Positions 1 to 64,000 of a stretch of DNA of 64,000 nt are shown piece by piece. Each line of letters starts with the position of its first letter. The stretch's first letter is position 1. Both the position numbers and the translations under genes were made by a program. The notes beneath the pieces are model-generated. The model was not told the origin of the DNA, did no database searches, and worked only from the letters and a program-made list of their open reading frames with translations. This stretch comes from Luteibacter sp. UNCMF331Sha3.1. Lineage in GTDB: Bacteria; Pseudomonadota; Gammaproteobacteria; Xanthomonadales; Rhodanobacteraceae. The DNA lies in assembly GCF_900109915.1 (NCBI RefSeq), contig NZ_FOBU01000002.1, forward strand, positions 761,170 through 825,169, in the 5' to 3' direction.

Positions 1-179
1 TATTCGACGAAGCAGGCTTCGAGGGACGGTTCGACGCGGGTGATGCGGCCTTTATAGATGTTGGCCTTTTTCTGTTCCCGGGACGGGATTTCGATATCGA
101 GGTCGTACAGGTTCTGACCATCGACGATGGCCACACGCAACTCTTCGCGCTGAGTCGCGTTGATCAACATACGCTTCAT
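1..179 (-). CDS. rne: Ribonuclease E, N-terminal fragment (runs off window)
   Basis: The first 59 codons of RNase E, the endoribonuclease that starts mRNA decay and processes rRNA and tRNA and that scaffolds the degradosome at the inner membrane. The protein begins [20 protein letters not shown] and continues to [21 protein letters not shown], which is the family signature leading into the S1 RNA-binding domain (from about residue 39). The ATG is preceded by GAGGAA about 6 nt upstream. The gene continues past the left edge. It diverges from rluC, the usual rne/rluC arrangement in gammaproteobacteria. RNase G shares part of this start, but the rluC neighbour favours rne. Confidence 0.93.
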
Positions 180-529
180 TGTGGGTTCCTCGGCCTTGCC
201 GCGCGGCCGCGCGCCGCGGTGGCGCCCATGTGGCGGCCTGCCGGGGATCGCGCCGCAGCGGTGAGGCTTCAAGCGGCATGGGATCCGGGACCGATACCTG
301 GACCCGGCGTGATTCGTGAATAAGCGCCTTGCAACCGGTCCGCGTCCTTACGGATTAGCCGGACAACCGCAACCCGAACCGCTACGATGTGGGGTGTCCT
401 CGCCTTCCGACCCCTCGGAAGGAACGGCGCGACACTCGCCCTACGCAGCGACACTGGCACCCCGCGAGAGATGAGTCTTCAGCGGAGCCTGGCGCTGGCC
501 GAGTATCCTATCAATTTCGAGTTTTATCA
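180..529. promoter_or_regulatory. rne-rluC divergent intergenic region (350 bp)
   Basis: No credible gene lies between the divergent starts of rne and rluC. The length matches the long rne leader known in enterobacteria, where RNase E cleaves its own 5' UTR to autoregulate. The half nearest rne is very GC-rich and can form stems (GCGCGGCCGCGC core around 200-220). The half nearest rluC is less GC-rich, with TATCCT and TATCAA stretches at about 504-515. I could not fix either transcription start; the regulatory role is inferred from the rne family. Confidence 0.5.
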
Positions 530-1477
530 ATGCAGACGGCAACTTCCCTCGACGGCGGCCAAGGTGTGCGCATCGTCGAAATCGGTCCCGAGCGGGATGG
601 TCAGCGCGTGGACAACGCCCTGATGACCCTCCTGAAGGGCGTGCCGCGCAGTCTGGTCTACCGGATCCTGAGAACGGGGCAGGTCCGGATCAACGGCAAG
701 CGCGCCAAGCCCGAGACCCGCCTGGCCCTCGGCGACATGCTCCGTATTCCGCCGGTTCGCGTGGCCGAGCGCGAGGAGGGCGTGGCCCCGTCCGGCATGG
801 TGAAGGCGGTGGCTGACGCGGTCATTTTCGAGGACAAGCACTTCCTCGTGATCGACAAGCCGGTCGGCATCGCCGCCCACGGCGGCAGCGGCGTGAGCCA
901 TGGCGCCATCGAGCTGTTGCGGGCCGCCCGGCCGAACGAGCACCTCGAGCTGGTGCACCGCCTCGATCGCGACACCAGCGGCGTGCTGGTGCTCGCCCGC
1001 TCCCGCCCCGGCCTCACCGGCCTGCAGGCGCTGATCCGCGAGAACGACGTGGTCAAGCAGTACCTTTGCCTGATGACCGGCACCCCGCGGAAGGCGAAAT
1101 TCGACGTCAACGCGCCCCTGCTGAAGTCCGTGCTCCACGGCGGCGAGCGGATGGTGCGTGTCGACGACGGGGGCAAGCCCTCGCTGACCTTCTTCCAGGA
1201 GCTGGAGCAGTACCCCGGCTCGCGCCTGATGCAGGCCACGCTCGGGACGGGGCGCACCCACCAGATCCGCGTGCATGCCCAGTACATCGGCCATCCGCTG
1301 GCGGGGGACCCGAAATACGGCGACGAGGAAGCCAACAAACGCTTCCGCGCCAAGGGCCTGAAGCGCATGTTCCTGCACGCGTCGCGGATGAGTTTCGATC
1401 TCGGCGGCAAGAATTACGACTTTTCGGCCCCGCTGCCGGATGACCTGAAGGCTTTCCTGGACAACCTCCGCGCCTAG
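530..1477 (+). CDS. rluC: 23S rRNA pseudouridine synthase RluC
   Basis: A 315-residue RluA-family pseudouridine synthase that converts uridines 955, 2504 and 2580 (E. coli numbering) in 23S rRNA. An N-terminal S4 RNA-binding domain (about residues 25-75, RQVRINGKRAKPETRL-like stretch) is followed by the catalytic domain with the hallmark HRLDRDTSG containing the nucleophilic Asp (about residue 150) and the late GRTHQIRVHAQYIGHPLAGD block. I start at the ATG at 530 (MQTATSLDGG), because upstream in-frame codons look non-coding and the S4 domain lies at the usual distance. The RBS is weak. It diverges from rne, which supports RluC over the paralogues RluA and RluD. Confidence 0.92.
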   Translation: MQTATSLDGGQGVRIVEIGPERDGQRVDNALMTLLKGVPRSLVYRILRTGQVRINGKRAKPETRLALGDMLRIPPVRVAEREEGVAPSGMVKAVADAVIFEDKHFLVIDKPVGIAAHGGSGVSHGAIELLRAARPNEHLELVHRLDRDTSGVLVLARSRPGLTGLQALIRENDVVKQYLCLMTGTPRKAKFDVNAPLLKSVLHGGERMVRVDDGGKPSLTFFQELEQYPGSRLMQATLGTGRTHQIRVHAQYIGHPLAGDPKYGDEEANKRFRAKGLKRMFLHASRMSFDLGGKNYDFSAPLPDDLKAFLDNLRA

Positions 1478-1528
1478 GAGCTCGCCGTCGACGCGGGCGA
1501 AGTCATCGCCCGCGAAGCGCGATCGCGG

Positions 1529-2926
1529 CTAATTCAGAAACCGGGCGCTCACTTCCATCGACCGCAGCACCCCGCCGGCCAGACCCGCCTGAAGCAGGAG
1601 CGCGCTCGCCGCGTGGGCGATGGCGATGGGCAGGATGGCCCGATGGCGCAGGAACCACCACGCCCAGCCGAGCTCTGCCACGAAGCACAGCTGCATCAGC
1701 AGCCCGTTGGGCGTGTGGAGCAGGGCGAACGCGAGCGCCGCGAGCAGCACGGCCCATGGCCTTGGCAGGGCGCGATCGAGCAAGCCGGCCAGCACCGCGA
1801 GCACGAGCCACTGCTGGACCATGGCCCAGCCGACGTAGATCAGGGCACGGTTCACCGGCGGCCACGCCAGTGGATGGCCGACGAACGCGACCAGACCGCC
1901 TGCGACGACGATCGCCAGCCAGGGCCAGCCGACGCCGCGCCACGACACCCATACGTGCCACGGGGGCACGGCTCGACGCCACGTGAGGAAGGCGGCATAA
2001 GCCACGCCCAGCGTGAAGATCAGGATGCCTGCGACGGCTGGGTGAGGGCCGAAGCCGAGTCCCGCGATGAATCCCAGGGGCCCCGCGGCGACGAGCGCCG
2101 CGTTGACCAGGTCCACGGAACGGCCGGCGCGACGGCGAAGGAGCCACCCGCCGCCACCGAGGAGGGCGGCGTAGATCGCGAGCAGCAGCCACCCGGTCCA
2201 CGGGGGCGCCGGACGATAGATGGCCTGGTCGAAGGTCACGAGGGGATCGGCGGCCCGCTGGTTGTCGCGCCAGGCGAGCAGCGCCTCCGCGCCAAGCCCG
2301 CGAGGAAGGCTGCCGGCATGCGGCTCGACGATGCCGGAGGAGGGCAGCAGTGCCGCCGACTGCAGCGTCACACGGGCGCTCGGCGGCAGGACCATGCCCA
2401 GTCGAAGCATCGCGGCCCGGCGCGGTGCGGGTACGGCCTTGCCCGCGTCGTCGTGCCAGGCGAGTGCGGGCAGGCGGACCGTGAGGTCGGGTGCGTCGGG
2501 TCCCAGGACGCCGATCGCGGCGTGGCGCATCGGTTCGTCGAACGCCTCACGGACGGAAACGGACGCGGCGACCGGGACGGAGGCGTGGGCCCGGAGGTGG
2601 AGTTCGTCGATCCGCCGGATGTCGGCCGTACGAGCGAGCGGGAAGCCCACTTCGGCGGGTGACCCGTCGGTGGCGCGCACGGTGAGCCCGTCGGCGCCCG
2701 CGTCGAGCGTGGCACCGCCGAAGGCCTGCCCCGCGACCACGTCGTCCGCGTGCCGGAAACGCCACGACCACGGCGAGGCGCCGGCGTCGAAGCGGGCTCG
2801 TTCCGCCGCGCTGTCCCGTTCGATCGCCCCGCGCACCGCGCGCGCGGCCAGCTGGGGAAGCAGCGCGAACAGCGCGACCGCGACGACGATGGCCGCGACG
2901 GCGTGCCAGCGGGCTCGGGAGGGCAT
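1529..2926 (-). CDS. Membrane protein with degenerate CPBP (CAAX protease-like) domain
   Basis: 465 residues. An N-terminal membrane anchor (ALFALLPQLAARAV) is followed by about 220 probably periplasmic residues, then several membrane segments (about 240-460). The C-terminal half looks like a CPBP/Abi intramembrane protease: FALLH matches the second motif and AIAHAASA the third. The first motif, normally EExxxR with the catalytic glutamates, reads VQQWLVL here, and the Asn of the third motif is Ala. It may therefore be proteolytically inactive. It starts 2 nt after the phhB stop, so the two are co-transcribed. Convergent with rluC. Substrate unknown. Confidence 0.6.
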   Translation of the reverse strand: MPSRARWHAVAAIVVAVALFALLPQLAARAVRGAIERDSAAERARFDAGASPWSWRFRHADDVVAGQAFGGATLDAGADGLTVRATDGSPAEVGFPLARTADIRRIDELHLRAHASVPVAASVSVREAFDEPMRHAAIGVLGPDAPDLTVRLPALAWHDDAGKAVPAPRRAAMLRLGMVLPPSARVTLQSAALLPSSGIVEPHAGSLPRGLGAEALLAWRDNQRAADPLVTFDQAIYRPAPPWTGWLLLAIYAALLGGGGWLLRRRAGRSVDLVNAALVAAGPLGFIAGLGFGPHPAVAGILIFTLGVAYAAFLTWRRAVPPWHVWVSWRGVGWPWLAIVVAGGLVAFVGHPLAWPPVNRALIYVGWAMVQQWLVLAVLAGLLDRALPRPWAVLLAALAFALLHTPNGLLMQLCFVAELGWAWWFLRHRAILPIAIAHAASALLLQAGLAGGVLRSMEVSARFLN

Positions 2927-2928
2927 CG

Positions 2929-3270
2929 TCAGCGGTCCAGCAGGGCCTCGACGCGTGCCGCGCAGATCATGTCGTTCAGTGACAGGCCGCCGACGTCATG
3001 GGTCGACCACAGCACCTGGCAATGGCCGTAACCGGCTTCGAGGTCGGGGTGGTGGTCTTCCTGATTGGCCATGAAGCCCACCGCGTTGATGAATCCAAGC
3101 GTGTGGTGGAAGTCCGGAAAGCGGAAGTCCTTGACGATCGCCTTGCCGTCGCCCGAGAGCGTCCAGCCGGGCAAGTCCGTCAGATAGCCATCGATGGCGG
3201 CACGATCGAGGGCGTTCTCCGCCCCTTTGCGCGGCTGGCAGTGCTGGGTGGCGAGCGGGGAAAGCGGCAT
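2929..3270 (-). CDS. phhB: Pterin-4a-carbinolamine dehydratase
   Basis: 113 residues, the usual length. It dehydrates 4a-hydroxytetrahydrobiopterin to the quinonoid dihydropterin and so recycles the cofactor of phenylalanine hydroxylase in the cytoplasm. The family core is clear: FINAVGFMANQEDHHPDLEAGYG contains the active-site His pair and Pro-Asp, followed by VLWSTHDVGGLSLNDM. Start ATG preceded by AAGGAT. The N-terminal 20 residues with two prolines and a Cys are typical of bacterial homologues. Phenylalanine hydroxylase is not in this window. First gene of a two-gene unit with the CPBP-like protein. Confidence 0.92.
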   Translation of the reverse strand: MPLSPLATQHCQPRKGAENALDRAAIDGYLTDLPGWTLSGDGKAIVKDFRFPDFHHTLGFINAVGFMANQEDHHPDLEAGYGHCQVLWSTHDVGGLSLNDMICAARVEALLDR

Positions 3271-3407
3271 GGCGGCGGATCCTTGCGTGGAGAGCGCGAA
3301 GCGTCGCCGCGCGCGGTTGAATTGTCAAAAGGGGACGCCAACTGAAAACGGTACTAAAATGGTGCTGTTTCCGGCATTCCCCGGCCGGACCTCCTTCGGA
3401 GTCATCC

Positions 3408-3998
3408 ATGATCGACATTTCGGAACGCGCCCAGGCGCACTTCCAGCGCCTCGTGGCGCAACAGAACGAAGACGGCCTGGGCATCCGCCTGCGTGTGGTC
3501 GCGGCAGGCACGCCCTCGGCCCAGTGCGAACTCGAGTTCTGCACCCCGTCCGATCTGACCGGCGACGAGTGGACCGTCGAGTGCGAGGGATTCAACATCT
3601 ACGTCGACACGGAAAGCATGCGCTGGCTCGACCCGGCCACGATCGACTACGAGACCACCCCCACGGGCAGCCAGCTCAACATTCGCGCGCCTCGGATCAA
3701 GGGCGATGCCCCGGGCGAGGGTGCCGGCCTCGTCGAGCGCGTGCAGTTCGTTCTGGAGTCCGAGATCGCGCCGCAGATCGCGTCCCACGGCGGCCGCATC
3801 TCGCTGGTGGAGGTCACGTCCGGGGGCGTCGTGGTGCTGCGCTTCGGCGGTGGCTGCCACGGATGCGGCATGGTCGACGTCACGCTGAAGAACGGCGTCG
3901 AGAAGACCCTGCGCGAGCGCATCCCGGAAATCACGGAAGTCCGCGACGCCACCGACCACGAAACCGGCGACAAGCCGTACTTCGCCCGGGCGGGCTGA
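3408..3998 (+). CDS. nfuA: Fe-S cluster biogenesis protein NfuA
   Basis: 196 residues: an A-type-like N-terminal domain (residues 1-95, lacking the catalytic cysteines as in E. coli NfuA) and a C-terminal NifU-like domain with the cluster ligand motif CHGCG (about residue 152-156). NfuA carries a [4Fe-4S] cluster at a dimer interface and delivers it to apo-proteins such as lipoyl synthase and aconitase under stress. GGAG precedes the ATG by about 6 nt. A TAAAAT hexamer at 3355-3360 could be a -10 element; no clear -35 is at the right distance. Single gene, convergent with the cytochromes. Confidence 0.93.
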   Translation: MIDISERAQAHFQRLVAQQNEDGLGIRLRVVAAGTPSAQCELEFCTPSDLTGDEWTVECEGFNIYVDTESMRWLDPATIDYETTPTGSQLNIRAPRIKGDAPGEGAGLVERVQFVLESEIAPQIASHGGRISLVEVTSGGVVVLRFGGGCHGCGMVDVTLKNGVEKTLRERIPEITEVRDATDHETGDKPYFARAG

Positions 3999-4014
3999 TC
4001 CAGCCCGCCGGTGA

Positions 4015-4365
4015 TCACTCGCCCTGGATGTGCCCTTCGAGGCCGCTCAGGCGGGTGGGCATGGTCGAGAAATACGCCGAGATATCGGTGATGTCCTGAT
4101 CGGAGAGCGTGGCGGCGAAGCCCTTCATCACGGGGTTGCCGCGCTGGCCGGTCTTGTACTCGTGGAGGGCCTGCGCGAGGTAGTCGGCGTACTGACCCGC
4201 GAGGCGCGGGTACTGCGGATCGACGGAGTTGCCGTCCTGACCGTGGCAGGCCACGCAGGTCGCGATCTTGGTCTTGCCGCGCGCGGGATCGCCGGCGGCG
4301 AAAGTCTGGGTGGCGGTCAGCGCGAGCAGCGCGCCGATGGCAATCAGGGAAAACCCACGGGTCAT
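4015..4365 (-). CDS. Exported monohaem cytochrome c
   Basis: 116 residues with a Sec signal peptide (FSLIAIGALLALTATQTFA, cleavage near AA-GD), one haem-binding CVACH (about residues 37-41) and the distal Met in NPVMKG. The periplasmic domain is a class I cytochrome c of the c4/c5 type, an electron carrier to terminal oxidases or other acceptors. The true start is the ATG at 4365; in-frame upstream sequence overlaps the next gene. It lies 17 nt downstream of a second cytochrome gene of the same fold, so the pair is probably one transcript. The exact redox partner cannot be read from the sequence. Confidence 0.85.
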   Translation of the reverse strand: MTRGFSLIAIGALLALTATQTFAAGDPARGKTKIATCVACHGQDGNSVDPQYPRLAGQYADYLAQALHEYKTGQRGNPVMKGFAATLSDQDITDISAYFSTMPTRLSGLEGHIQGE

Positions 4366-4382
4366 CGTTCGTCCTCGGCGAC

Positions 4383-4709
4383 TTACTTGGCGAGACTGGA
4401 GAGATAGGCGGCGATATCGGCGATGTCTTCGTTGGACAGGCTGTCGGCCTGTGCGGACATCGTGGGATGTTTGCGGTCGCCACCCTTCGTCCGGTACGAC
4501 TTCAGCGCATTGACGATGTACTGCTCGTTCTGCCCGGCGATGTGCGGCACGTGGTACTCGGGATAGACGTTGCTGTACCCCGGCACGCCATGGCAGCCGT
4601 TGCAGGTGTAGACGAGCGTCCGCCCCCTGGTCTTGTCCCCTTCGGCGTGCACCGCGGATGCGGCGCACAGAGCTACAGCGATCAGTCCAACCAGATGCAG
4701 ACGCTTCAT
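4383..4709 (-). CDS. Exported monohaem cytochrome c
   Basis: 108 residues: signal peptide (LVGLIAVALCAASAVHA), haem motif CNGCHG (about residues 37-42) and candidate axial Met in HPTMSAQ. It is a paralogue of the downstream cytochrome, sharing the QNEQYIVNALKSYRTK / QYADYLAQALHEYKTG helix and the SNEDIADIAAYLSSL C-terminal helix. Start ATG at 4709 with AGGGAT upstream. The two adjacent monohaem proteins look like the two halves of a dihaem cytochrome c4 encoded separately; that comparison is inference. Confidence 0.85.
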   Translation of the reverse strand: MKRLHLVGLIAVALCAASAVHAEGDKTRGRTLVYTCNGCHGVPGYSNVYPEYHVPHIAGQNEQYIVNALKSYRTKGGDRKHPTMSAQADSLSNEDIADIAAYLSSLAK

Positions 4710-4797
4710 TAAGAAATCCCTGGGTGCCGGGCGGGGCCGGGGTTGAATAGCCGTCGGAGTATAGAGGCGTGTCGCGACGGCGGACAACCGCAGGGCA

Positions 4798-6030
4798 TCA
4801 GAACAGGCTGCGGATGATGTGGACGCCGGCGATGTATTCGCCCGCGATGGTGCCCATGCTCACCAGGAAGAAGTTCAGCAGCGTGCGCGCCACGCGGTTC
4901 TTCCACCAGCCCGTCCAGTGCGTGATGTCGTCGCGCAGGCGTTCGAAGTCGACCACGCGCGGCTTGCGCACCCAGGCTTCGGCCATGGCACTGATGGCGC
5001 CGGAGGGAATGCCGGGACGGAACGGCTTCAGCGGGGCGACGACGAACGCCGCCACGATGGACAGCGGATGACCGCCGGCGATCAGCGCACCGAGCGCCGA
5101 GAGGCCGCCGGTCAGCAGGATCCAGTTCTTCAGCGCGTCGATGCCGAGGCTCGGGCTGCGGTAGAAGGCGTAGCCGATGGCCGCGAAGATGCCGAGCACC
5201 AGCGCCACCGCGAGTACCTTCGGCCACTTCGGGGCGGGCGGCGTCACGGCGAGATCGTCGGCCAGCGCACGGGCGTCGCCGTGCTGCCCGGCCAGCTGTG
5301 CGCTCATGCCTTTCAGATGGCCGGCGCCGATCACGACGAGCACCTTGCGGCTGGGTGCCGCGGGGTCCATCGCGGCGCCGTTCTCGCGGAGCTTCGCGGC
5401 CATGAACTCGTCGCGTTCGGCGATCAGCGCGCGGTAGAGCGGTGCCGAGCCCGCCGCGAAGTCGCTGAAGGCGCTTTCCAGCAGATCGGACTGCTTGAGC
5501 TTCTCGATATCGGCCTCGGCGATTTCCTCGCGTTCGAAGACGCTGCCGAGCATGCCGGCGAGGAGTCCGAAGCGCTGGAAGAAGCCGACGCTGCGCCATG
5601 CCCGCTTCAGCGTCGTGCCCACTTCGCGGTCCACCAGCCAGACGGGGATGCCGCGCGCGTCGGCACCGTCCATCGCGGCCTTCATCTCCGCGCCTGGCTC
5701 GATGCCGTACTGCGCGGCGAGCCGCTTCTGGAACGATCCCAGCACCAGGCTCGCGGCGACCATGCCGGCCTTGCCCTGGCGGATCACCTGGAAGAGGTCC
5801 ATCTGCTTGAACGCTTCGGGGTCGCGAACGCCCTGCGCGCGGCTCGCGCAGAGTTCGACCGCCACGGCGTCGAAGTGCTCGGTGTCGAGCAGGGCGTCGA
5901 CCGCCTGCACGCTGGCGCGCGAAACATGCGCCGTGCCGAGGATGACGTACTCGACGCCTTCGCGCGTCATGCGCTCGATGGGTTGCCCTTCCAGGGCGGC
6001 GGGAAGGCTGACGTTCTCGGCCGGAATCAT
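4798..6030 (-). CDS. TraB/PrgY-family membrane protein
   Basis: 410 residues. The N-terminal domain (about 1-245) has the TraB signatures: YVILGTAHVSR near the start, a GxxExx-type VELCASR, and VLVVIGAGHLKGM near residue 240. The C-terminal part holds about four membrane segments (for example VLAVALVLGIFAAIGYAF, LLTGGLSALGALIAGG, IVAAFVVAPL, FLVSMGTIAGEYIAG). Members include Enterococcus TraB/PrgY, which dampens a peptide pheromone, and GumN-like metalloprotease folds with GxxH motifs. In proteobacteria the role is unknown. It lies 21 nt downstream of aguB on the same strand and may share its transcript. Confidence 0.85.
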   Translation of the reverse strand: MIPAENVSLPAALEGQPIERMTREGVEYVILGTAHVSRASVQAVDALLDTEHFDAVAVELCASRAQGVRDPEAFKQMDLFQVIRQGKAGMVAASLVLGSFQKRLAAQYGIEPGAEMKAAMDGADARGIPVWLVDREVGTTLKRAWRSVGFFQRFGLLAGMLGSVFEREEIAEADIEKLKQSDLLESAFSDFAAGSAPLYRALIAERDEFMAAKLRENGAAMDPAAPSRKVLVVIGAGHLKGMSAQLAGQHGDARALADDLAVTPPAPKWPKVLAVALVLGIFAAIGYAFYRSPSLGIDALKNWILLTGGLSALGALIAGGHPLSIVAAFVVAPLKPFRPGIPSGAISAMAEAWVRKPRVVDFERLRDDITHWTGWWKNRVARTLLNFFLVSMGTIAGEYIAGVHIIRSLF

Positions 6031-6051
6031 GCGGTGGCTAGTCCTTGTCGA

Positions 6052-6942
6052 TCAATCGCGGAAGCGTTTGGTGAGGTCGCCGTAGGCGTCGATGCGGCGG
6101 TCGCGCAGGAACGGCCAGATGCGGCGGACGTGCTCGCTGCGCTCCATGTCGACGTCGCAGATCAGCAGTTCGCGGCCGTCGGTGCCGGCCTGAGCGAGGA
6201 ACTCGCCCTGCGGTCCGGCGACGAAGCTGTTGCCCCAGAACTGAATACCGCTGCCCACGTTCGACGGATCCGCTTCGTAGCCCGTGCGGTTGCACGCGAG
6301 CAGCGGCAGGCCGTTGGCGACGGCATGGCCGCGCTGCACGGTGATCCAGGCCTCGCGCTGGCGCGCCTTTTCCTCGTCGGAATCGTTGGGATCCCAGCCG
6401 ATGGCCGTCGGGTAGAAGAGGATGTCGGCGCCGGCCAGCGCCATGAGGCGCGCGGCTTCCGGATACCACTGGTCCCAGCACACCAGCACGCCGAGCTTGC
6501 CGACCGACGTGGGGATCGGGTCGAAGCCCAGGTCGCCCGGCGTGAAGTAGAACTTCTCGTAGAACGCCGGATCGTCGGGAATGTGCATCTTGCGGTACTT
6601 GCCCGCGATCGCGCGCGAGCGATCGAAGACCACGGCGGTGTTGTGGTACAGGCCCGTCGCGCGCTTTTCGAAGATCGAGGCGACGACGACCAGCTTCAGT
6701 TCCTCGGCGAGCGCGCCGATGCGATCGGTGCCCGGCCCGGGGATGGTTTCGGCGAGATCGAACTCGTCGACGCTCTCGCGCTGGCAGAAATACGGGCCGT
6801 TGTGCAGCTCCTGCAGCAGCACGAGTTCGACGCCGGCTTTCGCGGCATCGCGCAGGCCGGTCTCGATCGCGTCGAGGTTCGCGTCGCGGCTGCCGCGGTC
6901 GGTTTCCTGGAGCAGGGCGACCTTGAGGGTCTTGCGGGTCAT
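6052..6942 (-). CDS. aguB: N-carbamoylputrescine amidase
   Basis: 296-residue nitrilase-superfamily enzyme hydrolysing N-carbamoylputrescine to putrescine, CO2 and ammonia. The catalytic triad is visible: Glu in LLQELHNGPYF (about residue 44), Lys in KYRKMHIPDD (about 118) and Cys in VLVCWDQWYPEAARLM (about 155). YFTPGD and NSFVAGPQGE are typical of the AguB branch. Two ATGs compete at 6951 and 6942; AGGA sits directly against the first but 8 nt before the second, so I chose 6942. It follows aguA by 48 nt, and together they form the arginine decarboxylase-dependent putrescine route. Confidence 0.93.
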   Translation of the reverse strand: MTRKTLKVALLQETDRGSRDANLDAIETGLRDAAKAGVELVLLQELHNGPYFCQRESVDEFDLAETIPGPGTDRIGALAEELKLVVVASIFEKRATGLYHNTAVVFDRSRAIAGKYRKMHIPDDPAFYEKFYFTPGDLGFDPIPTSVGKLGVLVCWDQWYPEAARLMALAGADILFYPTAIGWDPNDSDEEKARQREAWITVQRGHAVANGLPLLACNRTGYEADPSNVGSGIQFWGNSFVAGPQGEFLAQAGTDGRELLICDVDMERSEHVRRIWPFLRDRRIDAYGDLTKRFRD

Positions 6943-6990
6943 CGTCGTCATTCCTGGCGCGGCGATCGGCCGCGCGTTGCAGAGGGTGGG

Positions 6991-8025
6991 TCAGGCGGCG
7001 ATCGCGGCCGGCAGTTGCATGGTGATGCAGTGCAGGCTGCCGTTCTGCCAGATCAGCGGACGGCACGGCACCTGCACCACCTCGCGGCCCGGATGGGCCA
7101 GTCCGATGATGCGTGCCGCCTCGGCGTCGACCCGGTCGCCGTAGGCGGGCACGAGGACGGCGCCATTGACGATCAGGTAGTTCGCATAGGACGCCGCCAG
7201 TCGACGACCGTCGTCGAGGATCGGCTGCGCCCAGGGCAACGGGTGCAACGGGTACGGCTTGCCTTCGGGCGATCGCAGCGCGGCGAGCTCCGCGGCCATC
7301 CGGCCCAGTTCCGCGAAATGCGGATCGCTGGCGTCGTCGCAGGCCTGGTAGACGATGCCGCCGTCCGGGCTGAAACGGGCCAGCGTGTCGATATGGGCGT
7401 CGGTGTCGTCGCCTTCAAGGTAACCGTGGTCCAGCCACAGCACGCGGCTGGCGTGAAGCGTGGTCGCCAGCGTGTCGGTCATCGCCTCGCGCGAGAGTTC
7501 CGGGTGACGCTGCGTCAGGCACTTCCAGGTGGTCAGGATGGTGCCCTGGCCGTCGCTCTCGATGCCGCCGCCCTCGAGCGCCCAGTCGATGCGCCTGTGC
7601 GGCAGGCCGGACAGCACGCCGCGCTCGAGCAGGCCGGAGATCAGGGCGTCGTCCTGTTCCGCGCCGAACTTGCCGCCCCAGCCCGTGAAACGGTAGTCGT
7701 TGAGCAGCACGCCGTCCGGACCGGTCAGCGTGATCGGCCCCGAGTCGCGCAGCCAGGTGTCGTCGTAGGGCAGCTCGATGAAGTGGACGCGCGACATGTC
7801 GGCGCCGGTCCGCTCGATGGCCAGTCGCGCACGCTCGCGCAGCCCGGCGTCGGCGACCACGATGTGCAGCGGTTCGAAGCGCGTGACCGCGGCCGCGAGT
7901 GCCACGTAGGTGGTCTCGACACCGTCGAGGCGATCCGCCCAGTCGGTGTCCTCGTGGGGCCAGGCGATCAGCACGCCGGCCTGGGGCTCCCATTCGGCGG
8001 GCAGGCGATAGGACGATTCGGTCAT
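6991..8025 (-). CDS. aguA: Agmatine deiminase
   Basis: 344 residues, the length of the PAD_porph/agmatine deiminase family. It converts agmatine to N-carbamoylputrescine, the substrate of the next gene product. Family motifs: ADWEPQ-like AEWEPQAGVLIAWPH at the start, DDTWLRDSGP (about residue 95), the TWKCLTQRHPELSR block, and the catalytic Cys in NGSLHCITMQLPA near the C-terminus (about residue 335). The start ATG lacks a strong RBS. First gene of the aguA-aguB-(traB) unit. The arginine decarboxylase needed upstream is not in the window. Confidence 0.93.
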   Translation of the reverse strand: MTESSYRLPAEWEPQAGVLIAWPHEDTDWADRLDGVETTYVALAAAVTRFEPLHIVVADAGLRERARLAIERTGADMSRVHFIELPYDDTWLRDSGPITLTGPDGVLLNDYRFTGWGGKFGAEQDDALISGLLERGVLSGLPHRRIDWALEGGGIESDGQGTILTTWKCLTQRHPELSREAMTDTLATTLHASRVLWLDHGYLEGDDTDAHIDTLARFSPDGGIVYQACDDASDPHFAELGRMAAELAALRSPEGKPYPLHPLPWAQPILDDGRRLAASYANYLIVNGAVLVPAYGDRVDAEAARIIGLAHPGREVVQVPCRPLIWQNGSLHCITMQLPAAIAA

Positions 8026-8094
8026 GAGCGGGCGGCGAAGTGGGGGAAGCCCTCCATTGTAAGGCTTCCCGGTTACCGCTGCCCGAACGGCGCC

Positions 8095-8436
8095 TCAGCG
8101 CGGATTCGCGGGATTCGTGTTGTTGCCCGCCGGGGTGTTCAGCACGGCGTGGATCACGTGGCTGCGCTCGAAGTAGACGATGTAGCCGGGGTACATCCAG
8201 CGGTTGATCACCGGCTGGTGACGGCTGCCGCCGCCGCGCTGGTCCAGCTTCGAGGTGGGCTGGCCATACTGGCGCTCGACCTCGGCCATGCTCATGCCCT
8301 TCTTCGGAAGGTTCATGGCCTGCTCCTGCTTCACGCGCTCGACGAGAAGCGTGTCGCCGGCGCGGGCCGACGGAACCACGGCGGCGGACACGAAAGCCAG
8401 GGCGATCGCGGTCAGAACAGGCTTGAAGGTCTTCAT
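8095..8436 (-). CDS. Small exported protein with SmpA/BamE-like segment
   Basis: 113 residues with a clear signal peptide (VLTAIALAFVSAAVVPSARA, cleavage near ARA-GD). The mature part contains LPKKGMSMAEVERQYGQPTSK, which resembles the 'GMSMAEVxxxYGxP' turn of BamE/OmlA-like domains, then a Trp/Tyr-rich stretch (RWMYPGYIVYFERSHVIHAVL). It has no lipobox Cys, unlike BamE. Similar small proteins are common in Xanthomonadales but I know no function for them. Start ATG at 8436 chosen because the signal peptide begins there. It is divergent from the ABC-F gene across 178 bp. Confidence 0.7.
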   Translation of the reverse strand: MKTFKPVLTAIALAFVSAAVVPSARAGDTLLVERVKQEQAMNLPKKGMSMAEVERQYGQPTSKLDQRGGGSRHQPVINRWMYPGYIVYFERSHVIHAVLNTPAGNNTNPANPR

Positions 8437-8614
8437 GATGGCTCCGTCGCGCTCCCCATGCGGCGCAGGACGCCGTTGTAACAGATCGTCCATGGTCACG
8501 CCATGGGCGCCGCGTGGCGAGCCGCTGCCCTGTGTGCTGCGTCGCGTTTCTCCGGACGGGGACGGGCTCCGGCGGCTATCATGCGCAGTCGTCTTTACGC
8601 CGTGCCCGCCATCC

Positions 8615-10504
8615 ATGATCTCGTTCCGTAACCTCGCCCTTCGCCGCGGCAGCCGTACGCTGCTTTCGCAGATGGACCTCACCATTCAGACCGGATGGGC
8701 CCTGGGTGTGATCGGCCGCAACGGATGCGGCAAGTCCACCCTGTTCGCCGCGCTCAAGGGCGAGCTGGAGCCGGAGGTCGGCAATCTGGACATGCCGTCG
8801 AAGGTGCGCCTCGCCTCCGTGGCGCAGGAAACACCGGCGCTGCCGGACCCGGCGATCGAATACGTGCTCGGCGGCGACGTCGAGGTGGCCGCCGCGCTGA
8901 AGGCCGAGTCCGATGCGCTCGACGCGGAAGACATGGAGGCGGTAGCCGCCGCGCACCTGCGCATCGAAGAGGTGAACGGGTACGACGCCCGGGCGCGCGC
9001 GGGTCGCCTCATGCATGGACTGGGCTTCGCGCCCGAAACGCACGAGCAGCCGGTGGCGTCGTTCTCGGGCGGCTGGCGCGTGCGCCTCAATCTGGCCCGC
9101 GCACTGATGGCGCCCTCGGACCTGTTGCTGCTCGACGAGCCCACCAACCATCTCGACCTCGACGCCGTGCTCTGGCTCGAGGAATGGCTGCGCCGTTACC
9201 CGGGCACGCTGCTGATCATCTCGCACGATCGCGAGTTCCTCGACGGCGTGATCTCGCACACGATGCACCTGCACGACGGCACGGCCAAGCTCTATACCGG
9301 CAACTACACGGCCTTCGAGCGGCAGCGCGCCGAGCACCTGCGCCAGCAGCAGATCGCGCACGTGCGCGAACAGGCCGAGCGCGCGCACCTGCAGTCGTTC
9401 ATCGACCGCTTCAAGGCCAAGGCGAGCAAGGCCAAGCAGGCGCAGTCGCGCATGAAGCGTCTGGAAAAGATGGCCGGCACCGAAGCCGTGCGTGCCGAGC
9501 GATCCTTCAGTTTCTCGTTCCCGTCGCCGGAGCGTCTGCCGACGTCGATGCTGCAGCTGGATCACATCGACGCCGGTTACGGCGATCACGTGGTGCTGCA
9601 CGACGTCGCCTTCGGCCTCGAGTCCGGCGACCGCATCGGCCTGCTCGGGCCGAACGGTGCCGGCAAGTCGACGATGGTGAAATCGCTCGTCGGCGAACTC
9701 GCGCCGCTGGCGGGCGAGCGCGGCATCCACAAGGACACCCGCATCGGCTACTTCGCGCAGCACACGGTGGAAAGCCTGCGCGAAGGCGCCAGCCCGTTCG
9801 ATCACCTGCAGGAAAAGGCGCCGAACGCGGGAGCGCAGGTTCTGCGCGACTACCTCGGCACCTGGAACTTTCCGTCCGACCGGGCGTTCGAGCCCGTGGA
9901 CGCGTTCTCCGGCGGCGAGCGCGCGCGACTCGCGCTGGCCCTGATCGCGTGGGACAAGCCGAACCTGCTGCTGCTCGACGAGCCGACCAACCATCTCGAT
10001 CTCGACATGCGCGAAGCACTGGCCGACGCCCTTTCCGCGTTCGACGGCGCGCTCGTGCTGGTCTCGCACGATCGCCATCTGCTCGGCATGGTCTGCGACG
10101 AATTCTGGCGCGTGGCCGACGGCAAGGTGGAGCCGTTCGACGGCGATCTCGACGACTACGCGAAGTGGCTGCGTACGCGCGCCACCACGCGCAAGACCGC
10201 GGCCGTCGCCTCCGCGCCCGCCGACGCGCCGGTGCAGGAGTCGGCGAAGGAGCGTCGCAAGCAGACGGCCGAGGAGCGCGAGAAGGAGAAGCCGCTCCGC
10301 GCGCGGGTGAAGAAGATCGAAGCGCTCATCGCCACGATGGACAAGGAACTCGGCGCCATCGAGAGCAAGCTCGCCGATCCCGCGGTCTATGGCGGGTCGA
10401 CCGCCGAACTGGCGAAGCTCGGTCAGCGTCAGTCCGAATTGCGCGGCGAGAAGGAGTCGCTCGAATTCGAATGGATGGAGATCCTCGAGCAGATCGAGGT
10501 CTGA
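8615..10504 (+). CDS. ABC-F family ATPase, YheS type
   Basis: 629 residues with two ABC modules and no membrane domain. Walker A motifs GRNGCGKST (about residue 34) and GPNGAGKST (about 345); signatures FSGGWRVRLNLARAL and FSGGERARLALALI; Walker B LLLLDEPTNHLDLD twice. A charged linker (about 245-305, the P-site tRNA interaction motif region) joins them, and the C-terminus ends in a Lys/Glu-rich coiled coil (about 540-629). ABC-F proteins act on the ribosome E site; E. coli YheS is the closest match I recall. Start ATG at 8615 puts ISFRNLALRRG at the usual position. rpfE-like starts 2 nt after its stop. Confidence 0.9.
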   Translation: MISFRNLALRRGSRTLLSQMDLTIQTGWALGVIGRNGCGKSTLFAALKGELEPEVGNLDMPSKVRLASVAQETPALPDPAIEYVLGGDVEVAAALKAESDALDAEDMEAVAAAHLRIEEVNGYDARARAGRLMHGLGFAPETHEQPVASFSGGWRVRLNLARALMAPSDLLLLDEPTNHLDLDAVLWLEEWLRRYPGTLLIISHDREFLDGVISHTMHLHDGTAKLYTGNYTAFERQRAEHLRQQQIAHVREQAERAHLQSFIDRFKAKASKAKQAQSRMKRLEKMAGTEAVRAERSFSFSFPSPERLPTSMLQLDHIDAGYGDHVVLHDVAFGLESGDRIGLLGPNGAGKSTMVKSLVGELAPLAGERGIHKDTRIGYFAQHTVESLREGASPFDHLQEKAPNAGAQVLRDYLGTWNFPSDRAFEPVDAFSGGERARLALALIAWDKPNLLLLDEPTNHLDLDMREALADALSAFDGALVLVSHDRHLLGMVCDEFWRVADGKVEPFDGDLDDYAKWLRTRATTRKTAAVASAPADAPVQESAKERRKQTAEEREKEKPLRARVKKIEALIATMDKELGAIESKLADPAVYGGSTAELAKLGQRQSELRGEKESLEFEWMEILEQIEV

Positions 10505-10506
10505 GG

Positions 10507-11415
10507 ATGGCGCAGGTGCTCCATGTGCTGCTCCCCGGTCGCGACAGACTCGCCGCGGTGGCCGGGTTCGCCGAGTGGCTGGCGCGGGGCACGCGCCTGC
10601 CGGCCGCGGTGCCCGGTTATCTCGTCGCGCTGTCCGAGCACTTCCGCTGGCCGGATGGTGCGCTGCCCGCTGCCGCGCTGATCCGCCAGTCGGTCGCGGG
10701 CGATGCCGGCGACGCGCTCTGGCTGTCGGCGGATCCCGCATGGGTGCAGCCGGAGGTCAACGGTGCGCGACTGCTCGCGATCGGCAACCTCGCGCTCAGC
10801 GTTGCCGATGCGGCCAGTCTCGTGGAGGCGCTGGCGGAGACGTTCGAGGCCGAGGGCATGACGTTGCACGTCGGCGATGCGCAGCACTGGCAGGTTCGCC
10901 TGCCGGCCTATGTCGACGTGCCGCCGTTCCCCGATCCGGAAGACGCGCTCGGTGCGGATCTGTTCGAACAGTTGCCCAAGGGCGACGCGGGACGGCAGTG
11001 GCGGGCGTTGCTCAACGAAGCGCAGGTCGTGCTGCACAACCACCCCGTCAACCGTCGTCGCGCGTCGGAAGGGTTGCCGCCGGTGAACAGCGTATGGTTG
11101 TGGGGCGCGGGCGCGCTACCCGCATGGGTGGAATGCGGCCTGGCCCACATCTACAGCGACGACCTGCTCGTCTGGTCGCTCGCGCATCGCGCGGACGTGG
11201 ACGTGCATGCGCGCGCGGATTTCGCCGACGGGCAGGGCGCGTCGATCGATCTGCTCGACCTTCAGGACGTGCAACCGTCGGCGTTCGAACGCGACTGGTG
11301 GCCGGCGATCGAAGCGCGCCTCGCGTCGGGTACCGAGGTACGCCTCGCGTTCGCCGATGGCGTGAGGGTGGCGGTGCACAAACGCCATCGCCTGCGCTTC
11401 TGGCGCAAGGCATGA
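10507..11415 (+). CDS. RpfE-like conserved protein upstream of recJ
   Basis: 302 residues, cytoplasmic, no signal peptide. From memory it matches Xanthomonas RpfE, a protein of the rpf (regulation of pathogenicity factors) region of unknown biochemical role; WLSADPAWVQPEVNGARLLA, QVVLHNHPVNRRRASEGLPP and SVWLWGAGALP are the recognisable blocks. Databases sometimes label this family as phosphoglycerate mutase-related, but I see no catalytic His/Arg signature. The ATG follows the ABC-F stop by 2 nt and the stop overlaps the recJ start (ATGA), so translation of all three is probably coupled. The core rpfB, rpfF, rpfC and rpfG genes are not here. Confidence 0.65.
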   Translation: MAQVLHVLLPGRDRLAAVAGFAEWLARGTRLPAAVPGYLVALSEHFRWPDGALPAAALIRQSVAGDAGDALWLSADPAWVQPEVNGARLLAIGNLALSVADAASLVEALAETFEAEGMTLHVGDAQHWQVRLPAYVDVPPFPDPEDALGADLFEQLPKGDAGRQWRALLNEAQVVLHNHPVNRRRASEGLPPVNSVWLWGAGALPAWVECGLAHIYSDDLLVWSLAHRADVDVHARADFADGQGASIDLLDLQDVQPSAFERDWWPAIEARLASGTEVRLAFADGVRVAVHKRHRLRFWRKA

Positions 11416-13124
11416 CCACGCGCGTCTGGCGCCAACGTGTCGTCGCGGCGGCGCCGGCGGGCTGGCCCGCGCACGTCCATCCGGTGATCCAGCGCGTGTA
11501 CGCCGCACGCGGCGTGAGCACGCCCGACGGTGCCGAACACCGGCTCGCACGCATGCTCGCGCCGGCTCTGCTGGGTGGCATGGACAAGGCGGTCGCCTTG
11601 TTGATGGCCGCCATCGAGAGCGACCAGCGTATCGTCGTCGCCGGCGACTACGATTGCGACGGGGCGACCGGCACGGCCGTGGCGGAGCGCGGCCTGCGCC
11701 TGCTCGGCGCGCGGCACGTCAGCCATGTGGTACCCAATCGCTTCGTCCACGGCTACGGTCTCAGCGAAGCGCTGGTCGCCTCCCTCGATCCCACGCCGGA
11801 CCTGATCGTCACCGTCGACAACGGCGTCGCGAGCCTTGCGGGCATCGCCGCCGCGCGGGCGCGCGGCATCCGCGTGCTCGTCACCGACCATCATCTTCCT
11901 GGCGACGCGCTGCCGGAGGCCGACGCCATCGTCAATCCGAACCTGGCGGGCGACGGTTTTCCCAGCAAGGCGCTCGCCGGTGTCGGCGTGATGTTCTATC
12001 TGTTGCTCGGCGTGCGCGCCGCGATGCGCGACGCGGGGCGTTTCCCCGCCGGCGCGCCCGATCTCGCGGCCCTGCTCGACCTGGTCGCGCTCGGCACCGT
12101 GGCCGATCTCGTGCCGCTGGATTTCAACAACCGCGTGCTCGTGGATGCGGGCCTGAAGCGCATGCGCGCCGGCAAGGCATGCGCTGGCATCACCGCGCTG
12201 ATCGAAGCGAGCGGCCGATCCGTCGCCACGGTCGGCGCGACCGATCTCGCGTTCGCCATCGGCCCGCGACTGAACGCGGCGGGCCGACTCGAAGACATGT
12301 CGCTCGGCGTCGCCTGTCTGCTGACCGACGACGCGGGCATCGCGCGTCGTTACGCCGAGCAACTCTCGGCGATCAACCAGGAACGTCGCGAGATGCAGGC
12401 GGGCATGGTGGAAGAGGCCGAGACCATGGTCGCGCGTGCGGCGCACGTCGACGCGGTGGGCGTCGCGCTTTTCGATCCCGGCTGGCATCCCGGCATCGTG
12501 GGGCTGGTGGCGTCGAAGCTGAAAGAGAAACTGCACCGGCCGGTGCTCGCGTTCGCGCCGGCCGGCGACGACAGCGACGAGCTGCGCGGGTCGGCGCGCT
12601 CCATTCCCGGATTCCACATCCGCGACGCGCTCGCCGCCATCGATGCGAGGCATCCCGGACTGATCCTGCGCTTCGGCGGCCATGCGATGGCGGCCGGGCT
12701 CAGCATGAAGGCCAGCGAGTTCGAACGTTTCGCCGCCATCTTCGACGCGACGGCGCGCGTCCATCTCGACGACGAGCACCTGCAGGCGCTGGTGCAGACC
12801 GATGGCGAGCTCGATTACCGCGATCACACGCTGGATCTGGCGAAGCAGCTACGCCATGCCGGCCCGTGGGGGCAGGGCTTCCCGCCGCCGCTCTTCGAAG
12901 CCCGCTTCGAATGCGCGTCGTGGAAACCGATGGGCAGCCGGCACCTGCGGCTGCAGCTGAGGCACACGCAGGGCGGCGCACCGCTCGACGCCGTGATGTT
13001 CAACTGCTTCGACGGCAGGCCGCCGCCGGTGCGCATGCGCGTGGCGTACGAGCTCGCGGTCAACGACTGGCAGGGCAGGGAGAGCGTGCGGCTGTTGCTG
13101 ACGCATATGGAGCCGCTGGGCTGA
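11412..13124 (+). CDS. recJ: Single-stranded-DNA-specific exonuclease RecJ
   Basis: 570 residues, a normal RecJ length. It degrades ssDNA 5'-3' in RecF-pathway recombination, mismatch repair and base excision. The DHH phosphoesterase motifs are present: VVAGDYDCDGATGTAV (motif I, about residue 77-92), TVDNGVAS, the namesake LVTDHHLPG (about 160), and LVALGTVADLVPL. The DHHA1 domain has GHAMAAGLSM (about 415), followed by the C-terminal OB fold. The start codon overlaps the upstream stop by 4 nt. All catalytic acidic residues are intact. Confidence 0.95.
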   Translation: MTTRVWRQRVVAAAPAGWPAHVHPVIQRVYAARGVSTPDGAEHRLARMLAPALLGGMDKAVALLMAAIESDQRIVVAGDYDCDGATGTAVAERGLRLLGARHVSHVVPNRFVHGYGLSEALVASLDPTPDLIVTVDNGVASLAGIAAARARGIRVLVTDHHLPGDALPEADAIVNPNLAGDGFPSKALAGVGVMFYLLLGVRAAMRDAGRFPAGAPDLAALLDLVALGTVADLVPLDFNNRVLVDAGLKRMRAGKACAGITALIEASGRSVATVGATDLAFAIGPRLNAAGRLEDMSLGVACLLTDDAGIARRYAEQLSAINQERREMQAGMVEEAETMVARAAHVDAVGVALFDPGWHPGIVGLVASKLKEKLHRPVLAFAPAGDDSDELRGSARSIPGFHIRDALAAIDARHPGLILRFGGHAMAAGLSMKASEFERFAAIFDATARVHLDDEHLQALVQTDGELDYRDHTLDLAKQLRHAGPWGQGFPPPLFEARFECASWKPMGSRHLRLQLRHTQGGAPLDAVMFNCFDGRPPPVRMRVAYELAVNDWQGRESVRLLLTHMEPLG

Positions 13125-13185
13125 GCCATTCCTTCGCACGGTGGATCGGTGCTTCAATGCAGCGATCCTCCCGCGAGATGCCCCG

Positions 13186-13527
13186 ATGAGTCCCGAACGT
13201 TTCGTCCAGGCCCTGCAGAAGGTCGTGGTCCACGACAACCTCGCGGTGTATTCCGAACTGTTCCGCAGCACGCCCGTCGATCGTGCGGTGGACCCGCACT
13301 GGGTGCGCGCGTTGACGCTGTTCAATGGACTGGACGACGAGAACAAGCAGGTGCTGATCGAAATCATCTGCCACACGATGGTCGACACCACCGCCAACAT
13401 CCTCGGTATCCTCGACGGGGGATGTCCGGTGGCGGGCATCGACGGTGACGTGACCGTGCAGGTCGACGGTCACCGCATCGGAGGCGAACTGCAGGAGCTG
13501 TTCCTTGAGCTGAGCGAAGCGGGCTGA
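13186..13527 (+). CDS. Conserved protein of unknown function (113 aa)
   Basis: A small soluble, acidic protein with no signal peptide or membrane segment. Sequence: mostly helical first 60 residues (MSPERFVQALQKVVVHDNL ... WVRALTLFNGLDDENKQVL), then IICHTMVDTTANILGILDGG and a beta-rich tail. I do not recognise a named domain. Codon usage matches its neighbours, and the ATG at 13186 is the only start giving a compact protein. It stands 61 bp after recJ on the same strand and could be its last gene. A poor RBS and no known homologue keep confidence moderate. Confidence 0.6.
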   Translation: MSPERFVQALQKVVVHDNLAVYSELFRSTPVDRAVDPHWVRALTLFNGLDDENKQVLIEIICHTMVDTTANILGILDGGCPVAGIDGDVTVQVDGHRIGGELQELFLELSEAG

Positions 13528-13579
13528 CGTCGCGCGTGCGTGCTGGCACACTCTTGCGCCCCGTTCGCTAAGGCCATCC

Positions 13580-14554
13580 ATGCGCTCGAATGCCCTCAAG
13601 GCCGTGGCTATCGGACTGCTGTCCGCACTGTTCTTCACGTTCACGTACGTCTTCAATCGTGCCGTGGTCAGCGGCGGCGGGCACTGGCAGTGGGCGGTGA
13701 TCCTGCGCTATCTGATCACGCTGCCGTTGCTCGCGGCGGTGTTGCCGTTCCAGGGCGGACTCGGCGCGCTGCCCGCGGAGCTGCGTGCGCATCCTGTCCC
13801 GTGGCTGCGCTGGAGCGCCGTGGGATTCTTCCTCTTCGGTCTGCCTTTGACCTGGGCCGCGAGCAGCGGACCGTCGTGGCTCGTCGCCGGCAGTTTCCAG
13901 ATGACCGTGCTCGCGGGGCCGCTGATGGCGCCGTTCATCTATCGCGACGCGCGTGCCCGCTGGCACGCGGGATCGCTGGCGATCGGCGTGCTGATTCTCG
14001 CCGGCGTGATGTTGCTGCAACTGGGCAATGCGCACGGCTCGCTCGATGCCGAGGCGTGGCTGGCCGTCGGCGCGGTGGTCGTCGCCGCGTTCGCCTATCC
14101 GCTTGGCAACCGGAAGATCCTCCTGCACCTCGAACGTACGGGTGTCCGTCTGGGCGCCGTGCAGCGAGTGTTCGGCATGACGCTGGCCAGCTGGCCGCTC
14201 TGGCTCGCCTTCGCGGCCGTGACGTGGGCCACGATCGGCCCCCCGACCTGGCGTGAGGTGGGGCTCGCCGGTGGCGTGGCGCTGTCGTCCGGCGTGATCG
14301 CCACCGTGCTGTTCTTCCACGCGACCGAGCGCGTGGGCCGCCAGCCGACCGCGCTCGCGGCCGTCGAGGCGATGCAGGCGGCGGAGCTGCTGTTCGCCGC
14401 GGGGATCGGCGCCGTGTTCCTCGGTGAGGCGACACCCGGCCCGCTCGCGGCATCCGGGGCCATCGCGATCATCGTCGGCATCGGCGCTTTCGCCTGGGCC
14501 AGCAGCCGCGAGGCGCCGGCGGTGGACGCCGTCGAGGGCGACCGGGGTGCTTGA
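13580..14554 (+). CDS. DMT-superfamily multidrug efflux transporter
   Basis: 324 residues with about ten predicted membrane helices and two repeats of five, typical of the EmrE-like 'multidrug resistance efflux transporter' family (PF13536 as I recall it). Recognisable pieces: LSALFFTFTYVFNRAVV at the first helix, SSGPSWLVAGSFQMTVLAGPLMAPFIY (a conserved block in this family), and YPLGNRKILLHLE. It would export small cationic or amphipathic compounds by proton antiport across the inner membrane; the substrate is unknown. Ends in a short charged cytoplasmic tail. Monocistronic by spacing. Confidence 0.8.
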   Translation: MRSNALKAVAIGLLSALFFTFTYVFNRAVVSGGGHWQWAVILRYLITLPLLAAVLPFQGGLGALPAELRAHPVPWLRWSAVGFFLFGLPLTWAASSGPSWLVAGSFQMTVLAGPLMAPFIYRDARARWHAGSLAIGVLILAGVMLLQLGNAHGSLDAEAWLAVGAVVVAAFAYPLGNRKILLHLERTGVRLGAVQRVFGMTLASWPLWLAFAAVTWATIGPPTWREVGLAGGVALSSGVIATVLFFHATERVGRQPTALAAVEAMQAAELLFAAGIGAVFLGEATPGPLAASGAIAIIVGIGAFAWASSREAPAVDAVEGDRGA

Positions 14555-14608
14555 CACCATCGTGACGGCGACGCGTTAGGCTGGGCGGGCCTTCGCGGAG
14601 ATCCGGTC

Positions 14609-15067
14609 ATGAAAGCCATCGCCATCGTCATGTTGTTGAGCCTCTCCGCGACGTCCGTCGATGCCCAGACGCCGCCGGGCGTCCATAAGGAGGCGGCCCC
14701 GACGCCGCACCCGATGAAACGCTTCACGTGGCGCGACGAAGCCGCGGGCTACACGTTCGTCGGGCCGCCGCGCTGGGCGGGTCGGGTGCAGGCGGTGCCG
14801 CTCTCGTCGAAAGCGCTCGCGGCATCCGGCGCGACGAGCGGCGTGCAGTTCCGGGACGGCGACCGCGTGGTGCTGGAACTGCTCGCCGCCGACGACGGCC
14901 GCGAAAAGGCGCTGTTGACCGCCGGGGCCACCGAACTCTCGCGCAGCAGTGGTCATGTCGTCGCGGTGAAGACCGAAGCGCGCGGCGGTGAGCTGGCGTT
15001 GACCGCGGACGAACTCGCGGGCGCCGTGCAATGGGACGGTGGAACGGCGGGCGAGGCCGCTCGCTGA
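14609..15067 (+). CDS. Exported protein of unknown function
   Basis: 152 residues with a short signal peptide (IAIVMLLSLSATSVDA, cleavage near VDA-QT). The mature domain (MKRFTWRDEAAGYTFVGPPRWAGRVQAVPLS...) has alternating hydrophobic residues consistent with a small beta-fold and a central VVLELLAADDGREKALL strand-helix. There is no cysteine and no recognised motif. It lies between two exporters but shares neither regulator nor overlap with them, so no function can be assigned from context. Confidence 0.6.
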   Translation: MKAIAIVMLLSLSATSVDAQTPPGVHKEAAPTPHPMKRFTWRDEAAGYTFVGPPRWAGRVQAVPLSSKALAASGATSGVQFRDGDRVVLELLAADDGREKALLTAGATELSRSSGHVVAVKTEARGGELALTADELAGAVQWDGGTAGEAAR

Positions 15068-15165
15068 TCGATAGCCCTCGCGTATCGAAGCGGACGTTTC
15101 ACGGTATCGATCCGACTCAATTCAGGGATTAACTTCTCCACCTGTTTCTTTCGTGGAGATCCGAC

Positions 15166-16395
15166 GTGGACGGCTCGTCACTCGGCCCGGCCGTCGTCGA
15201 CCGGCGCATCCGGCATGGCACGCCTGCCTTCCGGCGTACCAATCTGGCCCTTTTTTCGTCCGGCTTCGCGACCTTCGGGTTGCTCTACTGCGTGCAGCCG
15301 CTCCTGCCGGCGTTTTCGCGCGGCTTCGGCGTCGACGCGGCGGCGAGCAGCCTCGCCCTGTCGCTGACCACTGGCGTGCTCGCGGTGGGCATGCTGTTCG
15401 CCGGCGCGATCTCCGACGCGCTCGGGCGCAAGCCGGTGATGCTCGTGTCGCTGCTGGGTTCGGCATTGCTCGTGCTCCTGACCGCCGTCGCGCCGAACTG
15501 GACGACGCTTCTCGTGCTCCGCGCCCTGCTGGGCATCACGCTCGCGGGGTTGCCCGCCGTCGCGATGACGTACCTGAGCGAGGAAGTGCACGGCGAATCG
15601 ATCGGGTTTGCGATGGGCCTGTACATCGGCGGCAATGCGATCGGCGGCATGGGTGGTCGCCTCATTTCCGGCTTTGTCGCCGACCACGCGTCGTGGCGTG
15701 TGGCCGTCGGCATCATCGGCGTGCTCGGACTCGTGTCCGCCGCACTGGTCGCCCGAGGCCTGCCGCCATCGCGTCACTTCGAACGGCGCCGCGTCGATCC
15801 GCGCGCGTTTCTCGCCTCGTTCGCGATGCTGTTTCGCGACAAGGGCCTGCCGTGGCTGTTCGCCGAAGGTTTCCTGCTGATGGGTGCCTTCGTCACCATC
15901 TACAACTACGTCGCGTTCCGTCTTCTCGCCGCGCCGTTCTCGCTGTCGCAATCGCACGTCGGGGCGATCTTCACTGTCTACGTCGTGGGCGTGATCGGTT
16001 CGGCGTGGATCGGATCGATCGCCGACAGGCTCGGTCGACGTCGCGTGCTCTGGGCAACGCTGGCATTGATGCTCGCCGGCGTCGCACTGACGGCGAGCGC
16101 GTCGCTCGTCGCGATCGTGGCAGGCATCGCGATGCTGACGTTCGGCTTCTTCGGCGGGCATTCGATCGCCAGCAGCTGGGTGGGCAAGCGTGCCCCCTTC
16201 GCCCGCGCGCACGCGTCGTCCTTCTATCTGTTCTCGTACTACATGGGATCGAGCATCGCCGGGTCGCTCGGTGGCATCGCCTGGACCTGGGGTGGCTGGA
16301 ACGGTGTCGTCGGCTACGTCGCCGTGCTCGTGCTCGCGGGGTTGGCGATCGCGTTGAAACTGCGGGCCGTCACGCCTTTCGCATCAGCTGCGTGA
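15166..16395 (+). CDS. MFS transporter, YnfM-like
   Basis: 409 residues, twelve membrane helices. TFGLLYCVQPLLPAFSRGFGV in helix 1 and the loop 2-3 motif GAISDALGRKPVML (the MFS 'DRxGRR' signature region) place it in the YnfM/arabinose-efflux branch; a second copy of the loop motif reads SIADRLGRRRVLW. Start is GTG at 15166 with GGAG 8 nt upstream; the first 25 residues are a polar cytoplasmic tail. Its 3' end overlaps the 3' end of the LysR gene by 26 nt on the opposite strand. The LysR neighbour may regulate it, though convergent orientation gives no direct support. Substrate unknown. Confidence 0.85.
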   Translation: MDGSSLGPAVVDRRIRHGTPAFRRTNLALFSSGFATFGLLYCVQPLLPAFSRGFGVDAAASSLALSLTTGVLAVGMLFAGAISDALGRKPVMLVSLLGSALLVLLTAVAPNWTTLLVLRALLGITLAGLPAVAMTYLSEEVHGESIGFAMGLYIGGNAIGGMGGRLISGFVADHASWRVAVGIIGVLGLVSAALVARGLPPSRHFERRRVDPRAFLASFAMLFRDKGLPWLFAEGFLLMGAFVTIYNYVAFRLLAAPFSLSQSHVGAIFTVYVVGVIGSAWIGSIADRLGRRRVLWATLALMLAGVALTASASLVAIVAGIAMLTFGFFGGHSIASSWVGKRAPFARAHASSFYLFSYYMGSSIAGSLGGIAWTWGGWNGVVGYVAVLVLAGLAIALKLRAVTPFASAA

Positions 16396-17260
16396 AGGCC
16401 TTCACCAGCGGCGACGTGTCGTCGCGGCGATGGGCGAGGTAGAGCGCGCTCGCGGCATCGGGAGAGGCGATGGGCACGTACGCCACGCCTTCCATGTGCA
16501 CGTGGCGCATCGATCGCGGGAGCACGGCGACGCCCATGCCGGCGGCGACGAGGCCGATCATCGTCGAGGATTCGCCGGCCTCCTGCGTGATGCGCGGCAT
16601 GAAGCCGGCGTGCCGGCACATCGTCAGCAGCTGGTCGTAGATGCCGGTGCCGGAGGCGCGGGTGAAGACGAGGAAGCCTTCGTCTGCGAGTTCCTCCATC
16701 CGCAGCGAGGCGCGCCTGCGTCGCGCCAGCGGGTGATCGGCGCGCAACACGGCGACGAGAGGATCGTCCAGCAGCTTCCACGCGACCAGCGGCGCCGGCG
16801 CGGCGAGCCCGCGTATGAGGCCGATGTCCTGGCGCCCGTCGAGAAGGCATTCGAACTGCTGCAGCGTGGTGCGCTCGATCAGCGCGAGGCGGACGGCCGG
16901 ATGCGCGTCGCGGAACGCGCGTATCGTGCGCGGGAAGCGTTCGATCAGCGGCATGCTGCGCGTGAAGGCGATGCGCAGCTCGCCGATTTCGCCGCGCTCC
17001 GCGCGACGGGCCATGTCGCCGGCGTCGTCCACGCGGCCGAGAATGTCGCGCGCGGCATCGAGGTACGCGCGGCCCGCATCCGTCAGTTCCACCCGGCGAT
17101 TGGTCCGGCGCAACAGACGCACGCCGAGATGCTCCTCGAGATCGCGGATCTGCTGGCTGAGCGGGGGCTGCGACATGCCGAGGCGCTCGGCCGCGCGACC
17201 GAAATGGAGCTCGTCGGCCACGGCGATGAAATAGCGCAGGTGCCGGAGCTCGATGCCCAC
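16370..17260 (-). CDS. LysR-family transcriptional regulator
   Basis: 296 residues. The winged helix is textbook: IELRHLRYFIAVADELHFGRAAERLGMSQPPLSQQIRDLEE (DNA-binding helices around residues 20-40). The effector domain (about 90-296) has the two-lobed periplasmic-binding fold. It resembles BenM/CatM-like regulators that respond to aromatic or organic acids, but the ligand is not readable. Start GTG at 17260, 5 nt after the tesB stop, so it is likely translated from the same transcript as tesB. The stop region overlaps the convergent MFS gene. Confidence 0.88.
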   Translation of the reverse strand: MGIELRHLRYFIAVADELHFGRAAERLGMSQPPLSQQIRDLEEHLGVRLLRRTNRRVELTDAGRAYLDAARDILGRVDDAGDMARRAERGEIGELRIAFTRSMPLIERFPRTIRAFRDAHPAVRLALIERTTLQQFECLLDGRQDIGLIRGLAAPAPLVAWKLLDDPLVAVLRADHPLARRRRASLRMEELADEGFLVFTRASGTGIYDQLLTMCRHAGFMPRITQEAGESSTMIGLVAAGMGVAVLPRSMRHVHMEGVAYVPIASPDAASALYLAHRRDDTSPLVKAFTQLMRKA

Positions 17261-17265
17261 GGCGT

Positions 17266-18132
17266 TCAGTCCGGGCGGACGCGGATCAGGCCTTCCTGCG
17301 CCGTCGATGCCACGAGGACGCCGTCGCGCGTGTAGATCATGCCGCGCGCGAGGCCGCGGGAACCCTGCGACGTCGGGCTGTCGAACGAATACAGCAGCCA
17401 TTCGTCGATGCGGAACGGACGATGGAACCACAGCGCGTGGTCGAGGCTGGCCATCTGCATGTTGCGGGTGAGGTAAGAAATGCCGTGCGGGAGCGTGGCG
17501 GTGCCGATCAGGTGGAAGTCGGACGCGTAGGCGAGCAGCGCCTGATGCAGCGCCAGCGTGTCCTCGATCGGCGCGGTCAGACGGAACCAGATGTGCTGGT
17601 ACGGCGGCCGCTTCGCCGGGCGCAGTTCGTCGCGCGGCCAGACGTGGCGGAATTCGAACGGGCCGTCGATGCCCAGCCAGCGCTGGGTCTTCTCGGGCAG
17701 GCGACTGAGTTGTTCCGCCGACATGGCCGGCATCGGGTCGATGTCCTCGGGTGCCGGCACTTCCGGCATCGAGAGCTGGTGCGAGTAGCCCGGCTCGGGT
17801 TCCTGGAACGAGATCGATCCGTTGAGGATCGGCTGGCCGTGCTGGATCGCGACCACGCGGCGGGACGAGAACGACCCGCCGTCGCGCGTGCGCTCCACGC
17901 TGTAGACGATGGGCGCGTCGATGTCGCCCGCGCGGAGGAAATAGGCATGCAGCGAGTGCGCTTCGCGGCGGGCATCCACCGTGCGCTGCGCCGCCGAGAG
18001 CGCTTGGCCCAGCACCTGACCGCCGAAGACGAAGCGCGTGCCGATGTCGCGACTCTGGCCGCGGAAGAGGTTGTCTTCGAGGCGTTCGAGCTCGAGCAGT
18101 TCGACGAGTTCGCCGACGTGATGGTCCGACAT
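17266..18132 (-). CDS. tesB: Acyl-CoA thioesterase II
   Basis: 288 residues, double hotdog fold, the usual TesB length. It hydrolyses medium- and long-chain acyl-CoA to free fatty acid and CoA in the cytoplasm. Signatures: GGQVLGQALSAA near residue 37, HSLHAYFLRAGD (about 61), the SFSSRRVVAIQHG strand, and the C-terminal SLDHALWFHRPFRIDEWLLY containing the catalytic Asp, with downstream DSPTSQGSRGLARG supplying the Ser/Thr and Gln of the triad. CAGGGAT precedes the ATG. Followed by the LysR gene after 5 nt. Confidence 0.94.
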   Translation of the reverse strand: MSDHHVGELVELLELERLEDNLFRGQSRDIGTRFVFGGQVLGQALSAAQRTVDARREAHSLHAYFLRAGDIDAPIVYSVERTRDGGSFSSRRVVAIQHGQPILNGSISFQEPEPGYSHQLSMPEVPAPEDIDPMPAMSAEQLSRLPEKTQRWLGIDGPFEFRHVWPRDELRPAKRPPYQHIWFRLTAPIEDTLALHQALLAYASDFHLIGTATLPHGISYLTRNMQMASLDHALWFHRPFRIDEWLLYSFDSPTSQGSRGLARGMIYTRDGVLVASTAQEGLIRVRPD

Positions 18133-18183
18133 GGAGATCCCTGATGCGAGGCGGTACCGCGATGGGCGAGGAGTATAGCGGGG

Positions 18184-18738
18184 CTAGCCCGCGAGCCTGC
18201 CCAGCCGGCCGGCGTCGTAGGCGCGCGCCCAGGGAAACTGCGGACCGGGGTCGCGCTTGCGCGGCACTTCGTTCTCCGGGTCGTCGCTGGCGGGCACCAT
18301 CGCCGTATCGAGGTCTTCGTGGCCCGCGATATGGCGCAGGGACGGAAAGCGCCCGGTCAGGTGATCCAGCAGGGCGCGCAGGGCGTCGATCTGGCGCGGG
18401 GGGTAGGGCTCCGTCATGACCTGCCGCGCCGAATGGAACCAGTCGGGGTAGCGGCCGGTGTTGACCAGCTCGATGCCGATCGAGCGCGGGTTGTAGCCAC
18501 GCGTGTGGTTGGCGACCCGGAGCGGGTCCACGTAGCACAGGACGGAACCGTCCCGGTCGATGTAGTAGTGGCCGCTGGCGCCGCCCCCGGATTCGTACAG
18601 CACCCGCTCGCCGTACTCGCGGGCCATGGCCAGGTCCGGCAGCTCGGTGCAGTGGATGACGACGAGGTCGATGCCGTCGGCGTCGCGGGTCGGGAGCAGG
18701 CCCTCGTAGGGCAGGGGAGCGTGCAGGATGTCGATCAT
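18184..18738 (-). CDS. N-acetylmuramoyl-L-alanine amidase (Amidase_2/AmpD-like)
   Basis: 184 residues without a signal peptide, so probably cytoplasmic like AmpD, which removes the peptide from anhydro-muropeptides during cell-wall recycling. Zn-binding candidates are His29 in VVIHCTELPD and the late His-Asp pair in HIAGHEDLDT; SGHYYIDRDGSVLCYVD and NPRSIGIELVNTGRYP are standard Amidase_2 blocks. It is distinct from classical AmpD in its long linker before the C-terminal PQFPWARAY. It sits 51 nt upstream of tesB on the same strand, with its own start opposite the hydrolase gene. Confidence 0.85.
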   Translation of the reverse strand: MIDILHAPLPYEGLLPTRDADGIDLVVIHCTELPDLAMAREYGERVLYESGGGASGHYYIDRDGSVLCYVDPLRVANHTRGYNPRSIGIELVNTGRYPDWFHSARQVMTEPYPPRQIDALRALLDHLTGRFPSLRHIAGHEDLDTAMVPASDDPENEVPRKRDPGPQFPWARAYDAGRLGRLAG

Positions 18739-18783
18739 GCCGCTTTGATAACATAGGCGGTCATTCCGCGTACGGAGACCGCC

Positions 18784-19302
18784 ATGCGCGGCCACATCAT
18801 TCTTTCCCATGGCTCGGATTCCGGCCCCGACGCGACCAAGGTCAGCGCGCTCGCCGCCGTGGCCGAGGCCCTCGGCTGGTCGACGGAGCGCCCGGACTAC
18901 CGCGAGGCCGACGCCCGCGGCCATGCCGGCAGCATCGATCCCCGCCTCGCCACGCTCGCCGCCGCCATCGCGGCATCGCCACGTCCGCCCGTGCTCGTCG
19001 GTTCCAGCATGGGCGCGTTCGTCTCGGGGCTGGCGTCGCTCGACGTCGCCGTCGCCGGCGTGTTTCTCCTGGCGTTGCCGACCCGCATTCCGGGGTACCC
19101 GCGCCCGTTCGCCCTGCGCGCCGGCGTGCCCTCGTTCCTGGTGCATGGGTACGCGGACGATGTCTGCCCGCTCGACGAGGCGGTGTCGTTCGCGCGCACT
19201 CACGCCATGCCCGCACTGCTCGTGCAGGACGACCATCGCCTGAGTGCCGCGCTGCCGGACATCGAAGCCGAGTTCACCCGTTTCCTCGGAGGTCTGGCAT
19301 GA
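18784..19302 (+). CDS. Small alpha/beta hydrolase
   Basis: 172 residues. Starts GHIILSHGSDSGPDATK (oxyanion region), with nucleophile elbow VLVGSSMGAFVSG (Ser at about residue 76), acid in VHGYADDVCPLDE and catalytic His in DDHRLS. Short lid-less hydrolases of this type (RBBP9/YdeN/YcfP-like) are esterases of unknown natural substrate. Its stop overlaps the rlmL start (ATGA), so the two genes are translationally coupled. The region between it and the divergent amidase gene is only 45 bp and must hold both promoters. Confidence 0.78.
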   Translation: MRGHIILSHGSDSGPDATKVSALAAVAEALGWSTERPDYREADARGHAGSIDPRLATLAAAIAASPRPPVLVGSSMGAFVSGLASLDVAVAGVFLLALPTRIPGYPRPFALRAGVPSFLVHGYADDVCPLDEAVSFARTHAMPALLVQDDHRLSAALPDIEAEFTRFLGGLA

Positions 19303-21443
19303 CCGCGTTCTTCGCCACCTGCCCGAAGGGGCTCGAGTACCTGCTGAAGGACGAGCTGGTCGCGCTCGGTGCCACCGACGTGCGCGAGGCGCTCGCCGGC
19401 GTGTCGTTCGCCGGGTCCATCGAGACGGCGTATCGCGCGTGCCTGTGGTCGCGCATGGCGAGCCGCGTGCTGCTGCCGCTGGCCGAGTTCGACGCCGCCG
19501 ATCCGGACGCGCTCTACGCGGGCGTCCAGGACATCGAATGGGCGGAGCACCTCGCGCCGCACGGCACGCTGGCGGTCGACGCCAACACCGCGATGAGCAA
19601 GCTTACCCACAGCCAGTTCATCGCGCTGAAGACGAAGGACGCCATCGTCGACCAGTTTCGCGCCGCCAGCGGCGCGCGTCCGGACATCGATCCGGAAGAG
19701 CCCGATCTTCGCGTCAACGTACGACTTCGCCGCGACCGCGCCACCCTGTCCATCGACCTTTCGGGCTCGCCGCTGCATCGCCGCGGCTGGCGCGAACAAC
19801 AGGGCGAAGCACCCCTGAAGGAAAATCTCGCCGCCGCGATGCTCGTCCGCTCGCAATGGCCGCGCATCTATACCGAAGGCGGCGCACTGGTCGATCCGAT
19901 GTGCGGCTCCGGCACCCTGCTCATCGAAGGCGCGCTGATGGCCGCCGACGTGGCGCCGGGCCTGCGTCGCGATTACTACGGGTTCCTCGGCTGGCTGAAG
20001 CACGACTACGCGCTGTGGCGCACGATCTACGACGAAGCGAAGGCGCGTGCCGACGAAGGTCTGCGCGCGCTGCGTCCCGTGTTCTTCGGCAGCGACTCCG
20101 ATCCGCACATGGTGCAGACGGCCAAACGCAACGCACAGAGCGCGGGCGTCGCCGGCTTCGTGCACCTCGACAAACGCGATGCCGTGCACGTGTCGCCGCC
20201 GCCGGAAACGCCGCTCGGCCTCGTCATCACGAATCCGCCGTACGGCGAACGCCTGGGCGACCGCGCCCAGTTGCCCGTGCTGTATCGCGACCTGGGCCAG
20301 GCGCTGAAGGACCGCTTCGCCGGTTGGCGCGCCGCCGTGCTCGCCGGCGACGAAGAACTGGGCCGCGCGCTGCGCCTCAGCCCCGACAAGCGTTACGCCT
20401 TGTACAACGGTGCGCTCGAGACGCCTCTGCTGACGTTCGCCCTGCGTGCGCGCGACGAGGCGCCGCGGGAAGCGAAGCCGCTCTCCGAGGGCGCGCAGAT
20501 GCTGAAGAACCGCCTCGAGAAGAACGTCCGCCACCTGCGCAAGCGGCTGGCCCGCGAAGGCATCAGCTGCTGGCGCGCCTACGATCAGGATCTTCCCGAA
20601 TACGCGGCCGCCATCGACGTCTACGAGAACTGGCTGCACATCCAGGAATACAAGGCACCGCAGGACGTTCCCGTGGACGTCGCCCGCCTGCGCATGCGAG
20701 AGATCGTCCGCGTCGCGGGCGAGGTGCTCGACGTGCCGCGCGACCGCATCGCGGTGAAAACGCGCGAACGCGGCAAGGGTGGCTCCAAGTACGGACAGTT
20801 CGACCAGAAAGGCGAGTTCATCGAGGTGAAGGAGGGTGGCCTGTCCTTCCTCATCAATCCCACGGATTACCTCGATACCGGTTTGTTCCTCGACCACCGG
20901 CTGGTCCGCGCGAAGATCCGCGAGCTGGCGGCGGGCAAGCACTTCCTGAACCTGTTCGCCTACACCGGCACCGCCAGCGTCTACGCGGCGGCAGGCGACG
21001 CGCGCGACACGACCACCGTCGACCTCTCGGGTACCTATCTCGACTGGGCGTCGCGGAACCTGGCGTTGAACGGCTTCACGGGCAATCGTCACCGTCTGGT
21101 GCAGGAAGACTCGCTGACGTTCCTGGAAAAGCGATCGATGCAATACGGGCTGATCTACGTCGATCCGCCGACTTTCTCGAACTCGAAGAAGGCCGACGAC
21201 TTCGATGTCCAGCGCGACCACGTCAAGCTTCTGATGCTTTGCGCCGAGCGGCTACTGCCCGACGGCGTGATCGTTTTCTCCAACAACTTCCGCCGCTTCC
21301 AGCTTGATCGGGCCGCCCTCGAACCCCATTTCACGATCGAAGACTGGAGCGCGCCGAGCATCCCGTTCGACTTCGCCCGCCGTCACGATATCCACGGATG
21401 CTGGCTGCTTCGCCGGCCGTTCGTGAATCCATGGAAAACGTGA
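19299..21443 (+). CDS. rlmL: Bifunctional 23S rRNA methyltransferase RlmKL
   Basis: 714 residues, matching full-length RlmKL. It makes m2G2445 (RlmL half) and m7G2069 (RlmK half) in 23S rRNA. N-terminal THUMP domain (about 45-155), then the RlmL catalytic domain with LVDPMCGSGTLLIEGALMA (SAM binding, about 197-215) and the NPPYGERLGD motif (about 309); the C-terminal RlmK domain has LFAYTGTASVYAAA and VDPPTFSNSKK. Both catalytic motifs are intact. The ATG overlaps the upstream hydrolase stop. No second methyltransferase lies nearby. Confidence 0.95.
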   Translation: MTAFFATCPKGLEYLLKDELVALGATDVREALAGVSFAGSIETAYRACLWSRMASRVLLPLAEFDAADPDALYAGVQDIEWAEHLAPHGTLAVDANTAMSKLTHSQFIALKTKDAIVDQFRAASGARPDIDPEEPDLRVNVRLRRDRATLSIDLSGSPLHRRGWREQQGEAPLKENLAAAMLVRSQWPRIYTEGGALVDPMCGSGTLLIEGALMAADVAPGLRRDYYGFLGWLKHDYALWRTIYDEAKARADEGLRALRPVFFGSDSDPHMVQTAKRNAQSAGVAGFVHLDKRDAVHVSPPPETPLGLVITNPPYGERLGDRAQLPVLYRDLGQALKDRFAGWRAAVLAGDEELGRALRLSPDKRYALYNGALETPLLTFALRARDEAPREAKPLSEGAQMLKNRLEKNVRHLRKRLAREGISCWRAYDQDLPEYAAAIDVYENWLHIQEYKAPQDVPVDVARLRMREIVRVAGEVLDVPRDRIAVKTRERGKGGSKYGQFDQKGEFIEVKEGGLSFLINPTDYLDTGLFLDHRLVRAKIRELAAGKHFLNLFAYTGTASVYAAAGDARDTTTVDLSGTYLDWASRNLALNGFTGNRHRLVQEDSLTFLEKRSMQYGLIYVDPPTFSNSKKADDFDVQRDHVKLLMLCAERLLPDGVIVFSNNFRRFQLDRAALEPHFTIEDWSAPSIPFDFARRHDIHGCWLLRRPFVNPWKT

Positions 21444-21520
21444 AGGTTGGGTCGAGAAAACTTCAGTCCGGATTCAGTGGCGGAGCGCGAATCTGCGCTC
21501 AACACCCGGAGGTAACTGTC

Positions 21521-21943
21521 ATGAAAGGTAAGTTCGTCAAGCGGGCTCTCGCTCTCGCCGCTGCAGGCCTCATGGCCTTCGCTCCGGGTGCATTCGCGCG
21601 TGGCCATGGCTATTACGGCGGCGGCTACGGCTACCACGGCGGTTACCACGGCGGTTACCACGGCTATTACGGCGGTGGTTACCGCGGCGGTTACTACCGC
21701 GGCGGTCACTACGACAACGCGGGCCGCTGGATCGCCGGCGCGATCGTCGCGGGCGCGGTCGTCGGGCTCGTCGCGAACGCCACGGCGCCGCGCACGGTCG
21801 TCTACGATCGCCCGGTGTACTACAGCCGCCCGGCCACGGTCGTCTACGACGATGCCCCGGTGGTGACCCGCCGCGTGACCACGACCACGACATACGTGGA
21901 CGATGGGTACGGCACGCGCTACGTGCGTGACGACGGGTATTGA
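21521..21943 (+). CDS. Gly/Tyr-rich exported protein with a glycine-zipper-like segment
   Basis: 140 residues: signal peptide ([17 protein letters not shown], cleavage near AFA-RG), then about 45 residues dominated by Gly, Tyr and His in [13 protein letters not shown] repeats, then a hydrophobic [16 protein letters not shown] stretch, and a Tyr/Thr/Val-rich tail ending in DDGY repeats. GGAGGT lies 8 nt before the ATG, a strong RBS. The composition is typical of small envelope or matrix proteins in Xanthomonadales. The nucleotide repeats (GGCGGTTACCACGGC units) make this a slippage-prone gene. A good terminator follows. Confidence 0.75.
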
Positions 21944-21965
21944 TCGGTCGGTACGCCTGATGAAG

Positions 21966-21989
21966 AGCCCGGCTTCGGCCGGGCTTTTT
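21966..21989 (+). terminator. Rho-independent terminator of the Gly/Tyr-rich gene
   Basis: Perfect 8-bp stem AGCCCGGC/GCCGGGCT with a TTCG tetraloop followed by TTTT, starting 22 nt after the stop codon. Confidence 0.9.
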
Positions 21990-22065
21990 CGTTTCGGGAC
22001 GAGGGCTCGGCTGCGCCGTTGCGTGGGACGCTGCCTTTGGCCGTGGCGGAGGCGTGGAGCAAACG

Positions 22066-22256
22066 CGACCCGTCACACCGGCGTACGCCGGTGCCCACCG
22101 CCCCGGTTCTGGGCCGGAGCGGGGGCGCCGCATCGATGTGCGTTGCGGCGCGTCGGCAAAGCGCCGATGTCGCGCCGTCGCCCGAGCCGACCGCATCGCG
22201 GTGGATCCCGGCGTTCGCCGGGATGACGGTGAGGGGGCGTTCGACTCCTCGACCCG
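22066..22256. repeat. 191-bp palindrome-bearing repeat, copy 1
   Basis: First of two direct copies (second at 22348-22538, offset 282 bp) differing at only about four positions. Each copy carries two perfect inverted repeats: CACCGGCGTACGCCGGTG (22076-22093) and ATCCCGGCGTTCGCCGGGAT (22205-22224). Between them lies a spacer with CGATGTGCGTTGCGGCGCG. No coding potential is convincing; frames read through but are Arg-rich. The stretch 21990-22065 holds nothing identifiable. Confidence 0.88.
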
Positions 22257-22347
22257 CTGCATCAAGTCGCGTTCGTGCCGACGGCATTCGGCGCATTCCG
22301 GTTTTCACCGGGATGACGGTGAGGGGAACCTGGCGTTCCGTCCCCCG

Positions 22348-22538
22348 CGACCCGTCGCACCGGCGTACGCCGGTGCCCACCGCCCCGGTTCTGGGCCGGA
22401 GCGTGGGCGCCGCATCGATGTGCGTTGCGGCGCGTCGGCAAAGCGCCGATGTCGCGCCGTCGCCCGAGCCGACCGCATCGCGGTGGATCCCGGCGTTCGC
22501 CGGGATGACGGTGAGGGGACGTTCGGCTCCTCGACCCG
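22348..22538. repeat. 191-bp palindrome-bearing repeat, copy 2
   Basis: Second copy of the unit at 22066-22256, about 98 percent identical by eye, with palindromes at 22358-22375 and 22487-22506. The 91-bp spacer between copies (22257-22347) contains a third, imperfect version of the second palindrome (ATTCCGGTTTTCACCGGGATGACGG, 22296-22320 region). The following 99 bp to the acetyltransferase start at 22638 show no promoter I can identify. Confidence 0.88.
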
Positions 22539-22637
22539 GCTCCCGCGCCCCGACGCCAGCGAGCAAGCGCGATGGCGAAGCCGAGCCAAAAAGCGCCGAA
22601 GCGTTTAAGCTTCCGCTTTTCCCTCGCGGCCCGATCC

Positions 22638-23264
22638 ATGCGCCCCATCTCCGGCATCGATGTGCGAGCCCATACCGGGCGGGACATCCTGCGCGTCGTG
22701 GACGAGCTTGCGAGCCTGCGCATCGCGGTATTTCGCGAGTGGCCCTACCTCTACGAGGGCGATCGCGATTACGAGCGCGAGTACCTTGCCGCCTACGCCG
22801 CATCGCCGCGCAGCGTGTGCGTCGTGGCGCGCGACGACGACGGCATGGCCGTGGGTGCGTCGACCGGCATTCCGCTCGTCGACGACGACAATACGTTTCA
22901 TCGGTCGTTTCTCGAACACGGATTCGCGCTGGACGACGTTTTCTATTTCGGCGAGTCGGTGTTGCTTCCGGCGTGGCGCGGACGGGGTATCGGTCACGCA
23001 TTCTTCGATGCGCGCGAGGCGCATGCCCGGGTAACGGGCGCGTTTCGCTGGACCGCGTTCTGCTCCGTGCGTCGCGACGAGAGCGATACTCGTGCGCCGA
23101 GGGACTACCGCGGCAACGACGCGTTCTGGCGCAAACGCCGGTACGCGCCGGTCGATGGCATGGCATGCACGCTTTCGTGGAGGGAGTCGGGCCATTCCGC
23201 CGCGACGCCGCACGTTCTCGATGTCTGGATGCGCGAACTCGATCGCGCCGAGGTTTCCGCATGA
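22638..23264 (+). CDS. GNAT-family N-acetyltransferase
   Basis: 208 residues with the GNAT acetyl-CoA binding motif [24 protein letters not shown] (the Q/RxxGxG/A site, about residues 113-136). The N-terminal half has [27 protein letters not shown], seen in a group of proteobacterial GNATs of unknown substrate. I start at ATG 22638 (MRPISG); an in-frame ATG at 22572 would add 22 basic residues, and neither has a good RBS. Its stop overlaps the folC start (ATGA), so it heads the folC-dedD-cvpA-purF unit here, an unusual addition to that block. Confidence 0.8.
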
Positions 23265-24535
23265 CCCGTACGCTTTCCGAGTGGCTTTCGTATCAGGAGC
23301 GCACGCATCCGCGCGACATCGCCCTCGGGCTCGATCGGGTGCGGAGCGTCTGGGAGGCGATGGGGTCGCCTCGGCCCGCGCCGATCGTCGTCACGGTGGG
23401 CGGGACGAATGGCAAGGGATCGACCGTCGCTCTTCTGGAGGGCATGTTCCGCGCCGCCGGCTATCGCACGGGCTGCTACACGTCGCCGCATCTGCTGCGT
23501 TACAACGAGCGCATCCGCATCGATGGCGACGACGCGTCGGACGCCGACCTGATCGCGTCGTTCGAACGTATCGAGGCCGCGCGCGGGGCGACGCCGCAGA
23601 CCTATTTCGAATTCGGCACGTTGGCGGCGATCGACCTCATGGCGCGGGCGTCGGTCGACATCGCGATCCTGGAGGTCGGACTTGGCGGCCGGCTCGATGC
23701 CGTGAACATCGTGGACGCGGATGTCGCCGTGGTGACGACCGTGGACCTCGATCACCAGGACTGGCTGGGCAGCGACCGGGACGCGATCGGCCGCGAGAAG
23801 GCGGGTATCGCGCGGCCGGGGCGCCCCGTCGTGGTGGGCGAGCCCGAGCCGCCGGTGGGGTTGCTGGAGGCCCTGAGTTCGATCGGGGCGACCGTCGTCC
23901 GGGCAGGGAAGGATTTCGCGGCCGAGCCGCGGACGGGTGCCGAACCCGGCTGGCGCTGGGTGCACCGCGACGGTACGGCGTTCGGCCTGCCACCGCCGGC
24001 GCTCGATGCACCGGTGCAACTGGCCAACGCCGCCACCGCGATCGCCGCGATCCATGCGCTTGGCGCGCGGGTCTCGATACCGCACGCCGCATGGGCTGCC
24101 GCCCTGACGCAGGTGCGCGTCGCCGGGCGCCTGCAGCGCATCGGGATACGTCCGCGGACGCTCGTCGATGTAGGACACAACCCGCAGGCCGCCCGCGCGC
24201 TGGCCGCGTGGCTCGACGCCGAGCCCGTTGATGGCCGGGTCTTCGCGGTCTATGGGGCGCTGGCGGACAAGGACGTGGCCGGCGTCATCGCCGCGATGGG
24301 GCGCCGGATCGACCGCTGGTTCCTCGCGGGGCTCGATGGCGACACACCGCGGGGGCTATCGGGACGGGCGCTGGCCGAGACGCTTGCGAGCGTCCTGCCC
24401 GACGCGGCGTCCGCAACGTACGGCAGCGTGGCCGAGGCCTGGGCGGCGGCGCGTACCGAGGCGGGCGACGACGACACCGTGCTTCTCTTCGGCTCGTTCT
24501 TCGTCGCGGGTGCCGCCCTGTCGACGGCGATGTGA
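23261..24535 (+). CDS. folC: Dihydrofolate synthase / folylpolyglutamate synthase
   Basis: 424 residues, normal FolC length. It joins glutamate to dihydropteroate and extends polyglutamate tails, ATP-dependently, in the cytoplasm. P-loop [17 protein letters not shown] (about residues 40-56), [15 protein letters not shown] (omega loop), Mur ligase middle-domain [17 protein letters not shown] and [12 protein letters not shown], and C-terminal [13 protein letters not shown]. All family motifs intact. ATG overlaps the acetyltransferase stop by 4 nt. Confidence 0.95.
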
Positions 24536-24578
24536 ACGCTGACGCGCCGGAGGCCGCCGGGCGGACCCCGTTGCCGGG

Positions 24579-24584
24579 TATAAT
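24579..24584 (+). promoter_or_regulatory. Candidate -10 element ahead of dedD
   Basis: A perfect TATAAT 40 nt before the dedD start in otherwise GC-rich sequence. No convincing -35 lies 16-18 nt upstream, so this would be a weak or activator-dependent internal promoter for dedD-cvpA-purF. Confidence 0.35.
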
Positions 24585-24623
24585 CGCGGTGATCCGTATT
24601 GCGTCGGACCTATGGAGCCTTCC

Positions 24624-25658
24624 TTGAAAACACGCCTGCTGGGTGCCGCTGTCCTGATCGCGCTCATCGTCCTGTTCGTGCCGATGATGTTCTCGAGCAC
24701 GCCGCCGAAGACCGACACCGACCAGACCGTCAGCCTCGCCATTCCGCCGGCGCCGGATCGCGACCTGCAGACGCGTACGCTCGATGTGGCCCCGCCGGGC
24801 ACGCCGCCCCGTCAGCCCGACGCACAGGCTGCGCCCGGCACGCCGGCCGCCGCGACACCCGTCGCGCCCGCCACCGCGCCGGCGCCCACGGTGACCCCGG
24901 GCGGCGGCAGCAAGCTGGCCTCCGTCGACATCGCCTCGCGCAAGCCCGCCGACGCGCTGCCGGAAGATTTCGCGAACGCGCCCGCCGCGACCAGGCCGGC
25001 GGCCGCTGCGCCGACGCCCGCGCCGAAGCCGCCCAAGCCGGCCGCCGTTGCGCCGGAAACGCCGTCGTTGCCCCCGGGCACGGCGGCTCGCGGCAGCTTC
25101 AGCGTGAACCTGAGCGCCTATGCCGATCGCTCCAAGGCCGATGCTCTGGTGCAGAAGGTGAAGGCCCTGGGCTACCCCGTCAGCACGGCCGCCACCTCGC
25201 AAGCGGGCAAGTCTCTGACCCGCGTCAGCGCGGGCCCGTTCGAGACGCGTGCGGCCGCGGAGGCGGCGCGTCTGAAGATCGCCGCCGCCGTGCCCGGCGC
25301 GCCCGCCACCCTTTCGTCGAAGGCGGAGGCCCAGACGGCCGACGTGCCGATGCCGGCCCGTCCGACGGCAACGGCGCCCGCCGCGGCCGCGCCCGCCGTG
25401 CCGGCCGCCGCGCCGCGCGCCGGCGGGTTCGCCGTGCAGGTCGCCGCCGTGTCCAGCGAAGCCGAGGCGACGCGCCTGCGCGATCGCCTTCGCGGCGCGG
25501 GCCTTCCCGGCTATGTGGACAGCATGTCGTCCAGCAGCGGCGCGAAGCTCTGGCGCGTACGCGCCGGGCCGCAGACGCAGCGCGACGACGCGGTACGTCT
25601 CAAGGACACGATCAAGGCCAAGGTCGGCCTCGATGGCGTCGTCGTGACCGCGCCGTAA
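24624..25658 (+). CDS. dedD: DedD-like cell-division protein with two SPOR domains
   Basis: 344 residues. One N-terminal membrane anchor (LLGAAVLIALIVLFVPMMF), a long Pro/Ala-rich periplasmic linker (about 35-150), and two SPOR repeats (about 155-235 and 270-344: GSFSVNLSAYADRSKADALVQ and GFAVQVAAVSSEAEATRLRD). SPOR domains bind denuded glycan strands at the septum. I choose TTG at 24624, giving the typical MKTRLLGA start, with GGAG 6 nt upstream; an in-frame ATG at 24612 would place that RBS inside the gene. E. coli DedD has one SPOR domain; two are seen in some relatives. Confidence 0.85.
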   Translation: MKTRLLGAAVLIALIVLFVPMMFSSTPPKTDTDQTVSLAIPPAPDRDLQTRTLDVAPPGTPPRQPDAQAAPGTPAAATPVAPATAPAPTVTPGGGSKLASVDIASRKPADALPEDFANAPAATRPAAAAPTPAPKPPKPAAVAPETPSLPPGTAARGSFSVNLSAYADRSKADALVQKVKALGYPVSTAATSQAGKSLTRVSAGPFETRAAAEAARLKIAAAVPGAPATLSSKAEAQTADVPMPARPTATAPAAAAPAVPAAAPRAGGFAVQVAAVSSEAEATRLRDRLRGAGLPGYVDSMSSSSGAKLWRVRAGPQTQRDDAVRLKDTIKAKVGLDGVVVTAP

Positions 25659-25694
25659 GGCGCGACCCAAGCCATCGCAAGCCAGGGAGAGCAT

Positions 25695-26330
25695 GTGAAC
25701 TGGGCCGATTACGTCATTCTCGCCGTGCTGTTCCTCTCGGTCTTGATCGGCCTCGTGCGAGGCCTCATTTCCGAGGTGCTCTCGCTTGTGATCTGGGTCG
25801 CCGCGTTCTGGCTGGCGTGGCTCTTCGGCCCGACGGTGGCGAGCTACCTCGAAGGCAGCGTGTCGTTGCCCACGGCGCGCATGGCCATCGGTTATGGCAC
25901 CTGTTTCGTCGTGGTGCTGTTGGTGGGTGCGATGGTGCGGTTCCTGATCGGCCGGTTGGTGTCCGGCACCGGGCTGGGTGGCGTGGATCGCCTCTTCGGC
26001 ATGATGTTCGGGCTGGCGCGCGGTGTACTGATCGTCAGCGCCGTGGTGTTCATGCTGGGTTTCACGCCGTTGCCGGCTCAGCCGCTCTGGCGCGAGTCGA
26101 CGATGCTGCCGCAGTTCGCGGCGCCGGCGGCCTGGCTGGGCCAGCAGATCCCGGCGAACGTGCGCGACTACATGCATCCGCCGGAAGCGTTGAAGAACAT
26201 GAAAGTGCCCGACGTGCAGTTGCCGAGCCGGGAAGAATTGATGAAGCTGCGCGACCTCGCGACACCCTCGCGGCCCGTGCAGGATCCGAACGCTCACCCT
26301 GCCGCCACGTCCACGGCGGCTCCCAAGTAG
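25695..26330 (+). CDS. cvpA: CvpA family membrane protein
   Basis: 211 residues; four membrane helices in the first 150 residues (WADYVILAVLFLSVLIGLVRGLISE at the start is the family signature), then a periplasmic or cytoplasmic tail (about 150-211) rich in Pro, Leu and charged residues. CvpA is needed for colicin V production in E. coli and for envelope homeostasis; its molecular role is unclear. GTG start with AGGGAGAGC upstream. Keeps the conserved place between dedD and purF. Confidence 0.92.
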   Translation: MNWADYVILAVLFLSVLIGLVRGLISEVLSLVIWVAAFWLAWLFGPTVASYLEGSVSLPTARMAIGYGTCFVVVLLVGAMVRFLIGRLVSGTGLGGVDRLFGMMFGLARGVLIVSAVVFMLGFTPLPAQPLWRESTMLPQFAAPAAWLGQQIPANVRDYMHPPEALKNMKVPDVQLPSREELMKLRDLATPSRPVQDPNAHPAATSTAAPK

Positions 26331-26342
26331 AAGGCAAGACCC

Positions 26343-27821
26343 ATGTGCGGAATCATCGGCATCGTCGGTACCACGGAAGTGGCATCGGCCCTGTATGACG
26401 GCCTGACCGTCCTGCAACATCGCGGGCAGGATGCCGCCGGCATCGCCACCGTGGATGGCGCCCGCCTGCGCCTGCACAAGGGCAACGGCCTGGTTCGCGA
26501 CGTCTTCAATTCGGCAGGCGTGAGCAAGCTGCGCGGCCGCATCGGCATCGGGCATTGCCGCTATCCGACCGCGGGGTCGGAAGGCACGGACGAAGCCCAG
26601 CCGTTCTACGTCAACTCCCCCTACGGCATCGCGTTCGCGCACAACGGCAATCTCGTCAACACCGAGGCCCTGCGCAAGGAGATGTTCGAGGACGACCGTC
26701 GCCACATCGACACCGACTCCGACTCCGAAGTGCTGCTGAACGTGCTCGCGCACGAACTGCAGGTCGACGACCGCGCCGACCTGACGCCTGAGCACGTCTT
26801 CAAGGCGATCTCCCGCGTCCATTCGCGCGCGCGTGGCGGTTATGCCTGCATCGCGCTGGTGCTGGGCTATGGCCTGATCGCGTTCCGCGATCCCAACGGC
26901 ATCCGTCCGCTGGTGCTGGGCGAACGTGAGACCGCCCAGGGCCGCGAGTACGCGGTCGCTTCCGAGTCCGTGGCGCTCGACGTCCTCGGTTTCCGCCGCG
27001 TGCGCGACATCGCGCCGGGCGAGGCCGTGATCATCACCGAGGGCGGTCAGCTGCACGCGCAGCGCTGCGCCGAGGGCGCGGTGCACGCACCGTGCATCTT
27101 CGAGTACGTGTACCTCGCACGGCCCGATTCGATGATCGAAGACGTCTCGGTCTACAAGGCGCGCCTGCGCATGGGCGAGAAGCTCGCCGAGAAGATCCTG
27201 CGCGAGCGTGGTCCGGACCACGGCATCGACGCGGTGATCCCCATTCCCGATACGTCGCGTACGGCGGCCAGCTCGCTGGCGCAGGCGCTGGGCGTACCGA
27301 TGCGCGAGGGACTGGTGAAGAACCGCTACATCGGCCGTACGTTCATCATGCCGGGACAGGGCGAGCGCGTGAAATCGGTGCGCCGCAAGCTCAACGCGAT
27401 CGACCTCGAATTCCGCAAGAAGAATGTGCTGCTGGTGGACGATTCCATCGTCCGCGGCACCACCTCGAAGCAGATCATCCAGATGGCGCGCGACGCCGGG
27501 GCGAAGAACGTCTACTTCGCGTCCGCCGCGCCGCCCGTGCGCTATCCGAACATCTACGGCATCGACATGCCGGCCGCGTCGGAGCTGATCGCCGCGGGCC
27601 GCACGGTCGACGAGGTCGAGAAGGCACTGGGCGCCGACTGGCTGATCTATCAGGATCTCGACGATCTGGTCTGGGCGGTCACCGACGGTAACGAAGATCT
27701 CAAGCAGTTCGATACCTCGTGCTTCTCGGGCGAATACGTGACGGGCGTTTCGGCGGGCTTCCTGGAGCAGCAGGAAGCCCTGCGCTCCGACGCCGCGAAG
27801 AACGAGCGCCGCAGCGCCTGA
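26343..27821 (+). CDS. purF: Amidophosphoribosyltransferase
   Basis: 492 residues. First committed step of purine synthesis: PRPP plus glutamine to 5-phosphoribosylamine. The N-terminal Ntn hydrolase starts directly with the catalytic Cys ([13 protein letters not shown]; Cys2 becomes N-terminal after Met removal). RGQDAAGIA and AHNGNLVN are the glutamine-site blocks. The C-terminal phosphoribosyltransferase has the PRPP loop [18 protein letters not shown] (about residues 363-380). Start is 12 nt after the cvpA stop with AAGGCAAG upstream. Probably under purine control, but I see no PUR box. Confidence 0.96.
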
Positions 27822-27828
27822 CGACGCT

Positions 27829-27897
27829 CGTAGGAGCGCGCTGGCGCGAATGGTGCTTGCCGCAACGCCCGTTCGCGCGCCAGCGCGCTTCCCACAC
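27829..27897. repeat. REP-like hairpin between purF and the DUF455 gene
   Basis: Arms GGAGCGCGCTGGCGCGAA and TTCGCGCGCCAGCGCGCTT flank a loop TGGTGCTTGCCGCAACGCC. The same loop wording (GGTGCTTGCCGC) recurs in the element at 61635-61703, so these are copies of one dispersed palindrome. It may act as a transcription terminator or an mRNA 3' end stabiliser for purF. Confidence 0.75.
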
Positions 27898-27912
27898 GTG
27901 GTCTTTAACGCC

Positions 27913-28713
27913 ATGAACGATCTCCACGTCGCCGCCCGCCGCTGCCTCGAAGCGACCGATCCGGCCGATAAGGTGCGTCTCAGCTTCGAGACATGGGCTG
28001 CGTTGCAAGCGGGCACGCTCGCGGCGGACGCCGCCTCGCCGGCACCCGTTCCCATTGGTCCGCCGGGCCGCCCGGCGCTACCGCGCCTCGTACCGGCGCG
28101 TGAACTCGCGCAACGCGGTCTGGGCACGGATGTGGGGCGCGCCGCCCTCGTCCACGCCATCGCCCACATCGAGTTCAATGCGATCGATCTCGCCTGGGAT
28201 GCGATCTATCGTTTCCGCGGCAAGCCCGACGCGTACTACGTCGACTGGGCGTCGTGCGCGAACGACGAGGCGCGGCACTTCAGCATGCTTTCCGCACGGC
28301 TGGCCGAACTTGGTCACGCCTACGGCGACTTCGACGCGCACAACGGGCTGTGGGAGATGGCCGAAAAGACGGCGCATAGCGACACGGCGCGCATGGCCCT
28401 CGTGCCGCGCGTGCTCGAAGCGCGTGGGCTCGATGTGACGCCCGGGATGATGGAGCGACTGCGTCGCCAGGGCGACGATCGCACCGTGGCGATCCTCGAG
28501 GTGATCCTGCGCGAGGAAGTCGCGCACGTGGCCGCGGGCACCCGCTGGTTCCACTGGTGCTGCGCACGCGACGGCATCGAGCCCGAGGCGACGTTCGCGC
28601 AGCTGCTGGCCGATTACATGAACGGTTCGCTGCGCGGGCCATTCAATCTGGATGCGCGGCGGGATGCAGGCTTCTCCGAAACGGAACTCGCCTGGCTGCA
28701 GACGCTGGGCTGA
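27913..28713 (+). CDS. DUF455 ferritin-like protein
   Basis: 266 residues, helical. The metal-site pattern of ferritin-like di-iron proteins is visible: Glu in HAIAHIEFNAIDLAWDA, EARHFSML (ExxH), and EEVAHVAAGTRW (ExxxH), with PDAYYVDWASCANDEARHF the most conserved block. DUF455 members are of unknown function; some are compared to the tRNA hydroxylase MiaE fold. Start ATG at 27913 (MNDLHVAARRC); no strong RBS. It follows the purF REP-like hairpin, so it is probably transcribed separately. Confidence 0.8.
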   Translation: MNDLHVAARRCLEATDPADKVRLSFETWAALQAGTLAADAASPAPVPIGPPGRPALPRLVPARELAQRGLGTDVGRAALVHAIAHIEFNAIDLAWDAIYRFRGKPDAYYVDWASCANDEARHFSMLSARLAELGHAYGDFDAHNGLWEMAEKTAHSDTARMALVPRVLEARGLDVTPGMMERLRRQGDDRTVAILEVILREEVAHVAAGTRWFHWCCARDGIEPEATFAQLLADYMNGSLRGPFNLDARRDAGFSETELAWLQTLG

Positions 28714-28761
28714 TTCGCACGTCGCTTCGATGTGGGCCGTGGTGGGCTGGCTCCCATCTGA

Positions 28762-29490
28762 CTAGCTCAGCGTCAGCCCACGCAGCCCGGTCGACTCGCC
28801 ATCGATGCGCAGCACCGAGCCATGGTCGTACCAGTCGCCCAGCACGATGCGCTGGGCCGGCGCGCCGTCGAGCGCGAAGTCGTGCACGGCGGGACGATGC
28901 GTGTGGCCGTGGACGAGGCGCGTGACGCCCGCACCGCGCATCGCGGCTTCCACTGCGCCCTGGTTGACGTCCATGATCGTTTCGTCGATGCGTCCCGTGC
29001 GCGATTTGCTGTCGCTGCGGGCTTTCGCGGCGAACGCACGGCGTGCCTCGAGCGGCATCGACAGGATCTGCTGCTTCCATGCATCGGTACGCACCTGCGC
29101 GCGGACCGCCTGGTACTCGGCGTCGTCCGTGCAGAGCACGTCGCCGTGCATCAGCAGCGTGGGTACACCCTCGATGGTGTGCACGGTGCCGTCGTCGAGC
29201 AGCGTCATGCCCGCGCGGTCGGCGAAATCGTTGCCCAGCAGGAAGTCGCGATTGCCGACCATGAAATACACCGGTACACCGGCTTCGCGCAGTCCGCGCG
29301 TGGCCTGGGCGATGCGGCGGGGTAGCTCGGCGTCGTCGTCGTCGCCGATCCATGCCTCGACCAGGTCGCCGAGGATATAGAACGCGCTCGCGGACCGCGC
29401 TTCGTCGGAGGCGAGAAAGCGTTCGAAGAGGGCGGTGATGTCGGGCCGGGCGTCGTCGAGATGCAGGTCCGCGATGAACAGCGTGGTCAT
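28762..29490 (-). CDS. lpxH: UDP-2,3-diacylglucosamine diphosphatase
   Basis: 242 residues. Hydrolyses UDP-2,3-diacylglucosamine to lipid X in lipid A synthesis, a peripheral inner-membrane Mn enzyme. Calcineurin-like motifs in order: FIADLHLDD (residues 5-13), YILGDLVEAWIGDDD, MVGNRDFLLG, HGDVLCTDD, and HGHTHRP (about 197). All metal ligands are present. ATG overlaps the cyclophilin stop (ATGA). Last gene of the block that begins at phoB. Confidence 0.95.
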   Translation of the reverse strand: MTTLFIADLHLDDARPDITALFERFLASDEARSASAFYILGDLVEAWIGDDDDAELPRRIAQATRGLREAGVPVYFMVGNRDFLLGNDFADRAGMTLLDDGTVHTIEGVPTLLMHGDVLCTDDAEYQAVRAQVRTDAWKQQILSMPLEARRAFAAKARSDSKSRTGRIDETIMDVNQGAVEAAMRGAGVTRLVHGHTHRPAVHDFALDGAPAQRIVLGDWYDHGSVLRIDGESTGLRGLTLS

Positions 29491-30257
29491 GCGGGCGTCG
29501 ACGGGGTGGCGGATTTCTTTTCGACTTTCTTCGGCGTCGGTTTCGCCGGGGCGTTGGTCGCGGGTTTCGGCGGCGCGGCGGAGGTCGCGCTGGCCGCGGG
29601 CGCGGCTTTTTCTTCGCCGATCACGCTGGCGGCGTCGATGACCACGAGCGGGTTCGGCACGTCGCCGACGAACGGCCCCTGCGGCCGCGTGGGCAGCTTC
29701 GCGATCTTGTCGACCGTGTCCATGCCGGACACCACCTTGCCGAACACGGTGAAGCCCCAGGTCATGCCGCTCTGGTTGCTGACGTAGTCGAGCCGGCGGT
29801 TGTCGACGAGGTTGACGAAGAACTGCGCGGTACCCGAGTTCGCGTCGGTGCCACGTGCGACGGCGACGGTCCCACGCAGGTTCGAGAGGCCGTTGTCGGC
29901 TTCGCTCGGAATGGCGGCGCGCGTGCGGCGCTGGGTGAGGTCGCGACTGTAGAGACCGCCCTGGATCATGTAGCCGTCGACGACGCGATGGAACACCGTG
30001 CCGTCGTAGAAACCGTCGCGCACGTACTGCAGAAAATTGGCGACGCTCTTCGGTGCCTTCTCGGGGAACAGTTCGAGCGTGAAATCGCCCTGCGTCGTAT
30101 GCACGAGCACGCGAGGGTGTTCCACGGCACCCGGCACCGGCGCGGCCGGCTTGGTCGTCTGCTGCGCGATCGCGGCGGCAGGCAGGGCGAGAAGGGCGCT
30201 GGCGAGTAGGGCTCTGAGCATGGGTAACCGGTCGTGACGGTGGAACATTCTCGGCAT
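29487..30257 (-). CDS. Exported cyclophilin-type peptidyl-prolyl isomerase
   Basis: 256 residues: signal peptide (LRALLASALLALPAAAIA, cleavage near AIA-QQ), cyclophilin domain (about 45-205: TTQGDFTLELFPEKAPKSV, YDGTVFHRVVDGYMIQGG, GTANSGTAQFF-like DANSGTAQFFVNL), and a C-terminal tail of about 45 residues rich in Ala, Pro and Lys (PKPATNAPAKPTPKKVEKK). It folds periplasmic proteins by Xaa-Pro isomerisation. The ATG at 30257 has AAGGGGGGT just upstream; a second ATG at 30221 would still begin a signal peptide. Stop overlaps lpxH. Confidence 0.88.
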   Translation of the reverse strand: MPRMFHRHDRLPMLRALLASALLALPAAAIAQQTTKPAAPVPGAVEHPRVLVHTTQGDFTLELFPEKAPKSVANFLQYVRDGFYDGTVFHRVVDGYMIQGGLYSRDLTQRRTRAAIPSEADNGLSNLRGTVAVARGTDANSGTAQFFVNLVDNRRLDYVSNQSGMTWGFTVFGKVVSGMDTVDKIAKLPTRPQGPFVGDVPNPLVVIDAASVIGEEKAAPAASATSAAPPKPATNAPAKPTPKKVEKKSATPSTPA

Positions 30258-30286
30258 GATACCCCCCTTTGCGGGCCCGATCGCGG

Positions 30287-31804
30287 TCATTCCGTAACGA
30301 TCTCGAGCTCCAGCCCCAGTTCCGCCAGCGGCTCGCGCTCCTGCTCGAGATCGGCTTCGGTCAATGGATGCTGGTCGAGCCAGTCCGCTGGCAGCGAGAT
30401 GCGCAGGCGCTGGCGCGTCGCCACGACGCGGATGCGGGGCAGGGCCTCGGCGCGGCGCGCGCGGCGGAACAGGACGGCCAGACGCAGGATCGCCGTGATG
30501 TGCCGCGCCAGCACGCGATAACGGACCGGGAGCGCGGTAATGACCGATTTCTCGGGCTTGCGACGGTGCGATTCAACGATCGCGGCGAGAAGTTGTTGCT
30601 CCTGACGCGAGAAACCGGCCATGTCGGCATGTTTGAGGATGTAGGCGCCGTGCCGCTGGTGCTGGCTGTGGGCGATGGCGAGCCCGAGTTCATGCACGCG
30701 GGCTGACCACGAGAGCCACTCGCGCGCGTCGTCGTCGAGCTTCCAGACCTTGGCCAGCTGATCGAAGAGCGCGAGCGCCGTGGTTTCGACACGGCGTGCC
30801 TGTGCGCGATCGACGCCGTAACGCGCCGCGAGCGAATCGATGCTGGCCATGCGCGGGTCGGTACCGGCGGATCGGCCGATCAGGTCCCAGAGCAGGCCTT
30901 CGCGCATGGAGCTTTCGGACACGCGCAGGCGGTCGATGCCCAGCGCGTCGAAGGCGGCCTCGAAGATAGCGACGCCGCCGGCGAAGACTTCGGCACGATC
31001 GTCGGCGAGGCCCGGCAGCTTCAGCGTGCTGGACGAGCCCTGTTCGATCAGCGCTTCGCGGATCGCGGCGAGCGATTCCGGTGTGATGCCGTCTTCGGAG
31101 AGTTTCATCGCGCGCACGACCGACCCGATGGCCTTTGCCGTGCCGGAGGAGCCGTAGGCGTCGCCCCAGCCCGCTTCACGGTAGTCCTCGGAAAATTGCT
31201 GGAGCAGCACGCCGATCTCGCGGCGCGCCCGCTGCCAGCGCTTTCGTGTGATCTTGCCGCCCGGAAAGAAGCGCATCGTCGACGCGATGCAGCCGACCTG
31301 CACGCTCTCCGTCAGCACTGGCGCGGTGCCCCGCCCGATGATGAATTCGGTGCTGCCGCCGCCGATGTCGATCACGAGGCGGTGGTCGCGCGCGGCGGGC
31401 AGGTCGTGCGCGGCGCCGAGAAAGATCAGTCGACCTTCCTCGCGGCCCGAGACGATTTCGACGGGATGCCCGAGCGCGGCTTCCGCCGCGGAGAGGAACG
31501 CGTGCGGCGAGGCGAGGCGGCGCACGGTATTCGTCGCCACGGCGCGCACGTGCAGCGCCGGAATGCCGGCGATGCGCTGGCCGAAGCGCGCGAGACTGGC
31601 CAGCGCGGCCGCGCGATGGCTCGCGTCGAGCGTGCCGTCGGGGCGCAGGCCCACAGCCATGCGCACGGAGTCGCGAAGGCGGTCGATGACGCGGGGTTCG
31701 CCGTGCTCGTAGCGCGCCACCACCATGTGGAAGCTGTTGGAGCCGAGGTCGACGGCGGCCAGGAGCTCGCCTTCGTTGATCTGCGATTTAGCTGTCGGTG
31801 CCAA
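30287..31804 (-). CDS. ppx: Exopolyphosphatase, Ppx/GppA family
   Basis: About 505 residues. It hydrolyses inorganic polyphosphate end-wise to Pi (or pppGpp to ppGpp in GppA). N-terminal actin-like ATPase fold: LLAAVDLGSNSFHMVVARYEHG, NTVRRLASP, EEGRLIFLGAAH, VIDIGGGSTEFIIG. C-terminal HD-like helical domain (about 320-505) with HELGLAIAHSQHQRHGAYI. No in-frame ATG or GTG precedes the conserved start; TTG at 31804 is the best choice, but its RBS is poor. It lies 20 nt after the membrane protein stop. The partner ppk1 is two genes upstream. Confidence 0.9.
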   Translation of the reverse strand: MAPTAKSQINEGELLAAVDLGSNSFHMVVARYEHGEPRVIDRLRDSVRMAVGLRPDGTLDASHRAAALASLARFGQRIAGIPALHVRAVATNTVRRLASPHAFLSAAEAALGHPVEIVSGREEGRLIFLGAAHDLPAARDHRLVIDIGGGSTEFIIGRGTAPVLTESVQVGCIASTMRFFPGGKITRKRWQRARREIGVLLQQFSEDYREAGWGDAYGSSGTAKAIGSVVRAMKLSEDGITPESLAAIREALIEQGSSSTLKLPGLADDRAEVFAGGVAIFEAAFDALGIDRLRVSESSMREGLLWDLIGRSAGTDPRMASIDSLAARYGVDRAQARRVETTALALFDQLAKVWKLDDDAREWLSWSARVHELGLAIAHSQHQRHGAYILKHADMAGFSRQEQQLLAAIVESHRRKPEKSVITALPVRYRVLARHITAILRLAVLFRRARRAEALPRIRVVATRQRLRISLPADWLDQHPLTEADLEQEREPLAELGLELEIVTE

Positions 31805-31824
31805 GGGGAAATGTCCGCAGCGGG

Positions 31825-32373
31825 CTATCGGGGAATTCTTGCATGCGCCCGGGGCTTGCGTGCAACCGGAGGTTCGTGAGCAGGACGGCGCGCCTTGGGC
31901 AGCGCCGAGAGAACGAAGAGTACGAGGCAGAGGAAGCCGAACACCCAGTAGTCGGCCGGCGCCGGGCCCCACCAGTGGCGGTGCCACGGCACGTCGACCG
32001 GATCGAAGCGCGCGAGCCCGAACGCGGGGTTCAGCACGAACCAGAGGCCGTCCTCGGCGACCCAGAACAGCATCACGCAGGCGATCGCGCGCACCTGCGC
32101 CCGCCAGCTCCAGAAGCCGCGGAACACCATCGGGAAATGGAAGAACAGCGCGATGAAGGGAAACACCCATGCGTGGTAACCCGTCATGGCGCGACCGCCC
32201 CAGAGCAGGTCGAGCAGCCAGTGATTTTCGATCCGCCACGTGGGCAGGCTGGTCGCCCAGCCGTGCGGGCCTTCGATCTCCACTTCCACGTGGGCGAAGA
32301 GGAAGGCCAGCAGGAGCGTGAACAGGAAGGTCGACACCACGGAAGCGACGCGACGACGCGGCGAATGGCTCAT
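31825..32373 (-). CDS. Multi-pass membrane protein of unknown function in the ppk-ppx operon
   Basis: 182 residues, about four membrane helices: STFLFTLLLAFLFAHV (about 14-29), YHAWVFPFIALFFHFPMVF (about 65-84), IACVMLFWVAEDGLWFVLNPAFG (about 95-118) and DYWVFGFLCLVLFVLSALP (about 140-160), with a basic C-terminal tail (RRPAHEPPVARKPRAHARIPR region). The aromatic VAEDGLWFVLNP and WHRHWWGPAPADYW are striking and look conserved. Its ATG overlaps the glycosyltransferase stop (ATGA), so the two are made together. No known family; a lipid or glycolipid role is inferred only from the neighbour. Confidence 0.7.
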   Translation of the reverse strand: MSHSPRRRVASVVSTFLFTLLLAFLFAHVEVEIEGPHGWATSLPTWRIENHWLLDLLWGGRAMTGYHAWVFPFIALFFHFPMVFRGFWSWRAQVRAIACVMLFWVAEDGLWFVLNPAFGLARFDPVDVPWHRHWWGPAPADYWVFGFLCLVLFVLSALPKARRPAHEPPVARKPRAHARIPR

Positions 32374-33515
32374 GCCGTGTCCAGGTGCGCGAGCACGGTG
32401 GCGATCACGTCGCGCGCGGCGTGGGGGCGTCCGATCGCGCGGGCGCGCTCCGCCATCGCCGCGAGGCGATCGGGCTCGGCGCGCAGGGCGCCGATGCGCC
32501 ATGCCAGGGCGACCGCGTCGATGGCCTTCCATGCCGCGCCCTGCTCGAGCAGGTAGTCGGCGTTGCGTTCTTCCTGCCCTGGAATGGGTGCGTTGACGAT
32601 CATCGGCAGGCCCATCGCGAGGCATTCGGAGGTGGTGAGCCCGCCGGGCTTCGTTACCGCGAGATCGCAGCAGGCCATCAGGTGTTCGACGTGACGGGTG
32701 AAACCCTGCGGGAACAGGCGACCCGGATGCCGCGTGGCGGCGAGGGTGCGCAGCCGCTCCAGCATCGCCGTATTGCGTCCCGCGAGCACCACCAGCTGAA
32801 AGCCTTCGCCGGTCGCCAGCAGCGCGTCCGCGAGCTCGTCGAGGGCGCCGACGCCCGCACCGCCCCCCATGACCAGGTAGGTCGGCTGGTCGGGGTCGAT
32901 GCCCAGGCTCGCGGCCAGTGCGCGGCGGTCGTGGGTCTGAGCGAACGCGGGCATGACGGGAATGCCCGTCGTGTGCACGCGATCCGCCGGCAGACCGACC
33001 GCGTGCATGCGCCGTGCGATTTCGGGGCTGGCGGCGAAGTAACCGGCCATGCCGGGAATGATCCACATGCGATGAAGATCGAAGTCCGTGACCTGCAGCC
33101 ACACGGGCGCGGGGATCCGTCCCTTGCGCTTCTGCCGCGCGAGCATCTCGGCGGGCAGGAAATGCGTGCAGACGATCGCATCGGGTGCGAACGCGGCGAT
33201 CGCCGTGCGCAGGCGACGCGTGTGCAGTCGCTCGATCGTGCGGCGCATGCGTTCGGTGACGGCATCGGGACGCGTGTCGTCGGTGATGCGATAGAGCATG
33301 CCCCACAGCTGCGGATGCCGCGTGATCAGGCGCAGGTAGAAGTCGGCGTAGATGCGCCGGAAACTGGACGGTACGTAGTCCATCACATCGAGGTGGCGCA
33401 CCTCGACGTCGTGGCCTTCGGCCGCCAGCGCGGCAACGGTGGCCTCGAGCGCCTCCGCGGCACGCACGTGCCCCGCGCCCGCGGATACCGACAGCAGAAG
33501 GATGCGCCTCGTCAC
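32370..33515 (-). CDS. GT28-type glycosyltransferase, MGDG synthase/UgtP-like
   Basis: 381 residues. N-terminal ILLLSVSAGAGHVRAAEALEA matches the lipid-acceptor domain of monogalactosyl- and diglucosyl-diacylglycerol synthases (GxGHxxAA). C-terminal nucleotide-sugar domain: YLVMGGGAGVGALDELADAL and VTKPGGLTTSECLAMGLPMIV, with PIPGQEERNADYLLEQGAA typical of GT28. Such enzymes put a sugar on diacylglycerol at the inner membrane, making phosphorus-free lipid. Start GTG overlaps the ppk1 stop (GTGA); stop overlaps the membrane gene. Its place between ppk1 and ppx behind phoBR suggests a phosphate-limitation role. MurG is excluded by motif differences and context. Confidence 0.82.
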   Translation of the reverse strand: MTRRILLLSVSAGAGHVRAAEALEATVAALAAEGHDVEVRHLDVMDYVPSSFRRIYADFYLRLITRHPQLWGMLYRITDDTRPDAVTERMRRTIERLHTRRLRTAIAAFAPDAIVCTHFLPAEMLARQKRKGRIPAPVWLQVTDFDLHRMWIIPGMAGYFAASPEIARRMHAVGLPADRVHTTGIPVMPAFAQTHDRRALAASLGIDPDQPTYLVMGGGAGVGALDELADALLATGEGFQLVVLAGRNTAMLERLRTLAATRHPGRLFPQGFTRHVEHLMACCDLAVTKPGGLTTSECLAMGLPMIVNAPIPGQEERNADYLLEQGAAWKAIDAVALAWRIGALRAEPDRLAAMAERARAIGRPHAARDVIATVLAHLDTA

Positions 33516-35605
33516 CCGCTGTACGCCGCCAGGAGGGCCTGCTGGGCGCTGTGTGGCGCCTCGCCGCGGGCGGGATGGCTCCGCGTGTACCGACCGTCGG
33601 TGCCCAGCAGCCACGCCTGCGTGTTGTCGCGCAGGTAGTTGTCCAGCGTTTCGTCGAACACGCGGCGGGCGAGGTCGGGATCGAGGATCGGCACGCCGAC
33701 CTCGATACGGCGCATGAGGTTGCGTTCCATCCAGTCGGCGCTGGCGCAGTAGAGCTCCGGCGCGCCGTCGTTGCCGAACCAGTACACGCGGCTGTGCTCG
33801 AGAAAGCGCCCGATGATCGAGCGCACGCAGATGTTGTCCGAAACGCCCGGCACGCCGGGACGCAGGGTGCACGCGCCGCGGACGATGAGGTCGATCTGCA
33901 CGCCGGCCATCGACGCCCGGTAGAGCGCTTCGACCACGTGCGCTTCGTTGAGCGCGTTGAGTTTCGCGACGATGCGGCCCGGCCGCCCGTTCTTCGCGTG
34001 GTCGATCTCGCGCTCGATCTTCGCCATCACGCTGCTGTAGAGCGTGAACGGCGAATGCAGCAGGCGTTTCAGCTGGATCATGGGCCCGAGTCCCGAAAGC
34101 TGCTGGAACACCTTGTGGATGTCTTCGCCGATCTCCGGGTCCGCCGTCATCAGGCCGATGTCGGTGTAACCGCGGCTGTTGCCCTGGTGGTAATTGCCCG
34201 TGGACAGGTGCACGTAGCGACGCAGGCCGGTGCCTTCGCGGCGCACGATGAGCAGCATCTTGGCATGCGTCTTGTAGCCGACCACGCCGTAGACGACCTG
34301 CACGCCGGCCTCCTGCAGGCGGTTGGCGAGACCGATGTTGGCCTCCTCGTCGAACCGCGCGCGCAGTTCGATCACCACCGTGACGTCCTTGCCGTTGCGT
34401 GCGGCATCCACGAGCAGATCGACCAGTGGCGAATCCTTGCCGGCGCGGTAGAGGGTCTGCTTGATCGCCAGCACGCCGGCATCCTGCGACGCGCGCCGCA
34501 GCAGTTCGACCACCGACGCGAACGATTCGTAAGGATGGTGGAGCAGGACGTCACGCGCGCCCAGCACGTCGAATTCGTTCATGCCCTTGTCGAAGGCGGG
34601 CAGGAGGCGCGGCGTGAAGCGCGGGAACTTGAGTTCGGGGCGATCGATCTGGTCGTAGATCAGGCCGGCGCGGATGATGTTGACCGGCCCGTCGCAACGG
34701 TAGACGTCCGCTTCCTCGAGCTGGAAGTTCTCGATCAGCATCTCGGTGATCGCACGCGGACAGTCTTCGCCCACCTCCAGCCGCACGGGGCGCGCGTAGC
34801 CGCGGCCGGCCAGCTCCTCGCTCAGCGCGCGGGCGAGGTTTTCCACCTCGGCCTCTTCGACCACGAGTTCGCTGTTGCGCGTGACGCGGAACTGATAGGC
34901 CGCGCAGACCTGGAAGCCCGGAAAGATTTCGTCGGCGAACGCCTGGAGCACTTCGGCGAGGAAGACGTAATCGCCTTCGCCGTCGGACACCGCGGCCGGC
35001 ACGTGGATGATGCGCGGGAGCGATCGGGGCGCGCGGACCAGCGCCATGTGGCCCTCGCGGCCGAACGCGTCGCGGCCCTTGAGCACCACGGCCAGGTTCA
35101 GCGTCTTGTTGAGGATGCGCGGAAACGGATGCGCCGGATCGAGGCCGAGCGGCGACAGCACCGGCATGATCTCGTTCTGGAAATACCCCAGCAGCCAGCG
35201 CCGCTGCCTGTCGCTCCACCGGTCGCGCGTGAGGAACCGGATGCCCTCGGCGTCCAGCGCGGGGAGCAGCTCCTCGCGCCAGATCGTGAACAGCTCGTCG
35301 ACGAGCTCGAGCGTGCGTTCGCGGATGCGCGCGAGGATCTCGCTCGACGACAGGCCGTCGGCGCCGGGGATCGCGGCACCCAAGGCGTGCTTGTGCTTGA
35401 GCACGGCGACGCGCACCTCGAAGTATTCGTCGAGGTTGTTGCTGACGATGGTGAGGTAGCGCAGGCGCTCCAGCACGGGCACGTCGGGATCGCGCGCCTG
35501 CGCGAGCACCCGGAAGTTGAATTCCAGTGCCGCCAGCTCGCGATTGATGTACAGCTCGGGGGCGCCGAGGTCGGTTTCGCTCATTCGGTCGGATACGTCG
35601 TTCAT
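33512..35605 (-). CDS. ppk1: Polyphosphate kinase 1
   Basis: 697 residues, typical of PPK1, which reversibly builds polyphosphate from ATP. N domain (NRELAALEFNFRVLAQA), H domain (ALVRAPRSLPRIIHV), and C1/C2 domains with the phosphohistidine loop GYKTHAKMLLIVRREG (His at about 435), HLSTGNYHQGNSRGYTDIGLMT and IDLIVRGACTLRPGVPG. Three Met starts are possible (35635, 35605, 35584); I chose 35605 (MNDVSDRM) because GATGAGA lies about 12 nt upstream. Downstream genes overlap, so polyphosphate synthesis and glycosyltransferase are translated together. Follows phoR by 80 nt. Confidence 0.95.
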   Translation of the reverse strand: MNDVSDRMSETDLGAPELYINRELAALEFNFRVLAQARDPDVPVLERLRYLTIVSNNLDEYFEVRVAVLKHKHALGAAIPGADGLSSSEILARIRERTLELVDELFTIWREELLPALDAEGIRFLTRDRWSDRQRRWLLGYFQNEIMPVLSPLGLDPAHPFPRILNKTLNLAVVLKGRDAFGREGHMALVRAPRSLPRIIHVPAAVSDGEGDYVFLAEVLQAFADEIFPGFQVCAAYQFRVTRNSELVVEEAEVENLARALSEELAGRGYARPVRLEVGEDCPRAITEMLIENFQLEEADVYRCDGPVNIIRAGLIYDQIDRPELKFPRFTPRLLPAFDKGMNEFDVLGARDVLLHHPYESFASVVELLRRASQDAGVLAIKQTLYRAGKDSPLVDLLVDAARNGKDVTVVIELRARFDEEANIGLANRLQEAGVQVVYGVVGYKTHAKMLLIVRREGTGLRRYVHLSTGNYHQGNSRGYTDIGLMTADPEIGEDIHKVFQQLSGLGPMIQLKRLLHSPFTLYSSVMAKIEREIDHAKNGRPGRIVAKLNALNEAHVVEALYRASMAGVQIDLIVRGACTLRPGVPGVSDNICVRSIIGRFLEHSRVYWFGNDGAPELYCASADWMERNLMRRIEVGVPILDPDLARRVFDETLDNYLRDNTQAWLLGTDGRYTRSHPARGEAPHSAQQALLAAYSG

Positions 35606-35685
35606 GACAGCCGATGGTGTCTCATCCGCGATCATGCCGGAAAGCGGCGTCGCAGCAAGCCCCGGCGTGCTCCGCCCGTGCCGGC

Positions 35686-36999
35686 TCAGGGGTGGTGGCC
35701 CGCGACTTCCTGCATGCGCGTTCCGTCGAGCAGGCGTTCGCTGCCGAAAACACACGCGAAGGTCGAGCCCTTGCCCGGCTCGCTCTCGATCGACAGGCGC
35801 GCCTGGTGCAGGTTGAGCACGTGCTTGACGATGGACAGGCCTAGCCCGGTACCGCCGGAGTCGCGCGAGCGGCTCGACGAGACGCGGTAGAATCGCTCGG
35901 TCAGGCGGGCGATGTGCGCGGCGGGGATGCCGAAGCCGGAATCCTGCACCGCGAAGCGCGCGCCGTCTTCCGTGGCCGACCAGCGGATCGCGATGCGACC
36001 GCCGGTCGGCGTGTATCGCACGGCATTGCTGACGAGGTTCGAGAACGCGCTGTGCAGGTCCTTCGGCGAACCCAGCACGTCGTAGGACGTGCCGATGTCG
36101 AGGGTCACCGCGTGACGTCCCTGGCTCAGTGCCTCGGCTTCCTTACGAAGGCTGGCGAGCAGGGGCACCATCTGCACCTGCTCGTCGGCCACGTGGTCCT
36201 GGGTCTCGAGGCGAGAGAGCGTCAGGAGGTCTTCGACGATCTGTCCCATCCGCTTCGACTGCGCACGCATCTCGTCGAGCACCGGGGCGAGCTCGGGCAC
36301 GTCTTCCGGATCGAGCAGTTCGAGGTAGCCATGGATGACAGTCAACGGCGTGCGCAGCTCGTGCGACACGTTCGCCACGAAGTCGCGGCGGATCTGCTCG
36401 AGGCGCGTGAGGTGGCTCGTGTCGCGCGCCAGCAGCAGGCGCTGGCGGCTGCCGAAGGGCAGCAGCGTCGCTGTGACGTGGCGGTTCGGATGGTTGGGCG
36501 CCGTGACGTCGTTGAGCGGTTCACGCGCACCGTCGGCCAGCCAGCCGGCGAGTTCGGAATTGCGCAGCAGGTCTTCGATGAGGCGGCCGCGGTCGCGCGG
36601 ACGTTTGAGGCCCAGCAGGTCTTCGGCCGCGTGGTTGAACCAGCGCACATGCCACGAGTGGTCAAGGAGGACCACGGCGTCGGGCAGGGTTCCGGCCGCG
36701 CTGCGCAGGTCGCGCAGGCGTGAAGCGATTCGGCGGGTGCGGGTCATCAGACGGTCATGTTCGGGGCGGGTCGACGCGGACGACTGCAACATTGGCCGCG
36801 TTTTATGACGGAACAGCGACAGCAGCACGACGATTTCCAGCAGCGCGACGAGGGTCACGGCGGACAGCGTCGCGCCCACGAGCGTGCCCACCGCGACACC
36901 CATGAGGAGCAGGGCGATACATGCGGCGGGGAGTCGCCAGCTGGCGAGGAAGCGGTCGAGCATGGGCGGGGCCGGTGACGGTCTGGTGGTATGCACCAT
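35686..36999 (-). CDS. phoR: Phosphate regulon sensor kinase PhoR
   Basis: 437 residues. Two membrane helices (about 22-65), a linker, a PAS domain (about 95-185, PDAVVLLDHSWHVRWFNHAAEDLLG), HisKA with FVANVSHELRTPLTVIHGYLE (phospho-His at about 215) and HATPase with NLVSNAVRYTPTGG, DSGFGIP and GGTGLGLSIVKHVL. It senses phosphate through the Pst-PhoU system and phosphorylates PhoB. ATG at 36999 lies 22 nt after the phoB stop; an alternative ATG at 36963 would lose 12 residues. The pst genes and phoU are not in the window. Confidence 0.92.
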   Translation of the reverse strand: MVHTTRPSPAPPMLDRFLASWRLPAACIALLLMGVAVGTLVGATLSAVTLVALLEIVVLLSLFRHKTRPMLQSSASTRPEHDRLMTRTRRIASRLRDLRSAAGTLPDAVVLLDHSWHVRWFNHAAEDLLGLKRPRDRGRLIEDLLRNSELAGWLADGAREPLNDVTAPNHPNRHVTATLLPFGSRQRLLLARDTSHLTRLEQIRRDFVANVSHELRTPLTVIHGYLELLDPEDVPELAPVLDEMRAQSKRMGQIVEDLLTLSRLETQDHVADEQVQMVPLLASLRKEAEALSQGRHAVTLDIGTSYDVLGSPKDLHSAFSNLVSNAVRYTPTGGRIAIRWSATEDGARFAVQDSGFGIPAAHIARLTERFYRVSSSRSRDSGGTGLGLSIVKHVLNLHQARLSIESEPGKGSTFACVFGSERLLDGTRMQEVAGHHP

Positions 37000-37021
37000 A
37001 ACGCGCCCGGCCCGCGAATGG

Positions 37022-37711
37022 TCAGGTATTGGCGGAGAACCGGTAGCCGGCGCCGCGAACGGTCTGGACCATGTCGTCCAGCTTCCACGGTTCCAGCGTC
37101 TTGCGCAGGCGACGGATGTGGACGTCGACGGTGCGCTCCTCCACGTACACGCTGCCGCCCCAGACATGATCCAGCAACTGGGCGCGCGAATAGACGCGCT
37201 CCGGATGGGTCATGAAGAAGAACAGCAAGCGGTATTCCGTGGGGCCGATCGGCACGGCGTCCTCGCCGGCGAACACCCGGTGCGCGGGGCCGTCGATGCG
37301 CAGGCCGCCGAGTTCGACCACGCCGGAGCCGTCGTCGCCCTGGCTGCGCCGCAGCACCGCCTTGATGCGGGCGATGAGCTCGCGGGTGGAAAACGGCTTG
37401 ATGACGTAGTCGTCGACGCCGGCCTCCAGGCCGTTCACGCGATCCATTTCCTCGCCGCGGGCGGTGAGCATGATGATCGGGATTTCGCGGGAGAGTTCTT
37501 CCCGACGCAGGCGGCGGGCGAGTTCCAGTCCGCTCGTGCCCGGCAGCATCCAGTCCAGCAGGATCAGATCGGGCACCTTTTCGGAGATGGCCATCTGGGC
37601 GGCGCGGGCGTCCGCGGCGTGAGCCGCGTCCATGCCTGCTTTACGGAGCGCGAAGGCGACCATGTCGCGAATCGAAGCCTCGTCTTCCACGATAAGGATG
37701 CGTTTGTGCAC
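37022..37711 (-). CDS. phoB: Phosphate regulon response regulator PhoB
   Basis: 229 residues: receiver domain with acidic pair ([10 protein letters not shown]), phospho-acceptor Asp in [13 protein letters not shown] (about residue 53), Thr in [10 protein letters not shown] and Lys in [13 protein letters not shown]; then an OmpR-type winged helix ([26 protein letters not shown]). Activates genes for phosphate uptake and use. Start GTG at 37711 ([12 protein letters not shown]). A half-conserved pair of Pho-box-like repeats lies upstream at 37770-37785 (9-bp phase, not 11). First gene of a probable eight-gene unit. Confidence 0.94.
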
Positions 37712-37807
37712 GCTGGGGCCGCTCGTTGGCTATGACGGTCATATTGCAGCCATGCAGTGTTACACCGCAATGACAATCGTCACAATCGTCGTCCGGCCGT
37801 GCCGGCG

Positions 37808-39424
37808 CTACTGGCTGCGGCCGTCCGGATTGTCGTCGGTGCTGACCCGTCGTTTGCGCAATTCCAGCAACAAGGGGGTCAGATCGCTGATACGAGCCTG
37901 GATACGCGATCGCTGGTAATAATCGAGGTCGTCGCGCTTCAGCAGGCGGCGCAGCTGTTCCATGGCGTCGAAGGGGCGCCCGGCGAGGTAGGCGCTGTCG
38001 GCATAGGCTTCGGCCGCGCGGACGGTGTCCCCCGAGCGCTCGCTGGCGCGGGCGAACGTGCGGAAGATTTCCGGATCGTCGCTGTCGTCGAGCATCGGCC
38101 GGAGCAGGGTGGTGGCCGTGCGCGCGTCGTCCGAGCGGCCGGTGTCCGCGAGCGCCTTCGCATAGCCGAGCGTCACCGCCCGGTTGCGCGGGGAATTGGC
38201 ATGCAGCGCCTTGTAGATCGCCATGGCGTCGCCGTGGCGGCCGGCATCGACGTAAGCGTCGGCCAGGGCCAGCCGGATCACGACGTTGTCGGGCTGCTGC
38301 GCGAGCAGGGGCTGAAGGACGCCGACCGCTTGCGTGCCGTGGTTCGTACGGGTCAGCGCCAGCGCGTAGCCATAGCGATTGGCGGCCGTGTCGAAGTCCT
38401 TGCGTTCGAGATTCGTCGCGTAATACGACGTCAGCTTCTGCAGGTCGCCCGAGAGCACGCGGACCCGTTCGCGCATCAGCGCGTAGGTGTCGCCCAGGCT
38501 GTCCTTCGGCGCCTTCGCGGTCGCGGCCATCAGGGTCGTCGGGTCCTTCACGTAGAGCACGGGAGCGGTGCTCTTTTCCCAGCTGGCCTTGTCGATGGTG
38601 GGCAGTTTCGGTCGGTTGGCCATGCGTTCCTGGAGCACGCGCGCCCGCGCCTTCGCGTCGCTGATGCGCGCGAGCGTCACCGGGTGGGTCTGCAGCAGCG
38701 CGGGCAGGGCTTCTTCGCCTTCGCCGACGCGCATGGTGTCCTGCATGCGGCCGAAGAAGTCGGCCATCGCGTCGGGATCGTAGCCGGCGTTCGCCAGCGT
38801 CTGGATGCCCACGCGATCGGCCTCGATCTCGTCCTTGCGGGTGAAGTTGATCTGCCGCTGCATCAGCAGCCCCTGGCCGCCCATCAGCACGGCGGGCGCC
38901 GCGTCGCCCGCGCCGCCCCCCGCGCCGGCCGCGATGGCGCCCAGCAGCACCAGCGCCATGAGCGGCGCGTTCTTCTTGGAATCCTCGAATGCCCGGTACA
39001 GGTGGTTCTGGGAGATGTGACCGATTTCGTGGGCGATCACGCCCGCCAGTTCGCCCTCGCTGGTGGTGATGTCGATCAGGCCGGCGTTGACGCCGATGTA
39101 GCCGCCCGGGGCCGCGAAGGCGTTGATCGCCGTGTCGCGGACGATGAAGAACTGAAAGTGGTCCTTCGGCCGGTCGCTGGCGGCGACGAGACGGAACCCC
39201 AGGTCGTTGATGTACTGGTCCAGCAGCGCGTCGTCGACCGTGAGGTCGAGCGCATGCATCTGGCGGAGCATCATCGCGCCGTACTGGTCGGCCTCGCGGG
39301 GGCTGATCAGGGCGTTGGCCGAGCTGCCCAGATCCGGCAGGCGAATGCTGTCCTGGGCGCCGGCGACGAAGGTCGCGAGCGCGAGGGCGGCGGTCAGGGC
39401 GAGGCGGGGAAAGGGCAGGGGCAT
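37808..39424 (-). CDS. Exported M48 metalloprotease with TPR repeats, BepA-like
   Basis: 538 residues: signal peptide (RLALTAALALATFVAGA), M48 peptidase domain with zinc motif VIAHEIGHISQNH (HExxH, about residue 137) and the third ligand in FTRKDEIEADRVGIQTL, and a C-terminal TPR array (about 330-515: QAVGVLQPLLAQQPDNVVIRLALAD, GDAMAIYKALHANSPRN). E. coli BepA (YfgC) has the same layout; it degrades stalled LptD and binds BAM in the periplasm. The long C-terminal tail (about 520-538) is polar. Divergent from grx; convergent with nothing. Confidence 0.88.
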   Translation of the reverse strand: MPLPFPRLALTAALALATFVAGAQDSIRLPDLGSSANALISPREADQYGAMMLRQMHALDLTVDDALLDQYINDLGFRLVAASDRPKDHFQFFIVRDTAINAFAAPGGYIGVNAGLIDITTSEGELAGVIAHEIGHISQNHLYRAFEDSKKNAPLMALVLLGAIAAGAGGGAGDAAPAVLMGGQGLLMQRQINFTRKDEIEADRVGIQTLANAGYDPDAMADFFGRMQDTMRVGEGEEALPALLQTHPVTLARISDAKARARVLQERMANRPKLPTIDKASWEKSTAPVLYVKDPTTLMAATAKAPKDSLGDTYALMRERVRVLSGDLQKLTSYYATNLERKDFDTAANRYGYALALTRTNHGTQAVGVLQPLLAQQPDNVVIRLALADAYVDAGRHGDAMAIYKALHANSPRNRAVTLGYAKALADTGRSDDARTATTLLRPMLDDSDDPEIFRTFARASERSGDTVRAAEAYADSAYLAGRPFDAMEQLRRLLKRDDLDYYQRSRIQARISDLTPLLLELRKRRVSTDDNPDGRSQ

Positions 39425-39580
39425 AAGTCGAAGGACGATACCATCACCGAACGGTGAGTTGACTTGCACGCGCCGGGCGCTGGGATCGGTGAGACCACGG
39501 TGGCGTGCCACGGTTCCGCGTGCCTTGTAAAATCCGGCATCCAACGCCATTTTGCGACTATCCGGTTTCAGGAAACACCC

Positions 39581-39850
39581 ATGTCCACCCCCGACATCAC
39601 CATCTATTCCACCGCCGTCTGCCCCTACTGCGTGGCCGCCAAGAACCTGCTGAAGGCCAAGGGCCTCGCGTGGAACGAGGTCCGCATCGACACCGATCCC
39701 GCCCAGCGCGACATCATGCTGGAGAAGAGCGGCGGCCGCCGCACGGTGCCGCAGATCTTCATCAACGGCACCCATGTCGGCGGTTTCGACGACCTCGCCG
39801 CGGCCGATCGCAGTGGCCGCCTGGCGGAAATCCTCGGAGCGGCTCACTGA
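39581..39850 (+). CDS. grxC: Glutaredoxin 3
   Basis: 89 residues. CPYC redox motif at about residues 14-17 (YSTAVCPYCVAAKNLL), cis-Pro site TVPQIFINGTHVGGFDDL, glutathione-binding residues typical of GrxC. A dithiol disulfide reductase of the cytoplasm. The ATG at 39581 begins MSTPDITIYS; GGAAAC upstream is a weak RBS. The stop overlaps the next start by one base (TGATG), so the pair is translationally coupled. Confidence 0.92.
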   Translation: MSTPDITIYSTAVCPYCVAAKNLLKAKGLAWNEVRIDTDPAQRDIMLEKSGGRRTVPQIFINGTHVGGFDDLAAADRSGRLAEILGAAH

Positions 39851-40239
39851 TGGCCGACAAGCGCGTCGAGGAATTCACCGCGTTCCGCCAGCGCATGAAC
39901 GAGCGGATCCTGGGTGAAGACAACCAGGTGGTGCGGCGCTTCTTCGCACTGGACACCCAGACGTACCGCGCCGGCGCCCTCGACGTGAAGACCAAGGAGA
40001 TGCTGGGCCTGGTCGCGTCGATGGTGCTGCGCTGCGACGACTGCATCAGCTACCACGTCGCGCAGTGCAAGGAAGCCGGGGTGAATCGCGACGAATTCTT
40101 CGAGGTTTTCAGCGTCGGCCTCGTGGTGGGCGGCTCGATCGTCATTCCCCACCTGCGCCGCGCCGTGGACTTCCTGGATTCGCTGGAAGGCGAGGCGCCG
40201 GCCGACCCGGCCGCCTGCGAAGACCATCCGGCTGCCTGA
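39850..40239 (+). CDS. AhpD-like carboxymuconolactone decarboxylase-family protein
   Basis: 129 residues, all-helical CMD fold. It keeps the AhpD redox pattern: KTKEMLGLVASMVLRCDDCISYHVAQC, with CxxC then H six residues after the first Cys. In AhpD this site reduces a lipoylated partner for peroxide detoxification; true CMDs lack the Cys pair. Coupling to glutaredoxin (shared stop/start) supports a thiol redox role. The C-terminal 20 residues are acidic. Partner peroxidase not in the immediate neighbourhood. Confidence 0.82.
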   Translation: MADKRVEEFTAFRQRMNERILGEDNQVVRRFFALDTQTYRAGALDVKTKEMLGLVASMVLRCDDCISYHVAQCKEAGVNRDEFFEVFSVGLVVGGSIVIPHLRRAVDFLDSLEGEAPADPAACEDHPAA

Positions 40240-40292
40240 GGCGGCCGGAACGAGGCCCCGAACGGGGGCGAACCTTGAAGGAAGCGGGCCGG

Positions 40293-40317
40293 ATCGCCGA
40301 TAATTAGGCGATTTTTC
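40293..40317 (+). terminator. Terminator after the grx operon
   Basis: Stem ATCGCC/GGCGAT with an 8-nt loop followed by TTTTTC, 54 nt past the AhpD-like stop and before icd. Confidence 0.6.
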
Positions 40318-40375
40318 TCCCCGCGCGCACCCCTCGCGCGCTTATGCGACCCGCTTCCCTTCAGGAGTTACCCCC

Positions 40376-41398
40376 ATGAGCAAGACCATTGCCGTGATCC
40401 CCGGCGACGGCATCGGCCCCGAAATCATGGACGCGACCATCCGCGTCCTCGATGCGCTCGACTGCGGTCTGACCTACGACTACGTGGATGCCGGCGTGGT
40501 GGCGCTCGAGAAGCACGGCGACCTCCTGCCGCAGGCGACGATCGAGGCCATCGCGAAGCACAAGGTGGCGCTCAAAGGCCCGCTGACCACGCCGATCGGC
40601 GGTGGCTTCACGTCGATCAACGTCACGCTGCGTCGCAAGTTCGATCTCTACGCCAACGTGCGTCCGGCGATCAGCTTCCCGGGCACCAAGGCGCGCTACG
40701 ACAACATCGACATCATCACCGTTCGCGAGAACACGATGGGCGCGTACATGGCCGAGGGCCAGACGCGCGAAGGCACCGGCGAGAACGAAGTCGCCGTGTC
40801 GGTCATCCGCAACACCCGTCCGGGCATGGAGCGCATCTGCCGCTACGGCTTCGAGATGGCGCGCCAGAAGGGCCGCAAGAAGGTCACGGCCGTGCACAAG
40901 GCCAACATCATGAAGACCTCGTCGGGCCTGTTCCTCGACGTGGCGCGCGAAGTGGCGAAGGATTTCCCGGATCTCGAGTTCCAGGAAATGATCGTCGACA
41001 ACGCCTGCATGCAGCTGGTGATGAACCCCTACCAGTTCGACGTGATCGTCACCACGAACCTCTTCGGCGACATCCTCTCCGACCTCTGTGCCGGTCTCGT
41101 CGGCGGCCTGGGCCTCGCCCCGGGTGCCAACATCGGCAAGGACGCGGCGATCTTCGAGGCCGTCCACGGCTCCGCGCCGGACATCGCCGGCCAGAAGAAG
41201 GCCAACCCGTGCGCGCTGCTGCTCGCCGCCGCCGACATGCTCGACCACCTTGGCATGGTCGCCAAGGGCACGCGCCTGCGCGCCGCGATCAGCGACGTGA
41301 TGAACGCCCGCGATCGCACCACGCCGGACGTCGGCGGCACCGGTACCACCGACACCTTCGGCGACGCGATCGTCGAACGCATCAAGGCCACGGCCTGA
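40376..41398 (+). CDS. icd: NAD-dependent isocitrate dehydrogenase
   Basis: 340 residues. The short, IMDH-like class of isocitrate dehydrogenase that uses NAD, converting isocitrate to 2-oxoglutarate in the TCA cycle. [14 protein letters not shown] at the start, [16 protein letters not shown] with substrate Arg residues, [30 protein letters not shown] (catalytic Lys), and [15 protein letters not shown]. Asp in place of Lys/Tyr phosphate-binding residues predicts NAD use, as reported for Xanthomonas; that part is by family knowledge. Good terminator follows. AGGAG lies upstream of the ATG. Confidence 0.93.
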
Positions 41399-41403
41399 TG
41401 CAG

Positions 41404-41434
41404 AAAACCCCGCCGGATGGCGGGGTTTTTTTTT
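41404..41434 (+). terminator. Strong Rho-independent terminator of icd
   Basis: AACCCCGCC/GGCGGGGTT stem with loop GGAT and nine T residues right after, 6 nt past the icd stop. The run of A at its 5' side means it could also end the convergent lpxO transcript. Confidence 0.92.
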
Positions 41435-41468
41435 GCCGGCAAAGGCTGCGTTCCGGTGCGGAAGCCGC

Positions 41469-42419
41469 TTAACCGCGGAAGAAGGGGTAGGGGGCCAGGA
41501 AGATCAGCCACACCATCAGCACGATGCCGATGTACTTCACGATGCGGAAGAGCTTCGGATTGGCCTTCTTGAAACGGCGGGTGCGCTCGCGACCACGCTG
41601 GTTCAGGGCGAACATCCGGTTGACGAAACCGACCTGCTCGCCGCCATCGTCGCTGTTGGGCGATGCGGTGATCGAGCCCATGAACGCGCCCACGCGCTTG
41701 TTGATCGCCGTCATCAGGCCGCTCTTCAGCGGACGCTCCACGTCGGCGAACAGGATGACGCGGGTCTGGTCGGTGCGGTTCTCGGCCCAGTGCACGTACG
41801 TTTCGTCGAAGACGACGTCCTTGCCGTCGCGCCATGCGTGCATCTCTCCGTCGACGAAGATGCGGCAGTCGTCGGAGTTCGGTGTGATAAGGCCGAGATG
41901 GTAGCGAAGCGAGCCAGCGAACGGATCGCGATGCGGGTTGAGTTTGCTGCCGGGCGGAAGCAGCGCGAACATCGCGGCCTTCACGGACGGGATCGAGTTG
42001 AGCAGCTTCACCGTCTGCGGGCACAGCGCCTCGGCGGACGCCAGCGGCTCCCCGTACCACTTGAGATAGAAGCGCTTCCAGCCCTGCTTGAAGAACGAGT
42101 TGAACGACGCGTCGTTGTGCTTCTCCGCCGAGCGGATGTAGCCCTCGTCGAACAGATGCATGGCCTCCTCACGGATCGCCTGCCAGTTGTGCTGCAGCAG
42201 ATCCAGTTGGGGAAAGCCGCGCCGGTCGAGAATCGGCCGGGCCGGGACCGCCGAGAAGGCGTACATCAGCAGGTTGTACGGGGCGAAGATCGCCGAATGA
42301 TCCACCAGCTGGCGATCGAAACGCAGGCGCGAGCGCCCACGCAGATGCACCAGCAGCACGCACAGCGTGAACAGGATCAGGATGTAGAGGACGATGAAGC
42401 GCGGCCCGAGGAAATTCAT
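41469..42419 (-). CDS. lpxO: LpxO-like aspartyl/asparaginyl beta-hydroxylase-domain protein
   Basis: 316 residues: N-terminal helix ([18 protein letters not shown]) and a C-terminal hydrophobic segment ([23 protein letters not shown]), with the 2-oxoglutarate/Fe(II) dioxygenase domain between. Fe ligands: H and D in [17 protein letters not shown] (about residue 165) and His in [12 protein letters not shown] (about 209); Arg in [11 protein letters not shown] binds 2-oxoglutarate. LpxO hydroxylates the secondary acyl chain of lipid A at the inner membrane. I judge it LpxO-type rather than a peptide hydroxylase because of the two membrane segments. Convergent with icd. Confidence 0.82.
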
Positions 42420-42538
42420 GGGGTTGGACTCGACGATGACAGGCGATACATGCGGCCCGGACGGCCGGTATCAACGCCGATAGGATACTCCCGACACCGT
42501 TTCGGGGCACGCGTGCGGGGGCCTTCCCCCGATGTGGT

Positions 42539-42942
42539 CGCCGTGGATACCGGCGTACGCCGGTATGACGAGCAGTGCGGGCAAGGGCTGGCCTCGGTGT
42601 ACGCCACCCCTCACCGTCGTACCGGTGTACGCCGGTACCCACGTCCCCGGTCTTCATCCGGGCGGAACTGAGGGTTTTCATGCACGTGCTCGCCGTGGAT
42701 ACCGGCGTACGCCGGTATGACGAGCAATGCGGGCACAGGCTTGCCCCGGTCGACGTCAGCCCTCACCGTACCCACATCCCCGGTCTTCATCCGGGCGGAA
42801 CTGAGGGTTTTCATGCACGTGCTCGCCGTGGATACCGGCGTACGCCGGTATGACGAGCAATGCGGGCACAGGCTTGCCCCGGTCGACGTCAGCCCTCACC
42901 GTCGTACCGGCGCATGCCGGTACCCACGTCCCCGACCTGAAG
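42539..42942. repeat. Tandem array of three palindromic-repeat units
   Basis: Three head-to-tail units at 42539-42690 (152 bp), 42691-42823 (133 bp) and 42824-about 42942 (partial). Each starts CGCCGTGGATACCGGCGTAC with palindrome ATACCGGCGTACGCCGGTAT at 42547-42566, 42699-42718 and 42832-42851. Units 1 and 3 carry a second palindrome near 42619-42638 and about 42902-42921; unit 2 has lost it by a 19-nt deletion. Related to the repeat at 22066-22538. The 119 bp before the array (42420-42538) hold the lpxO promoter region, with nothing else evident. Confidence 0.9.
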
Positions 42943-42950
42943 GCGAAGCA

Positions 42951-43248
42951 TCACAAGAGAGAATCGTACAGGTCGTGCCAGTCGGGGTTACCGGCTTCGA
43001 TGAGTTCGAGCTTCCACGCGCGACGCCAGCGCTTGAGCGCTTTCTCACGAAGGATGGCCGACTCCATGGTCACGTGTTGCTCGTACCACACGAGGCGATC
43101 GACGGAGTAGCGTCTTGTGAAACCGACGACGTCGGCATGCCTGTGCTGCCATACGCGTCGAACGAGCGCGCTGGTGACGCCGACGTAGAGAGTGCCCCGG
43201 TAGCCGCTGGCCAAGGAGGTACACGCAAGGATTCCGTTCCACCGTCAC
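42951..43248 (-). pseudogene. Small GIY-YIG nuclease-superfamily gene with a frameshift
   Basis: Read on the minus strand, one frame gives MTVERNPCVYLL and the next frame continues ASGYRGTLYVGVTS ... HDLYDSLL. Together they rebuild the usual small GIY-YIG protein (CVYLLASGYRGTLYVGVTS is its expected start). CTCCTTGGCC at about 43210-43218 has one base too many; CTCCTGGCC would restore the frame. Otherwise intact: ALVRRVWQHR, WYEQHVTMESAILREKALKRWRR. The downstream frame alone has only a TTG start and lacks the first strand. It is a recent pseudogene, a sequencing error or, less likely, a frameshifting site. Confidence 0.75.
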
Positions 43249-43261
43249 GCTCCCGAAGTGA

Positions 43262-43288
43262 ACGGCGCGAGCGTCGTGCTCGCGCCGT
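43262..43288. terminator. Hairpin between phoH and the GIY-YIG remnant
   Basis: Perfect 11-bp stem ACGGCGCGAGC/GCTCGCGCCGT with loop GTCGT, 10 nt past the PIN-PhoH stop on the minus strand. No T run, so it may be a processed 3' end rather than an intrinsic terminator. Confidence 0.5.
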
Positions 43289-43298
43289 CGCTACGGTA

Positions 43299-44687
43299 CT
43301 ACAGCGCTTCCGACGCGAAGTCGGCCAGTCGCGAACGTTCGCCGCGCTTCAGCGTGATGTGGCCGGAGTGGGCCCATAGCTTGAAGCGATCGACCGCGTA
43401 GGTCAGGCCGGAAGTGGTTTCGGTGAGGTACGGCGTATCGATCTGTTCCACATTGCCGAGGCACACGATCTTCGTGCCTGGGCCCGCACGAGTGATCAGC
43501 GTCTTCATCTGCTTCGGCGTCAGGTTCTGCGCCTCGTCGATGATGAGGTAGCGGCTCAGGAAGGTGCGTCCGCGCATGAAGTTGAGCGAGCGGATCTTCA
43601 CGCGCGAGGCAAGCAGGTCGTTGGTGGCCTGACGACCCCACGAACCGCCTTCCTCCGGATTAGCCAGCACCTCCAGGTTGTCGGTGAGGGCGCCCATCCA
43701 GGGCGTCATCTTTTCTTCCTCGGTGCCCGGCAGGAAGCCGATGTCCTCGCCGACGGATACCGTCGCGCGCGTCATGATGATCTCGCGATAGCGCTGCTGG
43801 TCCATGACCTGCGCGAGGCCCGCGGCGAGAGCGAGCAGCGTCTTGCCCGTGCCGGCCGTGCCGAGGAGCGTGACGAAGTCGACGTCGGGATCCATCAGGA
43901 GGTTCAGTGCGAAATTCTGCTCGCGATTGCGCGCCGAGATGCCCCATACGCCGTGCGCCGCGTGGCTGTGATCGTCGAGCAGCACGAGCCTCGCCTTGCG
44001 ATCGTCCTCGTCGCCGCGGATCTCGAGCACGCGCAGCTCGACGTCGTTCTCGCCGGGCATGTACAGGCACTGGTTCGGATACCAGAGCTCGTCCTCGTGC
44101 ACGTCGAGCTCGTAGAACGTGCGACCGCGCTCGTTCCACGAACGCACTTCCGGATGGCGATTCCAGAAGTCTTCCGGCAGCGCGTCGGAACCCGTGAAGA
44201 GCAGGGCGAAATCGTCGAGCGCGCGATCGTTCTCGTAATCCTCCGCGGTGATGCCGTAGATGGACGCCTTGATGCGGAGGTTGATGTCCTTGCTGACGAG
44301 GATGACCGGACGATCGGGGTACTGATCGCGCAGGTCGATGACGGACGCGAGGATCTGGTTGTCGGCCTTGCCGTTGCCGTGACTGGTGCGCTGCTGGAAG
44401 AACAGGCGCCCCACGGCGCCGCGCTTCAGCTTCACGCCCTGCGGATTGATCAGTTCGAGTCCTTCGCGGACACCGTGACCACCGCCGCGCTCGATCAGTT
44501 CGTTGAGGAAGCGACTGACCTGGCGGCCGTTGCGCGAGACTTCGGATCCGCCTTTCTTCTTCTCGTCCAGTTCCTCCAGCACCGTCATCGGTATGAACAC
44601 GTCGTGTTCCTCGAAGCGGAACAGCGACGTGGGGTCGTGCAGCAGCACGTTGGTGTCGAGGGCGTAGATGCGCTTGCTTCCGGTCAT
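43299..44687 (-). CDS. PIN-PhoH fusion ATPase (PhoH2 type)
   Basis: 462 residues. N-terminal PIN ribonuclease domain: YALDTNVLLHDP (first acidic residue, residues 8-19), VLEELDEKKKG, and VILVSKDINLRIKA (about 150). C-terminal PhoH ATPase (about 245-462) with Walker A LLGTAGTGKTLLALA, Walker B YLIIDEAQNL and the family block MTRATVSVGEDIGFLPGT. PhoH2 proteins are RNA helicase/RNase enzymes in mycobacteria; in proteobacteria the role is unclear. The gene keeps both domains intact. It is separated from bcp by 82 bp containing a CCCGGCCG/CGGCCGGG hairpin. Confidence 0.9.
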   Translation of the reverse strand: MTGSKRIYALDTNVLLHDPTSLFRFEEHDVFIPMTVLEELDEKKKGGSEVSRNGRQVSRFLNELIERGGGHGVREGLELINPQGVKLKRGAVGRLFFQQRTSHGNGKADNQILASVIDLRDQYPDRPVILVSKDINLRIKASIYGITAEDYENDRALDDFALLFTGSDALPEDFWNRHPEVRSWNERGRTFYELDVHEDELWYPNQCLYMPGENDVELRVLEIRGDEDDRKARLVLLDDHSHAAHGVWGISARNREQNFALNLLMDPDVDFVTLLGTAGTGKTLLALAAGLAQVMDQQRYREIIMTRATVSVGEDIGFLPGTEEEKMTPWMGALTDNLEVLANPEEGGSWGRQATNDLLASRVKIRSLNFMRGRTFLSRYLIIDEAQNLTPKQMKTLITRAGPGTKIVCLGNVEQIDTPYLTETTSGLTYAVDRFKLWAHSGHITLKRGERSRLADFASEAL

Positions 44688-44769
44688 GCGGAAGTGACCT
44701 CATGCTGAGGTTGCAAAACCCGGCCGCACGGCGACGGCCGGGGGAGGGAGCCGCATGACGCGGTATCCG

Positions 44770-45231
44770 TCACGCGGTGGGAACAGCGTCCAGCACGGCT
44801 TGCGCGTGTCCGGGGATCTTGATCCCCCGCCACTCCGCGGCGAGCCGGCCGTTTGGATCGATAAGGAACGTGCTGCGCACGACACCCAGATAGCGCTTGC
44901 CGTAAAGCACCTTTTCGTGGATGACGTCGAACGCCTTGCACCAGGTTTCGTCCGCGTCGGACACGAGCGGAAACGGGAGCTCGTGTTTGGCGGCGAAATT
45001 CGCATGCGAGCGCACGGAATCGCGGGAGACGCCGATCACCTCGGCATCGCGGGCCTGGAACGCCGCGTACCGATCGCGGAAATCCTTTGCCTCGTTGGTG
45101 CAGCCCGGGGTGTTGTCCTTGGGGTAGAAGAACACTACGACCCACTTGCCCTTGAGCGAAGACAGCGACAGCGTGGAGCCGTCGCCTAGCGAGCCTTCGA
45201 GATTCGGAACCTTCTTGCCCTTGCCGGTCAT
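44770..45231 (-). CDS. bcp: Peroxiredoxin, Bcp/PrxQ family, lacking the usual resolving Cys
   Basis: 153 residues. Thioredoxin fold with peroxidatic Cys44 in YPKDNTPGCTNEAKDFRDRY and the Arg in VIGVSRDSVRSH region; reduces peroxides. E. coli Bcp has a resolving Cys five residues later, and Xanthomonadales PrxQ has one near residue 80; here those positions are Lys49 and Ala80. The only other Cys is Cys98 (DETWCKAF). It may be a one-Cys enzyme or pair 44 with 98. Start ATG at 45231 just after the gcvR stop region (26 nt). Confidence 0.9.
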   Translation of the reverse strand: MTGKGKKVPNLEGSLGDGSTLSLSSLKGKWVVVFFYPKDNTPGCTNEAKDFRDRYAAFQARDAEVIGVSRDSVRSHANFAAKHELPFPLVSDADETWCKAFDVIHEKVLYGKRYLGVVRSTFLIDPNGRLAAEWRGIKIPGHAQAVLDAVPTA

Positions 45232-45257
45232 GCGTCGCGTTCGCTCCTCCTGCGTCG

Positions 45258-45818
45258 TCAGAATTTCACGGGATCCATGATCGCGTCGAGGTTGAGTCCG
45301 TCGCACAACTCGAGGAAATCGTCGCGCAGCGCGGCGATGTGCGTCTCGGACGGAATGCCGATGGTGATCTGCGCCTGGAACATTTCCGCACCCGTCTGCA
45401 TCGCCTGGTAGCGCATCGACGAGAGCTGCTCGACGCTGATGTCGCGTCGCGAGAAGAATTCGATGATCTTGACGAGGATGCCCGGGCGATCCGCGGCGAT
45501 GACTTCCACCAGGTACGGGAGCAGGTGCGCGGTGGGTTCACGCGGCGTGGTGCGGTAGTGGACGATCTGCAGCTCTTCGTCTCGGGCGAGCTTGCCCAGC
45601 GAGGTCTCCAGTTTCGCCACGGCGTCCCACGCGCCGGCGGCCAGCAGCATCACGGAGGTGTCGTTGCCGATCGTGGAGACGCGGGCGTCGGCGAGGTTGC
45701 AGCCCGAGTCGGCGATGCGCTTGGCCAGCGCGAGGATCGGCGCGCGGTGCGCCGGCGACAGCGTCGAGATGAGGAGCTGGTTATCGGTGGCGGCGTTGCG
45801 TGCTGCGGAACGATTCAA
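45258..45818 (-). CDS. gcvR: Glycine cleavage system regulatory protein GcvR (ACT domains)
   Basis: 186 residues with two ACT domains (about 15-90: LLISTLSPAHRAPILALAKRIAD; and 100-180: LVEVIAADRPGILVKIIEFFSRRDISVEQL). GcvR binds GcvA and blocks activation of the glycine cleavage operon when glycine is low. The place between dapA and bcp is the conserved one in gammaproteobacteria. ATG at 45818 diverges from dapA across 178 bp. Confidence 0.9.
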   Translation of the reverse strand: MNRSAARNAATDNQLLISTLSPAHRAPILALAKRIADSGCNLADARVSTIGNDTSVMLLAAGAWDAVAKLETSLGKLARDEELQIVHYRTTPREPTAHLLPYLVEVIAADRPGILVKIIEFFSRRDISVEQLSSMRYQAMQTGAEMFQAQITIGIPSETHIAALRDDFLELCDGLNLDAIMDPVKF

Positions 45819-45958
45819 GGCGTACTACCCATGGCGCGTCCCGCGGGGCGCGGAACCAACGCTTTGGGGGCAGCTTACTTGCCCCCGTCGCGCACAGGCA
45901 AGACGCCGACGATCGCGCCGGGTGAAACCCGTCGAATGGACTACCCGGAAACGCCCCG

Positions 45959-45964
45959 GTAACA
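45959..45964 (+). promoter_or_regulatory. Candidate -10 element of dapA
   Basis: TAACAT 33 nt before the TTG start of dapA. The ATG that overlaps it (45964) is therefore more likely promoter than start codon. A similar GGTAACATG occurs before pgi at 55726-55734. No good -35 seen. Confidence 0.35.
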
Positions 45965-45996
45965 TGCGAAGGGCTGATTTCACAACGGGTTCGACC

Positions 45997-46890
45997 TTGG
46001 ATATCTCAGGAAGCATCACCGCGCTGGCGACGCCGTTCGCCGCCGACGGTTCCCTCGACCTCGACGCCTTCGTCCGTCTGCTCGACCAGCAGATCGCCGG
46101 TGGCACGCAGGGCGTGGTCGTCGCGGGGTCGACGGGCGAATCGCACTTCCTCGAGCACGACGAGTACGAGGCGTTGCTGGCGCTGGCCGTGAAGCATGTC
46201 GGCGGCCGCATCCCCGTCATCGCGGGCACCGGCGAAGCCGGCACCGCGAAGACCATCGCCGCGACCCGCCGCGCGAAGGCCCTCGGCGCCGATGCGGCGC
46301 TCGTCGTGGCGCCGTTCTACGTGCGGCCGACCCAGGAAGGCCTCCGGCGGCATTTTGTTGCGGTGGCCGACGAGGGCGGTCTCCCTGTCGTCCTCTATAA
46401 CGTCCCGCCGCGCACTGGTTGCGATATCGATCCGGCGACGGTGGCGGTGCTGCGCGACCATCCCGGCATCGTCGGCATCAAGGAGGCCCGCGGCGACGCC
46501 GGCCGGATCCAGGCGATCGCGGAACTTATCCGTGCCGATTTCGTCTACCTCAGCGGCGATGACGGCTCGGCTCACGAGGCCATGCTGGCGGGCGCCGCGG
46601 GGACGATTTCGGTGGTGTCGAACCTGGTACCCGGTCCGTTCCGTGCGATGTGCGACGCCGCTCGTTCAGGCGACGCCCAGCGTACGGCGGCCGAGGTGGC
46701 CCGTCTCGCGCCGCTGGTCGATGCCCTGAATTGCGCGCCGAACCCGATTCCCGTCAAGGCCGGTCTGGCCGCGCTGGGGCTGGGCTCGGCGGCGCCGCGG
46801 CTGCCCCTCGTCGAACTGGAGTCCGGTCCGGCGCTGGCAAAGCTGCGCGAAACGCTCGCGGCTCTGGCACCATTGGCCTCCGCTGCCTGA
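45997..46890 (+). CDS. dapA: 4-hydroxy-tetrahydrodipicolinate synthase
   Basis: 297 residues. Condenses pyruvate with aspartate semialdehyde, the first step to lysine and meso-diaminopimelate for peptidoglycan. GSITALATPFAADGSLD start, GSTGESHFLEHDEY (Thr-Thr-like pair), VVAPFYVRPTQEG, VVLYNVPPRTGCDID (catalytic Tyr) and IVGIKEARGDAGR (Schiff-base Lys, about residue 163). Start TTG at 45997 gives the family-typical MDISGSITAL; an ATG 33 nt upstream lies in a probable -10. Divergent from gcvR, then bamC. Confidence 0.93.
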   Translation: MDISGSITALATPFAADGSLDLDAFVRLLDQQIAGGTQGVVVAGSTGESHFLEHDEYEALLALAVKHVGGRIPVIAGTGEAGTAKTIAATRRAKALGADAALVVAPFYVRPTQEGLRRHFVAVADEGGLPVVLYNVPPRTGCDIDPATVAVLRDHPGIVGIKEARGDAGRIQAIAELIRADFVYLSGDDGSAHEAMLAGAAGTISVVSNLVPGPFRAMCDAARSGDAQRTAAEVARLAPLVDALNCAPNPIPVKAGLAALGLGSAAPRLPLVELESGPALAKLRETLAALAPLASAA

Positions 46891-46919
46891 AACACTCTTC
46901 CCAACGGAACCGAAAGTTC

Positions 46920-47513
46920 ATGAAGAAAACCTCGTACGCGCTGGTCGTCCCGGCACTGCTCCTCTCCGTCCTGGTCGTCTCCGGTTGCGGCGCGTTCCGC
47001 TCCAAGAAGGATTGGGAAAGGGCCCAGCAGGAAGCTCCCCTGGAGATTCCGCCGGGTCTCGACACGCCGTCGACCAGTGCGGCGCTTGTGATCCCCGACG
47101 TCGGGTCCGGTGCCGGTGGCGCATCGTCGTCGGTGCCCTCCGCGGCGCCCGTGTCCGACGGCTTCGTGCTGACGGACGACGCCGATGCCGCCTATCGCCG
47201 CATCGGCGAGCTGCTGAGCGTGGGCGATGTCGGCAAGGTCACGGCCCACGACGATGCGACCCACACCTACCAGCTGTCGGTGAACCGCGGTAAGCCGGAA
47301 GGCCGCCCGGGTCTGTTCCGCCGCATGTTCGGCGGTGGCAAGAACGCCGACCAGGACGCCAAGGACGCACCGGGTTCGGCCCAGGGCGCCATGCGTTCGG
47401 TCGTGCTCACGGTCAACGCGAGCGGCACGGGCAGCGAAGTACGCGCGCAGGGCGATGCCGATGGCGTCCGTCGCGTGATCGATGCTCTGAAGTCGCGCAT
47501 GGGCAGCAAGTAA
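46920..47513 (+). CDS. bamC: BamC-like (NlpB) outer-membrane lipoprotein
   Basis: 197 residues. Signal peptide with lipobox LVVSGC (Cys at about residue 23), then RSKKDWERAQQEAPLEIPPGLDTP, which matches the start of BamC where the extended N-terminus binds BamD. A folded helix-grip domain follows (about 75-197, FVLTDDADAAYRRIGELLSVGDVG). Shorter than E. coli BamC (344), carrying one instead of two grip domains, as seen in Xanthomonadales. Location just after dapA matches dapA-bamC in gammaproteobacteria. The family call rests on lipobox, N-terminal pattern and synteny. Confidence 0.75.
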   Translation: MKKTSYALVVPALLLSVLVVSGCGAFRSKKDWERAQQEAPLEIPPGLDTPSTSAALVIPDVGSGAGGASSSVPSAAPVSDGFVLTDDADAAYRRIGELLSVGDVGKVTAHDDATHTYQLSVNRGKPEGRPGLFRRMFGGGKNADQDAKDAPGSAQGAMRSVVLTVNASGTGSEVRAQGDADGVRRVIDALKSRMGSK

Positions 47514-47530
47514 GCGCCGCTTCGATACTC

Positions 47531-47562
47531 GCGAGAACGCCGCCGCAAGGCGGCGTTCTCGC
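47531..47562. terminator. Bidirectional hairpin between bamC and the minus-strand exported gene
   Basis: GCGAGAACGCCGCC/GGCGGCGTTCTCGC, 14-bp perfect stem with a GCAA tetraloop, 17 nt after the bamC stop and 1 nt from the convergent stop at 47564. No T run. Confidence 0.7.
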
Positions 47563-47563
47563 A

Positions 47564-48553
47564 TCACGGCTCAGGTAGGGCGCCAGGCGGCATCCGACTC
47601 TGGTCGGCGGGGACGTACTGGAACGTGGCGCGATCATCGATTGTAGCGGGCATGTTGAACCGGATGATGGGTAACCATTTGCCGGAGGCCGCCCGGAAGT
47701 CGATCTGGTCGAGTCGGGCACCGTCGATCCCCCCAGTGCCCGATTGATAGAAAAACGCCTCCAGTGGAATCGTGGTGTGGATGTCCTGCGGCCACTCTCG
47801 GACGAGCAGCTCGTTCCACCAATTGAACGCCATACCGCCCATGCCGCGAATGGTTTCGATGAACATCGTGAAGTTCGCCGCGCTGTGGGCATCGCCGATG
47901 GCGACGGGGATGCTGCAGGAGTACGCAAAGAGGGGAGACTCCTGGTAATAGGCCACGTACTTCGCTGCCGTATCGATGCCCATCTCGAAACAGGGCCTGC
48001 TTGTATCGGGATAAAGGGCGTGGCTGCCACAGCCGTTACGGTCTCTGCGATCCGTGTCGGCGTCGATCGGGTAGACGCAGACGACCTCCATCTTGTAGTA
48101 GGGGTCGAGGCGTCCGGCGCGGTCGGCGTAGAACAGCGGGATCAGCACGAAGCCGTGCGTATAGCGGCTGAGGTAGAGGCTCTCGAACTGGGCGTCGTGG
48201 CGCAGCCACGAAAAGGATACGGTGCCCTTGGGATTATTGGGGTTGGGATTCCACGCATGATAGTCGGGGCTGGATACCGTGGCGCGGAACAGGATCCCCG
48301 AACACAATACGACCGGCCGACTCGCGCCTCCGCAGTCTACTTGCGAGTCGTCGTAGCGAGCCTGCAGGTCGGCGGCTACTTTATTGCCGTAAACGTCGTC
48401 CTGTTCGGTGGGCTCGTCGCCGTTCGCGCGTACCCATCCGGGATGTTCGCGCTCGGCAGCGTACCGGGTCGCGCACGCTGATGTGACCAGTACGAAGGCG
48501 ACGAGCAGTGCCCGTAGGGTCGGCTGGAGTGAATTCAAACGTCCCTGTGCCAT
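47564..48553 (-). CDS. Halovibrin-like exported lipoprotein, paralogue 1
   Basis: 329 residues. Signal peptide ending in lipobox VTSAC (Cys at about residue 27), then a single domain shared with three other genes here. Family landmarks: DCGG, CSGILFRAT, YHAWNP, VSFSWLR, VVCVYP, NGCG, RPCF, YSCS, IPLEAFFY, DQIDF, PIIRF, ATFQY and DQS. Six cysteines are common to all four paralogues. From memory this resembles halovibrin HvnA/HvnB of Vibrio, secreted NAD+-glycohydrolases; untested here. Start ATG with GGAGG 5 nt upstream. It follows paralogue 2 by 99 nt, same strand. Confidence 0.7.
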   Translation of the reverse strand: MAQGRLNSLQPTLRALLVAFVLVTSACATRYAAEREHPGWVRANGDEPTEQDDVYGNKVAADLQARYDDSQVDCGGASRPVVLCSGILFRATVSSPDYHAWNPNPNNPKGTVSFSWLRHDAQFESLYLSRYTHGFVLIPLFYADRAGRLDPYYKMEVVCVYPIDADTDRRDRNGCGSHALYPDTSRPCFEMGIDTAAKYVAYYQESPLFAYSCSIPVAIGDAHSAANFTMFIETIRGMGGMAFNWWNELLVREWPQDIHTTIPLEAFFYQSGTGGIDGARLDQIDFRAASGKWLPIIRFNMPATIDDRATFQYVPADQSRMPPGALPEP

Positions 48554-48652
48554 GACATCCTCCCTGGATATCGATCCGCCACGCCGGCGTCGCCGTCGCT
48601 TCAACGATGCCTGTGCCTGTCTATCCGCAGCGCCACCGGCCGTGGGCCTGTA

Positions 48653-49606
48653 TCACGGGACGGCCTGGTCGCTCTCGTGGTATTCGAAATGGGCCTCTCC
48701 GTTCGGAGCAGTGGGAAGCGTGACGCGGATGATCGGCCGCCAGATACCCCTGCTGGTGACATAGAAATCGTTCTGATCGCCACGGGATTGTGTGTCCCCC
48801 TCCGTGCCGGCGAGAAAGAAGAACGATTCCAGCGGTATGGTCGCTTCGAGGTTCGTCCCCCATGTCGAAATGATGGCCTCGTCCTGTGATTCGAAGAACG
48901 CGCCGCGATAGAGGTGCTGTACGTGCATGGCTTCCTTGAAGAGGGCCGCCGAATCCGGCGTGCCGCTCACCATCGTGAATCCACACGACTGATCGCGTTT
49001 GCTCGTCCCCGACGGCGCATCGTTGTAGTCCGCCAGCCATGCCACGCCGGTGACGATCGGCGGAGACTTCCGCTGGCAGGGCACGCTTTCGGTCGGGTGG
49101 TCGCGGTGCGGCCCGCAGCCGGCTTCGGAGCGCAGATCGGTAGCGCCGTCCATCGGGAAGTAACACAGCACCTCCATCTCGAACTTGCCTTGCGGCAGAT
49201 GGAAGACAGGCCACACGGTGAACCCGTGGTTGTAGCCATAAGCGAGTTTCTTGAACGACGCGTCGCGGCGAAGGAATGAAAAAGACACGCCGCCCGGCTT
49301 GGTACTGTTCGGGTTCGGATTCCAGGAATGGTAATTCTCGCTGAAGTTCCCGGTGGCCCGAAGGAGGATGCCGCTGCAGAGGAAGACCGGCGTGCGTGCG
49401 CCGTCGCAGTCCGCATTCAACGGGTCGCTGTCGGCGATGGCATCGAATCGGGCCTGCATGGCGGCAGCGGCGGCCTGTCCTTCTGCCGTATGCTCCGCGC
49501 GCACGCGCGCAGACGGTGTCGGCGGTGGTTTCACCATGCAGCCCGCGGACGCCATGCACAGCGCGAGCAGTAGAAGACGAGCGAATGGGTATCTCGGCGA
49601 TTTCAT
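48653..49606 (-). CDS. Halovibrin-like exported lipoprotein, paralogue 2
   Basis: 317 residues. Signal peptide with lipobox CMASAGC (Cys at about residue 23), so probably lipid-anchored. Shares with its neighbour DCDG, CSGILLRAT, YHSWNPNP, VSFSFLR, NHGFTVWPVF, VLCYFPMDGATD, AGCG, VPCQ, SCGF, IPLESFFF, DQNDFY, IIRVTLP and HFEYHESDQA. AGGAGG precedes the ATG at 5 nt. Of the four, it is closest to the Pseudomonas HvnC-type sequences I recall. First gene of the pair, preceded by 215 bp shared with the end of fdxA. The mature protein has an even number of conserved cysteines (six), suiting an oxidising compartment. Confidence 0.7.
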   Translation of the reverse strand: MKSPRYPFARLLLLALCMASAGCMVKPPPTPSARVRAEHTAEGQAAAAAMQARFDAIADSDPLNADCDGARTPVFLCSGILLRATGNFSENYHSWNPNPNSTKPGGVSFSFLRRDASFKKLAYGYNHGFTVWPVFHLPQGKFEMEVLCYFPMDGATDLRSEAGCGPHRDHPTESVPCQRKSPPIVTGVAWLADYNDAPSGTSKRDQSCGFTMVSGTPDSAALFKEAMHVQHLYRGAFFESQDEAIISTWGTNLEATIPLESFFFLAGTEGDTQSRGDQNDFYVTSRGIWRPIIRVTLPTAPNGEAHFEYHESDQAVP

Positions 49607-49796
49607 ACGAGCCTCCTGGCAGACGAACTTCCTTGCGGGCGCTGACCGGCGGTCGTCCGATGCCCTCGCCGGGCAGGCGTTGCGCGGTCGGACATCGGTG
49701 TCCAGTCAGTGCGCGCAGTGTCACGCGCGAACCCGTGCGACAACATACCCTGTACGTCGTAGGCTGCGCGTAAGCGGCAAATCCGGGTCCGGGTGG

Positions 49797-49814
49797 GGCG
49801 GGTTTCAACCCGCC
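49797..49814. terminator. Small hairpin downstream of fdxA
   Basis: GGCGGGTT/AACCCGCC with a 2-nt loop, 8 nt past the fdxA stop on the minus strand. No T run on that strand. The rest of the gap 49607-49796 shows no gene; it should hold the promoter of paralogue 2. Confidence 0.4.
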
Positions 49815-49821
49815 AGGGGCA

Positions 49822-50145
49822 TCAGCGCTCGAGCAGCGCGAGCTTGTCCGGCTTGTTTTCCCAGTCCTTGGAGTCGGGCAGGCCATCCTTGCGCTCGGTG
49901 ATCACAGGCCAGCCTTTCGAAAGCTCGGCGTTGAGCGCCACGAACGCTTCCTGGCCCGCGGGGACGTCGTCCTCGGGGTAGATGGCGTTGATCGGGCATT
50001 CCGGCTCGCAGAGGGTGCAGTCGATGCACTCGTCCGGATTGATCACCAGGAAGTTCGGGCCTTCATGGAAGGCATCGACCGGACATACCTCGACGCAGTC
50101 CGTGTATTTGCACTTGATGCAGTTGTCGGTAACGACAAAGGTCAT
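49822..50145 (-). CDS. fdxA: Seven-iron ferredoxin FdxA
   Basis: 107 residues, the standard length. Carries a [3Fe-4S] and a [4Fe-4S] cluster: [18 protein letters not shown] and [16 protein letters not shown] supply the Cys ligands, and the C-terminal extension ([20 protein letters not shown]) wraps the fold as in Azotobacter ferredoxin I. Essential electron carrier of unknown partner in many proteobacteria. [13 protein letters not shown] start. Its 5' end faces the tRNA-Glu gene, 28 bp away on the same strand. Confidence 0.94.
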
Positions 50146-50173
50146 GCGAACGGTTCAGCGCCGGGGGGAAAGA

Positions 50174-50249
50174 TGGTGCTCCCTACGAGGTTCGAACTCG
50201 TGTTCCCGCCTTGAGAGGGCGGTGTCCTGGACCACTAGACGAAGGGAGC
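50174..50249 (-). tRNA. tRNA-Glu (anticodon CUC)
   Basis: 76 nt including encoded CCA. Acceptor GCTCCCT/AGGGAGC, D-arm with AGTGG, anticodon stem CCGCC/GGCGG with loop CTCTCAA (anticodon CTC), T-arm GTTCGAA, discriminator A then CCA. Reads GAG. A minus-strand promoter lies just upstream. No integrase or att-like duplication of the 3' end is visible nearby. Confidence 0.95.
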
Positions 50250-50277
50250 GGGTCGTACTGGGTGTACGGAGCGCGCT

Positions 50278-50305
50278 AGTATATACAAATTCCGTCGCCC
50301 GGCAA
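50278..50305 (-). promoter_or_regulatory. Promoter of tRNA-Glu
   Basis: On the minus strand TTGCCG (-35) and TATACT (-10) separated by 16 bp; the -10 ends 29 nt before the mature 5' end. This is the best sigma70 match I found in the window. Confidence 0.7.
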
Positions 50306-50433
50306 TGGTTTTCCATGCCGCTCGTCGGATTGGGTCGAATTCGTTACATTTGGCCCATCCATCCCGCCGCCGGCCCTCCGGTACGGGCAGCTACTTGAAC
50401 GGGCGCGGATGCGCTCGCCAGGATTCCGACCGC

Positions 50434-51795
50434 TTGAATTCCGAAACCAGGAGTGAGCTTTCGCCGGTAGTGCGCATCATCCCGCGCGATCAGCACTCCA
50501 TTTCCCGCAAGAACATCAGCAAGGCCGCGTTGCGCGTGCTTTACCGCCTGCACGACGCCGGCTTCGCCGCGTACCTCGTCGGTGGCGCGGTGCGCGACCT
50601 GCTGCTCGGCGGTCACCCCAAGGACTTCGACGTCGCCACCAACGCCACGCCGGACGAGGTGAAGGGGCTCTTCCGGAACTGCAGGCTGATCGGTCGCCGG
50701 TTCCGGCTGGCGCATGTCGTGTTCGGTCCCGAGATCATCGAGGTCGCGACCTTCCGGGGAACGGGCGAAGAGGGCGGTGAAGGCGATCGCCATATCGTCG
50801 ACGGGCGGATCGTGCGCGACAACATCTGGGGCACGATCGAGGAAGACGCGGTGCGCCGCGATTTCCGGGTGAACGCGCTCTACTACGACATCGCCGACTT
50901 CAGCGTCCGCGACTACGTCGGCGGCATGCAGGATCTCGAAGAACGCACCATGCGGCTGATCGGCGATCCCGAGCAACGCTACCGCGAAGATCCGGTGCGC
51001 ATGCTGCGTGCGGCACGTCTCGCGGCCAAGCTCGGCTTCACGATCGACCGGGAAGCGCTGGCACCGTTCGCCACGCTGGGGCACCTGCTCGGCGAGGCCG
51101 CGCCCGCCCGTCTGTTCGACGAATCGCTGAAGCTGTTTCTCGCGGGCCACGGCCTGAAGAGTTTCAAGATGCTGGAGGCCTGCGGTCTCCTGCGTTTCCT
51201 GTTCCCGGCCACCGCCCGCGCGCTCGAGCGCGGCGACGTCGCGCTCCGCGCGCTCGTGGAACAGGGCTTGGCGAATACCGATGCACGCATCGCCGACGGA
51301 AAGTCGGTGACGCCGGCGTTTCTCTATGCCGTGTTGCTGTGGGGCGAGGTGCGCGACCAGGCGCATGGCTGGATCGCGCAGGGTTACGACGCCAACGAAG
51401 CCTGGCAGCGCGCGGCGGTGCATGTCGTGGGCGAGCAGTGCCAGCGCGTCGCGATTCCCCGCCGTTTCACGTTCACGATGGAAGAGATCTGGGCGCTGCA
51501 GCCGCGTTTCGAGCAGATCCATCGCAAGCGCGTGTTCCGGCTGATGTCGCATCCGCGCTTCCGCGCGGCGTTCGATTTCCTTCTGCTGCGTGCGCACGAA
51601 TCGGAGCGCATGCGCGAGCTCGGCGAATGGTGGGCCCACGCGCAACAGCTGCCGCCCGACATGCTGGCGGCGGCGCTCGGCGGTGGCGGCGTGCCGCCCC
51701 ATGAGCCCGTCGCCTCCAGCAGCGCCCCGGTGCGCAAGCGCCGCCGTCGCCGCAAACCCGCGGGCCGTGGGAAGGGCGACTCGGGCGGCGCGTGA
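50434..51795 (+). CDS. pcnB: Poly(A) polymerase I
   Basis: 453 residues. Adds 3' A tails to RNA, speeding decay. Nucleotidyltransferase core: LVGGAVRDLLLGGHPKDFDVATNATPDEV (G-S-like VGGAVRD and D-x-D, about residues 48-75), FRNCRLIGRRFRLAHVVFGPEIIEVATFR, DNIWGTIEEDAVRRDFRVNALYY, RYREDPVRMLRAARLAAKLGF. Basic C-terminal tail (KRRRRRRKPAGRGKG) for RNA contact. No ATG precedes the core; TTG at 50434 has AGGA 8 nt upstream, GTG at 50470 (VRIIPRDQ) is the alternative. The family motifs distinguish it from CCA-adding enzyme. Overlaps folK. Confidence 0.92.
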   Translation: MNSETRSELSPVVRIIPRDQHSISRKNISKAALRVLYRLHDAGFAAYLVGGAVRDLLLGGHPKDFDVATNATPDEVKGLFRNCRLIGRRFRLAHVVFGPEIIEVATFRGTGEEGGEGDRHIVDGRIVRDNIWGTIEEDAVRRDFRVNALYYDIADFSVRDYVGGMQDLEERTMRLIGDPEQRYREDPVRMLRAARLAAKLGFTIDREALAPFATLGHLLGEAAPARLFDESLKLFLAGHGLKSFKMLEACGLLRFLFPATARALERGDVALRALVEQGLANTDARIADGKSVTPAFLYAVLLWGEVRDQAHGWIAQGYDANEAWQRAAVHVVGEQCQRVAIPRRFTFTMEEIWALQPRFEQIHRKRVFRLMSHPRFRAAFDFLLLRAHESERMRELGEWWAHAQQLPPDMLAAALGGGGVPPHEPVASSSAPVRKRRRRRKPAGRGKGDSGGA

Positions 51796-52277
51796 GCGTT
51801 CGTGCGTTCATCGGTCTCGGAGGCAATCTCGGCGATACGCGGCGGACGCTCGAGGCGGCCATCGCGCGCCTCGACGGTCACGCGGCGATCCGGACGACCG
51901 GGCGGTCGCGGTTCTACCGTACGCCGCCCTGGGGTCACGTGGACCAGCCCGATTTCATCAACGCGGCCATCGCGGTCGAAACGTCGCTGACACCGCACGA
52001 GCTGCTCGACGTGCTCCTGGAAACGGAGCGGGCCTTCGGACGCGTGCGCGACGGCGAACGCTGGGGCCCCCGCACGCTCGACCTCGACCTGCTGGCGTAC
52101 GACGCGCTCGCATGGCACGACGAGCGGCTGACCGTGCCGCATCCGCGCATGGCCGAACGCGCCTTCGTATTGCTGCCGCTGGCCGACATCGAACCCGATT
52201 TTTTCATCGTGGGCCAGGGGCGTGTATCGGCGCTGCTGGAAACGCTCGATCAGGCCGGCTGCGACGTTCTTCCGTAG
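51792..52277 (+). CDS. folK: 6-hydroxymethyl-7,8-dihydropterin pyrophosphokinase
   Basis: 161 residues. Transfers pyrophosphate from ATP to 6-hydroxymethyl-dihydropterin in folate synthesis. AFIGLGGNLGDTRRTLEAAI, SRFYRTPPWGHVDQPDFINA, ETERAFGRVRDGERWGPRTLDLDLLAY (Mg-binding DxD) and VPHPRMAERAFVLLPL are the signatures. Start GTG overlaps the pcnB stop (GTGA), the usual pcnB-folK arrangement. Confidence 0.95.
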   Translation: MSVRAFIGLGGNLGDTRRTLEAAIARLDGHAAIRTTGRSRFYRTPPWGHVDQPDFINAAIAVETSLTPHELLDVLLETERAFGRVRDGERWGPRTLDLDLLAYDALAWHDERLTVPHPRMAERAFVLLPLADIEPDFFIVGQGRVSALLETLDQAGCDVLP

Positions 52278-52334
52278 CGGCGACGTCCGGGCTTAGCATG
52301 CGTTCGACGCCAGGATGGCGATCGGTGGACGGCC

Positions 52335-53420
52335 ATGGACGGACAGAGCGACGAACGCATCTTCGTGCAGATTCCGGCGTATCGCGATCCGGAGCTGATC
52401 CCCACGCTCGTCGATCTGGTCCAGAAGGCGCGCTACCCGGAGCGCCTTCGCGCCGGGGTGTGCTGGCAGCACGACGAAGGCGAGCGCGTCGATGCGTTCG
52501 CGGCGGCCGGCTTCCGCGTGTCCACCGACGTGCATGCGGGGCATCTGCGGCACCGCCTCGAAAAGCTCGGGGCCGTCGTGTGGATCTACGACTACGCCAT
52601 GGCGGAATCGCGCGGCTGCGGCTGGGCACGGGCGATCGCTCAACAGGCGTTCTCGGACGAGGCCTACACATTGCAGCTGGACTCGCACCACCGCTTCGCC
52701 CGGCACTGGGACAGCGACCTGATCGGCATGCTCGAGGCGCTGCGCCGGCGCAGCAGGCGACCCGTGCTGGTGGCGCACCCGCCCGCCTACGAACCAGGGC
52801 AAGCCGTGCCATCCCGTTGCGACGAGGGCTACCAGATCGATTTCGTGGCGTTCGGTGGGCCGGGTGTGATCCGGACCCGGTCGACGCCCATCGCGTATCC
52901 ACCCGGGGCGAACGCGCCGATCCGTGCGCGGTTCTTCAGCGGGGGCTTCGCGTTCGCCGACGGCACATTCGTGCGCGACGTGCCGGCCGACCCGGATCAC
53001 TACTTCAACACCGAAGAGATCACCCTCGCCGTACGCGCCTACACCCACGGCTACGACCTGTTCCACCCGCATCGCCATGTCGTCTGGCACTACTACGGCC
53101 GTCCGGACGCGCCAAAGGTCTGGGACGATCAGGCGCTCGCCCTCGCACGCGGCGAGACGGTGCTGGATGGGGCGCGACTGGGCCTGCGCGCGCTGTCGGA
53201 CGTGGAGAACGCGTTCGGCATGCACGGCGACCCGGTGCCCGTACCCTGGCTGGGGCGGCGGCGGAGCCTGGCGGATTACGAGCGCTATGCAGGGATCAGC
53301 TTCGCCCGGCGCGAGGCCACGCTGCAGACCCTTTGCCGGATCGAGCCATCCGACGACGATTTCGGGCTGGATCGGCGAAGCTGGGAGGCCCGTCTCCTGC
53401 CTGCGCCCCGAATTCCTTGA
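52335..53420 (+). CDS. GlcNAc-type glycosyltransferase (PF11397-like)
   Basis: 361 residues, cytoplasmic, no membrane segment. FVQIPAYRDPELIPTLVDLVQKA start, the donor-metal motif LQLDSHHRFARHWDSDLIGMLEAL (DSHxRF, about residue 115), and RARFFSGGFAFADGTFVRDVPADPDHYFNTEEITLAVRAYTHGYDLF with the catalytic-site Glu pair. This is the family that includes Dictyostelium Skp1 GlcNAc-transferase; bacterial members have unknown acceptors. It sits between folK and panB with 57 and 54 bp gaps and looks like a lodger in a cofactor cluster. Codon usage matches its neighbours. Confidence 0.75.
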   Translation: MDGQSDERIFVQIPAYRDPELIPTLVDLVQKARYPERLRAGVCWQHDEGERVDAFAAAGFRVSTDVHAGHLRHRLEKLGAVVWIYDYAMAESRGCGWARAIAQQAFSDEAYTLQLDSHHRFARHWDSDLIGMLEALRRRSRRPVLVAHPPAYEPGQAVPSRCDEGYQIDFVAFGGPGVIRTRSTPIAYPPGANAPIRARFFSGGFAFADGTFVRDVPADPDHYFNTEEITLAVRAYTHGYDLFHPHRHVVWHYYGRPDAPKVWDDQALALARGETVLDGARLGLRALSDVENAFGMHGDPVPVPWLGRRRSLADYERYAGISFARREATLQTLCRIEPSDDDFGLDRRSWEARLLPAPRIP

Positions 53421-53474
53421 GATACCGCCCGGACAGGCGGACAATTCCGGTTTCACCCAACGAGGCGACAGAGC

Positions 53475-54302
53475 GTGTACGTCGAAAAAACGAGTGCGCC
53501 GGCGCGTAAGCCGGTGACCGTGCCGGGCCTGAAGGCGATGAAAGCCGAAAGCCGGAAGATCGTAATGCTCACCGCCTACGACGCGAGTTTCGCCGCGCAG
53601 CTGGACGCCGCCGGGGTCGACGTGGCCCTGGTCGGCGACTCCCTCGGCATGGTGGTGCAGGGGCGTGCGAGCACGCTGCCGGTGACGGTCGACGACATGG
53701 TCTATCACACGGCCGCCGTGGCACGCGGTCTGTCCGCGACGCTGCTCGTCGCGGATCTGCCCTTCATGAGCGACCGGGACGTGCCGCATGCGCTCGCCGC
53801 CGCCACGCGACTCGTCGCCGAAGGCGGCGCCGCGATGGTCAAGATCGAGGGCGCCGGCCGCATCTGCGATGTGATCGCCGCGCTCGCCGAACGCGACATC
53901 CCCGTGTGCAGCCACCTCGGTCTGACGCCCCAGTCGGTAAACCGCTTCGGTGGGTACAAGGTGCAGGGCAAGACGCAGGAAGCCGCCGACAAGCTGCTGG
54001 CCGACGCGAAGGCCGTCGAGGCCGCTGGCGCCGATCTGCTGGTGCTCGAATGCGTGCCCTCGGCACTCGCCGCCCGCATCACCGCGGAGCTGTCGATCCC
54101 GACGATCGGCATCGGTGCGGGCGTAGACTGCGACGGACAGGTCCTCGTGGTGTACGACCTGCTGGGCCTGACACCGGGCAAGCGTCCGAAGTTTTCGAAG
54201 GATTTCCTCGCGGGACGCGATTCCATCCAGGGCGCCATCGGCGCCTACGTCGAGGACGTGCGCGAACGGCGCTTCCCTGGCGTCGAGCACAGTTTCACCT
54301 GA
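53475..54302 (+). CDS. panB: Ketopantoate hydroxymethyltransferase
   Basis: 275 residues. Methylene-THF plus 2-oxoisovalerate to ketopantoate, first step to pantothenate and Co[73 protein letters not shown] (metal and substrate site) and [24 protein letters not shown] are intact. Start GTG at 53475. panC follows after 10 nt. Confidence 0.95.
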
Positions 54303-54312
54303 GGGCAGCACG

Positions 54313-55158
54313 ATGCAGACCGTTACAGACGCCGCCGCGATTCGTGCCGCGATCCGCGGCTGGCGCGCCGCCGGCCAGAACGTCGGCTTCGTGCCGACGA
54401 TGGGCAACCTTCACGCCGGACACCATTCGCTGCTGAAGCTGGCGCGTGCCCGTGCCGACCGTGTCGTCGCCAGCGTGTTCGTCAACCCGACGCAGTTCGG
54501 TCCCGGCGAGGACTTCGAGCGGTATCCCCGCACGCTGGCACAGGATCAGGCCGGCCTTGCCGAGGCCGGATGCGACATCCTCTTCGCGCCCGAGGTCTCG
54601 ACCATGTACCCGTTCGGCCCGGCGAGCAGCGTGAGCATCCACGTGCCGGTCGTCACCGACACGCTGGAGGGCGCCCATCGGCCGGGGCATTTCGATGGCG
54701 TTGCCACGGTGGTCGCCAAGCTCTTCAGCCTCGTGCAGCCCGATATCGCCGTGTTCGGCCAGAAGGATTTCCAGCAGCTGAAGGTCATCGAGCGCATGGT
54801 GGCCGACCTCTCGTTGTCGGTGAAGGTCATGTCCGCTCCCACGCTGCGCGACGACGACGGACTGGCCCTGAGCTCGCGCAACCAGTACCTCTCGTCGCAG
54901 GAACGGGCGAGAGCGCCGCAGATCTACGCCACCCTGACCCAGATGCGTGAGCTGTTCCGGCAAGGACACGCCTGGCAGGCACTGGAGCAGGCGGCGAGGG
55001 CGCGCCTGGAGCGGGCGGGTTTCGTGCCCGACTACGTCGCCATCCGTCGTGCCGAGGACCTCGGCGAACCCGGCGTGGACGAGCGTGAGGGGCTGGTCGC
55101 CCTGGTGGCCGCCCGGCTGGGTGCCACCCGCCTGATCGACAACCTGCCGTTCGACTGA
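54313..55158 (+). CDS. panC: Pantothenate synthetase
   Basis: 281 residues. ATP-dependent ligation of pantoate and beta-alanine. [23 protein letters not shown] (HxGH nucleotide motif), [41 protein letters not shown] and [16 protein letters not shown] are family signatures. Follows panB closely, so they are co-transcribed. Confidence 0.95.
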
Positions 55159-55295
55159 ATCCCTTCACATACGGGGACTTGCGTTTCGAAGCGCGGTCCC
55201 CCATAAAGCGCACCGACAGAGGAGCCCATGCGACGGACGGGCAAGCCTCCGTTACAATGGGCGTTTTGTATCCCCAGTTGACCCCAGAGACCGCC

Positions 55296-55676
55296 ATGCA
55301 CCTCAACATGCTCAAGTGCAAGATCCACCGCGCCACGGTGACTCACGCCGAGCTGAACTACGAAGGTTCGATCGCCATCGACGGCAACCTGCTCGACGCC
55401 GCCGGCATGCGCGAGTACGAGCAGATCCACGCCTGGAACATCAGCAACGGCGAACGCTTCGTCACGTACGCTCTGCGTGCGGAAGAGGGCTCGGGCATCA
55501 TCTCGGTGAACGGCAGCGCCGCGCGCCGCGTTTCCACGGGCGACCTCCTGATCATCGCCGCCTTCGCCGGCCTCTCCGAGGCGGAACTCGCCAAGTACCA
55601 GCCGGACCTGGTCTACGTGGACGCGGACAACCGCATCACCCACACGAACCACTCGATCCCGAAGCAGGCGGCGTAA
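55296..55676 (+). CDS. panD: Aspartate 1-decarboxylase proenzyme
   Basis: 126 residues. Makes beta-alanine from aspartate; the pyruvoyl cofactor arises by self-cleavage at Gly24-Ser25 in [30 protein letters not shown] and [18 protein letters not shown] are diagnostic. Separated from panC by 137 bp that contain TACAAT at 55253-55258, so it may have its own promoter. With panB and panC it completes pantothenate synthesis apart from panE. Confidence 0.95.
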
Positions 55677-55767
55677 AGCGCGCCGCGCGTCGCGCTTCCA
55701 TACAATCCACTTGCGCTGCACTGCGGTAACATGGCCGCTTCCCCTCCGTTGCAGCCAAGTGGAAGCC

Positions 55768-57402
55768 ATGGAATCAAAGCACGCCCCGTTGCCCTCGTTC
55801 GCAGAGCACGCCGCCCGTCTCGCCAAGACGCATCTCCGCGAACTCGTCCAGGACGAGGCCCGCGGTGAACGTCTGCGCAGGCGGGTCGGTCCGATCCTCC
55901 TCGACATCTCCCGCCAGAAGCTCGACATCGCGGCGCTCGACGCCGTCGGCGGATACATCGACGGCACCGGCTGGAAAGCCGCCCGCGACGCGATGTTCGA
56001 AGGCAAGCACATCAATACGTCCGAAGACCGGGCCGTGCTGCACACCGCGCTCCGCGGTGGTGCGTCGCGTCATCCGGCGGCGCCGAAGGACGTCCAGAAG
56101 GACGTCGCCGACGCACTCGATCAGATGGAACTGCTCGTCAACGCCGTGCACGAAGGCAAGGGCGCGTCGGTCGGCCTGATCGGTGGCGTCACCGACATCG
56201 TCAACATCGGCATCGGTGGCTCGGACCTCGGTCCGCGCCTCGCCGTGCACGCGCTCAACCAGTTCCACGTGAAGAGCATCCGCAGCCACTTCCTCACCAA
56301 CGTGGACGGCCAGGCCGCCTACGACCTGATGAACACGCTCGATCCGTCGCGCACGCTGGTCATCCTGGTCTCCAAGAGTTTCAACACGCAGGAAACGCTC
56401 CTCAACGGCGGCGTCTTCCGCAACTGGATCCTCAAGGCCAACGGTGGCGACGAGGCGAAGACCTCGAAGCACTTCATCGCCGTCAGCTCGAACGTCGAGG
56501 CCGTGAACAAGTGGGGCGCTTCGCAGGTCCTGCCGATGTGGGATTACGTCGGCGGCCGCTTCTCCCTCTGGTCGGCGGTGGGCGCATCCATCGCGTTCGG
56601 CATCGGCATGAAGGGTTTCCGCGAGCTCCTCGCCGGTGCCGCCGAGGCCGACGACCATTTCCGCGCGGCGGAGTGGCAGGACAACCTTCCGGTGCTGCTG
56701 GCGATCGTCGAGTTCTGGAATCGCAACATCCTCGGCCGCAGCAGCCGCGCCGTGGTGCCGTACGTCGACGCGCTGGGCGACCTGCCGTCGTACCTGCAGC
56801 AGCTCGAGATGGAAAGCCTCGGCAAGCACGTGCATCCCGACGACGGTACGGAAGTCACCCAGTCGACGGTACCCGTGGTCTGGGGCAGCATCGGCACGAA
56901 CGCGCAGCACGCGTATTTCCAGGCCCTGCATCAGGGCACGGACACCGTGCCGCTGGAGTTCATCGGCCTCGTCAAGCCGGCGCATCCGCTGCGCGAGAAC
57001 CAGGACGTACTGACGTCGAACCTGCTCGCGCAGGCCGCCGCCCTCTCGCTGGGCAAGACGTTCGAAGAAGCGCTCGCGGAAGCGAAGACGGGCACCGACG
57101 ACGAGCGTCGCGCGCTCGCCGCGCAGCGCACGTTCAAGGGCGACCGTCCGAGCACGGTCTTCATGCTCGACTCGCTCACGCCGCATTCGCTGGGCGAGCT
57201 GATCGCGCTCTACGAGCACAAGGTATTCATGCTCGGCCACCTGTGGGGCATCAATGCCTTCGACCAGTGGGGTGTGGAACTCGGCAAGGTGATCGCGAAG
57301 CAGATCTACCCGTCGCTCGCGAACGACAAGGACGCCGGTGACCTGTCGCAGTTCGACGGTGCGACGCGAGGCCTCATCAAGGCGATCCGCGACCGCCGCT
57401 GA
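55768..57402 (+). CDS. pgi: Glucose-6-phosphate isomerase
   Basis: 544 residues. Interconverts glucose-6-P and fructose-6-P. VNIGIGGSDLGPRL, FLTNVDGQAAYDL, VSKSFNTQETLLN (Ser/Lys site), VGGRFSLWSAVG, SLGKHVHPDDG and the C-terminal HLWGINAFDQWGVELGKVIAK with the catalytic base region. ATG at 55768 after GGAAG. Ends at a strong terminator. Shares no overlap with panD (91-bp gap). Confidence 0.95.
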   Translation: MESKHAPLPSFAEHAARLAKTHLRELVQDEARGERLRRRVGPILLDISRQKLDIAALDAVGGYIDGTGWKAARDAMFEGKHINTSEDRAVLHTALRGGASRHPAAPKDVQKDVADALDQMELLVNAVHEGKGASVGLIGGVTDIVNIGIGGSDLGPRLAVHALNQFHVKSIRSHFLTNVDGQAAYDLMNTLDPSRTLVILVSKSFNTQETLLNGGVFRNWILKANGGDEAKTSKHFIAVSSNVEAVNKWGASQVLPMWDYVGGRFSLWSAVGASIAFGIGMKGFRELLAGAAEADDHFRAAEWQDNLPVLLAIVEFWNRNILGRSSRAVVPYVDALGDLPSYLQQLEMESLGKHVHPDDGTEVTQSTVPVVWGSIGTNAQHAYFQALHQGTDTVPLEFIGLVKPAHPLRENQDVLTSNLLAQAAALSLGKTFEEALAEAKTGTDDERRALAAQRTFKGDRPSTVFMLDSLTPHSLGELIALYEHKVFMLGHLWGINAFDQWGVELGKVIAKQIYPSLANDKDAGDLSQFDGATRGLIKAIRDRR

Positions 57403-57427
57403 GATCGCGCCGCCATCGGAAAAAATA

Positions 57428-57454
57428 GAACCGGCTTCGGCCGGTTTTATTTTG
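57428..57454 (+). terminator. Rho-independent terminator of pgi
   Basis: AACCGGC TTCG GCCGGTT stem-loop followed by TTATTTT, 27 nt past the pgi stop. Confidence 0.9.
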
Positions 57455-57561
57455 CTTGCCGATGACGACGCGAGGTCGCCTACGTCGTCCGGTGGGTCGC
57501 CATCGTCGCGCGATGCGCGCAGCATGGGCCATACATCGCAATCTCACGGAAGGAGAGGGCC

Positions 57562-58419
57562 ATGCATGCATCACGATGGTTGCGCTTCGCGTGCGCCGCG
57601 ACAACGGCCGTGCTCTGCGCCTGTCACGCGCCGGCACCCACGTCCCCGGTTACCTCCGCGGGCGCACGCGCTAGCGGAGAGGATGTCGCGCGCGAACTGC
57701 AGCGGCGCTACGACGACACGCGAACGGACTGTGGTTCCCCGACGGAGCCGGCCGTCGAGTGCAGCGGCCTCCTTCTGCGCGCGACGCAATGGCGGGAGGG
57801 CGAGCATTCGTGGATGGCTCCCGGACGACCGGCGGGCGTTTCGTTCTCGTGGCTGCGCCAGGATGCCAACGCCACCGGTGCGTTCTACGAGAACGGCTTC
57901 ATCGCGCACCCCGCTCAGACGGCTGCAGCGCTAGGTCTGCGGGCGCTGACGTCGCGCTGCGTGTATTACCTGAATGCCGTGACGAGTGGGGAGCAGGAGG
58001 ACCGCTGCCGCGTGCCGTGCGACGCGCAGGGCGTTTTCACCGCCGAGCAATTCGTGGATACGTTTCCGGCCGGCACGTACGGTTGCGCGTTTCGCGCGAC
58101 CGCCCGCGCGGACATGAACGACAAGCCGGCCGACGCGTGGATGCAGATGGTCGGCGTCCGGCGCATCTACCAGTACGCGGGCCACAACGAGGTGATCGTG
58201 GCCCCTTACGACGACATCGGCGCCGCGATGCCGGTCGAAGCGTTTTTCTATTACGGGTCCGGCTCGATCAGGGGGCTCGACGACGCGAAGAAAGATCAGA
58301 TCGACTTCAGGGATTCGACGGGCCGATGGGTTCCCGTGATCCTGTGGACACCGGCGGCATCGATCGGCGACCGCGCGACCTTCAGCTACGACGAGGCCGA
58401 TCAGGCGATCCTCGAGTAG
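57562..58419 (+). CDS. Halovibrin-like exported lipoprotein, paralogue 3
   Basis: 285 residues. Signal peptide with candidate lipobox VLCAC (Cys at about residue 21). Domain landmarks align with the minus-strand pair: DCGS, CSGLLLRATQW, EHSWMAP, VSFSWLRQDA, ENGFIAHP, RCVYYLNAV, DRCRVPCD, YGCAFRAT, MPVEAFFYY, DQIDFRD, VPVILWTP, ATFSYDEADQA. It is shorter than paralogues 1 and 2 in the middle. Strong RBS AGGAGAGG 5 nt before ATG. Stands after the pgi terminator, so has its own promoter (unidentified). Nearest relative is paralogue 4, 202 bp downstream. Confidence 0.7.
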   Translation: MHASRWLRFACAATTAVLCACHAPAPTSPVTSAGARASGEDVARELQRRYDDTRTDCGSPTEPAVECSGLLLRATQWREGEHSWMAPGRPAGVSFSWLRQDANATGAFYENGFIAHPAQTAAALGLRALTSRCVYYLNAVTSGEQEDRCRVPCDAQGVFTAEQFVDTFPAGTYGCAFRATARADMNDKPADAWMQMVGVRRIYQYAGHNEVIVAPYDDIGAAMPVEAFFYYGSGSIRGLDDAKKDQIDFRDSTGRWVPVILWTPAASIGDRATFSYDEADQAILE

Positions 58420-58621
58420 CGTCGGCGCGGATCGGCGTCGGCGCGGGCGGTGGTGCCCGGTCACCTTACCCGGGCTGGCTCGCTGCGATTGGCGGCGCCC
58501 CTGCCGCGTGCCTGTTGGATTGCGCCGCAATTTCAGGCGGTACCTCCGCGATGACGAGTGGCGCGCTGATACGATGCGCGCGGCCAATGAGGCCGGACTG
58601 CCATTCCAGGGAGGAATGATC

Positions 58622-59533
58622 ATGCGACATCCGATCCATCTCACGCTGCTGCCCGCCGTCGCAGCCTTGCTTTTCCCCCTCACCGCCATCGCTTCCACGA
58701 CGCCCGCGCGCGTCGACGACGCGCGGTTCGCTTACACCGTGCCGCACGATCCGTCGCACGCCGCCGCGGTGGCGGCGTCGACGCGCGACGGCGAGGCGGT
58801 CGCCGCCGAATTGCAGCGTCGCTTCGACGACCTGAGCGAGGACTGCGGCTCGCCCACTGCCGCGCCCGTGGAGTGTTCGGGCGTGCTGTTGCGCGCGACG
58901 CAATGGACGGCGGGGCAACACTCGTGGATGGCGCCGGGGCGATCCGCGGGCGTCTCGTTCTCCTGGCTGCGGCAGGACGCCAACTTCGACAGCGCGTTCT
59001 TCGCCAATGGCTTCATCGTCCATCCCGCCCGCATGGCCCGTGCACTGGGCTTCCTGCCGATCGAGTCCCGTTGCGTCTACTACATCAACGCGGTGACGAG
59101 TGGCGAGCCGTTCGATCGATGCCGCACCCGATGCGACGAGTGGGGCATCACCACCGCCCAGCAGTTCGTCGATCTCTTCGGCATCAACAACTACGGATGC
59201 TCGTTCCGGGCGATCGCCAGGCCCGACATGCACGACCAGCCGGCGGAGGCCTGGATGCAGATGGTCGGTGTCCGGCGCATCTTCGGTTACGGCGATTTCA
59301 ACGAAGTGATCGTCTCGCCTTACGACGACATCGGCGACGCCATGCCGGTCGAGGCGTTCTTCTACGACGACAAGGGGTCGACCAACGGCCTCGATGACGC
59401 GAGGAAGGATCAGATCGATTTCAGGCAGACCATCGGCCGCTGGGTACCCCTCATTCGCTGGACACCGGCGGCATCGACCGGCGAGCGTGCCATCTTCGAA
59501 TACATCGAGGCCGATCAGGCGATCGTGCGATAA
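58622..59533 (+). CDS. Halovibrin-like exported protein, paralogue 4
   Basis: 303 residues. Sec signal peptide (LTLLPAVAALLFPLTAIAS, cleavage near AIA-ST) without a lipobox Cys, so probably released rather than anchored. Then about 35 residues of linker and the shared domain: DCGS, CSGVLLRATQW, QHSWMAP, VSFSWLRQDANF, ANGFIVHP, RCVYYINAVTSG, DRCRTRCDEW, YGCSFRAI, MPVEAFFY, DQIDFRQ, WTPAAS and EADQAI. AGGGAGGA lies 7 nt before the second ATG at 58622 but abuts the first (58616), so I chose 58622. Closely similar to paralogue 3, indicating a tandem duplication. Confidence 0.7.
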   Translation: MRHPIHLTLLPAVAALLFPLTAIASTTPARVDDARFAYTVPHDPSHAAAVAASTRDGEAVAAELQRRFDDLSEDCGSPTAAPVECSGVLLRATQWTAGQHSWMAPGRSAGVSFSWLRQDANFDSAFFANGFIVHPARMARALGFLPIESRCVYYINAVTSGEPFDRCRTRCDEWGITTAQQFVDLFGINNYGCSFRAIARPDMHDQPAEAWMQMVGVRRIFGYGDFNEVIVSPYDDIGDAMPVEAFFYDDKGSTNGLDDARKDQIDFRQTIGRWVPLIRWTPAASTGERAIFEYIEADQAIVR

Positions 59534-59576
59534 ATCCCAACCCGGGTTCCCATCGATGTCGCGATCGTAGCGTCGC

Positions 59577-59614
59577 CGACGAACGAAACCGGCTTCCGCC
59601 GGTTTCGTTCGTCG
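59577..59614. terminator. Bidirectional terminator between paralogue 4 and parE
   Basis: 17-bp perfect stem CGACGAACGAAACCGGC/GCCGGTTTCGTTCGTCG with loop TTCC in the gap between the convergent genes. It serves both directions; no long T run. Confidence 0.8.
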
Positions 59615-59629
59615 ATCGTGGTCGTCCAA

Positions 59630-61519
59630 TCAGACCTCGAGCGTCGCGAGGTCGCCCTTGTCTTCGAGCCACTGCTTGCGGTCGCCCGCGCGCTTCTTCG
59701 CCAGCAGCATGTCCATCAGCTTCTGCGTGCCGTCGTCCTGCTCGACCGTGAGCTGCACGAGGCGGCGCGTATCGGGATGGATGGTGGATTCGCGAAGCTG
59801 CGCCGGATTCATTTCGCCGAGGCCCTTGAAGCGCGTGACGGAGACGGCGCCCTTCATCTTTTCGCGCTCGACCTTCTCCAGCATCAGGCGCTTTTCTTCC
59901 TCGTCGAGGCAGTAGAAGACCTGCTTGCCCACGTCGACGCGGAACAGCGGCGGCATGGCGACGAAGACGTGGCCTTCGCGCACCAGCGAGGGGAAATGGC
60001 GCAGGAACAGCGCGGAAAGCAACGTGGCGATGTGCAGGCCGTCGGAGTCCGCGTCGGCGAGGATCACCACCTTGCCGTAGCGCAGGCCCGAGAGGTCGTC
60101 CTTGCCGGGGTCGCAGCCGATGGCGACCGCAAGGTCGTGCACTTCCTGCGACGCCAGCACCGCGGTGGATTCGACTTCCCACGTGTTGAGGATCTTGCCG
60201 CGCAGCGGAAGGATCGCCTGGAAGTCCTTGTCGCGCGCCTGCTTGGCCGAGCCGCCCGCCGAATCTCCCTCCACGAGGAAGAGTTCGGTGCGCGTGAGGT
60301 CGGTCGCGGCGCAGTCGGCGAGCTTGCCGGGCAGGGCGGGGCCCTGCGTGATCTTCTTGCGCACCACCTGCTTGGCGGCCTTGAGACGCGCGCTGGCGCG
60401 CTCGATGGCGAGCTGGGCGATCTTCTCGCCGAGATCGACGTGCTGGTTCAGCCAGAGGCTGAACGCGTCGTGCACGACGCCTTCGACGATGCCGGCCGCA
60501 TTGCGCGACGACAGGCGTTCCTTGGTCTGGCCGGCGAACTGGGCATCCTGCAGCTTCACGCTGAGCACGAACGCGAGGCGCTCCCAGACGTCTTCCGGCG
60601 CGAGCTTCACGCCACGCGGAAGCAGGTTGCGGAGATCGCAGAATTCGCGGATGGCATTCGTGAGGCCGGAACGCAGGCCGTTGACGTGCGTGCCGCCCTG
60701 CGCGGTCGGAATGAGGTTGACGTAGCTCTCCTGTACGAGCTCGCCTTCCGGCAGCCACGCCAGGGCGACGTCGACGGCATCCGTCTCGCGCGCGAAATGC
60801 TTCACGAAGAGATTGGCCGGCAACGCCTCGGCGCCCTGCAGTTCGCCGCGAAGGTAATCCGGCAGGCCGTCTTCGAAGTACCACTCGGTGGTTTCGCCGG
60901 TGGACTCGTCGAGCAGGCGCACCGTGAGACCCGCGCAGAGCACGGCCTTCGCGCGCAGCAGGTGCTTCAGGCGCGAGACGAGGATCTTCGGCGTGTCGAA
61001 GTACTTCGGGTCGGGCCAGAAGCGCAGCGTCGTGCCGGTCTTCTTCCGGGGCACGCTGCCGATGACGTCGAGTTCGCTGGCGCGATCGCCGTTGGCGAAG
61101 CTCATGCGGAACTCCTGCCCTTCGCGACGGATGGTGACGTCGACGCGCGTGGACAGCGCGTTGACTACCGACACGCCGACGCCGTGCAGGCCGCCCGAGA
61201 ACGCGTAGTTCTTGTTCGAGAACTTGCCGCCCGCGTGCAGGCGCGTGAGGATCAGCTCGACGCCCGGCACCTTTTCTTCCGGATGGATGTCCACCGGCAT
61301 GCCGCGACCGTCGTCGGTCACTTCCACCGAGCCGTCGTTGAACACGGTGACGTCGATCGTCTTCGCATGTCCGGCCAGGGCTTCGTCGACCGAGTTGTCG
61401 ATGACTTCCTGCGCGAGGTGGTTCGGGCGCGAGGTGTCGGTGTACATGCCGGGGCGGCGCTTGACCGGGTCGAGACCGCTGAGGACTTCGATGTCTGAGG
61501 CGTTGTAGCGAGTATTCAT
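59630..61519 (-). CDS. parE: DNA topoisomerase IV subunit B
   Basis: 629 residues, the ParE length; GyrB would be about 800. ATPase domain: EVIDNSVDEALAG, VTDDGRGMPVDIHPEE, GGLHGVGVSVVNALS, and GGTHVNGLRSGL; TOPRIM domain: FLVEGDSAGGSAKQARD and VVILADADSDGLHIATL; C-terminal KGLGEMNPAQLRESTIHPDTRRL. Decatenates daughter chromosomes with ParC. Convergent with paralogue 4. The 208 bp upstream contain a REP-like hairpin. ParC is not in the window. Confidence 0.95.
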   Translation of the reverse strand: MNTRYNASDIEVLSGLDPVKRRPGMYTDTSRPNHLAQEVIDNSVDEALAGHAKTIDVTVFNDGSVEVTDDGRGMPVDIHPEEKVPGVELILTRLHAGGKFSNKNYAFSGGLHGVGVSVVNALSTRVDVTIRREGQEFRMSFANGDRASELDVIGSVPRKKTGTTLRFWPDPKYFDTPKILVSRLKHLLRAKAVLCAGLTVRLLDESTGETTEWYFEDGLPDYLRGELQGAEALPANLFVKHFARETDAVDVALAWLPEGELVQESYVNLIPTAQGGTHVNGLRSGLTNAIREFCDLRNLLPRGVKLAPEDVWERLAFVLSVKLQDAQFAGQTKERLSSRNAAGIVEGVVHDAFSLWLNQHVDLGEKIAQLAIERASARLKAAKQVVRKKITQGPALPGKLADCAATDLTRTELFLVEGDSAGGSAKQARDKDFQAILPLRGKILNTWEVESTAVLASQEVHDLAVAIGCDPGKDDLSGLRYGKVVILADADSDGLHIATLLSALFLRHFPSLVREGHVFVAMPPLFRVDVGKQVFYCLDEEEKRLMLEKVEREKMKGAVSVTRFKGLGEMNPAQLRESTIHPDTRRLVQLTVEQDDGTQKLMDMLLAKKRAGDRKQWLEDKGDLATLEV

Positions 61520-61634
61520 TAGGTATCGAGGCCGTTCGTAGCCGGGCAGGATGGGGTTTGCGGACCGGGATGGTCAAGCCTGCGGGTTTCACGGGCTGAG
61601 ACGCCGAGGTGCGTCACCCGCACGGCCGGTTCTT

Positions 61635-61703
61635 GGTGGGAGCCAGCCTGCTGGCGATGGGTGCTTGCCGCGAGCACCCTTCGCCAGCAGGCTGGCTCCC
61701 ACC
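61635..61703. repeat. REP-like hairpin between parE and the aminopeptidase gene
   Basis: 23-bp near-perfect arms GGTGGGAGCCAGCCTGCTGG/CCAGCAGGCTGGCTCCCACC and a loop GATGGGTGCTTGCCGCGAGCACC that itself can pair. Same loop wording as the element at 27829-27897. Lies downstream of the minus-strand aminopeptidase gene, where it can terminate or stabilise its mRNA. Confidence 0.85.
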
Positions 61704-61727
61704 CATCGAGCCTTCGGTCGGCCGGTT

Positions 61728-64000
<2,273 letters not shown>

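Follow-up and report, generated by a model that had tools for sequence, protein, structure and literature searches.

The window, a stretch of 64,000 nucleotides from contig NZ_FOBU01000002.1 of Luteibacter sp. UNCMF331Sha3.1, contains two pairs of paralogous genes whose products carry signal sequences and share a set of cysteines. An earlier note, made from the window's sequence, had suggested a likeness to the halovibrins. The locus thus raises the question of whether the four proteins belong to that family, what they do with NAD+, and how four of them came to stand around one block of ordinary genes.

The four window genes and their kinship with halovibrins

All four reading frames were uninterrupted and lay where the earlier note had placed them (Table 1). 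The starts of genes 1 and 4 are our own choice: ATG 48553 gives 329 aa for the former, and ATG 58616 gives 305 aa for the latter, whose frame is open from GTG 58508. The motifs DC, CSGxLxRAT, HxW, VSFSxLR, PxExFF, and DQxDF were common to the four proteins in our alignment, as had been claimed, and each mature chain contained exactly six cysteines in the same alignment columns; three disulfides per chain are plausible. The loop between cysteines 4 and 5 was shortened in genes 3 and 4. In the four-way alignment, identities to gene 1 were 41, 36, and 35%. With gene 2 as the query, E values were 2e-51 for gene 1, 2e-17 for gene 3, and 5e-12 for gene 4 (two pieces); the kinship of the four proteins is far beyond chance. 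A fifth copy was found on another contig of the same genome (C10; E 9e-17 with the gene 2 query).

Table 1. Halovibrin-like genes of the window and the two chromosomal sites that hold them (window positions).
Feature	Position	Strand	Length	Description	Predicted active-site codons
Gene 1	47564..48553	minus	329 aa	halovibrin-like; probable lipoprotein (TSA-C)	R 48284-48286; S 48215-48217, 48209-48211; D 48062-48064; E 47810-47812
Gene 2	48653..49606	minus	317 aa	halovibrin-like; probable lipoprotein (SAG-C)	R 49358-49360; S 49283-49285, 49277-49279; D 49148-49150; E 48878-48880
Gene 3	57562..58419	plus	285 aa	halovibrin-like; probable lipoprotein (LCA-C)	R 57778-57780; S 57841-57843, 57847-57849; N 57973-57975; E 58189-58191
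Gene 4	58616..59533	plus	305 aa	halovibrin-like; signal peptide without lipobox Cys	R 58892-58894; S 58955-58957, 58961-58963; N 59087-59089; E 59303-59305
Site A	47514..49821			between bamC (as read) and ferredoxin gene fdxA; halovibrin genes in 10/22 Luteibacter genomes, empty in 12/22	
Site B	57403..59629			between pgi and a DNA gyrase B/parE-type gene; halovibrin genes in 9/22 Luteibacter genomes, empty in 9/22	

The counterparts used for dN/dS (NG86) came from the nearest genome, G020. Genes 1 and 2 gave values of 0.11 and 0.12; genes 3 and 4 gave 0.26 and 0.24 against the nearer of two G020 genes and 0.30 and 0.28 against the farther one, all of these being rough because dS was near 1 (0.86–1.36). 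For comparison, pgi and panC gave 0.10 and 0.05, respectively.

The suggested relation to halovibrins was borne out by BLASTP against genes of Aliivibrio fischeri (E 2e-58 to 6e-22), in whose genome two uninterrupted copies (L082 and L083) stand beside a third that is broken by an in-frame stop. Identity to L082 was 35% for gene 2, 32% for gene 1, 27% for gene 3, and 26% for gene 4, with E values of 1e-57, 1e-48, 3e-22, and 6e-22 for the four proteins; gene 2 was 36% identical to L083 (E 2e-58). These matches, which cover the full domain, show the relation to be real. Genes annotated as hvnA and hvnB (halovibrin) on a Serratia marcescens plasmid were 36% identical in a tblastn search of plasmids with gene 2. 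A scan of a species-genome collection with the VSFS pattern gave 135 relatives, from which 78 loci were taken, two of them from one A. fischeri genome. The relatives named among these 78 include Photorhabdus, Xenorhabdus, Erwinia, and A. fischeri, which are insect, plant, and squid associates.

Membership of the four proteins in the halovibrin family is nothing new in itself. Judging by titles in reference lists, halovibrins were described in 1996–2001, yet no Pfam or NCBIfam model matched the window proteins above chance, and a Pfam scan of the 73 members of alignment A4 gave four single chance-level matches (best E 0.05). The halovibrins of Vibrio fischeri are cited, in the available text of PMC3510237, as secreted NAD+-glycohydrolases that were first taken for ADP-ribosyltransferases. 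PADLOC and PHROG gave no match for the four window proteins or L082, and gene 2 matched none of 50,697 phage records; an anti-phage system or a phage protein was rejected as unsupported.

Predicted fold and candidate active site

AlphaFold2 models were obtained for gene 2 (pLDDT 93.8) and gene 3 (pLDDT 89.5). For both predicted models, the best PDB match in Foldseek was by far CteC of Chromobacterium violaceum, described in the available excerpts as a mono-ADP-ribosyltransferase of ubiquitin Thr66; the matches were moderate (TM 0.41–0.55, rmsd 7–8 Å over all columns). For gene 3, two CteC rows came first and every later row had an E value of at least 0.5; in the viral fold library, a single entry fell below E 0.001. 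One fold for both gene pairs, as the earlier note supposed, is what these predictions point to. At the sequence level, profiles A1, A4, and A2, run against PDB chain sequences with E up to 10, retrieved no CteC entry, and sequence searches of the PDB found no relative of the window proteins. No paper naming both halovibrin and CteC was found in the literature searched, and the link is new as far as that search shows.

CteC contacts NAD+ through R65, T66, S68, R93, R113, D134, N139, and E220, and the replacements R65A, D134A, and E220A abolish its activity, according to the available text of PMC10810742; the Asp134–Glu220 pair is emphasized in the available part of PMC11281641. The corresponding order in gene 2 (mature numbering) was R60, S85/S87, D130, and E220. 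In its predicted model, by our own strand numbers, the arginine lies on strand 1 and the serines on strand 2, D130 stands just past strand 4, and E220 opens strand 5. The R–D and R–E spacings were 70 and 160 in gene 2 and 65 and 137 in genes 3 and 4, versus 69 and 155 in CteC; the spacing from the arginine to the serines was 25 or 27, versus 32. The putative equivalence with CteC residues was set by order, spacing, and secondary structure.

Conservation was counted in 69 comparison rows, one of them from Luteibacter (L106). The arginine of the RAT motif, to which the earlier note had given weight, was present in all 69, the aspartate in 66, the glutamate in 68, and each cysteine in 69; the serines were present in 69 and 67, counts inflated by the use of the VSFS pattern to retrieve the loci. 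The glutamate of PxExFF, put forward beside that arginine, did not hold its place: common to the four window proteins, it was E in just 36 of the 69 rows, Q in 20, and another residue in 13, with Q in both A. fischeri proteins, and it was rejected as catalytic. The glutamate of an “NE” motif (68/69) is, by its conservation, the better catalytic candidate, and as such is a new observation of this analysis. In genes 3 and 4, asparagine was found at the aspartate position (CteC D134A is dead), while the arginine, both serines, and the glutamate were retained; among 68 further domains, 67 of them from Luteibacter and the last from a different genus in the family, D stood there in 53 and N in 11. 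Genes 1 and 2 have the whole predicted active site, and the variant of genes 3 and 4 may be weakened or altered.

The fifth copy had lost all five of R, S, S, D, and E, together with 7 of 29 other conserved residues and none of the six cysteines (Fisher p 0.003, descriptive because the residue set was fixed after the conservation counts had been seen). Four Luteibacter domains forming a clade of their own had Glu in place of the arginine; in one fused protein, four of the five residues were missing from its second domain. Joint loss of these residues with the cysteines kept supports R, S, S, D, and E as the active site; the copies with decayed sites are a new observation of this analysis.

Chromosomal sites, probable export, and decayed copies

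The gene pairs flank an 8-kb block with a ferredoxin gene, pcnB, folK, a GlcNAc glycosyltransferase gene, panB, panC, panD, and pgi. Pfam confirmed ferredoxin, the glycosyltransferase, panB, and pgi; pcnB, folK, panC, and panD are names by our own reading of the genes, and bamC, gcvR, bcp, and phoH were read as such from sequence and place, with no Pfam match for the gene called bamC at E 1e-4. The site counts of Table 1 come from the 22 of 23 Luteibacter genomes, our own included, in which the block of ordinary genes was read; at site B, one of the remaining genomes had a gap of about 1.5 kb in which nothing matched halovibrin, and three were not assessable.

In the family to which the window's genome belongs, the domain was found in 16 of 233 genomes: the 23 Luteibacter genomes accounted for 15 of these, and the remaining 210 for one. 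When genomes were drawn evenly from the class, it was present in one of 369, our own, which means that the halovibrin family is patchy. Match rows per positive Luteibacter genome ranged from 1 to 17 with fragments counted, so that, within this genus, a cluster of four is not the rarity it had been taken for. In the tree, the four window proteins fell within a Luteibacter clade of 51 rows (support 87), and genes 3 and 4 within a clade of 23 (support 98) that comprises, by our reading, 21 site-B copies, the fifth copy, and one copy on a short contig. The fifth copy groups with the site-B clade, its placement being unsure on a branch of 1.42. Other Luteibacter copies stood elsewhere, one set of them beside Xenorhabdus (support 89). 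The tree group test returned 500 of 500 shuffles as low, and clade supports alone were used. The pattern looks like local duplication after few acquisitions. The two-site expansion is a new observation of this analysis in Luteibacter, whose members are reported in the excerpts available to come from fungi and plants.

It is possible, though short of probable, that genes 3 and 4, along with the fifth copy, encode non-catalytic binding proteins on a cystine-stabilized scaffold. The asparagine in genes 3 and 4, the loss of all five residues from a copy placed in the site-B clade, and the Glu-for-Arg domains accord with this reading. Genes 3 and 4 nevertheless retain R, S, S, and E and have dN/dS of 0.24–0.30, and the fifth copy has a long branch and an unsure position, all of which weighs against it.

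A signal sequence was recognized by inspection in all four window proteins. The earlier note held three of them to be probably lipid-anchored and regarded this as unusual. The first part stands in that a cysteine follows the signal sequence in genes 1–3 (seen by eye), but their lipoboxes are weaker, none being a strict [LVI][ASTVI][GAS]C; the four G020 counterparts showed the same split, three with such a cysteine and one without. The second part fell. By our own hydropathy and pattern rule, 50 of 67 ORFs look lipid-anchored, 33 with a strict lipobox (66 of the 67 come from Luteibacter, the other from a different genus; one N-terminus is an artifact of a slice edge). Lipid anchoring as a Luteibacter speciality was likewise rejected: among 97 distinct N-termini from named loci of other genera, 49, mostly from Pseudomonas, pass the rule, 34 of them strictly. 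Lipid-anchored members thus seem, from their N-terminal sequences, to account for much of the halovibrin family, which is a new observation of this analysis.

A cell-retained tool would suit a nutritional role, in which the lipid-anchored copies would split extracellular NAD+ for the uptake of nicotinamide or ADP-ribose. The prevalence of apparent anchors and the presence at sites A and B of the window of halovibrin genes and no others agree with this. We consider it quite unlikely, because the up to 17 match rows, the divergence, and the decay of active sites better fit a partner-specific or arms-race role.

Two GspD-type secretins exceeded the cut-off in the genome, and the sole match to a type III export gate (HrcV-type) fell under it (609 vs 692 bits), as did the export-gate matches of the Escherichia coli and Bacillus subtilis controls. 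Type III effectors were rejected on the signal peptides and on this HrcV-type match.

Proposed activity and comparison with known systems

From homology, the predicted-fold match, residue conservation, and the genomic pattern, all obtained by computation, we infer NAD+ cleavage by the four window proteins, lipid anchoring, surface display, and a partner. Taken as a whole, it is probable that the genes encode exported halovibrins of mono-ADP-ribosyltransferase (mART) fold that cleave NAD+, are anchored or released, act towards eukaryotic partners, and have been multiplied at two sites, with dead copies among them. The proteins would be cysteine-rich and single-domain, and would bind as well as cleave NAD+, three of them probably being lipid-anchored on the outer membrane and one released. 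Judging by the fold and residues, the strand-1 arginine would bind NAD+ and the nicotinamide bond would be strained; the glutamate and aspartate would hold the ribose during nicotinamide departure, and the ADP-ribose would then be taken by water (NADase) or by a protein side chain (transferase). This work would be done outside the cytoplasm, perhaps with cystine stiffening; NAD+, and perhaps also a protein acceptor, would be met at the cell surface or beyond it, in an action most likely directed at eukaryotic partners. The Luteibacter members would have expanded at two fixed positions on the chromosome, and some copies would have become catalytically dead scaffolds by drift.

Physiologically, the enzymes could instead transfer ADP-ribose to one particular protein in a eukaryotic partner (a fungus, plant, amoeba, or insect), as CteC does to ubiquitin, with NAD+ hydrolysis as a side reaction in the absence of the right acceptor. 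CteC as the leading fold match, the position of the cysteine-bearing strand 4–5 segment where CteC has its ubiquitin-binding insertion, the insect-, plant-, and squid-associated relatives, and the initial description of halovibrin as an ADP-ribosyltransferase cited in the available text of PMC3510237 favor such a reaction. We nevertheless regard it as doubtful: export would be by signal peptide, with three proteins probably lipid-anchored; the type III gate match under the cut-off leaves no visible way into the host cytosol; and sequence similarity to CteC was looked for and not found. A host-directed role is further weakened by the Pseudomonas aeruginosa relative PA1914, which was dispensable for virulence in flies and whose secretion was not demonstrated, according to the available text of PMC3510237. 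A still bolder version, which we hold to be unlikely, would make halovibrins an exported, disulfide-armored sister branch of CteC, with ADP-ribosyltransferases acting on partner proteins, a repertoire in Luteibacter, and inactive decoys or binders. If this were true, they would be surface-anchored or released enzymes modifying a defined fungal, plant, or animal protein, and the Luteibacter two-site copies would be a partner-specific repertoire.

For the preferred reading, NAD+-cleaving exported halovibrins, the CteC-like predicted shape supplies an active site that can be tested in a family about which little is known. It ties halovibrins to a solved toxin–NAD+ complex and provides residues to mutate; the hydrolysis of NAD+ described for halovibrins may be what is seen of a transferase, and the Luteibacter arrays are a system for testing halovibrin function.

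The nearest known proteins are HvnA and HvnB of V. (Aliivibrio) fischeri, which share with the window proteins whole-domain homology (26–36% identity), six cysteines, and a putative export signal and, with genes 1 and 2, an identical R/S/D/E set. The window genes differ from them in their arrangement as tandem pairs; genes 3 and 4 differ by the asparagine and the shorter loop between cysteines 4 and 5. Both A. fischeri proteins fail the lipobox rule, whereas window genes 1–3 have a cysteine after the signal sequence. PA1914 (HvnA of P. aeruginosa) also has the halovibrin domain, is reported to be 44% identical to HvnA and HvnB, and carries a C-terminal DUF2599 domain, as given in the available text of PMC3510237; the window genes, in contrast, stop at the end of the halovibrin domain. 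CteC resembles the window proteins in the predicted mART fold; its Arg, Asp, and Glu follow one another as the candidate residues of genes 1 and 2 do, at similar distances. It also has, between strands 4 and 5, an insertion, reported in the available text of PMC10810742 to bind ubiquitin, where the predicted models of the window proteins show a long cysteine-bearing segment with short helices (our own numbering). It differs in having no detected sequence similarity to them and in being a reported type III effector (PMC10810742, available text), whereas the window proteins are cysteine-rich and would be exported by signal peptide.

Genes near the halovibrin copies and sites

The block of ordinary genes in the window contained a GlcNAc glycosyltransferase gene, flanked by folK-like and panB-like genes; at the same position, this gene was present in some Luteibacter genomes and not found in others. 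The fifth halovibrin copy of the genome, located on another contig and with its predicted active site lost, was adjoined by a gene encoding GH19 chitinase. In genome G015, the gap between the parE-type gene and pgi (site B, which harbors genes 3 and 4 in the window) comprised about 1.5 kb without a halovibrin match.

Coordinates of the genes and loci described
Feature	Location	Strand	Pfam
GlcNAc glycosyltransferase gene	window 52335-53420	+	PF11397, E 5.6e-67
Fifth halovibrin copy	L158:6016-6864		
GH19 chitinase gene	L158:7180-8652		PF00182
Site B of G015, parE to pgi	L190:4949-6502		
Frames with two halovibrin domains, one Luteibacter	L134:13031-19901		
Third A. fischeri halovibrin copy	G023:C2:519356-520183		

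Domain fusions and C-terminal extensions

In one Luteibacter (L134), three open frames of 568, 610, and 570 aa each contained two fused halovibrin domains. Double-domain proteins were also encoded in the loci L101 of Pandoraea aquatica (three), L087, and L063 (one each). Some halovibrin copies of Luteibacter loci L132, L138, L169, and L106 carried C-terminal parts of more than 400 aa; that of L106, the only one scanned, had no Pfam match. Elsewhere, relatives (L049, L052) contained DUF2599, a C-terminal domain also of P. aeruginosa HvnA.

Comparison with A. fischeri and viral proteins

The Aliivibrio fischeri genome with the halovibrin locus L082 encoded a third halovibrin copy, interrupted by one in-frame stop. 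Among viral proteins, the AlphaFold2 model of gene 2 gave its best predicted fold match with BFVD entry G8DH01, an unnamed viral protein of 219 residues (E 3.3e-6, TM 0.61 on the target).
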